A stretch of 64,000 nucleotides of DNA, taken from Albula goreensis (taxonomy: Eukaryota; Chordata; Actinopteri; Albuliformes; Albulidae). Positions within the stretch are counted from its first letter, which is position 1. Each line of letters begins with the position of its first letter. Below are positions 1 to 64,000 of the stretch, piece after piece. Location: positions 7,549,144 to 7,613,143 of the forward strand of contig CM040764.1 in NCBI GenBank assembly GCA_022829145.1, written 5' to 3'. The notes under the pieces were generated by a model, which saw only the letters and a list, made by a program, of their open reading frames with translations, was not told the origin of the DNA and did no database searches. The translations under genes were made by a program, and so were the position numbers.

Positions 1-489
1 TTGTTAAAAACTAAACAAGCATATATAAACAGTCTTTAAAAATGTAATTACAATGGTAATTTTTCCCGTTTTGGTACACTTTCCACGAGACAGGCAAAAA
101 GACTCTGCGTCCCTGTTATAAGCTTTCCTACCTGTCAAGCCCGCAACTGAGGCCAGCAAACTAAACTATTTCCAAGTTCTTGACACCCAGCTCTGCGCAT
201 GTCATAGTGCAAATGCTCCACTTCTACAGCAATTTTGTTAATTGCCAAGTACAATAAATTGCTTCACTTTGTGTCAAATAACTGAATAACATACAGTGAG
301 TGCTCAATTGCTACACTTTGTCAAATAACTGAAAAATATACAGTGTTCCATTGCCAACACTTTTTATCACAGAACATTAAAATAATTATAAAAAACATTT
401 TGTGCCCCCCCCCCCATGTTTAATTGAAACATATTCCATTGAGTTTGAATTTCATTTATTAAAAGGTAACACTGTAACTTATATTGTCT

Positions 490-534
<45 letters not shown>

Positions 535-1988
535 TTTTTCACTCATCCTGTTATACAGTCATTAAGTTTCATATTAATTATATTATGATTTTCTACGATG
601 AATACAAAAATAGTACATTTATAAAAATGATTTTATAAAATTATTATTTTTTGGGTCTCTCTCACCTTCATTCTGCAGTCTCTGAAGTTATGTTGCTATG
701 ATACTGTAGGTCTCAGGACTAATAATCACCTTCCACTTCTGCCTTTGTTTTATTATTCATCTTACTTTATTTTGTCAATATTTTATATAGTGTTATTTTC
801 CACTTCTGCCTTCAAGAGAAGTATTTAATTTCTAGTTAAGCGTATGAATGAAAGCTAATGAATGAAATCTACGGTGGATTGGGGGTAACGCGCACGATAG
901 AACATTTCCAGACATTTATGTCCAGCACATATTGAGGATTCAAGTCTTTCGACGTTTGTAAACATCGTAACACTGGGTTGTCATTAATGTACCAAATAAC
1001 GATCAACATGTTGCTTTAGCTTAAATTAATTTAAATAATTAATACGTGTTAATTGGGACATGCATAATATAATAGAGTTGATACTGTTTGCAAGAGGTAG
1101 AGCTTTCTAAAAGCCAGCTAGCTAATTATCTGATCTCCAAGTCCATAGTCCAGTCAATTTGGCCTGGACTGGCGAGCCAACATTAGTGAACGTGGATAGC
1201 CAACGAACTGTGTCAGTAACCTAGCCAAATTATGCTGGTTCCATTGATGAGGGAAAGTGATCGTGTTGTACTGAACCGATTGTAATCACTTGGGTTTACT
1301 GGTCGAAGAAGCCTATCTACCAAGTTAGCTAGATAAAGACACTGTTGCAAAACATAACTTTTTATTTCTCAGGTGTCAGATCGTTAGGCTTCAGTACTTC
1401 TGTAGACTACAGTGATCACTTGCGCGGCTATGGAAGACTGTTGTAAAGCCACCTTTTCTGTCCGCTGCCGTGGAAGACAGCGAGTTGACACTCATCCATG
1501 TTCCAATGTAAATTAGTAAAATAATTCAGCAGTAACACGAAAACGTCGTTCCTGCAATTTAAGTGAAACGCGTCACGGACAATTGAAGCTAGAGACAAAG
1601 TCAAGAATCAGTTCCCTGTGGCGTTTCACATCGACAAATGTTAAGAAGACTTGGTTGCCTCCAAGGCAAGACATGCATCGCAAGGATGGAGGTGTGCCGC
1701 ACGCACCGCGGATGCATTCTATCATGGAGCACGTCTGACAGACCGCTCTGTTATAGGTATAGGTGTATGTAAGGGGTCCGTTGTCAATGTGTTTGTGAAA
1801 GAACGAGAGCGGGGCAATTTTACTCATTGTAAATAGTACTTTAGGGGGGCCAGGCTTGTCACGGGGCTTTGTAACCCCCCAAGAACCTCCACTGTGTGTA
1901 AGTCGAGCTTATCTTTCCATAAGGGCAGGGCAGTTTGATACGCTTGAGAAATAAAGCTATGGGCTACAGCATTCGTTTGTCACGTGGG
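1..1988. other. Non-coding stretch, no gene seen
   Basis: AT-rich sequence with no exon or gene that I recognise. It includes a 35-base A run near 493-527. The only sizeable open frames, near 1573-1836, overlap on opposite strands and resemble nothing known to me. An AATAAA lies near 1950, but no coding exon is attached to it. Confidence 0.6.
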
Positions 1989-2216
1989 ATGGTCCCCGAG
2001 TTACGATGGTCCGATTTACGATTTTTAGACTTTATGATGGTGTCACTTTAGCGTCACTTTCAGTACAGTATTCAATAAATTACATGAAATATTCAACACT
2101 ATTATAAAATAGGCTTTGTGTTAATGATTTTGCCCAACTGTAGCCTCATGTAAGCGTTCGAAGCATGTTTGGCTTCGGCTAGGCGTGGCTATGATGTCCA
2201 TAGGTTAACTGTATTA
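1989..2216 (+). mobile_element. MER2/Tigger-like pogo MITE remnant
   Basis: The left part reads like the end of a pogo/Tigger element (ccccgagttacgatgg, then gatttacgattttta). The interior carries blocks such as cactttcagtacagtattc, aataggctttgtgttaatga and ttttgcccaactgtag, followed by a gctatgatgtcc block. From memory these match the internal sequence of the mammalian MER2/Tigger2 non-autonomous DNA transposon in the same order. The right terminal repeat is not clear, so the copy is probably truncated. The family call rests on recall of the consensus, not on a search. Confidence 0.55.
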
Positions 2217-5190
2217 CATAGAGACAATACCGCAGTGACATTCCGGTTTAGTGGAGTATTGTATTGGAACAGCATCACAGTATAATCATGCATGAACACT
2301 GGAACTTAAGGGAAATAATTGCCGAAACCCTTCCAAGATTTTCAGACATCGTTAGGAAGAAATAAAACAAAAAATAAAGCAGATAAAAATGTCCTTAGAT
2401 GAAAAATACAACGGGTAAATGGGGTGACTTCCCCTCTCGTTCTTTATTGAGAAAAGATAAATTCTTCTTGGCAGAGCACCCACCCAGTAGGCATATCAAG
2501 GAAGTGCACCTGCTACTGGTAGCCTATCCATTGGAAGAATACCCTAAACATCATTTAAATGCGTAAAGTAGTTTGCTAGACCACAAGACAACTTTCAAGT
2601 CAGTTTCCTTCTGACACACCTCCTCGTGACATTCATTGCAAATTCCAAGCATCATTTCAAGCCCATGGTAACCCAGCAATACGTCGAACACGAATCGCTT
2701 TCTTTATGGTTCTAATCATCCGTTTTCTCCGTCACTGAGTATTCTAACAGTGATGATTACCAATTTCATTTTGTGAAAAATGTTGTTCCTCACTTCAAAC
2801 TTGTCGTGAATCTATTGAATCAACAAAACTACACCCAATACAAATTATAGGACTGCATCTGATTTAGCATCGTTAAACCTTCACTCGATGTAATGGAGCC
2901 TTTGCGATGAGACAGAAGCGTGCTAACTGGACTTCGCGTACATCCCTTTGGAAAAGTCTGTATCCCAAACAAACATACTGCTATGACAACATATTTGATC
3001 CTATTTGTACTTAAGTTTAAACTTGGAAGTTTATGTTTTTCTGTTCTAGATAGACAACATATTTGCTCCAATTTGTACTTAAGATTAAACTTGGAAGTTT
3101 CTGTTTCTGTTCTAAAATTTAAAACAGCACACAAATGCTTCATGGCTCAGATAAACACTTACCTTTAACTTCGAGTTGCACAATGTTTTAAAACGAGTTG
3201 GCACTGTGTGGTATGCGCTTTTCCGAGGTCTGTCCGTTTCCTAGTAAGGCGATGTTGCCAAGCACATAGATGACGTAGTCTATGGAGGGACGTTCCAAGA
3301 GCTGCTACACATTTCTCTTGAACAATTGTGTTTGCTTTCAAGGTATCTGTCTACCATTCAGTTGCATTTCAAGACTACATTTAGGCCCGACTTTCATATT
3401 CGCGTCACATTCAGCACCAAAAGGTCAAAATATCATGGAGAAAAACACGAAGAGATACCATATAGGTTGTGCAATGATCTAACAATAAATATTACTTCCG
3501 TTTTTTTTCTCCATTTCGCGGCTTTTGGGTTCCCTGTTTTACACAAAGCAACATGACCAACTAGAGCAACATGAGTAACTACAAACAAATGGCGCAGAAA
3601 AGTACCTGGAAAAACAATGCATTTGGATGCCACGACTGTTCCATTGTTATGCAAGCTGTATTTTGTATTTCATTTTCATTCTGAAATAAATCATATATGG
3701 AAAATTTGTGTGAATTGGGTCGGTACTGTGAGTCAGTAGTTGGCACAAAGGGTCTCAAACTAAGGAGGAGTACGGTTGAGTTCACATGGCCATAACGAGG
3801 ATGTAACGAGGTTACATAATCCTGCGTAAACAGGTTTGGCGATAGCTATGGAACGTCCGCTGCTGGTCCTTTGTGGGTAAAACAGCAGAGCGAGAGACCA
3901 CTGTACGGGTGAGTTGGGCATTTGTCGGGTCCGCAAATAAAGTTGTTAAATAAATGTTATTGATGCATGTTGCGTGCCGTACATCACATATTTATGACAT
4001 GATGTATAAGAGGTACAAAAGGTTGTGTTTTCATACATATTGAAGCATTATAAGTTTTATTCAATTCTGTCTTGCGAGTTGCTAGTTGCTTTCTCAGGAG
4101 CAAACGATAACGTGATGCAATGTATTTTATTTGGACGGACCAGGTTCTTCTCTGCTCTCACCAGCTCTCACTTGTGTATACTGCCCTTCTATGCAGGTAA
4201 TTTATGTTGTGCGCTGCACTGTATGTTGCAGTAATGTATTAATTTGGCCTCTTGAAACGATTAGCAAGTTTGCATTGAGGCAAACTAGCCAGGGCGGCTA
4301 TAACTGTTCTGTTAGATGCAGAACATTTTGTCGCCACTAGAGTGGCGACATTTACTCTTATGAATGCTGTTTTGTGTTACCGACCGTTATTGAAAATAGG
4401 TGATGAAGTGTTTTAGTTTGTATACCATACATTTGCAACACATATTTGGATATTATTAATATCTGGCTGATTTAGAAATGAAATTAATTCCACTATACGA
4501 TCTATACTATTCACATTCATGTTTTATGCATATATTACCCTTTATTTTATAAATTTATTTTGTTAATTGTCACATTACATACCTGAGGACAGTAATTACA
4601 ATTATAGTAATTGTAATATTATAGTAATTTGAATTGTACTATTGTTGTAATCCTCGTCATGGTAACTCTTTTCTGCTCTCACTAACTCACTAACCTGTGT
4701 ACTGTCCTTCTATGCAGGGCTTCAGTAATAAACCTTCATCATCCAACTCCTGAGTCCCATGTCTGTTACTGGAGGGCGTTGCAGGCCAGTGAAATTTTAA
4801 GAAGATCACAATGAGTTCTCCCCATTTTCTCACAAGGTCAGTCCATTCTTGAAATTTTCTATCTCTGTCTCTCTCTGTCTGTTTGTACAGTAACATGAAG
4901 AACCATTGCGTGGTTGACAATACAATTATGAAATAAATGCTTTATTTTGCATGTTGTAATTCACAAAATCAGCCCAGAAATATCTAAACGTTCACTGCAG
5001 TTGCACTGTAGAGTGAATTTTCTGTCGGATGAAGCTGAATAATCCCATTTTCATGCACTGTACAGTAATTCCTTGAGCCTGGGGAACGATATTATTTGCA
5101 TTTATATTCAAAATTAACTTAATTCATTATATATCACATAATTTGTGTTTGAATATGTACTCACTTTTGTTGAATTAAGATGTTTGAACC
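2217..5190. other. Non-coding stretch downstream of the scramblase
   Basis: No gene was recognised. It contains a degenerate tandem duplication of about 68 bp (2987-3054 and 3055-3120). It also has a short direct repeat (about 4130-4205 and 4660-4725), each copy ending in a pyrimidine tract plus 'cttctatgcagg' that looks like a splice acceptor. The 3' untranslated region of the minus-strand scramblase should lie immediately below 5191. Confidence 0.5.
2987..3120. repeat. Two-copy ~68 bp tandem duplication
   Basis: A segment beginning acaacatatttg and containing tttgtacttaag and aaacttggaagttt is present twice in direct succession, with a few substitutions between copies. No function is suggested. 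Confidence 0.7.
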
Positions 5191-8100
5191 TCATTGCTCA
5201 AAATACATGAAGTTCTGAAACAAAAAACACAAAAAAATGTATGACCATATAACAATATACCTCCTGTGTATTTTCTATCATCTTTGGCATTTCTCAGTAC
5301 TGTTAAATATGAGCTATGTCTGAATAACTTTTTACTGAACGTAAAATGTAATTCATTTGTTTTTAGGTTTGGGTTAGTTAACAATTGACTTAACGTTTTG
5401 CTACTCAACAGCAACGCTGATTTTGTCTCAGTTTTCTTTTTTTTCCTTTCCAAAATTTGTTTTCATCTATTTTCAAATTTATGTTTTAAAGGACACTAAC
5501 AGGATTTGCATGTGTCAAGTTTAACAGTGGGAACATAGAGGGAACTGAAATACTTACAATGAGGAGGCAGGCACCAAGCATCACGGCTTTCATTTTGACA
5601 TCAAGGTCGAGGGGGAACTTGATACAAAAGTTGTCTGCGTCTGTAAATATTTCTTGGGCCAATCCTGCCCACTGTTTGGCAATAGTGCCAATTGCTGCAG
5701 TGTCGTCCAAAGTTTTAATCTGAATTTAGGAAGGAAAAAAGTGTGTGTGAGGACTAAAAGACTTTTGTCTGTTTGAACTGCAACAAACCAATGAAAAACT
5801 TGCTCAGGCATGCCCAGTGATACACCATTGTATCAGGATATTTTGATAGTGATAGAGATGGCAGGTCAGAGGTGTATTGCTTATGAAAGGCAAGCAAAAG
5901 CGTGGGCCCAAAGAGTGTGGGTCGGTCTTTGATTGGTCAAGCACTCTGTGTATGTTTTCCAGAGGGACAACTGTCTGTCCTATGTTTTCCACAGCATATA
6001 CTGGAACTATTTTGCAACCGGGCATCTTTGCACTTCAACCCCAAGTCATATACATGTCTTTGGTTGGAGTTTCTCTGGGAAACAGTGCCAGCTAAATCAC
6101 TGTTAGGGAATATGATTTAAGTTATGCTATATACAATATAATTACATATTATATAATTCTATAATGATATCATGTTGTTGACTTCTGCTGCTCCTTGTGG
6201 TTCCTATGTATGTTTCTGAGAAATGCTTGAAAACAGACCTTTTTCTGCCTTTTTCTTGGGTCTAAAGTCAAGGTTGGGCTTTCTTCTCTCATTGACAACA
6301 TTGGATTTACCTCAGAGTTCAGCACTTTACCTCAAAGTTCACTTCAGAACAGCACGAGACAGTACAGAATGGTCCCATAATTGTCAGAACTGGCTCCATC
6401 CTCTCATTCAGAACTGTAAATTTCGGAAGGTACAGGTGCCAGTCCTGAACAACATATCCAATGGGGTTCCCTGGAGGAGACTGAACCTCCAGCTGAGGAA
6501 AATGCAAGAAAATGCAAAGAACTCATGCAATGCAATGATTTCAAATCACTTAATGACAAAAAATTGACATGTCAAAAACCTCAAAATACAGCACTGCGAT
6601 GCATGCTGTAACAGACATCAATGCATTGTACATTTATGCTGTATTTACAGGTCATTAAGCACATACAATACATTCTGTAATACAGTGTATGGATTCAGTT
6701 ACTGTAAAATGTAGTTCTGTAATGTGAACGTTTTGTCATTTTGGAGTGAGTACATTTACCTCATCCAACTACATCATCTTTGTAGGCCATAAGGGGTACA
6801 ACTGCATGATGGGTAAATGCAATGCTACATGTCTACATGTTAATTAAATATACCGTAATGAGAATCTTACCTCCTGGAGGCAGAAAGGGAAGCAGCATGT
6901 GCGACATTGCATCGGGCGCGTCACAGTCATGACCTCCTGCCCGAGAACATCTGTAACTGTGATGAGGAAGGACCGGAAGGATCTACAGTAATTCCTGTTA
7001 CACCAGTTGTTATCCTCAGTGGCGTAAAACACATTCTCTCCCCGGCTGTTCATGATACTGAATCTGCTGTCATTCACACATCCAAAGGCAACTTAAGGAA
7101 GAGCAAACAAAACAAGAAGAGTTAAAAATGAGAAATGGAACACACTAAAATGCTTTTTTATTTTGGAATATAGACCTTTTTCTAAACATGGGTCAAGTTC
7201 TTTAATCATAAGGTCTTCTGTTTTACATTTTACAAAAAACATCGCTTGACATAAAAGCTGGTCTTAGTTCAGGTAAGTCAGTCAGAAACAGACATGCTTG
7301 GGAGTGGAGTAAAACCCATTTGGTGGTGTTTGCCGACATCATTAGTATAAGTCAGAAGCTGATGATGGCCTACATCATCAGTGTGAGCCAAGATTCAGTG
7401 ATTGCTTGCATCATCACTGTAAGCTCTGTATTGTGTTTGCCAGTAGCTGGCCTTGGATTTCTTGCATATACATGTAAAGAAGAAAGTTACCTTTAGCAGC
7501 GTCCACATCCTGGGAAACAAACACCTGATCAATCTGTGAAGATAAAAACCCAATCAAACATTTTCAAAGAGCAACAGGTCCAATAAGGTACAAAGTCTTA
7601 AAAAGAAAAACACTACCAGAGCGACATTACACAATTATGATTTCATCTGAATTTTGCCCCACTTATTTTACACCATATACACAATGCAATGTGTCTGTAA
7701 TCATTTATTTAACCAAGATGTTTCCTTCCATCTAATCCTCAGGTTCCCAGTTTTGGTTTCTGCGTTTGCTGTTGTTCAACACTCAAGGTCACGTTGTACC
7801 GTAAGTGCAGCCTAGAACAAAAGTAGCATTAATATTTATATGATTTATGGTGATCTTACCACAGTCAGGTACTCCAGTCCCGGGGGGCAGTCCTCTGTTT
7901 GGTGGGGGGTCATCATCATCCCAGGGCCCATGGGGTTCAATCCGCCTACATATATACACACACACACTGGTACGTCTTCCATATTTAACTGATCCAGTGA
8001 TACCAGTAACAGTGGTGGCTTTTTCATCCTTGTCGTAACTGGGTTGTTCATATTACCAAAAGCCTTTGCAAGTTGGACTATCCAGTTACAGCAAGACAAC

Positions 8101-9008
8101 TCCATAACAATACAAAAATGAAAATGACCTTAACCATAGAAACCAGCCTCAATATTACTCTCCTCCCTGATCACCAGGTCTCCGTAATTGTCTTCTCATG
8201 CCAGTCCTTATGGCTTTCATGTCATCGGAATCTTTTTCTAGTGACCATGACAGTGTAATATGTTTAGTGTTCCTAATGTAGTGACAATACTGTATAGATT
8301 GTAATATTACACAGCATCATGGGATGTGATGAGTATGCTAAGTACTGATAAGTTACAGGTTGATGGGCTATACCCTGTGTGTGTGTGTGTGTGTGTGTGT
8401 GAGTGTATAGAGTAGCCAAGGAATGGCACAGAATGGCTATCTACAATGAAATTAAGAGTCATTACTGTTACAGTCACCTAGACTTTACATATTTTTATGT
8501 ACTGGCTGATTTTACATTTTTTGTACATGCCTTTCTTTGTATGATGAGCTGTTGAAAACAAGTAAATAGTTTTAAAAGTGTGTTCGTAGAGAAAAATAAT
8601 TTCTGCTATGGTATTACAATATTAAAAATAAAAATATAGTAAAAACACATTCACTCAGGTCATATTGACACCAACATGTATGTTCATGTATGTTTGTGAA
8701 ATATGGTGTACTTAATTATGTGACTGAGTTTTCTTTTTTGATGCACATATTGGTCTCTTGAGAGCATTAGAACATTTTGCAATTGTTTGATTTAGCTTAA
8801 TTTGGTTCAGTGGGTTGTGATAACCCACAAAAAAGACTTCTATTTTAAAAAATGTTACAAAGGAATAGAAAAAATACTACAATAAAACATGAAATTTTTA
8901 TTGCATTGTTGCACTGCATTATTTTTATCGCTATTTCTTTGTTCTGAGAAATGACCTTGGGTTTTCTATCTCTGACTTACCAGAGGGTTGACTGACAGGG
9001 CTGTACAT
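5191..9008 (-). CDS. Phospholipid scramblase (PLSCR1/2-like), seven coding exons
   Basis: Scramblases are calcium-activated, single-pass type II membrane proteins that move phospholipids between leaflets. Exons read on the minus strand: 8981-9008 (start), 7860-7945, 7491-7533, 6871-7091, 6331-6492, 5558-5719 and 5191-5214 (stop). All junctions are GT/AG and the phases join to 726 nt, about 241 residues. Landmarks are CPPGLEYLT, then [15 protein letters not shown], then the palmitoylation-type cluster CCFPFC. These are followed by [14 protein letters not shown], the calcium loop [12 protein letters not shown], the transmembrane segment [13 protein letters not shown], and a short tail NFMYFEQ on its own 24-nt exon. 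The start chosen is the first in-frame ATG of exon 8981-9034 and gives a very short N-terminus. Human PLSCR1 has a long proline-rich region there. The PLSCR1 nuclear signal site reads [10 protein letters not shown], with fewer basic residues. The assignment is firm; the paralog is not. Confidence 0.9.
7325..7445. repeat. Degenerate ~38 bp tandem repeat, three units
   Basis: Units around 'catcattagtataag', 'catcatcagtgtgag' and 'catcatcactgtaag' follow each other at about 38-40 bp spacing inside the scramblase intron between 7091 and 7491. They are degenerate and I see no function. Confidence 0.5.
8375..8402. repeat. (GT)n microsatellite in a scramblase intron
   Basis: A run of about 13 GT dinucleotides lies in the intron between coding exons 8981-9034 and 7860-7945. 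Confidence 0.85.
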
Positions 9009-9817
9009 GATGTCATCTGGGAGATGCTGGAGAGCTGAAATGGAAAGCTAAAAGGATTAGGAGGTGGAGCACAGTCACGTGGCTACATCTCTCAGTGATG
9101 ACTTGTGGTGAGTGCAAATCACCTTGAAGCAAAGCTTGCTTACTATCAGGTTTCTGTTGGCACAACAGAATAAAATGGTTACATTGTCGCTAAAAAGGTA
9201 ATGCTGAATGATTCAAACATTCATACAGGCTAATGAGGCAATGAATCACATAACCTACAGAGTTCAATGAAAGGGTACAATTACATAAAATATAAAAATA
9301 CCACAGGGTACAGATACAGGTTTTGCTATTTCCACCTTTGGGGAAAACAATGTTAGTCATGATCCTTGTGTTTAACAGGGGAAACCACTACTGTCGTACA
9401 GTCAGTTTACATATGCATACAGGTTTAACCAAAGCTGTTTAATTAATAATACTATCCCACAGCCAATAAGAAAATAACCAAATTCACCACTTAGGGATGT
9501 GTCTGCAAATTCATAAATTGTGTCAACTTACGTGAATATGCCATTTCCCTGTCCCAAAATCTTAAAAAATGAGATTTTGCATATAAAATATTGAGCATAT
9601 AAAATGTTAAGGATTTAATTTTTAGACATGGAGAAGAATGACTTAAAAAGCATGTTTTTTAAATAGTATTTGAAATTCACACCTACAATTATCAGTATAT
9701 AGATAATAAAATAAACATCATCAACATTTATCATCTTCAAAGACAAGGTTAAATCATTATCAAATAATATTTTGGTTACTGCTAAGACAAGAGGTGAGGG
9801 AAAAAAAGGAAGTGGAA

Positions 9818-9829
9818 GAAAAAGAAACT
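9818..9829 (+). promoter_or_regulatory. ISRE-like interferon response motif
   Basis: GAAAAAGAAACT fits the interferon-stimulated response core GAAANNGAAACT exactly. It sits just inside intron 1, three nucleotides past the donor of the probable first scramblase exon. PLSCR1 is an interferon-induced gene in mammals. The motif overlaps a purine-rich run (a pyrimidine run on the gene strand), so chance is a real alternative. Confidence 0.35.
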
Positions 9830-9832
9830 CAC

Positions 9833-9970
9833 CTTAAGTACCCAATGTGAGATTCTTCTCTGTAAGACCTGTTACTCTTCACTGAACTGATGAGCGCTGC
9901 TCATTCACACGGGATATGTTGATTACCGCAGGGAGTGATGGAAGGAAGAGCTGGCAGGAAATCCACTTTC
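9833..9970 (-). other. Probable 5' non-coding exon of the scramblase gene
   Basis: On the minus strand a strong donor (TTAAG followed by GTGAGTTTC) sits at 9832/9831. No coding sequence continues through the exon, and the next exon (8981-9034) has a good acceptor (TTTCCATTTCAG) with its ATG a few codons inside. This fits an untranslated first exon, as in mammalian PLSCR genes. The upper boundary and the transcription start are not visible, so 9970 is only a guess. Confidence 0.45.
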
Positions 9971-10324
9971 TGGAAACACAAGGAATGTGAAAATAATTCA
10001 AGTTTTTTCTTAAAATAATAAAACTCTGTTTTTTTTTTTTTTTTTTTCTGTTTCCTTTCAGTCTTATCGTTTATTTTTAATGTCTACATTATTTTTATAT
10101 GTTTACTGATCAATTGCTTTACCCTTTTTTCTAGATAAATTCACGACATGTTTAAACCTGTTGGCACCTGGAATAGTATGAAGAGTAGTACTGTAATGGG
10201 TTTCATTTTCTTCAAAAACGAAACTCAAGTTTTTAAACGGAAGCTTGGCAGCAGGTTGGCCTTCACTCCTGAAAACCACTCACTTTTCATGACCCTGTAC
10301 CCTGAATTCCCTTACCGTCAGAAT

Positions 10325-10640
10325 ACGGTCAGGGACCGTCGTCAAAGTCCAGGCAAAGAGTCAAAACCAGTAAGACACAACAAAGGTACAAAACCGAAGT
10401 CCAAGAATCAAAGTCAAAAAACAGGAAGGCAAAAGTCAAAAACCAGGAGAGCACATCAATCATACACAAAATAAAAACCAGAAATTGAAGCTGAAAGTAA
10501 CAGGCAGAAGTCAATCTAGCAGGCAAACAATCACAGGGGAAAAGGCTGGTCACAAACAGAACAACCACATGAAACAAAACCAAAACAGGCAATAATACAG
10601 GTTTACTGACACTGACTAAGCTGTGGGGAGAGACACAGTA
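10325..10640. repeat. Unclassified A-rich dispersed repeat
   Basis: This A-rich segment is full of 'gtcaaaaaccagg'-type motifs and ends in a region with 'caggtttactgac'. Its texture is that of a dispersed fish repeat rather than a gene. The frames open on both strands are a by-product of low T content. The family was not identified. Confidence 0.35.
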
Positions 10641-11019
10641 ATGTAAATCCATTCCAGTATATGAATGTTAATTATTAATTCCTTAATAACAATTATGAAG
10701 ACCTTCTTGGTGTTATACCTGTTTTTGAACTGTTTTAGTGACATATTGGACATGAAGGAAAGTCTTCAGTTTCTCCATAGAATATTGAATAAGAAAAGTG
10801 GATTAGAAAAAAATCCATTATTTTCCCATTATTATCAATCTAAATTAATCCACTGCCAAACACAGGAGCTTGTTAAAACTCAAACATGAGATTTTACTGG
10901 GGCACAGCAGATCAATACTGAGGTACGTACCCCAGTAGAAAAGGTCAAGCAACGTTCAGGGTGGTGAGGTCCATCTGGCAAGGACAAGAAAGAACTTTGA
11001 TTATAGAAAATCAGCTATA

Positions 11020-11310
11020 TTATCCACCCACACCAGAAAAAGTTGTCAGAAATGGTGTAAAAGTAGGGAAATGAGAAGAAGGTGTCAAATGGAAAATCTA
11101 GCAAAGACATAAGACTTTGCTCTTGCCTCAAAAAGTTGGAAAATGAGTTGACAGAAAAATATTTGGGTTTTTTGCTCTAAATGACAGTAATTCAACTATG
11201 TTCTTCACCCACACAACAAAACGTTGTCTGAAATGGTTTGAAAATAGGTAAATGAGGTATATGTGTAATATGGAAAATCTAGAAAAGGAATAAGACCTCA
11301 AAAAAGTGCC
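11020..11310 (+). repeat. ~170 bp repeat, nearly two tandem units (also at 43.4 kb)
   Basis: Blocks 'aaaaagttgtcagaaatgg', 'gacataagactttg', 'aaaatgagttgacagaaaaa' and 'gctctaaatgacagtaa' recur in order, with a second partial unit from about 11215. The same series occurs again near 43385-43620, and a fragment occurs near 16462-16495, so this is a dispersed repeat with a tendency to form tandems. The family is unknown to me. Confidence 0.65.
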
Positions 11311-12224
11311 CTGTGGCACTGCATGTGCAGTTGGATCCAGAAAATCCTAGCTTCTCTCTGGTCAAAACTAGTTTTTGCTGATATTTTTTGCAGAAAAAAG
11401 CAGAATCCACGCAATCTTTTGTTCTCATCTTCAGTCTCACCGTCCAAGCAATTGTTCTGCTGAATGTCACAAGAATCGTATGTGGGGAACTAAACGGCTC
11501 ACTGCTTGGCCATGCTCATTGCGATGCAAGAGTGGATCTTCGCAGTAAAATTCATTTTAATATTACAGTCTTTCTTTGAGAAACACGGGTACCTATACTT
11601 GCTTGTTTCTGTACCTCAGCTGTGAGATGCAAAAGTTTCTTTTAGTTTCTTCTACAGAAATAAAATTATTGTTATCATTATTACCATTTGCTCTTTTTGT
11701 CAGTCACCTTTATGGACCAATGGCGTTGCATATCACAAACCTGCGCATATTAAACCTGCAAATTTTTCGTACTTCTCTGCACCCGAAACTCAACAACATG
11801 ATTAGCTGATTTGTCTGGAAAGGTGCTGGTGGAAGTGTAGCATCTATCTGGTAAAAGCACTTTAAAGAGACCAACCCTAAACCTTTTGGCTTCATGTCAA
11901 ACAAAGAGGACAACACAACAGACTTTGTCTTGGTGATCACAATGGCCGATAGCTCCTTGGTGGGTAACTGAAAACATACAGGGAATGCAACATGTGAATG
12001 TAGCGGTGCTTTTATCATATTTTACTTCAGTTTTTTACACATATGTTTTTAGGTTTTAATCAGTAAATACAAATTGATTTGCAAGCTAAATATGTCAAAT
12101 CAATTGACAGCTAGAAACATTTTAAGGTGTAATAGCAAGCAGTGAGTATAAAGCTGGTGCAGAGTACTTTTGCATAATGTAAAGAAGCACAAAACAAGTT
12201 CAAACAGCCATGGAGTTGTGTTGG

Positions 12225-13215
12225 ATAATCAGTTTAATTTGGCAGAACCAGTGTGTAGGGACCTGTAGGTGAGTGTGTTTATCTGCACCAAGGTACACAC
12301 AGGCCTGTGTAGGGGCCTGTAAGTGAGTGTGTTTAGCTGACTCCTGTCTTTGCCTCTTTCTTCTTTTCACAGGTCACACAGCGGTGTAACTGGCTCCACT
12401 GTCACTGGTCAGCACTTTGTGACCATGATGGAAAGGCCTGGAAGCTGCAGACCCCGCCCAACCCCGTACCAGCTGGCTATATCTCCACCTTTCATTGGGT
12501 CACCTGCAGGAATGAAGGTGCTGTTGGTTGGCTCTCAATTACACATTAGGAGAAATCATTCATGAGAACATTCTGTGCTCTTTTACTCTGCTTCTGCTGC
12601 AAGGGATCGATGGCTATTTTCTCATGGTCCACACAGTTAACTCGAAGGCTCCCTAATATTTTCCACGTTTTGCCAGGTGTGCTCTTTGTGGAGGAAAAAG
12701 ACAGAGCAAACATCAGGACCTCTGAGGACCTCTGCGCTCCAAGCAATAGCAGGTAAGAACCCCCTCACACTGTCCTTGTAAGACATTGGGGGTGGCATAA
12801 AATTTTCCAGAGCTCTAGCTTGGGGTCATGTGACCAGTTATGCTCAGGTTACTGCTCTTAAAAATGTCAGGCCGCTCTCAATAGGGGATGGGGAAGGGAC
12901 GGCCTTATATCATCTCTACAGGGGCATCCCCAAAACTCCTCAACAGGTGCATAAGCATAACCCCATGTTCCAGCTCTTGAGCCCATTGGGAGCACCAAAT
13001 CCCCCCTCCTTCACACACTCACTCATGCATGGGGGAGATATCCACATCTCCCCCATTCATTGCTCAGGTCCAGCACAGATTTGGACCAACTACCTCCAGC
13101 TCTGTGAAGGGTGGTCTACCCCAGTGTACCTTGGAGTCCTTTGCACCAAAGCTCTCTCTTTATCCCAGTTTCAATAATATGTCTAACAACAGCCATACAA
13201 AAGTGGATGAAACAA
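12225..13215 (+). repeat. Element E, left copy (arm of a long inverted repeat)
   Basis: From 'ttaatttggcagaacc' through two 54-bp-type minisatellite units, 'cttcttttcacaggtcac', 'gaatgaaggtgctgttgg', 'agacattgggggtggcat' and a tRNA-like tail on the minus strand. The same order, inverted, is seen at 28980-31216. The 37-bp minisatellite present in the middle copy is absent here: the flanks join directly at about 12253. The open frames in it are not shared cleanly between copies, so I call it a repeat and not a gene. Acceptor-like (tcttttcacag) and donor-like (caggtaag) sites inside it leave an old exon-bearing duplication possible. Confidence 0.7.
13040..13150 (-). repeat. tRNA-derived SINE-like head
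   Basis: Read on the minus strand, this has a box A-like segment followed by a box B-like GGTCCAAATC in the position of a tRNA T-arm. It is the counterpart of the cleaner copy at 29056-29130 and forms the inner end of the left element E copy. Confidence 0.5.
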
Positions 13216-13489
13216 GCTGGATTTTAACCCAGTTACACTCCATTTGGCAAGCAGGACAATACCACTGTGCCACTACCTCCACACAGAGAAAAGGGCTCTT
13301 GTAGTGGACTTATCTTACCATAAGCTCCATTATCCTAAAATTAAAAAGAGGATGGTAGGCTTGAACCTATTGCTATCTGCACCATGGGACATGATCAATC
13401 CAACTGAACCACAGAGACCTTTATGGTTTAGCCTTTCCTGTCTTTCACTGTCAAAAGTACAGTGCAGCAGTGATGAAAACCATTTTGAA

Positions 13490-13545
13490 AAGAAAGAGAC
13501 CTGCTGGTTTTGAACCCACAACCTTTGGAAGAGCCGAGCAATTCT
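13490..13545 (-). repeat. tRNA-like fragment related to the 139-bp satellite
   Basis: The reverse complement reads ctcttccaaaggttgtggg followed by ttcaaaaccagc. That is the same order as the core of the 139-bp satellite at 26.5-29 kb, which suggests that the satellite grew from a dispersed tRNA-headed repeat present here as a single copy. Confidence 0.5.
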
Positions 13546-15276
13546 ATTCAGCTAAAGACTTCCAAGGAAGGAATATGGGGAAAAAAATACCTTTCATAGA
13601 GACAACAGAAACTGAATGGAACTGATGCAATCTCATGACTTCCCACTGCAGAAAGGGCAGTCAATTTCAGCACAACACCCTTTGGCCTGCCTGACCATCA
13701 CAACATGGTCAGGACCTCTTCAACAGGAGGCAGGATTTAACCCTCCTCCTCAAGCTTCAAGAGAGGAATCCCAGTATGCTGTGCCACAATAGATTGTGTG
13801 TGGTCTTGTGCTTCATAATTGGTCTGTGGCAGAGGTGTCTTTTGTCCAGCAGATGGAGACAAATCCTATCATACACATAATTCCTCACCAACTCCACCTC
13901 ATGATGTGTTCAGATGTACATTCTACTTGTTTAACAAAGACTTAAAATCTAATCATACAAGAGTAATTACAGTTGTAACCATCCATGGGCTTGAATCTAG
14001 CCTGTCATACCTGAACCTTAGTTTTCATTGAACTTAGGAAAGGGTAATTATTACATTATCTTCAAAAAGCAAAATAGAAATTGAGCTGGAGAGAGATGGT
14101 GAAGCTGTAAGCCAACTAGTGCTTAAGACCCCAAGCACACGAATCAAGCCTTCAGCATGGGTATCATATCAGCGCCTCAACTGTCATAATGAGCTTCCAT
14201 ATCCCATAATTCTTTGCATGTGTGCAGAAACAAAAAAAGAATAATTTACGAATCATTTATCCATATTTGCCTTTTTGTCATGATTCGTTGTAAGGTGTAG
14301 TTAATTTCCTTGTGTATTTTTGCCGTTTAGCTATATTAGCTAAACATGTTCATTAGCTGCAGCAACCGTGGATGGGTCAAGTTGAGAGGAGCCAACAGAA
14401 GGATGGATTTATTATTATCAGTAAAAGTAGAGCTGAAAGAATGAGAGTCTATAAACACCAAACTAGACAAAGATATGATGTCTTGCAGCAAATTAAGGTG
14501 ATGATCACAAGTCACCCATGCACACACTATGTTGGTCACTGTCACTCTGAAACTGAAGAGGGGTAAAACCTGTGATGGCTATCCTGGGTTCAATTTCTGT
14601 GAGAAGTTGTGCAGGCTCATAGCTTGTTGGGATGGTACACACTCCAAAGTTGAATATGTTGGTGGTGAGGTAGCATTCTGCTCTTCTAACTGACAGTGTG
14701 AGGGTTCAATCTCCCAAGAGATTCCTTCAATCTCTTTCTTGACATGCACTTTACAGATGAAGAACATTAAAAAAAAATCAAGTTTCAAACCCTAGAGCCT
14801 CAAGTTGAGGAACTCATGTTTTTTTTTTTTTTTTTTTTTTTTTGCTTGGGTCTGAATGGGTGATGAGGGTGGAAAAATAAGACCAGCATGCCTCGTGGCC
14901 CTCCATCTGCATGAGAGAACACCACTCACCAGTCATGGTCTGTAGATCTGCTGCAGAGGTGAGTTGTCCATGCTGTTGGAATGGCTCTGGCAGAGCGGGA
15001 GGCCACACACAGTGAGACAGGGAGTGAGGCATCACAGCTCAGTCTGCACTCTCCCAAACTAACCACCAAGGCATGAGGAAGGCCCTACCTTACAACCAAA
15101 GCTGTTGGGGGTTACCAACAGGTTTTTCTGCCATCAAAAGACACCCACGCTGTGTTCCATGCATCAGCGTGGACAGCGTTATTTGCAGGAAATACATCCA
15201 ACAGTCTGTCACAAGTCTCTCTTGCCTGAAGCTGATATTAACTACATCAAAATCAAATCATTATTTTTTTTTCTAG
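13546..15276. other. Non-coding stretch with mixed repeats
   Basis: No gene recognised. Contents are the dispersed repeat at 14130-14405, a tRNA-like fragment near 14690-14735 (box B-like GGGTTCAATCTCC), and a 24-base T run at 14819-14842. The T run could be the poly-A tail of a minus-strand retroposed sequence covering about 14843-15060. I could not name the parent of that sequence. Confidence 0.45.
14130..14405 (+). repeat. Dispersed repeat F, copy 1
   Basis: Shares with 25855-26130, in the same orientation, the blocks cacacgaatcaagcc, cgttgtaagg, agttaatttcct, catgttcattag and aaccgtggatg. The two copies are clearly diverged. The family is unknown. Confidence 0.7.
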
Positions 15277-15291
15277 ATAGATAGATCTAGC

Positions 15292-15383
<92 letters not shown>

Positions 15384-15384
15384 G
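15277..15384 (+). repeat. (GACA)n/(GATA)n microsatellite
   Basis: About ten GACA units are followed by about fifteen GATA units, then 'catccccttggggaaattc'. In fish that last block often forms the end of LINE or SINE tails with a GATA microsatellite. The compound GACA/GATA pattern is the Bkm type. Confidence 0.9.
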
Positions 15385-15389
15385 ATATG

Positions 15390-17835
15390 TACTGTATTCA
15401 TCCCCTTGGGGAAATTCAGGGGAAATTCATACACTACTCTTAAAATCAGGTGTCAGAGTGTACAACTTGATTTAATTTGCTTTATTGTGCCTTTGCTTTC
15501 ACTCAGCTATCAAGCCACATTTCCAGTGTGCCACATTCAGAGGATTGTGTAGATATTTGAATGACCAATAGGAAGGTCGCTTAAGGTGTCTGATAAATCA
15601 GACTAGTCTCTGGATTTAATTAAATCACTACAAATATCATCCAATGTCGTCATTTGAATTAAAGGTAAAAAAGGCAATTATGTCACATTACTCTTGTCAC
15701 TCATTCAGGACTAAATGAAAATCAAGAAAAGACATTGAGGCCTGTGCCATACATAGTGGACTAATGTATGTCTGCTCCTAGGGCCTAAAATCCTTAGGGA
15801 GCCTGGCCAAGTGAATTTAAAATGTGTAAGTGCAAACACAAGGATCAGCTACAATACCCTACTGTTCAATTATGATTCCAATGCCTTTCCTTGGTAGAGT
15901 AAAGGAAATATGTTCAGCATTAGGCTCTCATTCACTCCCTTGCTCTGTGCCACTGTTTTTATGCCTTTCCCTTTTAGAGAGGTTACTCTGAAGATTCAAA
16001 ATGGCTGCCAGCAGAGGAAAACAATGAGCACATGTGTGGTAGTGTTTGGTGTATTTCTCTTGTTTTCTTCTGCAAAGTTAAAAGTATAAAATATTATTTC
16101 AGATGACTGATGAACTCCTTCATGAACTGACTCACTTCTGAATGAATGGACATTCCGGACAACGAGAGTTTCAGCTGTGAGGGCTGTTTGGTGAGAACAA
16201 ACAAGTTTTGTCATGGGACTATCTTTCAGCCACTGAACCCAGTAATGAAAGAAGTGAATGAGATTTAAACATTCTATAATTATAGTTATATTCTTATCTT
16301 TTACCTTGTCTTTATTTTGCTGTTCTATTCATCTTGTATCTTTCTCCATTCACCTTTGCACATTCACCATTCTCACAGGTGTGACAAATAAGTTAACCTC
16401 ACTGCAGTATTTGTGTTTTTTTGGAATCCATTTTGCTGTCGCATAATGCAGACTATCTAGTCTTACCTCCAAAAAGTGAAAAAATGGGTTGCTACCTAAA
16501 TTTGCAATATTTCATCTCAAAATGAAAGAAACTCATGGGCATTTACAAATTACCATGCAAAAAATGATCATAAATGAAGGGAATTCAAAGGGAAAAGAGT
16601 CTTTCAGCAAAATTGAAGTAGACAGGACAAATTTTCCTTTTGTGGCATAATCTTTGCCACAAAATGTCCCTAAATGCAACTAGTTTTTGAAAAACAAAAC
16701 AATATCCCAACAGGGATGAATAAATATTGCAATATTATAGTAAAAGTCGTGTTTTTAGTAAGTGAATAATCCTATATTATTTTTCCGACTGAGCAATGTG
16801 TGTGTCTTCCCATGCAGCAGTCCACCAGTTGTTGGGTTGGATGCGTAGCCTTGTGTACAGCTAGCACAGTCACACTGGAAGTGCCCAATAGAGCAGAGGG
16901 AGTCACTGAAATACATCTGTGATGAGACAAAAACCCCAGAGTCAACCCTGTTTGTCCTGCACGACAGAAAAGCGACAGCCACTGGTGAGTCTTAACAAAA
17001 TGGAGGGGAGGAGGTTGGGTACACAGGCGAACACTTTAGCTTTACTATGCTATGACAATTCTTAGGACTGTGTCCTGTCCTCCTTTGCACCCTGAAAACC
17101 CTTCCAGCTGAAATACAAACAGTCCCTACAATTTCATTAGACCTGATCCATCTCGGTGTCACACCTTGCTTATAAGAATTCACAAAGTTTTGCTCATATT
17201 GCCACATATTTATATTATTCTTAAGAAAAAAACATTTCCCAATATCTTGGAACGTCGTGTGAGGCTAAAACCGGATATCTTCAAAATGAAACTGAATCTC
17301 AAGGTGATAAGGAGGCGTATTATTAGTCATCTCAATTAAATTATGCAGGAGCATCAGATAGCTTGAAGAGAATAAAGTAAATATTGCTCTTATCTCACTG
17401 CCTTTGTGTTTGCCTGAGCATCACTTTTAGCTTCTTGGTGAAATGATAATAACCAGACCGTGGATCTTTGCTCTTGTTGAGTGCTGTAGTGGTGTGAATG
17501 CAGAGTGTAAGAGTATTACTGGGTATTACATTGAAGGAGTGCATAAGGACATCTTAACTGTGACAGAAGCATCTGTAGTAGCCCATTCTAATGCAGTCAC
17601 TCATTTCAGATCACTGGTATGTTCCCAAAAGACATTACCCTGACTTAGGTATTTATTCAGTATTGTCCTGTAACACAGATGCTCCACAACAACACTGGCC
17701 ACAACATGACTTGCTGCTGAACATACATTTCCACATTATGTTTTGTGAGTTGTTGGTATTTACAACCTCTGCAGTAAGCATCGTCGGCATGACACATGAG
17801 GTTATCTTGCCAGAAGTACACAGAGGGACGCAGTA
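15390..17835. other. Non-coding stretch, no gene seen
   Basis: AT-rich DNA without a recognised gene. A minus-strand frame near 16755-16935 follows an acceptor-like TTTGTCTCATCACAG and is cysteine-rich (CSIGHFQCDC), but I could not assign it. A fragment of the ~170-bp repeat family lies near 16462-16495. Confidence 0.45.
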
Positions 17836-18331
17836 CAGTGAACCCTCGTAATAGCGGACCTCGTTAAAATGGATTTCGGTTATAACAGACGATTTCTGCC
17901 ATAACAACATGTGTGGTCTATTCTGGTTAGTTTTGGTTAAAATTCCCCTTTTTCTTTCCCTTGCTTTTCTGTCATCTTCTTCTTCTCTCTTTACTTCCCT
18001 CTTTTTCTCCCCTTTCTCTACCTTGTATCTCCTTTCACTGTTCTCTCTTTCCCTTACTTATTCAGTATTTTTTCTTTACCTCTTTCTCTCTTCCCTTTTC
18101 CTTTTAATATTCATTGTTATTGGTAGCTATTAAAGTGGTGCCACATCGTATCACAAAGAATTCTTTGGAAACTTAATTAAACTAACACAGTCCAAGTATT
18201 GCTGTACACCAAACTGAGTAAAAATGGCTTGGTACCACAGCCGAGGTGGGACGACTGTGTTTTTTTAATTATCACCTATCAGTTATATCGTACTCCCTTT
18301 CCCCCCGGTCCGTTTTAACGAGTGTTCACTG
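17836..18331 (+). mobile_element. pogo/Tc1-mariner-type MITE with terminal inverted repeats
   Basis: The left end, cagtgaaccctcgtaatag, and the right end, which reads cagtgaacactcgttaaaac on the other strand, form imperfect terminal inverted repeats about 496 bp apart. A TA precedes the left end, as expected for this superfamily's TA target site; the right flank is AA. No transposase frame is visible inside, and most of the interior is T/C-rich. It is therefore a non-autonomous copy. Confidence 0.75.
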
Positions 18332-18367
18332 AAATGCAAGTAGAGTCAGTGATGGTCAGACTTGTGT

Positions 18368-19222
18368 CAAGTAATCACTTTAATTTGGCAGAACCAGTGC
18401 TCGTGCCGTGGGTTAGACTGCTCGACAGAACCAGTGCTCGTGCCGTGGGTTAGACTGCTCTACAGAACCAGTGCTCGTGCCGCAGGTTAGACTGCTCTAC
18501 AGAACCAGTGTTCGTGCGGCAGGTTAGACTGCTCTACAGAACCAGTGTTCGTGCGGCAGGTTAGACTGCTCTACAGAACCAGTGCTCGTGCGGCAGGTTA
18601 GACTGCTCTACAGAACCAGTGTTCGTGCGGCAGGTTAGACTGCTCTACAGAACCAGTGCTCGAGCCGTGGGTTAGACTGCTCTACAGAACCAGTGTTCGT
18701 GCGGCAGGTTAGACTGCTCTACAGAACCAGTGTTCGTGCGGCAGGTTAGACTGCTCTACAGAACCAGTGCTCGTGCCATGGGTTAGACTGCTCTACAGAA
18801 CCAGTGTTCGTGCGGCAGGTTAGACTGCTCTACAGAACCAGTGCTCGTGCCATGGGTTAGACTGCTCTACAGAACCAGTGCTCGTGCGGCAGGTTAGACT
18901 GCTCTACAGAACCAGTGTTCGTGCGGCAGGTTAGACTGCTCTACAGAACCAGTGCTCGTGCCGTGGGTTAGACTGCTCTACAGAACCAGTGCTCGTGCCG
19001 TGGGTTAGACTGCTCTACAGAACCAGTGCTCGTGCCATTGTAGGGGCCTGTAGGTGAGTGTGTTTACCTGCACAGAGGTACACTCAGGCCTGTGTAGGGG
19101 CCTTTAGGTGAGTGTGTTCACCTGCACAGAGGTACACTCAGGTCTGTGTAGGGGCCTTTAGGTGAGTGTGTTTAGCTGACTCTTGTCTTTGCCTCGTTCT
19201 TCTTTTCACAGGTCACACAGCG
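18368..19222 (+). repeat. Element E, middle copy
   Basis: It starts with ttaatttggcagaaccag, as the left copy does, then carries a 37-bp minisatellite array, about two and a half 54-bp units, and the tcttttcacaggtcacac junction. At that point an L2-type LINE end replaces the rest of the element. Confidence 0.7.
18391..19038 (+). repeat. 37-bp minisatellite, ~17.5 units
   Basis: The unit has the core gaaccagtgctcgtgc followed by ggttagactgctctaca. Two subtypes alternate irregularly, with either 'gtgcggcagg' or 'gtgccgtggg/ccatggg' in the variable block. The first and last units are of the second subtype. The array lies inside element E; the left copy of E lacks it. Confidence 0.9.
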
Positions 19223-19835
19223 TCTGATTTACAACCTCCCTAGACACTCTCATGTAACCCCTCTTTTCACTGCCTGTTGTTGCTCGCATTAAATTTAAAT
19301 TTTGGTGCTAGCATTCCAGGCTGTTAAGGGGACAGCTCCAGCTTACCTCCAGAAGATCATCAGACCCTACACCCCTGCCTGACCCCTCCGCTCGGCCGCC
19401 TCTGGTCGCCTGATGCCACCCCCTCTCTGCTCCTGCACTTCCAGGTCACGTCTGCTGTCCATCTTGGCCCCCTGGTGGTGGAATGACCTTCCCATGGAGG
19501 TCAGAACGGCAGAGACACTGGCCACCTTCAAGCGCGGACTGAAGACTCACCTCTTCAGGCTGCACCTCTCCCCTCCCCTCCTCTCCCTTGCTCTTTGCAA
19601 CGTCTCTACCCTTTGCTTGTGTGAAACTGTGATTTGTTTTAACCTAGGCTGTTGTTTATTTTCTCCTTAGATAGTTGATAGGGGAGTCCTAATCTATTTG
19701 ATCACCTTTAGCACTTGGGACTTCACCCCTCTCTAGAGTTATCTTTTCACTTTTTGTACCATTCTTATACACTTTGCCTTGTAAGTCACTCTGGATAAGA
19801 GCTTCTAACAAATGTCATTAATGTAATGTAATGTC
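19222..19835 (+). mobile_element. 3' end of an L2-clade LINE
   Basis: This is the remnant of the extreme C-terminus of ORF2: TAPAYLQ, RPYTPA, then SRLLSILAPWWWNDLP, MEVRTAETLATFKRGLKTHL and FRLHL. Frame changes separate some of these. The tail has the typical L2 ending, with 'tgtaagtcactctggataag' followed by short TAATG-type repeats. The copy is 5' truncated, as most L2 copies are, and joins element E at the gtcacacagcg junction. Confidence 0.85.
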
Positions 19836-19989
19836 CAAAATTCATAGGTCAGGTTGCAAATCCACAGCCCTTGTGCCTGAGGTAGTACAGAGGTAACAGG
19901 TTGGGCTTGGAACCTCAGTTGAAATCCCAAGGCATCCCTCCAACTGACTTTGGTAATAAGGGCCAATTTTACTTGTCAAAATTCAAGTA
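19836..19989 (+). repeat. tRNA-like/SINE-like fragment
   Basis: A short segment between the L2 tail and the esterase exon remnant. It has 'aggtagtacagaggtaacagg' type composition and a weak box B-like 'ggaacctcagttgaaatcc'. It may be what interrupts the upstream part of the esterase exon. Confidence 0.3.
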
Positions 19990-20449
19990 AAATTGTCAAC
20001 TGGAGCTCTTATCTTCCAGAGAACTTCCAGGGGGAAACCACTACAATGCCCCCTCCCTGGGTACGGCAGCAGCAGAGATGGACAACGGGGAGGAGGGCCC
20101 ATCTTCCATACCCCTCCTCCCCTTCCAGGCCATCACTGACCCCAGAGCATCACCACTGCTGGCCCTGGAGGGCCGCCTAAGACCACTGCCTGAGGCCTAC
20201 ATCCTGACCTGTGAGTATGATGTGTTGCGGGACGATGGTGTGATGTATGCCACGCGCCTGCGGAAGGCCAGGGTTAATATCACACACAGACACTATGGAG
20301 CCAGTTTCCACGGTGCCCTCATGTTCACCGTCAGGCCCACGGAATTCCAGATTGCACACCATATGACTGAGGACTACATTGCCTGGCTGGGAAAATCTGT
20401 TAGGCCCACATCAAAAACTAAGAGAGCAAAAGAGCCTGGTCAGAATTAG
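19990..20449 (+). pseudogene. Arylacetamide deacetylase-like (AADAC/AADACL4 family) last-exon remnant
   Basis: The family hydrolyses neutral lipids and acetamides in the ER membrane, using a Ser-Asp-His triad. Here only the C-terminal third is visible. VNWSSYLPENF (about 19995-20030) is in one frame; TDPRASPLLALEG, then LTCEYDVLRDDGVMYATRL and FHGAL, are in another, ending in a stop at 20447-20449. The acidic RDDG block and the FHG histidine of the triad region are kept. The GDSAG nucleophile elbow and the HGGG oxyanion motif are not found upstream. The two frames meet near a GGGGG run at about 20030, so either a one-base frameshift or a sequencing error is present. Repeats lie directly upstream. 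A decayed fragment is likelier than a working gene. Confidence 0.75.
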
Positions 20450-22289
20450 AGATTAAAAAAGTTCATCTTACAACTTTATCAAGTAACAAGCCTACTCACA
20501 GTTGACCTTAAAATAATAGTTGACAAACAACTGCAGGACAGTGAGTTTGAGTTGGATTCGGCAAATTGAATTAGCTATCAACAAATGTTTCAAAACTCGG
20601 TAGTTCACACTGAAAATAAGATTTTCTGAAAACGCAAAAACTGATCACGTTTTTATCCAAACTGGCACTGAGGACCCATCCCCTTCTCCTGGTGCCGCTG
20701 AGAGGCCACCGCAGAGAGTGTGTTTGGAAAGATAGGCAGAGTCTGGGATTCATTCAGCGTTTGTCTGTGGCTCACAGTTCAATATGAGTGTTTGTATCCT
20801 GACAGGTTTGATGAGTTCAGCAATCATGAAAATTAACTCGCCAAACTGTTCTTGTCAAGAAACGCAAGATACTCCATTTCAGTTGTTCACAAAAGTTGAA
20901 GACGAACTTTGATTGAATCCTGAACAGTGTTTTTTCCCGTCACACTTTCATTTTTTTAAAAAAAGTGTGAGACTACAAAATATTCTGTAATATTCAGGAA
21001 CTGTAACTAATGCAACTATGTTCAATTTCTTTCTAATGTGATGTACATTCTGTATGTTAAACATTGTTTTTTTGACACTGCATATGAATACAAAGGTTAA
21101 TGTTGCATTGTCTTACTATTTTTCCTGGTTGTTAATAAACAAAAACATTCTTCATCGCGTGCCCACAGTCATGTTTAGGTATAATGAATGTGAGAACGTA
21201 AGTACAGATTTTTGTGGATATCGTTAAGTCCGGGGTTGATTCACTGAGACCCAAAATAAAAGGTGTTAAAGTGTGTGTAAACCAAAAGTGGTAGCCCATA
21301 CCATCTTTGTGGATGACCAAGTAAAAACAATTTTGTTAACCATGTCAGCTGCTAACAGCCATACTTAAAGCGTAAAGGGTTCTCAGGCATACAGCTGGTT
21401 TAAAATAGCACTTATAAAAATATTAGAATGCTTTACCACACTTTCAGTAATTAACCTGTAACAGGTGTCTGTGTACTCACTTCCTGTAGTGATTGGCTCT
21501 TATATCCCATTTTCCCCTGCAAGTCAAGAAAATAAGTGCTTTTTTGTGTGCACCATTATTTCAAAACTCTATGTTGTGTGCTCAAACAATCCCAGTTTCT
21601 GAAGGGCTATTGAACATGTTCTGCTTTCAGTGCACCCATGTAAAAGGAAACTTGCCAAAGAGATTAAGATTTGTTGAATACAGCTGGCACAGCAGAAATG
21701 GACCAATCTCATCTCTCCTCCTTTCTTTGCATGGGTTTTGTCCAGTGTGCTGTTCAAGTGGGCATAGGTGCCAGCCACATAAGTTTGAGGGACTCTGGCA
21801 CAGTGGGATTGACTGCCATTCACACTGGGAGAGGTTATGAGTTCAAATCTATGTCACACCCAAGCAAGATACACAGATAAACCAGTTATATAGGATTCAT
21901 TGCAATAGTAACCATCAGTGGGCTTAGTTTTACTTGAACTCCTCAACCGATTCAGTTGGCATTTTTAAGAAGTATTCAATGCTTGATTGCTAAATCTGAG
22001 AGAAAACTTGGAATATAGGCTGACAACTCATATGTAATATTCAGGACTGGTACCCTGCAGGTGACAGGACAAAATCTTGCACACTTACCTGCTGGTAATA
22101 TTTCTGTGGGTGGTAAAATGAAAATATGGTGGACGGCAGGGTTGATTATGGGAATCACACCACCTGAGCTTCATGCCCTGTTTCAGTCTTTAAAACACTC
22201 AAACATTAGGCCACACATGAGCCTTCTTAGAAATGACTGCCACCTGTAACTGGAGGTTTGAGATACCAACCAATCAATGGAACCAATAA
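20450..22289. other. Non-coding stretch, no gene seen
   Basis: AT-rich DNA downstream of the esterase remnant. The only structured piece is a tRNA-headed repeat near 21796-21880. Confidence 0.5.
21796..21880 (+). repeat. tRNA-derived SINE-like head
   Basis: A box A-like ggcacagtgggattgac is followed about 40 bp later by a box B-like GAGTTCAAATC. The same layout is seen at 29056-29130. The body of the SINE is not clear. Confidence 0.5.
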
Positions 22290-23520
22290 ACGTGAGTTTA
22301 CGAACCTGCAGTGCTCACAGTACCCAGCAGAGGGAGACACAATACCTGTGGGACAAATATCAGCCAGCAGAGGGAGACATAACACATGCAGTACACAAAG
22401 GTGCCAGCAGAGGGAGGCTCAAGACCTGCAGCGCACACAGTAGCCAGCAGGGGGAGACTGAAGGCCTGCAGTGTAAGTAACACCTGCAATATACACATGA
22501 ACCAGCAGAGGGTGACAATACCGGAATCACACACAGTCTGCAGAGGGAGGCACAACACCTGCAATACACAAGGGTTACAGCAGAGGGAGCCATTACATCT
22601 GCAGTTCACAAGGGTGCCAGCAGTACACAGAATAACCAGCAGAGGGAGGCATGACACCTGCGGTACACCCAACAGCCAGGAGAGGGAGACATAACACCTG
22701 CAGTACACAAGGGTGCCAGCAAAGGGAGCCATAGTACCTGCAGGACACAAGGTAGCCAGCAGAAGGAGAAGCAAAACCTGCAGAATAAATAGCGGCCAGC
22801 AGAGGGAGATATAACACCTGCAATACACACAGTAGCCAGCAGAGGGAGACACAAGACCTGCATGCAGTATAAATAGCAGCCAGCAGAGGGCGACAACACC
22901 TGCAATATGCACAGTAGCCAGCAGAGGGAAACACAAGTCCTGCATGCAGTATAAATAGCAACCAGCAGAGGGTGACAACACCTGCAATACACACGGTAGC
23001 CAGCAGAGGGAGACACATGACCTGCAATGTCAACAGCAGCCAGCAGAGGAAAACATAACACCTGCAATATAAACATGAATCAGCAGAGGGCGACATCACC
23101 TGAAATACACACAGTAGCCAGCAGAGGGAGACTCAAGACCTGCGGTATAAATAGCAGCCAGCAGAGGGCGACAACATCTGCAATACACACAGTAGCCAGC
23201 AGAGGGAGACTCAAGACCTGCGGTATCAATAGCAGCCAGCAAAGGGCGACAACATCTGCAATACACACAGTAGCCAGCAGAGGGAGACACAAGACCTGCA
23301 TGCAGTATAAATAGCAGCCAGCAGAGGGCGACAACACCTGCAATACACACAGTAGCCAGCAGAGGGAGATGCAAGACCTGTCATATAAAGAGCAACCAGC
23401 AGAAGGAGACATAACAACTGCAATATTAACATTAACCAGCAGAGCGTGGCAACACTTGCAATACACAGTCGCCAGACGAGAGAGAGTATAAATACCAGCT
23501 AGCAAAGGGAGACAGAAAAT
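22290..23520 (+). repeat. ~39-bp satellite array of CTCF-like motifs, about 30 units
   Basis: Almost every unit contains GCCAGCAGAGGG followed by AGACA or CGACA, then ccTGCAatacacac or a similar spacer. All are on the plus strand. From about 22830 to 23380 the units pair into a 77-78 bp higher-order repeat. One half has 'agtagccagcagagggaga' and the other 'agcagccagcagagggcga'. The core matches the CTCF consensus (CCASYAGRGGGC) best in the GGGCGACA units. Long minus-strand open frames here, rich in LCWLL, come from the repeat and are not genes. Confidence 0.9.
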
Positions 23521-23792
23521 CTACATTACATACACACAATGCCCTCTTAATTAATTGAAAACAGTTTCACCAAAACATTTTAATCTATAGTAATTCATAA
23601 TTATTATTGTTTACCTGCTCTTTCAACTAGGTTCTTTTTAATGACTCTGTTATATTCATTTTCAAATACAGCAAAAGCACAGTAACACAAAGAGGTTCAT
23701 ATTTGCACATTTAAAACAAGCGTTTATGACTCTATGAGCGATCGACAAGTTTCCCGTCAGGCTCTTGACTGTTCTGTTGTAGTGACATTTTA

Positions 23793-23810
23793 TGGCCAGC
23801 AGGGGGAGAC
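23793..23810 (+). promoter_or_regulatory. Isolated CTCF-like motif
   Basis: TGGCCAGCAGGGGGAGAC lies about 270 bp beyond the array. It fits the CTCF core well except for A in the GGGCG part. Confidence 0.4.
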
Positions 23811-24063
23811 ACATTCCCAATTTGTACACAATTGTTCTGTCCCATTATTCCGCCTGGTCTCGAACTGCAAACTTGCATCGTTGAGTCCAATAAAATGTAG
23901 GATGTTGATTGATGGGGAAGTGGCAGGGATGTAACACTCGCCTTACATCCATCAAGTTGTGAGTTCAGTTCTTGAGGACTGATCCCAGTCTACATTTTTA
24001 TCTCTGAAGCAAGGAAATGACTGATTTCTACACAGCTTTTCCCAGGTGGTGTAAAGAAAAAAA

Positions 24064-24420
24064 ATGCCCTCTCTCTCTCTCCCTCTTGCTCGCCCTCTCT
24101 CTCCCTCGCTTGCCCCCTCTCTCTCTCTTGATCTCTCAATTTCAATTTGCTTTATTGGCAGGACAACAAAAGTCACATTGCCAAAGCAACATACAAAATC
24201 ACAAAACAACATATTAACAACAATGCAAAGTGTCATTTACAATGCTTAAGATAACTAAACATAACAAAGACAAGGAAAAATAAATAAAGAAATATACATA
24301 TACACACATACATTATAAGTATTCATATACCTACACATACATACACACACATATACCTACATCTACACATACACAGACATACATATATGCATATTCTCTC
24401 TCTCTCCCTTGCTCTCCTTC
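24064..24420 (-). mobile_element. LINE 3' tail with GA-rich end, copy 1a
   Basis: On the minus strand, gctttggcaatgtgac and gccaataaagcaaattg are followed by a GA-rich tract (CT-rich on the plus strand). This matches the 3' end of the LINE at 33590-33655. Only untranslated tail sequence is present. Confidence 0.7.
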
Positions 24421-24625
24421 TCTCTCAAATTCAAATTCAAATGTGCTTTATTGGCATGACAAGGTACTCCTGTGTAGCTAAAGCATAAATAAAAAATACA
24501 AAGAACACTGAACAAAGACAAAAACAACATTCCCATCCCTAACATAAACACATTTACCCATATTAAACAGATGTATTGATAGATTGATAGGAAGAAAGAA
24601 AAAATAAATAAAAAATCTCTCTCCC
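24421..24625 (-). mobile_element. LINE 3' tail, copy 1b
   Basis: The minus strand reads catgccaataaagcacatttg then aatttgaatttgagag, the ending shared by this LINE group. A second tail nearly identical to this one lies at 25125-25330. Confidence 0.7.
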
Positions 24626-25064
24626 TCCCTCCCTCTCGGGCGAGTGTTGGATTAGTTGCTCTGAAGTCAAAGACTGGGAACCCAGAAGTGAAGTGACACA
24701 CGGGATGTTGCACGATCACTCTTATAATCACATAGATATATCTGACCCGATTAAAACGTAGCGACACAACTTTATTTAAAATACAATATCGGACCTTGCT
24801 CTGCTAACTCTTGAAATAAGACTTTCTCATTCGTTTCCTCACCTGGTCAGGCATACACCGTGGACAGTGTATCAGTATCCTTTCACAGTATAAACCAGCA
24901 GAACGTGCCGACTACCGTATCGGTACTGAACACCAAAGTTACACGAATCAAGCTTTCAGCTTCGGGCAACACTTGAGGACTGATCCCAGTCTACATTTTT
25001 ATCTTTGAAGCAAGAAAATGACTGATTTCTACACAGCTTTTCCGAGGTGGTATAAAGAAAAAAA

Positions 25065-25330
25065 GTTGGACTCTCTCTCTCCCTCTTGCTCACCCTCTCT
25101 CTCTTGCTCTCGCTCTCTCACTCTCTCTCAAATTCAAATTCAAATGTGCTTTTATTATCAAATGTGCATAACAAGGTACTCTTGTGTTGCTAAAGCATAA
25201 ATAAAAAATACAAAGAACACTGAACACAGACAAAAACAACATTCCCCTCCCTAACATGAACATATTTACCCATATTAAACAGATGTATTGATAGACTGAT
25301 AGGAAGAAAGAAAAAAATAAATAAAATCTA
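25065..25330 (-). mobile_element. LINE 3' tail, copy 2
   Basis: Equivalent of the tail at 24421-24625, carried in the second unit of the tandem duplication, with the CT-rich tract beside it. Confidence 0.7.
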
Positions 25331-25854
25331 TCTTTTCATTTGCCACAGATGATGGGGGTTTTTGTAGGTTGTAGACATCATGTAGACATCATCCGTCTGT
25401 CTGTGGTGGTGAAGTGGTGGAGCGTGATGTTTCAAACCAGAGAGTTGTGTGGGCGATCCTCTTAATCCACTTGATGATATGCGAGGACAGTCCAAAGAGG
25501 AGGTCGAGAGCAGCGGGAAAAAAACAATAAGAACAGATGGAGGTTCAGTGGAGGAAGATGAGAAAGAAGCAGGGGGAGGAGCTCTGGAATGGGGGGTGAC
25601 ACATGGGATGTTGCACGATCACACTTAAAATCGTTAAAAACTTAAAAACTCTAAACTTTAAAATCTTAAAAACGTTGCTACACAACTTCATTTAAAATAC
25701 AGTATCTGATCTTGCTCTGCTAACTCTTGAAATAAGAGTTTCTCGTTCGTTTCTTAACCTGGTCAGGCATACACCGTGGACAGTGTATCAGTATCCTTTC
25801 ACAGTATAAACCAGCAGAACGTGCCGACGACCGTATCGGTACCGAACACCAAAG

Positions 25855-26130
25855 TCACACGAATCAAGCCGTCAGCTTCGGGCAACACACGCAAAGATGA
25901 ATAGTCATAACGAGTTTCCCATGACCCTTTGCACGTCTGCGGAAACGGATAAGCAATAATTTAGTAACCATTTTCCATGTTTGCTTTTTATTGTAGTGTT
26001 CGTTGTAAGGCGCAGTTAATTTCCTCGTGTATTTGTGCAGTTTCGCTGTCTTAGCTGAGCATATGTTCATTAGCCGCAACAACCGTGGATGAGACAACTT
26101 GTGAGGATCCAACAGAAGGATGTACACAAC
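25855..26130 (+). repeat. Dispersed repeat F, copy 2
   Basis: Direct-orientation relative of 14130-14405. It begins with cacacgaatcaagcc, which also closes the tandem duplication, so the duplication breakpoint lies at or just inside this repeat. Confidence 0.7.
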
Positions 26131-26509
26131 GTTTAACCAGTTATTAGATTGTAGCGATTTCAGCTACTTATACAGTTCAAGCCACCCCCTGAATTTTTCC
26201 TTTTCCTTTGTTGTTCTGTGATTGATTGTTTTATTTCCATTTGTAGCTCTAAAAATTAAGAGTTTGCCGAGTTTGGTAAACCTTTGTGAAAATGTATTTT
26301 AATGAAATAGTAAAATCCAAAACCTAATAAACGCCACTTTACACGAGAAACAAGCGATGGCCACGAGGTATATCCGGATGGCATAAGTACAAATGAAAGG
26401 AACTTGTCCGAAACTTGTTTGTTTGGAAGGTCTTGAAATTACACAAACAGTGAAATGACTGATAGGATGTTTATCAGCAGTGCATTGGGTAAGACATATC
26501 AAATGCACA

Positions 26510-28985
26510 GAAGAACTTGAGGCAACTTCAGACATAAAAAAGCTGAGAGGTATTGACCAGCTCTTCCAATTCAAAGGTTGTAAGTTCAAGGCTAGCTTAA
26601 CTGCTTCTTTTAGCATAGTTATCATCACTGTTGCACTGCATAGAATAAGTTGGGACAACTTTTTATGCCATGAAGCCTTGGATGAGAGGTATTGACTAGC
26701 TTTCCCGATTCAAAGGTTGTAAGTTCAAGGCTAGCCTGACTGCTTCTTTTTGCATAGTTATCATCATTGTTGCACTGCACACAAGAACTTGAGACAACTT
26801 CACACACCAAGAAGCCTTGGATGAGAGGTATTGACCAACTCTCCCAATCCAAAGGTTGGAAGTTCAAGGCTAGCCTAAATTCTTCTTTTAGCATAGTTAT
26901 CATCATTGTTGCACTGCATAGAACAAGTTGGGACAACTACAAACACCAAGAAGCCTTGGATGAGAGGTATTGACTAACTCTCCCAATTCAAAGGTTGGAA
27001 GTTCAAGGCTAGCCTAAATGCTTCTTTTAGCATAGTTATCATCATTGTTGCACTGCATAGAACAAGTTGGGACAACTTCAAACACCAAGAAGCCTTGGAT
27101 GAGAGGTATTGACTAACTCTCCCCATTCAAAGATTGGAAGTTCAAGGCTAGCCTGACTGCTTCTTTTTGCATAGTTATCATCATTGTTGCACTGCACACA
27201 AGAACTTGAGACAACTTCACACAACAAGAAGCCTTGGATGAGAGGTATTGACCAGCTCTTCCAATTCAAAGGTTGGAAGTTCAAGACCAACTTACCCACT
27301 TCTTTTAGCATAGTTCTCATCATTGTTGCACTGCACACAAGAACTTGAGACAACATCAGACACCAAAAAGCTTTGGATGAGAGGTATTGACCAGCTCTTC
27401 CAATTCAAAAGTTGGAAGTTCAAGGCCAGCTTACCTGCTTCTTTTTGCATAGTTATCATCATTGTTGCACTGCACACAAGAACTTGAGACAACTTCACAC
27501 AGCAAGAAGCCTTGGATGAGAGGTATTGACCAGCTCTTCCAATTCAAAGGTTGGAAGTTCAAGACCAACTTACCCACTTCTTTTAGCATAGTTCTCATCA
27601 TTGTTGCACTGCACACAAGAACTTGAGACAACCTCAGACACCAAAAAGCCTTGGATGAGAGGTATTGACCAGCTCTCCCAATCCAAAGGTTGGAAGTTCA
27701 AGACCAGCTCATCTGCTTCTTTTAGCATAATTATCATCATTGCTGCACTGCACAGAAGAAGTTGAGACAACTTCAGACACCAAGAAGCCTGAGAAGAGAG
27801 GTATTAGCCAGCTCTCCCAATTCAAAGGTTGTGTGTTAAAGACCAGCTTACCTGCTTCTTTTACAATAGTTGTCATCATTGTTGCACTGCATAGAAGAAG
27901 TTGAGTCAACTTCAGACCCCAACAGGCCTTGGATGAGCGGTATTGACCAGCTCTTCCAATTCAAAGGTTATGGGTTCAAGGCCAGCTTACCTGCTTCTTT
28001 TAGCACAGTTATCATCATTGTTGCACTGCATAGAACAAGTTGAGACACCATCACACACTAAGAAGCCTTGGATGAGAGGTATTGACCAGCTCTTCCAAAT
28101 CAAAGGTTATGGGTTCAAGGCCAGCTTACCTGCTTCTTTTAGCACAGTTATCATCATTGTTGCACTGCATAGAACAAGTTGAGACACCATCACACACCAA
28201 GAAGCCTTGGATGAGAGGTATTGACCAGCTCTTCAAAATCAAAGGTTGGAAGTTCAAGACCAGCTCATCTGCTTCTTTTAGCATAGTTATCACCATTGTT
28301 GCACTGCATAGAACAAGTTGAGACACCATCACACACTAAGAAGCCTTGGATGAGAGGTATTGACCAGCTCTTCCAATTCAAAGGTTATGGGTTCAAGGCC
28401 AGGTTACCTGCTTCTTTTAGCATAGCTATCATCATTGTTGCACTGCATAGAACAAGTTGAGACACCATCACACACTAAGAAGCCATGGATCAGAGGTATT
28501 GACCAGCTCTTCCAATTCAAAGGTTATGGGTTCAAGACCAGCTTACCTGCATCTTTTAGCATAGTTATCACCATTGTTGCACTGCATAGAACAAGTTGAG
28601 ACACCCTCACACACTAAGAAGCCTTGGATGAGAGGTATTGACCAGCTCTTCCAATTCAGAGGTTATGGGTTCAAGGCCAGGTTACCTGCTTCTTTTAGCA
28701 TAGCTATCATCATTGTTGCACTGCATAGAACAAGTTGAGACACCATCACATACTAAGAAGCCTTGGATGAGAGGTATTGACCAGCTCTTCCAATTCAAAG
28801 GTTATGGGTTCAAGGCCAGCTTACCTGCATCTTTTAGCATAGTTATCATCATTGTTGCACTGCATAGAACAAGTTGAGACACCATCACACACTAAGAAGC
28901 CTTGGATGAGAGGTATTGACCAGCTCTTCCAATTCAAAGGTTATTAGTTCAAGGCCAGCTTACCTGCTTCCTTTAGCATAGTGAT
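26510..28985 (+). repeat. 139-bp satellite, 18 units, with tRNA-like pol III boxes
   Basis: Units start at about 139-bp spacing (gaggtattgac near 26551, 26690, 26828 and on to 28911). Each carries a box A-like TGGATGAGAGG. About 45 bp later comes a box B-like stretch, which in the right-hand units is GGTTCAAGGCC, an exact fit to GGTTCRANNCC. A TTTT follows about 20 bp on (cttcttttagc). Left-hand units mostly have AGTTCAAGGCT. The unit core aligns with tRNA-headed repeats elsewhere in the window. Minus-strand open frames here come from the repeat. Confidence 0.9.
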
Positions 28986-29055
28986 CCTCTATGTTTTGTG
29001 TGGCTATTGTCAGACATATGATTGAAAAAGGGATAAAGAGAGCTCTCAAATGCGA

Positions 29056-29130
29056 AGGATTCCATGGCACACTGGGATAGACCGCCCTTCACGGAGCTGG
29101 AGGTTGTTGGTTCAAATCCGTGCTGGACCC
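29056..29130 (+). repeat. tRNA-derived SINE-like head
   Basis: Box A-like tggcacactgggatag and box B GGTTCAAATCC are about 45 bp apart, in a cloverleaf-like context ending gtgctggac. This is the clearest tRNA-like copy in the window. It sits where the 139-bp satellite meets element E. Confidence 0.6.
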
Positions 29131-30039
29131 GAGCAACGAATGGGGGAGGTGTGGATATCTCCCCCAAGCGCAAGCGAGGTGTGAGTGCGAGTGTGAGTGT
29201 GTGTGTGTGTGTGTGAGTGAGTGTGTGAGTGAAGGAGGGGGGAAACGGTGTGGGCCCCCCCCCGAGGTTTCCGGAAGTGGAAACAGGGGGTTATGCTTAT
29301 GCACCTGGTGAGTGTGTATGTATTTGTTTTTATCTCTGTCCGTGTCCCTTTAGAGATGATGCAAGGCCATCCCTTCCCCACCCCCAATTGGGGGCGCCAT
29401 GACATTTTCAAGAACAGTAACCTGGGTCACATGACTCCTCACATGACCCCAAGTTAGAGCTCTGGAAAATGTCATGCCACCCCCAATGTCTTACAAAGAC
29501 AGTGGGATACGTACCTGCCGTCCGTCTGCGCTGGCACGGCCTCCCTCCACCTGCAAGGCGGTCTCTCCCCTCCGTGTCTTCAGACAGCACACCTGACAAA
29601 AAGCACACACACACACAAAGAAGCAACGTTTCAACCCTACACCTCAAAATGGCAAAAAACGAGCATCTCTTATACCTCAGAGGTCCTGACATTTGCTCTG
29701 TCTGGGGCTGGTCAGGCAGAAACATTGTGGACCTCAGCATGTGAAAACAGCCATCCCCTGCAGCAGAAGCAGAGAAAAAGAGCACACGGGTGTTCTCCTG
29801 AATGTTTTCTCCTGATGTGTAATTGAGAGCCAACCAACAGCACCTTCATTCCTACAGGGGACCCAATGGAAGGTGGAGATTTACCCAGCTGGCACAGGGA
29901 TGGATGGGGTCTGTGACAATGGTCACCAGTGAAAGTGGAGCCAGTCGCTCTGCTGTGTGACCTGTGAAAAGAAGAAAGAGGCAAAGACAAGAGTCAGCAA
30001 AACACACTCACCTACTGGCCCCTACACAGGCCTCAGTGT

Positions 30040-31216
30040 ACCTCTGTGCAGGTAAACACGCTCACCGACAGGCCCCGATACAGGCCTGAGTGTACTTCTG
30101 TGCAGATAAACACATTCAGCTCCAGGCCCCTACACAGGTCTAAGTGTAACTCTGTGCAGATAAACACACTCACCTATAGGCCCCTACACAGGCCTGAATG
30201 TACCTCTATGCAGGTAAAAACACTCACCTAAAGGCCCCTTCACAGGCCTAAGTGTAACACTGTGAAGATAAACACACTCACCTACAGGCCCCTACACAGG
30301 CCTGAGTGTACCTGTGTACAGGAAAACACACTCACGTACAGGCTCCGACACAGGCCTGTGTGTACCTCTGTGCAGGTAAACACACTCACCTAAAGGCCCC
30401 TACAAAGGCCTGAGTGTACCTCTGTGCAGGAAAAAACACTCACCAACAGGCCTCTACACAGGCCTGAGTGTACCTGTGTGCAGGTAAACACACTCACCTT
30501 AAGGCCCCTACACAGGCCTGAGTGTACCTCTGTGCAGATAAACACACTTACCGACAGGCCCCGATACAGGCCTGAGTGTACCTCTGTGCAGATAAACACA
30601 TTCAGCTCCAGGCCCCTACACAGGTCTAAGTGTAAGTCTGTGCAGATAAACACACTCACCTACAGGCCCCTACACAGGCCTGAATGTACCTCTATGCAGG
30701 TAAAAACACTCACCTAAAGGCCCCTACACAGGCCAAAGTGTAACTCTGTGCAGATAAACACACTCACCTACAGGCCCCTACACAGGCCTGAGTGTACCTG
30801 TGTACAGGAAAACACACTCACGTACAGGCTCCGACACAGGCCTGAGTGTACCTCTGTGCAGGAAAACACACTCACCTAAAGGCCCCTACAAAGGCCTGAG
30901 TGTACCTCTGTGCAGGTAAACACACTAACCTACAGGCCCCTACAAAGGCCTGAGTGTACCTCTGTGCAGGAAAAAACACTCACCAACAAGCCTCTACACA
31001 GGCCTGAGTGTACCTCTGTGCAGGTAAACACACTCACCTAAAGGCCCCTACACAGGCCTGAGTGTACCTCTGTGCAGATAAACACACTCACCGACAGGCC
31101 CCGATACAGGCCTGAGTGTACCTCTGTGCAGATAAACACATTCAGCTCCAGGCCCCTACACAGGTCTAAGTGTAAGTCTGTGCAGATAAACACACTCACC
31201 TATAGGCCCCTACACA
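30040..31216 (+). repeat. 54-bp minisatellite with a higher-order repeat
   Basis: The unit contains ggcctgagtgtacctctgtg, then caggtaaacacactcacc and aggcccctacaca. About 22 units precede the gap. A marked variant (gacaggccccgata) recurs at 30067, 30553 and 31093. These steps of 486 and 540 bp are nine and ten units. Because 54 is divisible by three, long open frames appear in it; they are not genes. Confidence 0.9.
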
Positions 31217-31716
31217 NNNNNNNNNNNNNNNNNNNNNNNNNNNNNNNNNNNNNNNNNNNNNNNNNNNNNNNNNNNNNNNNNNNNNNNNNNNNNNNNNNNN
31301 NNNNNNNNNNNNNNNNNNNNNNNNNNNNNNNNNNNNNNNNNNNNNNNNNNNNNNNNNNNNNNNNNNNNNNNNNNNNNNNNNNNNNNNNNNNNNNNNNNNN
31401 NNNNNNNNNNNNNNNNNNNNNNNNNNNNNNNNNNNNNNNNNNNNNNNNNNNNNNNNNNNNNNNNNNNNNNNNNNNNNNNNNNNNNNNNNNNNNNNNNNNN
31501 NNNNNNNNNNNNNNNNNNNNNNNNNNNNNNNNNNNNNNNNNNNNNNNNNNNNNNNNNNNNNNNNNNNNNNNNNNNNNNNNNNNNNNNNNNNNNNNNNNNN
31601 NNNNNNNNNNNNNNNNNNNNNNNNNNNNNNNNNNNNNNNNNNNNNNNNNNNNNNNNNNNNNNNNNNNNNNNNNNNNNNNNNNNNNNNNNNNNNNNNNNNN
31701 NNNNNNNNNNNNNNNN
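31217..31716. other. Assembly gap of 500 N
   Basis: Exactly 500 N. The left edge lies within the 54-bp array and the right edge within a GA-rich array, so the true length is unknown. Confidence 0.99.
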
Positions 31717-32226
31717 AGAGAGAGAGGGCGAGCGAGAGGGAGAGAAAGTGGGAGAGAGAGAGAGCGAGCGAGGGAGAGAAAGAGCAAGAGAGAGAGAGGG
31801 CGAGCGAGACGGAGAGAAAGTGGGAGAGAGAGACCAAGCAAGGGAGAGAGAGGACGAGCAAGAGGGAGAGGAAGTGGGAGAGAGAGGACAAGCGAGAGGG
31901 AGAGAGAGCGAGCAAGGAAGAGAAAGAACAAGAGAGAGAGGGCAGGCAAGAGGGAGAGAGAGGGCAAGCGAGAGAGAGAGAGAGCAAGAAAGAGGGCGAG
32001 TGAGAGGGAGAGAGGGCGAGTGAGACAGAAAGAGAGCAAGAGAGAGAGGGCGAGCAAGAGGGAGAGAGGGTGAGCGAGACAGAGAGAGAGGGCGAGAGAG
32101 CAAGAGAGAGAGGACGAGCGAGAGGGAGAGAGAGAGCAAGGGAGAGAGGGCGTACGAGCAAGAGGGAGAGACAGAGAGAGAGGGCGAGCGAGAGGGAGAG
32201 AGAGTGAGCGAGGGGGCGAGAGAGAG
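31717..32226 (+). repeat. GA-rich array
   Basis: Purine-only to purine-rich tract with interspersed gcgagcgagaggg blocks. Similar tracts lie beside several LINE ends in this window (24.06, 32.75 and 33.65 kb). Open frames on both strands are compositional. Confidence 0.9.
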
Positions 32227-32752
32227 ATCAGCCAGCTGATCCTGAGGCTCACTGAACACAACACCACCATCAGTCAACTTCAGGACAGCACCTCAATAAC
32301 ACTTAGAATTAGAGTAAACCGAATTATCAAAAATCTCAAAAACTCTTATTTGGACCATGGGGACACAATCACAAAATCTCAAAACAGAATAAATTGCTAT
32401 CTGGCCCTAAATAGAAAATATGAATTGGCGGAATATCTAGTGAACGTTACAAATACAAAACAAAGAGAGATCCTGGAAAAAAATTGTGTCAGTGACCACA
32501 GCCTGGCCATTGAAAAGGATCGACACAGACAAACCAGGCTGGCCAGAAAGGACAGGCTGTGTGAGCAATATAAGACCAAAGAGGTAGAGACAGAGATTCA
32601 CTTTCTTTTATATTGCACAAATTACGATAAAGAAAGAGAAATATTCTTTAAAAATATAAACATTGTTTTCCCTGACTTTAAAAATTGAAATGACATGGAA
32701 AAATTATCAATAATTCTAGGAGAAGGGCCTACAGCACAACAAGCAGCCAAAT
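32227..32752 (+). mobile_element. LINE ORF2 C-terminal fragment A
   Basis: A frame (about 32300-32690) encodes the region after reverse transcriptase: INCYLALNRKYELAEYL, then RLARKDRLCEQY and VETEIHFLLYC, and then NIVFPDFKN. This is the zinc-binding C-terminal block of a non-LTR retrotransposon ORF2, of the kind seen in several fish LINE clades. It stops where a GA-rich array begins, just after AAK, before the end seen in fragment B. The exact clade is not resolved. Confidence 0.75.
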
Positions 32753-32945
32753 AGAGAGAGAGAGAGAGCGAGGAAGAGAGAGAGCAAGAGAGAGAGAGGG
32801 CAAGTGAGGGAGAGAAAGAGATGGCGAGGGAGAGAGACAGCAATAGAGAGAGGGCGAGTGAGAGGGAGAGAGAGTGAGCGAGGAGGAGAGAGAGTGAGCA
32901 AGCAAGAGGAAGAGTGAGTGAGAGAGACAGCAAGAGAGAGAGAGG
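32753..32945 (+). repeat. GA-rich array
   Basis: Purine-rich tract between LINE fragments A and B, similar in composition to the tract at 31717-32226. Confidence 0.9.
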
Positions 32946-33655
32946 GAAATTATGTTCAAAATAAAATGTTCAAAGAATTAGAGGAAACCAAATCATGACT
33001 AAAGAAAAAGAAAAATACATCACCCATTGGAAGAAATCTACCCAGACTCAACATAAGCTTGAATGCTATTTGGCCCTCAAAAGAAAGTACACCATGGCAG
33101 AATATTTAACCATGGTGACTGATAACAAATTGAGAAAACACTGACAACGTACAGATTCAGCGAGCACAGCCATAGAGACCGGCCGTCACAGGCAGACATG
33201 GCTGCCCAGAGAGGACAGGCTGTGCTCCCACTGCGATCAGGGGGCGGTGGAGACAGAGCTGTACTTCCTTACAGAATGCCCCAAATATCAAGACGTCAGA
33301 CATTCATTTTATTCAAAAATTGGAACTTTCCCTGAATTAAAAAACTATAACAATGTAGAAAAACTCCCCTAAATTCTGGGAGAAAAAACTGAATGTGTGG
33401 CATTGGCTGCCAAATATGTGGCCTCCTGTCATAAACTGAGGGACAACCAGTGAAGCACCATTTCGTCTTTTACATTAGCTGCAGTGTCTTTCGTATTTCT
33501 GTATTTGTCATGAATTTTTTAAATATGGTATTTATTTTTATTTATTAATTGTATTATGTATGTTTTCAATGTGTGACTTAAATGTTGCATTGGTTTAGCT
33601 TTGGCAATATTGCCGGTACGCAGTCATGCCAATAAAGCATTATTAAATTGAAAAT
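32946..33655 (+). mobile_element. LINE ORF2 C-terminal fragment B with 3' tail
   Basis: A second copy of the same C-terminal region (LECYLALKRKYTMAEYL, later LAAKYVASCHKLRDNQ before a stop). It is broken by frame changes. A 3' untranslated tail follows, ending tcatgccaataaagcatta and then aaattgaaaattgaag. The tail matches those on the minus strand at 24-25 kb. Confidence 0.75.
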
Positions 33656-33780
33656 TGAAGGAGGGAGAGCGAGGGAGAGCAAGGGAGAGGGAGAGAGAGT
33701 GAGCGAGAGAGAGAGAGCAAGAGGGAGAGAGGGGGAGCGAGAGGAAGAGAGAGAGCGAGGGAGGAGAGGAAGAGTGAGAT
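33656..33780 (+). repeat. GA-rich array at a LINE 3' end
   Basis: It follows the LINE tail directly, as in the other copies, and looks like part of, or an expansion of, the LINE's own terminal repeat. Confidence 0.8.
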
Positions 33781-33999
33781 GGAGATGGACATTGAGCACA
33801 AAAAGGAGTGGAGACATCACACACAGAATGATGAGCACCTAAATGTATTTTCATTTTTAAAGATTTCCACGAATATTTGTTTGATTTCTGTACAGAACAT
33901 GAATAGAAATGCTCATGGTGAATCAGAGAAGAAAATAGGCTTTTTTGTTTTATTAAAAAAAAAAAAACAAGATTTAACAAGAAAAGAACATTATAAGGA

Positions 34000-36940
34000 T
34001 TAACAACAACTGACAGCAGAGCACAGAGGTAACTTCAGACAGGAGGAGAATTTGAGGCCAACAAAAGTGGAAAACAGTACTGGAAACTGTTGAAACTAAG
34101 GCAGAGAAGGTAGGAATCAAGACAACATAACTGTAGATTTCAGACTTTAAATTATTTTTACTGGGATAATTTTAGATTGCATCACCACAAAATCTGTGCA
34201 TTAGCCAACAACAAGCAACTAGCTCATAACTAGCCATGAAAAGTGACAGTTATGACAGTTGGAACTCTGCCAACAGTGGTAGCAACAGCCACAGAGAATG
34301 ATACAAATGTATCAATCTCAGACCCCAGCAGCCAATCAGAGTCAACACAGCACAGCCAGCGCAGGGATTTAAAATCCAGTACCCTGAGCACCTCAACTCT
34401 GCTAAAGCCAGGAAGCTACATAAGGACCAAGTGCTGAGGAGCTTCCCAGAGACCCTGCTGTCAGATTTCTCTGGATCAGAGGACAACAAAATCAGGTGTA
34501 ATATACTGTTCTGTACACAGTACCCTATGGCCTGGCATACAGCGCTCTGCCATCTGTATCCAAATATAAAGAGGAATGGAATTAGCAAGGGATATTATGG
34601 GGATAGGGATATATGCCTTAGCAAGGCAGATTTCTGTGTATGAAGACTTAGAAACTAACATTCCAGTGCTGACTATCAACTTACATTATAATGGGACAGT
34701 TTTGGTACAAGGATCTGAGAGCAGCCTGGATCGGTTTGACCTGAGCTTTCAGGCCCTAAAAGAACAGGCAGAGAAATTTAAAAAAGAGCCAGAGCCAAAG
34801 ACCCAGGAGAGTTACCTCCCTGTCAACACTACATCTGCCAGTGAAGCACCTCCTCCTGTACCCAGTACCCCCAGCTCTCCCAAAGTCTTAAACAGCATTA
34901 GGACCCTGAGGGACAGCCTGGCCATGCCTGAGCGGGAATTCACTGAGTTCAGGGAAGAGACTCTAAGCAACCTCACTGAGCAGGACAACACTGAGATACA
35001 GCAGCTACAAGCTGCTATGAAAAAATTGAAGCAGGAAAACCTGGACATGTAGACAGAGCTGTACAAAGTGAAAGAGAGGATAGCCAACACTGAGCAAAAA
35101 AAACCAAAATATGAAGAGAAAGATGGAGGCACTGATGCACTCTCTGCTAAACATTGAATGCACAGACACCCCTAACACACCTGACACGCACAATGCAATA
35201 ACACCTCTTGCTGACACACACACTAACAGTCACAGCAGTGAAACCCCCAGCACTCCCAACTCAAGCACCCCCACAGTGCAACAAACTGCCTCTGACATCA
35301 CAATCCTGTGTGACTCAAATGGAAAATTCCTTAATGAGAAACGTCTTTTTCCAGGGAGAAAAGTAACAAAGATTCGGCCCTCTGCACCACACGCAGGACC
35401 CAGCCCCCACCTGCCTTGGAGCCCCCGGCCCACTGCAGTACCCACAGCACCATGTCCCCATCTACCCATACAACAAAACAGTGGAAACATGCTAAACCTG
35501 CAGCAACACCCAGTGCAACCAGACAGCTATGCTGCTGTAGCCTCCAGACCAGGGATCACAGGACCTGGCGAACTGAGTCAGATTTGAGAAATGCTCAGCT
35601 ATATCTGTACAAAACTAATGACCTAAAGTGAAGTGCAATATATGCAGGTTTTCTGAATTTGAATGTTGTTGTTTTTTCTTTCTTTTTTTTCTCCAAAAAC
35701 ATTTATTTCATCCAGTATTACCAGTAAATAACTCCAATCCAGCAGTATAATATACCACAAATCAAATACCTATTTGTGATACCTAAATTGTCTTAAAAGT
35801 CTCATCTTTCAAAGACAGTAGTTGGAATATCCAGGGTTTGTACTCTTCAACTTTATGTAGGAAGAGCACAGACCCAGACTTTGTACGTTCTGTAAATAGT
35901 TCTGATATTATAATTCTTCAGGAGACATTGTGTCGTACAGATGAACTAATTCCCTCTCCAAATGGCTATAGGGAGCTGATAGTGCCCTCTGTAAAACACC
36001 CCCACGTCAAATGAGGCAGAGCTTCAGGGGGGATTATCATTTGGTACAAAGAGGATCTCATTACATATATCTCTCCAGAAAAAAGAGGTAAGACTCACAT
36101 CTGGATTCAGACAAAAAAAGAATTATTGAACACAAATGTAGACATTTATTTATGTGCGATTTACATGCCCCCATCCGACTCCCCATACTATACAGAAGAT
36201 AGTTTTAAAAATCTTCAATCTGAAATCCTCCATTTCCAAACACTGGGCTCAATTCTAACCATACGTGATCTCAATGCCAGAGCTGGCAGAGGGATTGATT
36301 ATGTTAGCACAGACAGGAATTCTCAGTCTCTTTGGAAAGACCTCTTTGTACCACACTCAGGTCACCACACAAAGACAGAGCTATGACAGTGTGGTGAATA
36401 AAAATGGCAAGCAGATACTGCAGCCCTGCAAAGGCCTGGGTCTGTACATTGTTAATGGCAGGACCAGGGGGGACTCTCTGGGTAGACACACATACAGCTC
36501 AGTGCTGGGTAGCAGTGTGGTAGATTATGCCATCACAGATATGGACCTAGATTGTTTTAGTGCATTCATTGTCATGCCACAAACTCCCCTGTCAGACCAC
36601 AACCAGATAACTTCATACCTGAAAAAACCAGAGCGAGCCCTGAAAGCTCAACATATTGCAGCCAAGCTTTTCAACCTGGAAGCCACATACAAGTGGAATG
36701 AAGCCAGCGCTGCAGAACACCAGGCAACATTGAGCAGTGCTGAAATAGAGAGCATGTAAAATGCCTTCCAACATACACAGTACCCATGCAACAACAAGGG
36801 GTTAAACATGGCAGCAGAACATTTAAGCAATATATTTGGGAAATTAGCAATAAAACCAAACCAAAAACAGACAAACCTGAAAACAAGATCAAACCACAAA
36901 AATTAGACAAAACAAAAATGGTTTGATATGGAACCCATTA
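34000..36940 (+). mobile_element. LINE 5' segment: ORF1 and endonuclease, no reverse transcriptase
   Basis: ORF1 remnants lie at about 34240-35052 and 35111-35590. They contain a coiled-coil-like stretch (QALKEQAEKFKKEPEP) and an SGNH-like block ILCDSNGKFLNEKRLFPGRK. The AP-type endonuclease follows at about 35810-36760, with ILQET, RDLNARAG, YSSVLGSSVVDYAI and SDHNQI, interrupted by a stop and a frame change. The similarity ends near KWFDME (36938), just before reverse transcriptase should begin. It is the reverse of normal 5' truncation. It is probably the same LINE group as fragments A and B. Confidence 0.75.
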
Positions 36941-37432
36941 CAGCTAGCAATCAAATCAAAATGTGGATGCATCCATCACATGATGTAAAATTTCAGCCAG
37001 GTCTGGCTTGCAGCTACATAACCCCCCCATTTTACCTTCCGAAACCTTCGGGGGGGGGATGAGCCCCCCCCCATTCTCATTCCTCTTACAGAGGTAGTTG
37101 ATCAGGTCTGCTGCTCAGATTCGAGACCACCTTCCTCACCTACATCAGTGTGAAGGGTGGACCAGTCTCCAGCGCCACAGGATCCGTCACGCTCACCCAC
37201 TTTTCTCGTAGGGGACTTGACATTTACTTTACAGATGACGTAACACAAAAAAGAAGTAACAAAGTCTTGAACCTGTGACCTCTAAGGAAGGACCACATGC
37301 TTTAGTCCACTACTCCATAGAAACTTTGACACAACAACTTTAGCACTACCACAGAGGCACCAAGACAACCAAATCCACTAACGATCACATGGGCTTGCTC
37401 AACACCTGGACCTCATTTAACAATTTAATTTG
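36941..37432. repeat. SINE-like and hairpin-bearing stretch
   Basis: It contains a run of nine G, then ATGAG, then nine C (37050-37072), which would form a perfect hairpin. On the minus strand near 37260-37320 there is a tRNA-like fragment (box B-like GGTTCAAGAC). No gene seen. Confidence 0.4.
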
Positions 37433-37545
37433 TGACAGGGCTCAATTTGAGCCAGCTGCTGAGTCTATATAAGGTCTGATTAGGGGTGTGACAGGCCTCA
37501 ATACAGCCAGCTGCTGAGTATATATAAGGTGTAATTCGGGGGCAT
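37433..37545 (+). repeat. Two-copy ~58 bp repeat, each copy with a TATA-like box
   Basis: Both units run gacaggSctcaat, then agccagctgctgagt and atataaggt. Each has a TATATAAG or CTATATAAG box. Whether either drives transcription is not known. Confidence 0.6.
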
Positions 37546-37878
37546 ACCAGGTTTGCATGTACCCCAGTCTGTGGTGTTTGGGGAAAGCTGAAGAGAACCA
37601 CTTTTGAAATACCATTCATGGTCCATTTTATTCTCACATGCTCTAAAATGTAACTTGATGACTGCAACCCTTCAGTTTCAATGTGGTGTTTGGAGTGAAG
37701 GTAAGGGAAAGGGAATATTTCTACAGCTTGTGAAATTGTGGTATAATGCTTTCATTTTTCTATGTGAAACTTGACATTGGTCCTTTGTGTCTGAAGGCAT
37801 TGCATGTTCATACACGGACTGCTTCCTGATGAGGTTACACTCAACCCATGTGGTTTACTAACCTGGCCTTGTTTTCAG

Positions 37879-37929
37879 GCCGCCATGCTGTGGTTTTTGC
37901 GGAACATGAGGGAACCAGACGAGCTGCGG
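37879..37929 (+). other. Possible 51-nt exon, unassigned
   Basis: A pyrimidine-rich acceptor (cttgttttcag) and a donor (gtatgtgc) bound a phase-0 segment of 17 codons. It reads AAMLWFLRNMREPDELR, with a Kozak-like gccgccATGc. I cannot place it in a family, and no further exons were joined to it. Confidence 0.25.
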
Positions 37930-39776
37930 GTATGTGCTTCCTAAATGATCATTCATCTTCTGAGATGCCGTTTGGTTCATTTTTGGTTTTGTTGCCTTTT
38001 GTTCCCCTCTGCTGGACACAGAGGAGCCATCGGGATACCAAAACAGAACTTGCCGCTGCTCCAAGATGGCCATGCTAGATCTGAAACCAGTGGTACTGGG
38101 GCACTGAGGAGGAGCACGTTCTTCACTGGATTCATGCAGCTCACCATAGCGCACCATGTGCCACTTGCCTCCTACCCAACATTATTGGCACAAACGAGGT
38201 GATGAGACTCGGGCTGCCGAGCAGTTTTTGTGGCTGCCGCAGTGGAGAATGTGTGATTTTCCTGTGTTAACATTTGAATTCCTATTTCAAATCCCATTTC
38301 ATGTGTCTTAATGAAATGTTCCCTTCAACTGACAAGCAAAGACATCAGTTTCTTGCCTGTGCAAACTCCATTCATTCAGCTTAACCCTTAGTATTTTGCA
38401 GTTTTTAGACTATTTTCATGTACTCATTTGCAAGTGAGGTAGAGGTAGAGGGCCAGTAACCACAAAAGTAATGATTACAGGCAACTAGTTACTCATGCCA
38501 TCAAATGTCTTTCCTTCTGAGAGGCTGGACAGAGGGCACAGCAAAGAGATGGAAGTCCTGTTTGAGAGTCCCTTCAATTGGCGGTTTGCAAGAGATCTGT
38601 GAAGGTTGCCAAACAAGTTTCAGAGTTTGTTGTACTTGCATATTAAATGTAAATGATTGCAGAACTAATGAATTGTCTGTCTTTCCCAAGTGGGATATTT
38701 TGAAACTGCACATTTCACTGGAATGAAGACCTCACTGACCAAGATCACCAATTCTACATAAGAGGGTGCAGACAATTTTTCTCTCACTCAAACACTTGTA
38801 TGCCCACATAGCCAATGCTGCTTATTTAGTGTGTCCATTTTGTCAACAGGTTCCAAAACATGGATGAAGTGCAGAGGTCTGCTGTTCTTGCATATGAAAC
38901 TTGAAATTCTCTCACTGGAGATAAATGGCACCTTTCTTGCTCCTCAGCCAAAATTTGAACACTCAGTGGGGGGAGCAGACTTGTAAGATGCTGGAAAATT
39001 CTCCAACTGAAAATTGGCACACCCATCATTCATGGTTTCACATTCATCAGTTAATTTTGTTTTTTTTTTTTTTTCCTCAGTTAAAATATTAAACATTGAA
39101 ATTGTTTCCAAAAACAAATGATTGGAACAGGTGCATGTGCAAGATACATCAATACTAAAGCAGGGGTAAATGTTCATACACACGCACACACTCCCCTCGA
39201 CCATGTCGGCACATCCTGCTCAGGCACTGTCTGTTTAAAATTCTCAAATGCATTTGTAACACTGTCCTGCACTTAAAAATACATGTAAAGATAAGGTGGG
39301 AATACCCCATTGCCATAACCCTCCCTGCCTACCAACGTACACTGTTTATCCACCTCACATACACTGATGGGCCTGAAGCCACACACGCCAAGGCTATTGG
39401 GGACAGGAGCTCATGCAGCAGCCATTATAAACTGCAATGCCCCATTCCGGGCGGCCTGTACGACATGCACCTTCAATGTAACCTTAGGCACAGTATATAG
39501 GACATGTATGTGAAGGTCTATCGAGCGTGTATTCACAGCAATGAATTGGTAATATACAGAAGTATTATCAACATTTTCCCACACATTGTGCAGTGGTGCG
39601 ATATTCTGATTCTGACCTCCATTAGTTCTCATTTCAATCTATTTCAAAACGTTTTCTTTCCGCCACAGATGGCGGTGCACCAGCTGGGTACATACGCCCT
39701 CTGGCAAGCCCTTTTCAGTGCCTCATCATGCTGCCTCAACCCAACCATCCAAGGACAAGAAAACAGGGTCTCTTAC
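37930..39776. other. Non-coding stretch, no gene seen
   Basis: Nothing else recognisable. A minus-strand CTCF-like GTCCAGCAGAGGGG lies near 38003-38018. Confidence 0.45.
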
Positions 39777-39909
39777 CTGTTTGTGCATCTCAATGTTCAG
39801 CCCGTGTGTGGATGCTTGTCTGACTGCATCAAATATCTGTTGACACATGAAAAGATCCCACAGGAATTACAAAACAGATATACAATGCTAAGCACAAGTA
39901 CAATAGAAT

Positions 39910-39910
<1 letters not shown>

Positions 39911-39946
<36 letters not shown>
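39911..39946. repeat. (CA)n microsatellite
   Basis: About 17 CA dinucleotides. Confidence 0.9.
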
Positions 39947-39947
<1 letters not shown>

Positions 39948-40319
39948 AACCACCAAGTGTCTGTCTCGTCATTCCATTTTGACCAGAGATTTACCCGACA
40001 GCATTCACCATGAACCAAGATTAGTTTATGGAGTGTGAGAGAGACAGTGTCTCTGTATTGATGTAATTATGTAATAGACACTACACCTGCATTCCAAATA
40101 GATTGAAAACCTGCAAAAGGTTAAAAATACGAACGTAGATGGTAATTTGTCTACCGATACCAGGAGTAATGTTGACTCAGTTGCCAAACAAAGCCCACAC
40201 AACCACAAATTCTGTAAATGATTGAGTTGTTTCATTTGCACTCAAATATAATTTTCAAAATTTTATGATTTATAGCAACGTAAAGCACATTGTTTTGTTG
40301 TGTGCACAACCCGTGTTAC

Positions 40320-40475
40320 AAACAGGAGCCAGTAGAGAGAGGCACTGCACCTGCAATCTAGAGAGCAGCCAGCAGAGGGATACACCTGCACAACAAATAG
40401 GAGCCACCAGAGGGAGACACTGAACTGTCAGTACACAGAGCAACCACCGGAAGAAGAAAATGCCTGCAGACACTA
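40320..40475 (+). repeat. Short array of CTCF-like units, about four copies
   Basis: Units ggagccagtagagagaggc, agcagccagcagagggatac, ggagccaccagagggagac and gcaaccaccggaagaaga occur at about 35-45 bp spacing with cctgca spacers. This is the same satellite family as 22290-23520. Confidence 0.75.
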
Positions 40476-41266
40476 TACATACAGTCCAAATACATTATAA
40501 CATATAACAGTTCAAAAATATTCACGTAGATAGTAACTTAGCTCCCGGTGTCACGCAGACAGGATCAATATTGACTCTACCTGTAATGAGAGGCCTACCT
40601 GTGGTACTGGGCTTGGAGGAACTCAAACTCCTCCTTGTTTCGATCCAGAGTCACCAGGACTGTGAACTTCAGGGGCTGTCCAGCCTGCTGAGGGACTTGG
40701 GGTAGGAAGGAAAGAGACAAAGCAGACACTGATTTACTGTACTGTAAAACACCTACATGGTGTGATACAAATAAAATGAATCACTATATATACATTCATA
40801 CATACACCAAGGCCTTACTCATGTGTACAAAGTGTACAAGCCCCATTCAGGCCTCAAGCTGTAAAGACGCTTGCACTGAAAGCAAAGTGTGAGCCCTGCT
40901 CCTAGGCGTTTGAGCTATGTTCGCACCATTTCCAGCTTTGGCCAGTCCGCATCGGCAAGGCAAAAATTGGCTCGACCTCGCCGCTGAATGCCCAGGTGCC
41001 TGTGGATGCACGGACCGAGAACATGCTGGCCTCATTACCCTCCGATGACACGGGTAGTATGTGATTTGTTGTGTCTACAGTGTGTCATCATGGGAATCGA
41101 AGTCATGGCCAAGGCTTACTTCTCCTGCAGTCAGCAGGCGTTGTGGCTACGGGAGATCTACTAGTTCTGTGGTAGTTTGGCTTGGGAGAAAAGGAAAACA
41201 ACAATTCAAATAGTCCCTGTGCAGCCTCCTCTGAATTTTCTCTGTCACATTTCAAGCACTCTTGGG

Positions 41267-41282
41267 GGCCCTCTGGTGGCCA
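41267..41282 (-). promoter_or_regulatory. CTCF-like motif, minus strand
   Basis: The minus strand reads TGGCCACCAGAGGGCC, one of the best single matches to the CTCF core in the window. It is in opposite orientation to the plus-strand arrays at 22-23.5 and 40.3 kb. Confidence 0.5.
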
Positions 41283-42655
41283 CGGGGGCCCTAAGCAGGC
41301 GCTTAGTTCGCTTATGCATCAGACCAGCCCTGCACTGGACTTTCAGGAAAGAGGGGTGAAAGGTCATCACACAGCTGGTCACTGGTGCTCTGTTCATGGC
41401 TATTCTGAATAGCGCACCATGTGCAGATGAACTGTGTAATGATTGGGCTGATCTCTGTGCAGAGATAACACAGTGACATAATAACACAGGGTCCACACCG
41501 GCCCTGCGGACTCCGTTTCTCTCTCTGGTTCAGTGGGTCCTGAAGGCAGCAAAGGGAGAGAGGCCCATAGAGAGCGAGGGCTTCATTTCTCAATTGTGTG
41601 TCGATTTGGACAAATCACAAGATGACGAAAGGTGAGGAATTTCAACACACACTCACACGCAAACACATACACCCACCCACACACACAGTGGAAAGACAAG
41701 GTGCAGCAAACATGCTTCTTTTGAAAGAAGAGGGAAAAAAAATCTTAAGATCACACATACACAAGCAATGATTTGCACTTTATAATCACCATTTCGATTT
41801 CGTTCTTTTTCGCCTGATTTCTTCTCTACGTTTTCTGTTTCAGTTGCGAGCAGCACATAGAAAACAGCAATAAAAAACATCTCCATTATGAATGAGCGTA
41901 GAAGTGATATCCAGACATCTTCTTGAATATACTGGGTGTGTTGGTGTAGGACCAAGACAGTGCAACAGATGACAGCAAACACAACTCTTCCTACACCGCA
42001 CCCCCCTAACTTACAGGTGTTTGGCTGTTCTGTCAAATGAACATGACTCTTTAGAAGTTTGAGAGACAAAATCCAACATTACACAACTATATATACCATT
42101 TGACATGAACAGAAATCTGGAGAGAGAAGATAGATTTATAGATACAGACCACAAGAGCCGAATGAAGTACAGCTTGCTTTAACTTCTCGGCTTCACTGAA
42201 ACTGTATATTTATTTACTCTGGGCTCATATCAAACAATGAGCTGTTCTGCTTGTGGTTCTTCCTGTGTTAAAGTGGGGTGTTCAGAGAGAGGGGTGTGGG
42301 GTGCTCTGGTCTAGTGTCAGTGGAGCAAAGGATCAAGAGGATTTTGGGGAGGTGGGGCATTTTTACAGGATGGGTGGAGGAGAGGGGAACAGGATGTCTC
42401 CAACAAAATAAACAAGGAAGAGGGGAGGGGGGTAGGAGGGTAAACCAAAAAGGAAACTTAAAATTAAATAAAGATTAAATACTTGAATGAAATAATTTTG
42501 CAAAATAGAAAAAAGAGAAAAAAAACACAAGAGTAAAGAAAAATATATTTTTGAGGAGAGATGAAGGAATGAGTGGAATGAAGGAGTGGGGGGAAATGGA
42601 GGAAAAAAGTGAGAGAGTGAGGGAGGGGACACGAAAGAGAGAGGTGGCATGGTGG

Positions 42656-42789
42656 TTAGTGGGAGGCCTTCTCCTCCATGGCCAGGTAAGCCTGGAAGGC
42701 CAGGATGCTGGTCGGGGAGAAAGGACCGGAGCTGGAGGTGATGGCCAGCAGGGTGGGTGGGGTCAGGCCCTGGAGCTGGGACAGCACTC

Positions 42790-42823
<34 letters not shown>

Positions 42824-43057
42824 GCTCAATACACACACACACACACACACACAGCTCAATACACAAACACACACATGCACCATGCAAGTGAGTATCCTAC
42901 CTGAATGATGGAGTTCTTCTCTGGGGGGGTGCCCTGTCAGGCTCGTTCAATGGCTCCTAGGACCTGCTGCTGGTGCTGAGAGACACTCAGGGGGTTAATG
43001 TCCATACTGTGGATCCAGAGCTGCAGGTCAAGCTGAAAGCTGGGTGACAACAGCTGG
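42656..43057 (-). pseudogene. TLE5/AES-like C-terminal exons (decayed)
   Basis: Exon 42901-43057 (minus) contains SQHQQQVLGAIERA, then an in-frame TGA where TLE5 has lysine, then PEKNSIIQ before a CAG/GTAGGA donor. TLE5 reads SQEHQQQVLGAIERAKQVT here. Exon 42656-42792 reads LSQLQGLTPPTLLA, then SILAFQAYLAMEEKASH and a TAA, resembling the short TLE5-type end after the Q domain. A CA microsatellite sits just upstream of this second exon, where its acceptor should be. These late exons lie 5' of the early exons at 39.8-40.7 kb, so exon order is broken. Confidence 0.65.
42793..42880. repeat. (CA)n microsatellite
   Basis: Two CA tracts separated by 'agctcaatac'. They lie at the expected splice-acceptor position of the last TLE5-like exon. 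Confidence 0.9.
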
Positions 43058-43384
43058 ACATCAAAAACAAAAAACATGGCAGTGTAAAAACAGTGATTAC
43101 ATGTCCTTACAGCAGCCAGTTAAGTGCAGATGGAATGTGAAGCAGGTAAAAAGTAAATGAGAGATGGGAATGTCTCCAGGTAAACCTGGAAAAATCTCCA
43201 TCATCTCTCAACACCAAAAAATAAAACAATTTAGATGTGTGTTCTTGAGCTGTTCTGAGCCATCATGTGTCATGTTTGATGTGCTGAACAGTAACTCTGC
43301 AGCCAGGCAGAGGCGTGTTTCTCCATCCCTCCTGTGAACAGATAAGGGAGCACCCGGGCGCAGATTCTGTTCAATCTTTACACC

Positions 43385-43620
43385 TGCAAAAGAAAAAGTT
43401 GTCAGAAATGATTTTAAACTGAGTAAATGGGATATATGTGTTATAGGACAAACTAGAAAAGACATAAGACTGTTGTCTTACCTCCAAAAAGAAGAAAAAT
43501 GGGTTGACACAAAAATATTTCAGTTTTTGGCTCTAAATGACAGTAAATGAGATATATTCTCCACCAGCGCAAGAAAAAGTTGTCAGAAGTGGTGTAAAAG
43601 TAAGTAATGGGATTTATGTG
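43385..43620 (+). repeat. ~170 bp dispersed repeat, second locus
   Basis: Same blocks as 11020-11310: aaaaagttgtcagaaatg, gacataagactgttg, atgggttgacacaaaaat and gctctaaatgacagtaaa. A second partial unit starts near 43572. Confidence 0.7.
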
Positions 43621-45179
43621 TTACCATCTCTGTTTTAATGCACCTTATTTATTTTTGTTGTGTATGCATGAAACACGCTCCAAAACATATGTATGCAGCT
43701 CCTGACCCAGGCGTACACACATTTCAGGCAAAAGTATCCAATCATCACTTGAACACAGAACATCACTTGCTGTGTGAAGTCCTGTTGTCTGACAGAATTT
43801 GAGACAATAGTTTTCACTTTGGATATTTTTCTAATTTTCAGTTAGCGCAAGGAAGGTATTTGATAAAATAATAATTCCATGTTTTATTTTATTGGTATGT
43901 TAGTTTTCAGTTCATGTTTGACCATAATCATTTTTAAACGACAGGCTGCATTCCATAGACTTTCTGTATGCTGTGCAAAATGCAAATGTATAACCTGCTG
44001 AAACAAGGACATTTACGATCGTGTATCACATTATGAACACCAGTGTTTAGTTGCTTCTCAGTCAGGTTTACTCAGGATTATGTCATGCATGTGACAAAGA
44101 TTTTGGAGTAGAGGTTGTACAGTTTTGACTCAATGTTTTCTTTTTGCAAAAGATCAGGGGAGTTTTGCCTGCATGCATAAAGGTTTTGTGGTTCTGAATT
44201 TAGTATTTTGAGAAAATAAGGTATAGTTTCTGAAAATGTGTGCAAACAATAAAAAGACAAATTTCACTGGGATTTGTCTTTGCGTTTCCTTTAAAGAATT
44301 GCGCCATCTTGTGGCATTTTTAAAAACAAACAGCCATTTCAACAGTGCTAAATCAATTCCACCAAGGCTGGGCTGGTCAGTATGAAGGAGTGCCATATGC
44401 TTTCAGTAAATTACTCTGAAATTTATAAACCCTGTTCTATAGAAAGCTGTCATGCTAAAATCTCAAGAACATTCAACTGCTTTTAACTGAAATTGCTGCT
44501 TAAAACTGCCATGATCAGCCTTGCACCACTAAATTTAAACCCACAAATAACAGTATTTAATTAGCTGCAATGCTGGCCCAGGGACAGCTATTGATTCCCT
44601 ACTCTTGATATATTACACTGATCCAATAAAATTAATTGACTGACTTGAATAAGAGTGCTGCAGTCCCTTCTGTGTCCAGCAGAGGGAGCAGCACCCATAA
44701 TATGACAAGTTCACTCAGATTTTGGTTACCATGGCTGCATATGAATTATGCCTAATTGTGAACAATCTCTGTTCTCTTTGTCTTATTGCAATCTTATAAA
44801 TTAATGAAGGATTATCAGAATTTTATATACACACAACATGTTATATCTGCCAAGAATGTAACTCACAAGCATATTTTTGGGGGATAGACAAAAATACTGG
44901 AAACAACAAATAAAAAGGACTCACATTTTGAAGTAAATACATTGCAATTAAAAATGAGCCTACATGTGCTTTGCATATGTCAATAGCATTAGAACATTGT
45001 GATAATGCATCTGCAATCAAAAGTATGATTTAAAATCAGCAAGATTATTGGATATGACAAAGGGAACCATATCAAAAATCATGACAGCACGTGCAAAGCA
45101 AGGGAAACCAGCTGCAGGAAACAGAGGTAGTGGTTAGAAGCCAAAGCACACAACAGCCTACACCTCTGTGTTATCCTGT
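43621..45179. other. Non-coding stretch, no gene seen
   Basis: AT-rich DNA. A single CTCF-like TCCAGCAGAGGGAGCAGC lies at 44676-44693. Confidence 0.5.
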
Positions 45180-45865
45180 GTGCTTCACAAAGGTTTTTGT
45201 AGGGCTGCTAGTTCGCAACAGCTTGTCATCAAGGCTAATGTGAGAAGAATACTGCACTGCCGACTGTAATGAGCAAAACTCCTGGGCTTCTGAGCAGTGT
45301 AAGAAAGTAATATGGCCATCTTTTTCCATTTCTTCCCTACATCTGGGTTTTTATTGAAGAAAACCAAAAGAAGTTTTCAACTCACAGTACAATGCCAAAA
45401 ACATAAAAATGGAGGTGGGTAAGTTGTAGTACGGGCAGCCATCTTGTGAGACTCGTTTATACCGTGCAAAATTAATTAACTGCAAGGCAGGAAAATGGCC
45501 AAGGAACACAAAGCCATTTTTGGCGACCAGATGCACCCTATGTTCTGACACGACACTCTCATTTTCCAAGACAATAAAGCCCCCATAAACACTTTTAAAT
45601 GGATTCAACAGTGGTTCAGAATACAGTCAAACACCTTCCATGGCCTTCCCAATCACCAGATTTAAACATCACTGAACCTTTATGGAAAGCTGTGGAACAT
45701 AAAATATGGATGGGATTTCCACCTCCTTATTCTGCTGAAGAAGTAAAGGCTTTTTGTCTAGAAATGTGACCCAACACCCAATACTAGAAACTGCATGACT
45801 GTATTCAAAGAAGGCCTTTCATTCACTCAGGAGAGGGAAAATAGTCCAAATCTCAGAGTCGCATT
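45180..45865 (+). mobile_element. Tc1/mariner transposase remnant
   Basis: Fragments of a Tc1-type transposase C-terminal half occur in shifting frames. FQDNKAPINTFKWIQQWF resembles the second catalytic block. Later WPSQSPDLNITEPLW holds the last catalytic glutamate in the usual SPDLN.xExLW setting. In-frame stops and frame changes make it inactive. Terminal inverted repeats were not located. Confidence 0.75.
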
Positions 45866-46599
45866 TTCTGTTTTTTTGTCTTGCTGACATCAAAAGGAAT
45901 CATTGCAGAGCTTAAAATGAATGCGTTCCCTCACACCAACTGTCCGAACAGGGGCCACAAACAAACTGGGAGAGGATCCGGGGCCCCACACTGACTGGGG
46001 AAGGGATGGGGCCCCCAAATGGATCGGGGGAGAGGTGGGGGCCCCATCTGAAGGAGCTCCCCAGGCTGTCTGAGCATGCCCACTGCTCTGAGGTCTGCTA
46101 ATGGACAGCCCTTCCTTCCCTCCAAACATCACAGCAAGACTTACAGACACAAAACATGAAGGGAAAAAAGACAATTTATTTGTGTGTGTCAACACGCAAG
46201 TATGTGAGTGTGTGTGTGTTTGCATTAATACACAAACTTGTGTGTGGATGTGCCTGTGTTTGAGTCCTCACTTGTCTGTTCATGTGTGTGTGTGTGTGTA
46301 TTTCCCTATTTTTTATGTTTGTATATCAGCAGGTGTGTGTGTGTAAATATTCCTCCATCATGCCATTTTTCATTTTGTAGTTCATTATCTCAGCTTCAGC
46401 CCAGTATTACAATACACATCTCCAGTCTCACTGAAGGCTACAGCACCTCCCCTTCTCAAACAAAGTCATACTGTTCTCCTCCCGCTCCTCAGCTCAGCAC
46501 CACAGACAACGTTTCTGCCACAGAGCCAATAGCGACAATGCGCAAAAGCAGCACAGAGGAACAGCGTGTAACAGCTTTGAAATGTAAATCACAAGTGGA

Positions 46600-46870
46600 A
46601 AATCAGCGCGTCAGTGTAATTTGAGCGGGGGTTGGATGCCAACTGCCTCGCCCCTCGGATGCCAGTGTGTGTCCGCCAGTCCAGCGCCGCGCTTCATTTG
46701 GTGTGACTTTCTGTGACGATAACGGAGGCCCGACAGCGAGCCGCACACTGGCACCCGACTCCGGTTTCCACGGTGACTTTATAATTGTTTTGGAAGCGCT
46801 CCAAACTCTGCTTGGTTCCTGAGCAGCGTTGCTGTCAGCCGAAACACACATGAAATTAGAAAATGTGTGC
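46600..46870. other. GC-rich island, candidate conserved non-coding element
   Basis: A compositionally complex stretch of mixed GC with no repeats and no exon. It contains tgacgataacggaggc and ttataattgttttggaagcg. It stands out from the AT-rich surroundings. This is a texture judgement only. Confidence 0.3.
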
Positions 46871-49560
46871 ACGCTGCCAGATGGTGAGATTATGTACCCC
46901 TTGCAGAAAATATTTCAGGTATAATTTTGCGGAAAATTGTGTACGGAACAGTCTTTGATGCAACATTTTGTTACCAAAGAGGAGCACATTCCATTTACTA
47001 AAGTCAACCTCATAAAGGCTTGCAGCATCAGTGGATATGATTTTATTTGAAAGTATCTTTTTAGTTCCATAATGTTGTCCATATTTTCAAATAAAGTGCA
47101 AGGGGTATCCATAACAACAATGTCCCCACAATTTTGAGATCTGACTAAAAAAATGTTCATGCAATTGAGTTTATATCTCTTTCCTCAGCTTTTTACTCAA
47201 AGCATAATTTTCTCCAACTTCAAAGGAAGAATAAAAACGATTCCTGCTCTGTTCACTTTGGTATGTTCATTTCCATCAAAGCCAAGACACCCCAGAAACA
47301 GGCTTCAGTATTTGTTTGTTAAAAATGAAGACTCTGGAGTGATTATTTTGCTGTTCAATGGGAAATACTGTGTACAGTTACAACTTCTCCTTCAATTTTA
47401 CTGCAAATTCATAGAAGTGTTTGATTTTAGTTTGATTTTAACATGCTACTAAAAGGTAGCTTGTTAAGTCCAGATACTGGGAACAAAAATAAAAATAAAT
47501 TTCAACATATAATGCCACCTCGTAATGTTTACAAAGTTAAGGCTAAATGTATGCTGAGCCAAAGTCTTTTGTCTGAGGGGACCTTCTTCAAACAAGCCCG
47601 AGAGAGGAGTGGAACAAAGGTGAGGTGTGGCGCGCGTTTCCGGGGGGCGCGGGAGTCAGGGAACACACCCTGGGAGGCCATCTCCGCTAATGGGTCCTGC
47701 AGCCCTTTGTGCGAGGTTCCGTCGCACCTGTCACTTTGGTCGTGTGATTACTCACAGCCTCATGGAGCGGAGAGCCGGGGGGACGCGCTAACCACTGCGC
47801 CGCTGACACTAATTAAAATAACATATTGTCTCAAGTGCAGCGTGCCCCCTATTGTTATTTATTTATGTATTTATTTATTCCATACATAGACCTGATAACA
47901 TTGAACTCTTGTGACAACCCAATGCCATTTTCGGCTAATTTCCTCATGAGTCATCCGGAAAACAATGAGGAATGATCTGATTTCAGGATGCCTGCACAAG
48001 AGTGATATTACAGATTTAAGGTTGTCACTGGCGCTTTTTAAACGGTGGTGGTGGAGTGATGGAGATGGAGGTGTATGGTGAGGGGTACACCAGGCGTTCA
48101 TAAATGTTCTCTAAGTCATAAGTGAATTAGGCAGGCTCATACACTCTACATGGACTATGGATGACAGTAGTTCAGTCTTCCTACAGCATTACAAAAAACT
48201 AATGCTATATAATGATCATCAGTCTAACAGTCTTTAAAATAGTGAAATCTAACCCAATTGCTAACCCAGTTTCTCAGAAGTCCATTGAAAATAAATGCAA
48301 CACAATGCACAATGCAGATATTTACCACCCTTTGTTACAAAAAATGCAATTCTGACAACATTGATTTATCACACATATTTGATCATTGCCTGCATAATTC
48401 AATAATCTGACACCTTTCTGAAAATGTGTAAAAGATTATTTTGTAGGAATTGTTGTGATTGAGGATTGCACTGCTTTTCCTTACATCCTCAGAAGCTACT
48501 TCCCAACATCACAGCGTGTGTTTTATTGTACTGCAGGTGTGTGATCATCTGGGTCAATGTGATTTTCCAGGTCTTGGACCTGACAAAGAAAACATATACG
48601 TCCATGAAGAAGGTGTGTGACAGAGGCAGAGACATCGAGAAAGAGAGCGTTACAGAGTATTAGTCTGTACTGTAAAACAGAGAGATTTAACAAAGTATGG
48701 ATAAAACGGTGAAAACTGTATGTTAGCGTAACACTGGGAGCCGGCCATGGCGTCCCAGCACAGCTAACGTTGTCGAGGATGGAAGGGGAAGCACTGGAAC
48801 AGCACTGCAGAGCTGAGTCACCACGGCTGGCCCGTCGTTGTGGCGATGCCACACAGGAAGAGCACCGCCGCCAGTCAATAACACCTTTCAGGGTGTCAGT
48901 CACGCGTACGGGGCAACTCAAAAATTCCAGGTTGGCGATTTTGAAATAGAGGGTCCCCCCTCCCCCAGAAGGGGACAGAGATGCCCCCGCGCCTCCTTCA
49001 GTAGCGGGGGATGACACGATCACTCGCCATGGGCAGGTATTTGAGTTTCCACCCCATCCGCTCACATATTTCACCCAGCGTGTGGTGGGTTTATGGGGCA
49101 TATGCAATCATATCCTTGATTATTCAATCACTCTGTTATGATTATGTTTTTTTTTTTTTTTTTTAAAAAAAAGAGAATTAGTTTAGTGCAGTTTTACAAC
49201 TACAAAATTAGGAAAATGATCTCTGGTGTCAATATATTACATGGAAAGTACTGGAATATTTCTTTGTCAGATTTAATTATTCTTTGATCATATGATTTGT
49301 CTATCTTCCCATGAAAAATTTGCTCAAGTGTAAAGGTAACGAATTTTAGGGATAACAAAGTGTTTTGTTTCAGTGATCATCCAATGTTCAGTGACACCAA
49401 AGAGAAGTCATGTTGGACTACAGGTGTATTTATATACAGTATTTAGTTCCGTATATATGAATTCCTACATCACGGTATGTATCTTAGCTGCGCACTGAGT
49501 ACGTCTGGCCCTCAGAAGCAAGGATCACCATCCGCCGCCTCACAAATGCATCTGTAAATC
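46871..49560. other. Non-coding stretch around the GC islands
   Basis: No gene recognised. A 194-codon minus-strand open frame (48523-49107) covers a GC-rich segment. It resembles no family known to me and lacks clear gene context. A T run followed by an A run lies near 49148-49172. Confidence 0.4.
47560..47830. other. GC-rich island
   Basis: GC-rich segment with ctccgctaatgggtcctgc and a tRNA-like 'taaccactgcgccgctgac' near its right end. No coding assignment. It could be a conserved non-coding element or a SINE piece. Confidence 0.3.
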
Positions 49561-49705
49561 TGCCTTCCAATGACGCTGTCAGCGCCCGGCCGTAAAATGG
49601 CGGGAGGTTTGAGCGCCCCGCCGGCGGCGGCCAGCCCTTTTCCGCAAGCCAGCAGGCAGAGGGTTTTCAGCGCGGGTCCACGAGCGCCTGGCCTGCATCT
49701 GAGGC

Positions 49706-49707
49706 TT

Positions 49708-49745
<38 letters not shown>

Positions 49746-49972
49746 CATGTTTGTGTGTTTGCACATGCGTGTGTGTGTGTGTGTGTGTACATGTGTGTGT
49801 TTGAAGTTGTGCACGCGTGTGAGTGCACGTGTGTGTGGATGTGTGTTGGAGGTTGTGTGTGTGTGTATGTGTGGGTGTACATGTGTGACTGCACATGTGC
49901 GTGTCAGTGTGTGTGTGTGTGTGTGTGTGCACACGTGTTGGAGGCAGTGTGTGTGTGTGTTTGTGTGTGTGA
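49706..49972. repeat. Long imperfect (GT)n tract
   Basis: About 270 bp dominated by GT/TG with interruptions by gcacatg and gtgcacgcgtg. The interruptions keep purine-pyrimidine alternation, as in Z-DNA-prone sequence. Open frames here are compositional. Confidence 0.9.
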
Positions 49973-50356
49973 GATGGAGGCTGTGTGGTTTTGGTGGGAT
50001 TGCATGGAAACTCCGGGGCCATCTGCAAACCGTGCCTCGTCTCTCTCTTCAACACTTGAAAAAACAAAGGTGTTACTTTTCAAAGCAGGCTGAGGGCCCC
50101 CCCACGGAGCTTCCTCCGCAGCGGTTCAGGGAAGGTGGGGCAACTTCTGAGGCCGTCTGCTCCTCCAAGACACCTCCACCTCCAGGGGGTTTCTGAACAT
50201 GTCATGACTGTGGCCTCTGTAACACGGGTTACTGCAGATGAGGCTGGTCATAGTAGATGAAACCTTAAGAAGTTCCTTTCATGGTTTCTGTTAAAATTCT
50301 ACCACAGCAGGATCGCGGCGCTCACTGAGAGCGCCTCTGGGCGCAGTACCACTTAT

Positions 50357-50374
50357 CGCCAACAGAGGGCGCCG
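50357..50374 (+). promoter_or_regulatory. CTCF-like motif
   Basis: CGCCAACAGAGGGCGCCG is a strong single match to the CTCF core in a GC-rich setting. Confidence 0.45.
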
Positions 50375-50389
50375 ACAGCCCAAGGTTCC

Positions 50390-52800
50390 TGTATGCAGCA
50401 ACAGAAAAAAAGGAACATGAAGTACCCTCTCCATTTTAGTTTGTGTTGGAACACGCAGGGGCTGCTTTGGCTAGCCTTACAAAATGAGGGCCCCAAGACT
50501 TCATGCACACAAGGACAGAGGTCCTGACACACGGGACCATGATAGAAAAGGCCAGAGGATTCCTACAGACACAAGTCAGCACACGTCAAGCATATGGGCA
50601 GCCACGTTGTAGTCCTGTTTCTTCCTGTTTTATCTACCAGTTCAGTAAGTGGTGTAAAATGTAACATTAAATAATGGCGATTAGACAGTTACAGCCTGAG
50701 AAACAGAGGATCTGGATTTCCCATCAAAACGTACCTCATGCAGTCCCCATAGATTCAACATCACATTCCCAAGTAATAAAATTAAATCGTCTAAAACAGA
50801 CCCACGCTGGGGTGAAAGAAAACGATTATTACTAGACTGGTATTATGACTGTTGGTAACGTTACTTTTGCAACAACTGCAGCTATTTACATTAGAATAAA
50901 ACTACAGATGAGGTCATGGCAACTGGGTCTAGTGCTAAATCACTGGCACTAAGGTACTGTACTGGTAAAGCTCTATGAATGTTTCAGTGAGGATTCATTC
51001 TGACTAAAATTACTGTCTGTATTTTGCATGTGTGCATGTGTGTATTTAAATGTTTCTGTGCAGCTTCTAAAATGTTAAGGCTTCACTGAGTGTCACTCTT
51101 AAAAAAAAACTCTGTTTTGTGTCTGTGTGTGTGTGAGAGAGAGAGAGTGAGAGAGATCTTGTGAATTTGCACTAGTGTGTGTGTGAGTTTGTTTCTGTGT
51201 ATGAAAAGTCACTCTCCTCCTAGTTATTTTTATTAGGACAGTCAAATCTTTAAAACATATATTGCACAAACTGTCAGTAATTGTGTTTATTATGTGTTTC
51301 TTTTTGTGTGAATAACATGCCATTTCAAAATTGCATTTTGCATGAAATATTAATAATCACAAAAACATTTAGCAGCAAAAATGAATATCTAATTCAGTAA
51401 TGTTTACAACCATTCTTGAAAGTATTTTTATAATTATTTGTTTTATTTAATTACTTTTATAGTTCTAAATATTCAACAACTTCTGATGAGTTTTCAATGA
51501 ACAGATACAGTAACATATCTTGCATATTTTCATTAAATTTAAAGTTTGACTAATTAAAGACTACAATTTCTTATTCAAATATAGTTTAAATTCAGCTTAG
51601 ACATAATCATTATTTGTCCTTCTTGTATTCATAATGTACAGGAACTAAAATATATTTTAAAACGTGGAGGAAACGTAACTGAACTTGGAAAAGAGTGCAC
51701 ATATCGGTTGACTACATAATTTAATATAATTTAACATAACAAATTTAGCCTTCATAACACAATGTGGTTCAATAATATCTAAAATTATTTTGAATTTATT
51801 TTAACTAAAATGGGATGTATATAAAGTATTTCAGATTGCAATATTGCAAATATTCACAAATCGTTGTATTTTTAAAACATCCAATCAATTTGGAAAATTC
51901 TTACTACAAAAACAACTTGACAGCGTAATTTTGATATTATACTTTGTTTTTATTTTTATCATGCTTTGTTATGGAAGGTAATTTTCAATAACCAACAGGA
52001 CGATTTTTGTGTACTTTGTCTAAGTATTGACACGCTGGCAGAGAGTGAAACGTCTTTTCAGTGAGCGGGATGCTCAGGCCAGAGTTTAGCGCTACTGTCA
52101 AACGGCAGGACCAGGAGTCCAGTTCCCTCGAGGTAAAACTCCTGCGCTCTCGACGTCGAGCTCTTGGTGGCCTGGGAGTCTAACGCTAAACCTCTACTAA
52201 TCAGGGCTAGCAGTCGTTCAAAAGCAAACGCAGCGGAGACGGTTGCATATGTTTAGACTGGAAATTAGTTTTTGTGATATTTAGGTAAGTAGGTTCTGAA
52301 AGCTAAATCAGCTGCAATAATTTCTTATATGTGCGCTTTTAACAAGCAGCATGCAAACTTCTCTAATAGTCCACATTACGACCCCATATTCCCTGCAAGG
52401 AAAGCTTCACAGAATGTGTGCACTGTAAAAAGTCTGAGGACGAACTTTTTCAGTTTCTACAGTTACTAATTGTAGCCTAAAGTGTCTCCTTGTTCTTATT
52501 TCGCTCTCAACTCCATATTTTGCGACACATTTTGTACATTATTCTTTTCAGTAGCTTTTTCTCACATCATTGGTTTCCATAGCAATGCGAGGATATTGAT
52601 TGGATTCAGAAACATAATAAGGAGATTATATTTAAAGAACTGTGGCGGGTGGAGAGGTGGGGAGGTCTAAAATATGATGTTGTCATCTCGAAAGAAAGAA
52701 AAAAGAAAATACATGAAAAGGGGGGACATCCATCTATTCAATTTGACGCCAAACATCCATCTCTTTGTGTTATTCCTTAATCCAGTTGATCTGAGCTCAA
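50390..52800. other. Non-coding stretch, no gene seen
   Basis: AT-rich, with short GT tracts near 51120-51185 and a GC-richer patch near 52040-52250. No exon or repeat family recognised. Confidence 0.5.
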
Positions 52801-52810
52801 CACCGGCCGG

Positions 52811-53278
52811 TTGAGCCTACTGGAATGGTTTCACGAGCGTGATGGATGCCGCTGTCAGGAACGCCAAGGTCAATATGTGACGTTTGGAGTACGAGAACTT
52901 GCTTATTCCAAAGCGCCTTCCATATATCAGCTTTGCTATTTGACCTCGGTCTCCGTCTGTAATAACATTCTAAGAGAGGACAACCGCTGGGCTCGTTCTT
53001 ATATACCCATGTGGATTTTAAATGAGGTCATAGCTTTCCTAAAAGTCCCGCGTCGTGTGTGTATCACTCTCCCTGCTACTAACGGAAAGAGCATTTACGT
53101 TTTACTTACAATTAAGCATATAAAATGCGTACTATACCTGGACAGAAAACGGGACTGTCCACCTCTCTCATGTGCATCCATACATGGTAGCAAGAACAAA
53201 ATATACATCAGAAATCGCCTACGGCTGTTATCAGAACTACAATCATTAGTTTACATCAGATTTACTTCCCAATTCTGA
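52811..53278 (+). other. 155-codon open frame, unassigned
   Basis: The frame runs from MSLLEWFHERDG to VYIRFTSQF. It is not low complexity and has no repeats, but I see no domain, signal peptide or membrane segment that I can name, and no similarity that I know. It may be a chance frame in a conserved non-coding stretch, or an orphan. Confidence 0.2.
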
Positions 53279-55100
53279 AACTATGTCTTGTATAAATTAC
53301 TTGTAAATCTGAAGAGTATTCAGATGTATACCACAAGCCAGTAGTTTTTAAATGCAATTCTGCATTTACAAATATAGCATGTGTACCAAACTACGTTCCT
53401 TGGATTTTTTCTTTTCAATTATAACATTGGGTGCATTTAAAGTACAACTTTTGGAACATTTTCTCCATTTCCTTTATCAAATGCAAAAAAGGACATGTTA
53501 AGTTTGTGTACGACCACAGATGAAAACAAACTCGCGGTTGAGGCAGAAGCAACAACAGCCTTTTTCTGACAAGCATTCCCACAAGATCCAGAGAGCTTCA
53601 ACGCATGAACAGAGTCACTTGCAGGGAATTGGTAAGGGCCGTTAGATCAACTGCATAAAAAGTCAATAACACTATGAATGATAAAAATGTAATGATAACT
53701 GAAATGATCAAATCTCTGGTATCCCTATGTAAACATTAACTATTATTATCTTTTAAGGCATACATTTATTATTACTCAAAATGTTAATGGGCATGGCCTA
53801 TTGTAACACATCTCAACTGCTGGCACTTCCAAACGTTCTCATGACATTTAATACCAAATAGTTTGCTCTGAATGTAATTTCACAGAATCTGAAACTGACC
53901 CTGCATAGAGTGGCAATTTAAATGATTGTCAAAGGGATGTGGTACATTTTGATGTGGATTCAAAACAAACACTAGAGTAGGCTATGTGTTCATTTTGTTC
54001 AGGATTCTTTCTTTTACAAGAGTTACTCATGGAACACACTGGTGAGCATTCTCCACACTCTCTGATTTGTGATTTGGGCTCATGGTCTGACCCCTACTTT
54101 TGGCCCCCTTAGTCAAAGTAATACTCCGGGAAGCAGTGAATGGTTATGTAGAAGTTCAGAGAAAGTAATGAGCATGAATTTGCTCAGTTACTTTATGAAC
54201 AGGACATTGCGTCACATCTGCAATATATGCAGTCAGAAAATTGGCTGGAATGGTCAAAAAATCTGAACTGATGTAAATTTTTGGAGTTGAATCATTGAGC
54301 AAAACCCAACCTGTAAACAGTGTTAACATAGCAGACAGAGGGGTCTCTGGTATATTATACTCTTCTGTCTGTCACCACAAACCTTCCCTCTCCAGCTGCC
54401 ATTGTGAAAACTGACAAATAGAAAATCAAATGTCTTTTATTGACATTTGCGCTGGACCGTTTGGTCACCAAGGAGTTAAATAGCCTGAGTCCTTGAAAAC
54501 GACTTCAATTAATAACGGTAATGTTAATCGCTTTTGCTTTCTCAGAATGAGAAAAAAAATCAAGCTGAGTATTCCCTTGATGGAAATAGTTATAATTACC
54601 CTAAGTACTTCCTACATAATTATTTTTGAATTAATACTATACATAAATACACCCTTTGTCATGTTAGTATATCTTAAGTCTTTCTGTTAATATTTAATGC
54701 CTAACATTTAAAATGTCAGCGCACAAATAAACAGGTTTTTCAGGCTGGTTAAGCACTGTACTTGTAGTGTTAATTGGCAGGGTGGTATTCATTATGCATA
54801 AGGTGACCGTATTGAGGGCTGTGTACAGTTAACTGAGAAAAGCAAACTGGTATATGCAAACAATAATAACTAGTGGTAGTGGGCTTGTGACTACGTAGCT
54901 GCAGCATTTCCACAATGTTCCGATAACATCTTAAAAACATCCAGTGTGTCACAAGCTCAGTGTATAATCTGGCGACTTGCCATTTCAGCCTCCAACAGCT
55001 CATTGTGCCCAGAATGGGGTGTGTCTGGAAAACATTGAGCATGTGACTAAGGTGTGACCCCTCCAAACCCCAAATCCACTCTTCTACAGGAGCACTAAGG
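53279..55100. other. Non-coding stretch, no gene seen
   Basis: AT-rich sequence without recognisable exons or repeats. Confidence 0.5.
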
Positions 55101-55104
55101 TTAA

Positions 55105-55145
<41 letters not shown>

Positions 55146-55400
55146 GTGTAACAGAAGGAATGAAGGGGAAGGAAAAGAAGAGGAGGAGAAAAAGTGAGGA
55201 GAAGAAAGAAATATTCATAAGACAGGTGGAAAGAAGAAAAAGGTGAAGAAAAGGAAAGATCAAGACTGAGGGAGAATAGAAAATACAGAGACCAAAGGAA
55301 AAAGGGAAATAAAATAGGAACAGAGGTAAGGAAATATCGAAAGACAGAGATGGTTGGATGGAAAGAGAAAGAGTGAGTTGGAAGCAGTGAAAGGGGAAAC
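55105..55400 (+). repeat. (GA)n microsatellite and polypurine tract
   Basis: A GA run (55109-55144) leads into nearly 250 bp of purine-rich DNA. The long minus-strand open frame over it is compositional. Confidence 0.85.
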
Positions 55401-55789
55401 TGGGACAGAGTTAGAGCGTCTGGTGACAAAGTTAATTCATCATGTGTTCCAGAAGCTTTTCTGCTGTATAGCAGGTAAAAAATGAACCCCATGGAAAAAC
55501 AACACCTAAATGATTCCCTACTCAAACTAGTTTGAGAAGCTGGAACTGTAGTTACACGTTACACATGTACACAGAGCGGCTGAGAAGAACTGACTTTATC
55601 GGCGAGTTCATCAAGTCCACCTCTTCTCTGATCTCAGGTCAGCATTTGGGACAGAGCTTGCTATTGCTGCCTACTCCCTTCCCCTCCTGTTTCTGTTGGT
55701 TGTCAGTCTGAGGGACAAAAAATTGGCCATGACTTGTTCTTTTGTTCATAATCGTACAAAGAGAAGGCTAACACCGCTACACTGACGCA

Positions 55790-55985
55790 GGGCCCGGGTC
55801 ATCGTCCACACCCTGAAGCTGCCTGACGGTGACCCCCGGGCGAAGCGGCTTGGATGAGCATGTGGCGCTCATCAAGGCCGGCCGGATTATTTAGTGTGAT
55901 TTTTACTGCCGTGTTCACAATGACAGCGCAGATTAAGATGATGAACGCACTTTTCCCAGCATGACACTGTACGTCTGAGAGCTCC
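55790..55985. other. Candidate conserved non-coding element
   Basis: A complex, repeat-free stretch including gattatttagtgtgattttt and gacagcgcagattaagatga. Judged by texture only. Confidence 0.3.
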
Positions 55986-56419
55986 TGAGTCTGTTCTCTT
56001 TTTTTTTTTGGGGGGGAAGGGTGAGGAGGGGAGAGAGAGGAGAAAGAGGAGGCAAGGGATAGGGGGAGGGGAATTTGAATTCCACCAACAGACTTCTTCA
56101 GGAAAAAAAGTCCCAATTATCTCATATTACATTGTGCTCCTGAAAGATGTCCAAATAACTCTTTTGCCAGGCACATCTTCTGTACAGAAAAGACCAGCAA
56201 AGCCTGGCTACAACTGAGCAGACGGAAATGGGCTGAGAGGGGGAGGGGCGGGGGTGGAGGGTTGAGGGAGTACTTTTTGCAACCTCCCCCTTTAAAACCA
56301 GCTAGCTCCATTAGAATGGACTTCCTCCTTTTCTTGTCGTAATAAGAGGAAAAAATTGGAGAATGGCTTTTTTTATTCCAGAGATGTGCCTCCCCAATTT
56401 AATCCTTTCCTCTTGCCTT

Positions 56420-56900
56420 TTCAGTTTCGGCAGGTGCCAAACACCCCGCTGGCAGGCCGAGAGGACGGCCCCCGCTGGGGGGTTTTACTCAGCGAGGTGT
56501 CATGGCCGCCACGACGCACGATAAACGCTAAGTAGGACCTGTCACGGGAATATTTGTATCGGGGTCTTTGCCTGGGCGGAATCAAAGGTGCTGTAAGATG
56601 TTATTGTGGACCACATAATAGTGGCTAAGCATGGGCTTCACTCCGACATACAAGGGGGACGGGCCTCATGGTGACAATGTTGGGGGGCGGTGGGGGGTGG
56701 GGGTGGGTGTCCCGGTCTAATAATTTCATCTTTGGGGGCTTATATCTTTTCGCCCCTCACGGCTGCCCGGGCGACACGGCCACACATTGTCTCTGATTGG
56801 CTGCGGGCCCTAATCCCTTCGCAGCACGTCGCTTGTTAGCATAATCACAGGGAAGGTAGCATAAAAAAGATGCATTATGCCTCTCTCTCTCTCTGTCTTT
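56420..56900. other. Candidate conserved non-coding element cluster
   Basis: Complex sequence flanked by simple DNA. It has a TCF/LEF-like atcaaagg, a palindromic double RUNX-like site tgtggaccaca, and ctaatcccttcgcagcacg. A G-rich tract (56680-56712) lies inside. No coding potential seen. Confidence 0.35.
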
Positions 56901-57004
56901 TTTGTCCGCCATCATTGGTCAGATGAAAGTGGAAAGCTTATTTCATGCTCTAATCCAGTCATTGCATGTTTCTTCAAACAAAATCGCCATCAAGGTCCTG
57001 TTTT

Positions 57005-58260
57005 TTTTTTTTTTTGTATTCACTGTAATGTGATAAGGCACAAGAGGTCCTGTGATTTTTGCTATTAGAGTTTTAGAAGGAGCTCACCCTTGTCTCTTCA
57101 TACTGTACAGTCCTTCTGCATTTCAAATTACGTTATATCTTTAGGCCTGGATGCCTAACAGTGGGATCATTCAGTTGAGCAGTTCATAAAGCCCTTGGCA
57201 CAGAGAGTTCAATCTAATGATGTGTTCAAGATGGTAATATGTCCAAAAAATGAACAAGCAAACAAATCATTTCTTTGTTTAATTAATCCACGCAATTTTC
57301 CTGTGAATATTGAAAAACCACAACACTTGCATAAAATGTGATGCTCCACACCATTAGTGTATAATTTTCACTAAGGACAGGGGTGTGTATACTTTCTGCT
57401 CCTGCCAGATTACTTGATTGAAGGCCCTGAGTGGTTCCTGAAATGAATCCAATGCTTTACTGTCGGGATGGAACCCAGATCTACAACTCTGCTGGTCCTT
57501 TTTGGATACGATTGGTGACCACTACTCATTTAGACAGACCACACTGTGGTTCAGCTGAAGTCAGACCAACGCTTCAGCCCATTACAATGTTGAATTATAA
57601 ATTTGTGTTAAATTATATCTTCCTGATATTGTTTTCTGTTGAAATCACATGCAAGGTATATGTGAAATGTCTTCTATCGCTGCTCTTATTGGCACTTTCT
57701 CCACTTGCATTTGAATAAATCCTGTGCATCCACTGCTACTTTCAACAGCTGTGTCCTGCGTCCAGTCAACATTTAACCATGAATCTGACTCACATTACAA
57801 AGAGAAGAATATAATATTTTTGTGCTCTTGACTGACAAGGGTAAGGAAGTTCACCAATCTGCACAATTAACTGGCACTGTGCTTGTAAACACAGAAGCAA
57901 ACACATTTATACTAAAGCAAAACTGAAAAATTACAATTAAAAGCCAGACATTGACTGAATAGAGGCCTATATGTGTGAGAGCCAGTATCACTTTAACACA
58001 GTGACCCTAAACACACTACTTCTGAGTAGTTGTAGAGAAAAGTGACAGAGAAAGGAGGGAAAACTGTTGATGGAGTGAAAGAGCGTGTGTATGTGCACAC
58101 AGGATGGGAATATCCTAATTTTCCTTGTTAGAAACCTAATGTTGACACAGGACCATATCATAACCATCAAAAAGCACGGCTGTTACATTTGAAAGGAAGC
58201 CCAGCACCAAACATTTCCCCTCGTTTGTATGGGTGGAAACGCCTCGCTCTGGTTGGTCAG
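57005..58260. other. Non-coding stretch, no gene seen
   Basis: AT-rich, beginning with a 17-base T run. Nothing recognisable. Confidence 0.5.
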
Positions 58261-58287
58261 CACTGTTTGGTGCGACGCCCCAACACC

Positions 58288-58311
58288 AACCCCACCCCAC
58301 CCCACCCCACC
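58288..58311 (-). other. Potential G-quadruplex (minus strand)
   Basis: The plus strand reads (CCCCA) repeated four times. The minus strand therefore has four GGGG runs with one-base loops, a strong quadruplex pattern. Confidence 0.6.
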
Positions 58312-58769
58312 ATCATCATGGCTTCAATTTTAGGGTGGTTGGGGGGGAAGATGTTTCACCATGGACCGCCGACCCCGCGAACCCAGCTCAGGGAAAGCGA
58401 ACACGTGTTCATAGCCCAGCCGAGCAAACAAAACCAAACAAAACGCCTGGTCTGCATCTGGCCCGACAGCAGTTAAAAGAGCTGCTAGAAGAACTGATAC
58501 AGACAATGTGACTTTTTGATAGAGTGAAACTCAGAATGCCCATGGTCTATAAAAGTTAAGGCACATAGCAAACATGTAGCAGGCTCAGAGCGTCTTTGTT
58601 CACGCTGTGTTAATAGATTTGAAAACGGGTCTCTGGATCTCATTACCTCCGCGCGCTTTCAGGCTGCTCTCTGGAGAGGAGCGTCCGAGCCCATCCACCC
58701 GCCACACCCAATCAGAGATCAAGGGAACAGTGTACTTCAGTCTGCTGTTCTACAGCCTCATTCTGGACC

Positions 58770-59985
58770 CTGCACTCTACTGCCCCCCACCTCACTATTA
58801 CCCCTGCACTCTACTGCCCCACACCTCACTATTACCCCTGCACTCTACTGCCCCACACCTCACTATTACCCCTGCGCTCTACTGCCCCCCACCTCACTAT
58901 TACCCCTGTGCTCCACTGCCCCCACCTCACTATTACCCCTGTGCTCCACTGCCCCCACCTCACTATTACCCCTGTGCCTTACTGCCCCCACCTCACTATT
59001 ACTCCTGTTCTCTACTGCCCCCACCTCACTATTACCCCTGTGCTCTACTGCCCCACACCTCACTACTACCCTTGTGCTCTGCTGCCCCACACCTCACTAT
59101 TACCCTTGTGCTCTGCTGCCCCACACCTCACTATTACCCTGTGCTCTACTGCCCCCACCTCACTATTACCCCTGTGCTGTACTGCCCCACACCTCACTAT
59201 TACCCCTGTGCTGTACTGCCCCTCACCTCACTATTACCCCTGTGCTCTACTGCCCCAAACCTCACTATTACCCCTGTGCTCTACTGCCCCACACCTCACT
59301 ATTACCCCTGTGCTCTCCTGCCCCACACCTCACTATTACCCCTGTGCTCTACTGCCCCCCACCTCACTATTACCCCTGTGCTCTACTGCCCCACACCTCA
59401 CTATTACCCCTGTGCTCTACTGCCCCCACCTCACTATTACCCCCTGTGCTCTACTGCCCCCACCTCACTATTACCCCTGTGCTCTACTGCCCCAAACCTC
59501 ACTATTACCCCTGTGCTCTACTGTCCCCCACCTCACTATTACCCCTGTGCTCTCCTGCCCCACACCTCACTATTACCCCTGTGCTCTACTGCCCCCACCT
59601 CACTATTACCCCTGTGCTCTACTGCCCCACACCTCACTACTACCCCTGTGCTCTACTGCCCCCACCTCACTATTACCCCTGTGCTCTACTGCCCCCACCT
59701 CACTATTACCCCTGTGCTCTACTGCCCCCACCTCACTATTACCCCTGTGCTCTACTGCCCCACACCTCACTATTACCCCTGTGCTCTACTGCCCCACACC
59801 TCACTATTACCCATGTGCTCCACTGCCCCCACCTTACTATTACCCCTGTGCTCTACTGCCCCCACCTCACTATTGCCCCTGTGCTCTCCTGCCCCCACCT
59901 CACTATTACCCCTGTGCTCTACTGCCCCTCACCTCACTATTACCCCTGTGCTCTACTGCCCCACACCTCACTATTACCCCATTCG
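58770..59985 (+). repeat. 35-bp C-rich minisatellite, about 35 units
   Basis: The unit contains tgtgctctactgcccc, then acctcactattacccc, with length variants of 34-36 bp. No unit contains a stop in any forward frame, so open frames of 323-469 codons overlap through the whole array. G is scarce on the plus strand, and C runs of 4-6 recur every 15-20 bp. I see no splice or start context that argues for a protein. Confidence 0.9.
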
Positions 59986-60059
59986 CATGTGCAATCTGCA
60001 CTGCTCCCCACATTAAAAGCGATGTGGTACGTGAGGGTGGTGTGAACTCACAGACCTGC

Positions 60060-60560
60060 CTTTGACTTTCCAGGCACGATCCTGCGAATCGCTTTCACTG
60101 AGCGCCTCAGACATGAAATGATGCATTAATTTTTAATCCTAAATAAATGTAACACAGTCATTTGGTTCGAGACAATTTCATAAGTGCATGTAAAAACCAC
60201 CTGATAAATAATGCATGGCTCTAACTTTAGCTCATAAATAAACTGGCAATTAAAAGCGGGGTCGGAGGAGAATAAATTGAGGCGCGTTTTTAAAACGTTA
60301 ATTATTTAAATGAGGGAGATTGCTGAACTGTACCTGCCCCACGTTCGATGTCTTCCTGGTGATTAATACAGCTATATTACCACAGTAATTCCAGAAATAT
60401 TACGAAGTCAGCCTTGATTTATGCTATCCCTTATCTTCAGTTTTATTATTTATTTATTTAGTTGCCATTATGTTGCACAATTACAAATGCAAATATAATT
60501 GGATTTTGAAGACCTGCACAATAGTGATTAGTGTGGCGGTAAGTCTTCTTCCCCATGTTT
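60060..60560. other. Candidate conserved non-coding element
   Basis: Complex AT-rich sequence with homeodomain-type sites (gttaattatttaaatgag, gcattaatttttaatcc). It is not repetitive and has no exon. Such texture is common in enhancer-like elements near developmental genes. Confidence 0.35.
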
Positions 60561-63500
60561 CCACTTAATTATATACTTCGCGCTTTCATACTAGAAAATG
60601 TCTGTTCCTAAGAAGCATTACCAACATCTGTTCTGCTACACAATATGTGTAACCCAGAGTCATACTTATTTCAACAGGGGTGGAAGTGTTACGAGGGAAA
60701 CCTGATTTTCTTTGGCTGAAAACATTGTGTAGTGAGTCTGCTTTCTTTTTTAGACACCCGGGGCCGTCCTCATAGGTAGTTGTCTCACGAGGAGGCTGTA
60801 TCAGAGCTGCTCAACCCTGAAATCAATCACTCACACTCATCAAAGCCAGTCTTTGTGTTGAGAAACAGATGTCTTGGGCCTGAACGTGGCTTTCGGAGGG
60901 CTTCTCCAATCCTTCACTTGCTCCTTCCTCTGCCACAACCCTGACTCAAAAGGTAGTCCAGGACGCACACGAGCATTCACCCTTTCATTTGCTCACTCAC
61001 ACTTTCATTAGCACACTCACTTAAATGCTCCTGTCATGCTTTGCTCACAGTGAACCGACCAAATTATTCACTCAGTCACTTAATTAATAACTCACTCCAT
61101 CAATCACACTTTTGCTGTTCTTACTCATGAGTTCACTCATTAATCTAAGCAGCAAAATATGTGAATATTTCAATGTTATTAATTATACTGACGGGTAAAA
61201 ACACAAGAAAAAAATTCAAGGGTATATTTTCAGGTTCAATGCATGCACAAAAGTAAAATGACCTCCATAATGAATCCACCTGGACTGAAACAGGATGACC
61301 CGTCAGCTGAATCTGTGCCCAGGACCAGCTAAAGACCGGAAAGACCGACTGTAGGTTTGGCACCGAGTGCTGTTGTATGAACCACCCACCAGCAGGGGGC
61401 AGTGCCACACTGCTTCAACCACAAGATTCCCATCCACAGCACCTCCAGAGACTGACTAGCTGCTCCTCTTTTCATTTATTTGACCTTTGTCTTTCTCCAT
61501 TATGTTGCTCACACATTGTTTTATGCAACATAATTTTAGATATATTCTCAAAATAACTGAATTGGGTATATTTTGTAATATAGGATTATATGCATATCTC
61601 TGGTATATATTTTAATGTACAAATATTACTATCATACTACAGCCTATATATTTCCTCATATAATAAACATGTCATATAAAATTATTAATATTATTGTGGT
61701 GAATAGGAGAGGATCACTTTTTTCAAGTCATTTACAATAAACCTTAAACATTAAGATTTTTTCTTGATTCCACTGAAGGCAACAATGGCAGATACAGCAT
61801 ATGCAACAGTTTCTGTAACAGGGATTTAATATTATTCAAATGCCTTTCTTCTGAGATTGACTGTAGCACTCTATGCCCGTATTAACTGACCTTATTTGTC
61901 CCTGAAAGTGATACTTTGGGCTGCTGGGTTGAGCATACTGATAAGGCACTGGTTTGTGGTAAGGTTTGTGGATGGGGCCATTGGTTTGGTATCAAGTCCA
62001 TACTGTACCAATGCCATCTGTGACTGCCAGCTCCACAGAGTGAAATATGACTGGAATATAATGACCTTGGGAGGGAGAGATCTCACTGCTGGGACATTCA
62101 TATCCCATCATGCACCAGCCACCCTCTCTGGTAGCCTGTTATCCTACAGTAGCTTTGCCATGCAAGACTTGCTTTACGGCCCAATATTACAGATAAAAAA
62201 ATGTACAGAATCTCAAGATTAGCAAAGCATAAACATACCAATGAAGTAAGATTCCACTACATTCCTAACTTTTTACTTAAAATAGAGAAAAAGAAAAATA
62301 ATTCATGATTTGTTTTCCACAAACCATTTACTCACATGGAAAATATTATGGTAAATGCAAACTGAAATATGCTAGTGAGAGGTTACCCCCCACCACCCCT
62401 TTCCAAACAAAGATCAAATGAAACACATTTTAAGACATATGGCTGACCAGTGAAATGTTTATTATGTGACTTATTTATGTACAGCTATATTTGGGATCTT
62501 TGTGTCATCAAAGTGGCCCTCATATTCCTCTGTGCGGGCCGCGTTCAAACTTGTGTTCACATGTGTTTTCTAAACTGCACAAAGAAGCCGTATTGGGCTG
62601 TAAAGCCCTTGAGTGCAATGTTCCAGGCGTCGCTGGTCTGTTTGCACAGTAAGTGTCTCGCTGTGATGGGATCCCATAGTTACAGATTCCACTTAGAAAG
62701 GACACAGAGAAAAAAAACACCTCCATGTTTGTCATGGGTCTGACACATGAAGGGAAACCATTGTTGCCTTGTACTTAGGGAGGGATACATCCATTATATG
62801 ACATGAATTAAAGGCCTGACATTACATGAACGTTCTATTTTGAAAACCACCCTTAAATGGTTAAAAAAACCCAAATCTTTAAATGAGTATGAGGTGACAA
62901 AATAGGGCCAGGAATTACACCATGTGTTAGTGGTTAAAACATTTTTCATGGAACTTCTTTTCTGTGCATAATATAAAAACTAAAATTCTAAATTTTATTG
63001 ACAATCTTATCTAAATTACTATCGTACAAGGCTCAACACAATAAATATAAATAATACCAAGAACCAAAATCTGGAAAATAGAACTTCCAAAATCTGGAAA
63101 AAGATCTTGAATTTGGAGTTTAAAATCCAAATTCTAGATCTTAAATTCTACACTTATTTACAATAAATGCCTATCAACAAAAAGAAAAACACATTGAGCA
63201 AAACAAGCCAACTTAAATAACTCCAACTGTATTCATATGTGGGGTTTTGGAACCCTATACTTTCCTTGCTTCTTTATTTTGCATGTGTCTTTTTAATGTG
63301 TTTCACTCAGACAAACCATGTGGTAGAGGCAGCCCATGTAGAGACAGAAGGCTCAAATTCAGCCTGCGCGTCTCGCCTGTGTGCCAGTGGCATTGTTTCT
63401 AAACACCGAGTGGCCGTGTGCACAGCTCCTACTGGGCAATGCGAGGCCTTTTCATTTCCCAGCTGATAATTGTTTGACTTCCTGTTCCTGCGGGACAGAC

Positions 63501-63633
63501 GCATGGGAGCGACTGGACGGGGGACAACAGAAGAGCGGGCAAGAGTGCTCTGTCTGCTCCAAATGCAACTATCACTTAAGGCTTCGGCATCTCTGGAGTT
63601 TAAAAAATACCAAACAGAGATATCAAACAAGGG

Positions 63634-63669
<36 letters not shown>

Positions 63670-64000
63670 TTCAAACTGATTCATCTTACAAGCTATTTTC
63701 TAAGAGTATTTACAATACTATTTGTTAAAGTTCTATAGGTTATAGTTCTATAATCATGAATGGTGTACACATTTTTGTATGGATACTAAAACACTACAGT
63801 AAATTTTAAAATCTGAAAATGTTTTATCTTGACTTGAATATTCCGGTCATTACTTTTCAGTTAAGCCTCTCCATATATATCTATAGAAGGTACAACAGAA
63901 CGATGAAACCATGCTCCCACTGAATAAAAATTAACGTATGGTCGAAAAAAAAACATTAAAAACTCAACAACAGCTTGAAGTCTATTGTAAAACTTGCAGT
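60561..64000. other. Non-coding stretch, no gene seen
   Basis: AT-rich for the most part, with a GC-richer patch at about 63340-63600 and a CT microsatellite at 63635-63672. A tRNA-like fragment may lie near 61918-62010. No exon recognised. Confidence 0.45.
61385..61403 (+). promoter_or_regulatory. CTCF-like motif
   Basis: CCCACCAGCAGGGGGCAGTG is a strong match to the CTCF core and is isolated from the arrays. Confidence 0.5.

What the first reader, a model, noticed from the sequence alone, without database searches (positions are those of the whole stretch)
22290..23520. Array of about 30 CTCF-like motifs built from a ~39-bp satellite
Seen directly: GCCAGCAGAGGG recurs about 30 times, all on one strand, with 38-40 bp spacing and a 77-78 bp higher-order period. 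Known: the vertebrate CTCF core is close to CCASYAGRGGGCRS. The GGGCGACA units (for example near 22879, 23155 and 23314) fit best; those with GGGAGAC fit less well. Inferred: such an array could recruit many CTCF molecules, act as a one-directional loop anchor, and change strength with copy number.
Basis: partly seen in the sequence, partly recalled or inferred. Interest (0 to 1): 0.75.

Follow-up and report, generated by a model that had tools for sequence, protein, structure and literature searches.

The report
Chromosome-specific minisatellite of CTCF sites
A probable fish chromosome carries many head-to-tail arrays whose short repeat unit looks like one complete docking site for the genome-folding protein CTCF, which could make it a natural test of how stacked CTCF sites fold DNA.

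Summary
The array is real: about 31 units at 22,304-23,520, all on +; 27 pass a recalled CTCF matrix at p<1e-4, 26 at p<1e-5, 13 at p<1e-6. The unit is more than a core: TGCA lies exactly 14 bp before the core in 20 of 28 units, the upstream motif and 5-bp linker of published CTCF sites. The window's genome is held (932 Mb). The family sits on contig C24 (25.8 Mb): 51 of 51 hits of a strict unit pattern, at least 472 of 517 tandem core pairs, 41 arrays. In 23 array clusters (776 units) core positions vary 3.4%, the linker 20%; motif changes arise but spread less (p=1.5e-4, pseudoreplicated). Against a purely CTCF-driven story: a neighbouring 54-bp minisatellite is also nearly C24-specific, so a duplicated module spread; unrelated minisatellites with a CTCF core per unit exist on other contigs; binding is untested. 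Best reading: a minisatellite grown from one bipartite CTCF site, probably bound in part and acting as a one-way cohesin barrier; a new variant of DXZ4/FIRRE-like CTCF repeats.

The parts
22304..23520 (+). Minisatellite of about 31 units of mostly 38-40 bp; each unit = upstream TGCA[A/G]TA module, 5-bp linker, core CCAGCAGAGGG
22863..22895 (+). Strong unit (33-bp footprint, core GGGCGACA, 21.9 bits)
23141..23173 (+). Strong unit (33-bp footprint, core GGGCGACA, 21.9 bits; upstream module TGCGGTATA)
23301..23333 (+). Strong unit (33-bp footprint, core GGGCGACA, 21.9 bits)
40326..40419 (+). Short diverged array of the same unit (3 hits at p<1e-4: 40326, 40366, 40401)
   Evidence: matched by the array query (C24:7589460-7589600)
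20300..22289 (.). Upstream flank, pieces of it shared with other C24 arrays (16.75, 8.745, 10.298, 16.068 and 13.11 Mb among others)
23527..24137 (.). Downstream flank shared with other C24 arrays; its first part (23560-23906) matched only C24 in the listed hits
26544..28986 (.). 139-bp tandem repeat, also present beside the array at 8.37 Mb (L009)
30000..31216 (.). 54-bp minisatellite; 55 of 57 genome matches on C24

Best explanation
The array is a minisatellite whose 38-40 bp unit is one complete bipartite CTCF site: an upstream TGCA[A/G]TA module (read by zinc fingers 9-11), a 5-bp linker and the core CCAGCAGAGGG (read by fingers 3-7). Shown: the sequence match, the spacing, the one-strand orientation, the lower variability of motif positions, and the near-restriction to contig C24, where it travels with a duplicated and often inverted module. 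Inferred: CTCF binds at least some units, most likely the GGGCGACA units and perhaps alternate units, because the footprint nearly fills the period. Being all in one direction, the array then acts as a strong one-way barrier to cohesin whose strength varies with copy number. Inferred: the family arose from one CTCF site by tandem duplication and was spread along C24 by segmental duplication.
For: 27 of about 31 units pass p<1e-4 and 26 p<1e-5. TGCA at the exact offset in 20 of 28; same layout as sites used or measured in published work (passages). A strict bipartite pattern in this genome has 10 hits, 9 with a gap of 8-10 bp; the array has 8. 3 of 60,000 shuffles of the unit reach its core score, 52 of 60,000 the upstream match. 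Core varies 3.4% against 19.9% in the linker; core below linker in 23 of 23 clusters. Motif variants spread less. Two ctcf-like genes with conserved fingers. Core word 23,586 times against 3,092 for its backward control, so CTCF-type sites abound in this genome.
Against: No binding data. Consensus has A at core position 15 where CTCF prefers C. Period 38-40 bp may not let neighbours bind together. Conserved A columns outside the motif (10, 12, 15, 35, 37) are as constrained. Insertion events are also frequent in the upstream module (102 of them after columns 1-8). Rank of the true register is 1st of 80 only when arrays are pooled, 2nd-11th in the 8 single arrays. The 54-bp minisatellite of the same module is also nearly C24-specific, so chromosome restriction says nothing about CTCF. 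Motif words in minisatellites off C24 are not clearly commoner per site than a reversed control word.
Confidence: 0.55

Rival explanations
1. Fossil minisatellite: it descends from a CTCF site but is now neutral (nucleosome-covered, methylated, too dense or too weak to matter), and homogenisation by unequal exchange alone keeps the core alike.
For: It travels with other minisatellites in a C24 module; arrays at 3.39 and 4.68 Mb have about 10% core divergence; unrelated CTCF-core minisatellites exist elsewhere, so such arrays arise without special need.
Against: Homogenisation alone should not spare core and TGCA columns against the linker in 23 of 23 clusters, nor make motif variants spread less than others.
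Confidence: 0.33
2. The motif is read by another zinc-finger protein (a PRDM9-like or lineage-specific one), or the CTCF likeness is coincidence.
For: Conserved A columns and ACC before TGCA lie outside the known CTCF motif.
Against: Two-part match at the right spacing. An E-box (CACCTG) reading is weak, because the base before ACCTG varies between A, C and G (column 36).
Confidence: 0.06
3. The array is coding or a tandem promoter.
For: Open stop-to-stop frames of up to 243 aa on the minus strand; TATAAATAG recurs in the B units of the window.
Against: Units of 38-40 bp with variable length keep no common frame; frames are open in several minus-strand registers, as expected from few stop words. 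TATAAATAG is in none of the 23 cluster consensus units, and TATAAATA in only 2 of them.
Confidence: 0.03

Closest known systems
DXZ4, FIRRE and ICCE CTCF tandem repeats of the mammalian X (passages of PMC6985041 and PMC8662614; abstract start of PMC3491370 in the listing)
   Same: Tandem repeats with a CTCF motif per unit, restricted to one chromosome, several loci on it, variable in copy number.
   Different: Those are large units (about 4.5 kb in cats) that are GC- and CpG-rich and methylation-controlled; here the unit is 38-40 bp, is itself the site, and is CpG-poor. Sex linkage unknown.
Tandem CTCF insulator sites of Pcdh, Igh and beta-globin clusters (passages of PMC7087399)
   Same: Several same-direction CTCF sites in a row.
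   Different: Those are separate regulatory elements at promoters and enhancers, not a satellite.
Single bipartite CTCF insulators such as the IL3 site (passages of PMC12885311)
   Same: Upstream module plus core with a typical 5-bp linker; reported as high-affinity, insulating sites.
   Different: A single site, not the unit of a minisatellite.
Other CTCF-core minisatellites of the same genome, for example C13:0.444 Mb and C18:25.95 Mb
   Same: A strong core in a 36-40 bp unit, with a TGCA 6 bp further on.
   Different: Unrelated sequence, one locus each in the listed hits; not spread along a chromosome.

Membership tests
Vertebrate bipartite CTCF binding site | Core motif above matrix threshold | tested here: met
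   27 of about 31 units p<1e-4, 26 p<1e-5 with a recalled MA0139.1
Vertebrate bipartite CTCF binding site | Upstream module at 5-6 bp linker | tested here: met
   TGCA at the exact offset in 20 of 28 units; literature passages
Vertebrate bipartite CTCF binding site | Bound by CTCF | not testable with these tools
   No binding data; two ctcf-like genes exist
DXZ4/FIRRE-type CTCF macrosatellite | CTCF motif in each tandem unit | tested here: met
DXZ4/FIRRE-type CTCF macrosatellite | Multi-kilobase unit | tested here: not met
   unit 38-40 bp, higher-order 78 and 356 bp
DXZ4/FIRRE-type CTCF macrosatellite | CpG-rich, methylation-switched array | tested here: not met
   CpG o/e 0.19; 17 of 28 footprints without CpG; methylation itself not testable
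DXZ4/FIRRE-type CTCF macrosatellite | Sex chromosome location | tested here: inconclusive
   All unit-pattern hits on C24; identity of C24 unknown; one AMH match, on C13
Minisatellite family | Tandem, homogenised units, several loci with differing copy number | tested here: met
   41 arrays of 116-3,273 bp on C24; variation between individuals not testable
Loop anchor / cohesin barrier | Directional contact stripe or insulation | not testable with these tools
   No Hi-C data

The most novel reading that the evidence does not exclude
C24 carries a chromosome-wide network of CTCF-site satellites that folds this one chromosome differently from the rest, as DXZ4 and FIRRE do on the mammalian inactive X; and CTCF binding itself favours the units that keep the motif (motif variants arise but fail to spread), so the satellite perpetuates its own binding site.
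Probability: 0.12. Interest if true: 0.85.

Novelty: new variant of a known kind. Interest (0 to 1): 0.6.

Why it matters
If bound, these arrays are a natural dosage series of same-direction bipartite CTCF sites, from 3 to about 80 at one locus, on one chromosome. They would allow tests, without engineering, of how stacking, orientation and spacing at the limit of the CTCF footprint set barrier strength. They would also show that a genome-folding protein's site can become a satellite whose evolution is biased by the motif. If unbound, they show how easily motif arrays mislead.

Tried and rejected
Sex-chromosome idea: an AMH family search found one match, on C13; this neither supports nor excludes C24 as a sex chromosome. 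Species: two library searches for the assembly size gave nothing useful. Contig C25 reaches at least 23.7 Mb, so perhaps about 25 chromosomes; that it is a fish is my inference from the finding's vertebrate-like content, genome size and LINE type, not a test.

Chromosome-scale polarity: large + arrays lie left of 19.13 Mb and large - arrays right of it; size-weighted permutation p=0.04, random strands p=0.054, unweighted p=0.98, post hoc, so not claimed. Neighbouring arrays within 25 kb are convergent 11, tandem 3, divergent 3 of 17; inverted duplication (537-nt arms at 99%; 2.2 kb at 91%) explains the inversions without selection on loop direction.

'CTCF sites become minisatellites more readily than other words': on contigs before C24 the listing shows 73 pair hits at 32 loci, 13 of them with two or more pairs (my count), against 5 hits at 2 loci for the reversed word. 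But the single word is itself 7.6 times commoner than its control, so there is no clear excess per site. The tool's own backward-control column (32) disagrees with the direct count (5); I used the direct count.

Coding, promoter and E-box readings: see rivals. RNA families: none at gathering threshold in the window, in 9 fetched loci or in 17. tRNA: none in the window. Pfam on 10 of the 76 window open frames of 100 aa or more: one hit, Abhydrolase_3. Literature searches for a minisatellite with a CTCF site per unit: none among the papers listed; the listings were capped at 20 of 65 and 15 of 554, and the library lacks most subscription papers.

Full report
OBSERVATION. At 22,304-23,520 the window holds about 31 tandem units, all on +, mostly 40 or 38 bp apart, with a 78-bp higher-order period at 22,620-23,444. 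CCAGCAGAGGG occurs there 17 times exactly and 27 times with at most one mismatch; the whole window has 37 such matches against 1.05 expected. With the matrix MA0139.1 (recalled from memory) 27 units pass p<1e-4, 26 p<1e-5, 13 p<1e-6; outside the array the window has 8 further hits at p<1e-6, where about 0.13 are expected from the p-value itself.

ANATOMY. The unit is a whole bipartite site. In 28 units examined, TGCA lies exactly 14 bp before the core in 20. The layout TGCA[A/G]TA.., 5 bp, core equals that of sites used in a DNA-curtain study (passage of PMC11194110), is near the upstream optimum found by Spec-seq (TGCAATCCC, TGCAATACCC; passages of PMC10287918) and has the typical 5-bp linker (passages of PMC12885311). 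In this genome a strict bipartite pattern with a free gap of 2-16 gave 10 hits; 9 have a gap of 8-10 bp from TGCARTNCC to CCASYAG; the array has 8. Of 60,000 shuffles of the unit 3 reach its core score, and 52 have 7 or more of 8 upstream matches beside their best core. Seventeen of 28 units have no CpG in the 33-bp footprint; array CpG o/e is 0.19 against 0.36 in the rest of the window. So methylation could touch only a minority of units, among them the strongest (GGGCGACA).

GENOME CONTEXT. The window lies in a 932-Mb genome at C24:7,549,144-7,613,143; C24 is 25.8 Mb. The array query matched 77 places, all on C24 (a lower bound by the tool's own note); merged, they are 41 arrays totalling 39.7 kb, 23 on +. 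The strict unit pattern has 51 hits, 51 on C24. Tandem pairs of the exact core word: 517 in the genome; 457 in the C24 DNA that I fetched plus 15 further C24 rows listed = 472; 9 on C13 and C16; 36 not placed, because the listing was cut. The pattern search does reach other contigs. In the 275 kb of C24 DNA fetched, which does not cover all 41 arrays, 30 clusters of 3 or more hits hold 703 core hits at p<1e-5. A 34-bp minisatellite of the window has no such spread: its own locus and weaker matches (64-78% identity) on nine other contigs and at C24:8.84 Mb. But the 54-bp minisatellite 6.5 kb downstream has 55 of 57 matches on C24, and the flanks of the array recur with it. So what spread on C24 is a composite module, often inverted.

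CONSTRAINT. I aligned 23 array clusters (those with 8 or more hits, of 30; 776 units) by wraparound dynamic programming. Difference from each cluster's own consensus: core positions 4-14, 3.4%; TGCA, 4.9%; linker columns 9-13, 19.9%; core positions 1-3, 25.7%; columns 33-36, 19.3%. The core is below the linker in 23 of 23. Indel events: 270 in the 10 columns after the footprint, 383 in the other 30, of which 102 are insertions after columns 1-8, in the upstream module; so indels avoid the core more than the upstream module. In 18 clusters (15 or more hits, of 30) variants seen in one unit only number 110 in core plus TGCA.T columns and 222 elsewhere; variants seen in two or more units 95 and 358; Fisher p=1.5e-4. 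Motif changes arise but spread less. Limits: related arrays are not independent; conserved A columns outside the motif (10, 12, 15, 35, 37) behave the same way (49 private, 26 shared); and the rank test of conservation against matrix information puts the true register first of 80 when arrays are pooled, but 2nd to 11th in the 8 single arrays, and 3rd for the bipartite model on mean entropies.

READER PROTEIN. Two ctcf-like genes lie on C1 and C15. The core word CCASYAGRKGG occurs 23,586 times against 3,092 for its backward control, as expected where CTCF sites are used genome-wide.

OTHER CTCF-CORE MINISATELLITES. A looser pair pattern gave 652 hits; 497 lie in the C24 DNA fetched. The 73 rows listed on contigs before C24 fall at 32 loci, 13 with two or more pairs (my count): unrelated units, most of about 32-46 bp, for example C13:0.444 Mb (36 bp, core 21.6 bits, TGCAGCTTT at 6 bp) and C18:25.95 Mb (40 bp, 23.8 bits, TGCAGCTCA at 6 bp). 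Of the 13, I scored 12 (not C7): 8 reach 16.9 bits or more and 4 score 11.9 or less. The reversed word gave 5 hits at 2 loci. Given the 7.6-fold excess of the single word, this is not a clear excess per site. So CTCF-core minisatellites are not unique to C24; their scale on C24 is.

MECHANISM. Shown: bipartite match, spacing, orientation, uneven constraint, chromosome restriction. Inferred: CTCF occupies a subset of units; since the period is close to the footprint, neighbours may exclude each other, and the alternation of stronger (C at position 15) and weaker (A) units at 78 bp would fit alternate occupancy, which is speculation. Because CTCF stops cohesin mainly from one side (established knowledge), a one-strand array should be a one-way barrier. 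Whether it matters for any gene is unknown: the only coding exon that I recognised nearby is an Abhydrolase_3-type exon at 19,991-20,446.

KNOWN THINGS. It works, if it works, like DXZ4/FIRRE/ICCE and like tandem CTCF insulators (passages), but it fails two features of a DXZ4-type macrosatellite, unit size and CpG richness. Searches of the held library listed no paper describing such a minisatellite.

Noticed in passing
19991-20446 (+): Exon-like frame matching Abhydrolase_3 (arylacetamide-deacetylase type by my recognition); partial copies near the C24 arrays at 16.746 and 8.7456 Mb among the fetched loci.
   Followed up: partly
30000-31216 and 19039-19178: The same 54-bp minisatellite in opposite orientations; 55 of 57 genome matches on C24.
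   Followed up: partly
C24:13.114-13.116 Mb (L034 2102-3830) and C24:4.678-4.686 Mb (L017): Palindromes whose arms include the CTCF arrays: 537-nt arms at 99% and a 2.2-kb arm at 91%.
   Followed up: partly
C13:443990-444432, C18:25952205-25952295, C2:13296074-13296240, C22:1248168-1248334 (G000): Independent minisatellites with a strong CTCF core per 36-40 bp unit, unrelated to the C24 family.
   Followed up: partly
C1:29.893-29.898 Mb and C15:25.503-25.506 Mb (G000): Two ctcf-like genes, possibly retained genome-duplication paralogues.
   Followed up: partly
22833-23353: B units of the window array contain TATAAATAG just before the core; not kept in the consensus of other arrays.
   Followed up: partly
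58768-59980: 34-bp minisatellite (36 copies) with a 505-aa stop-free frame; weak relatives on many contigs.
   Followed up: no
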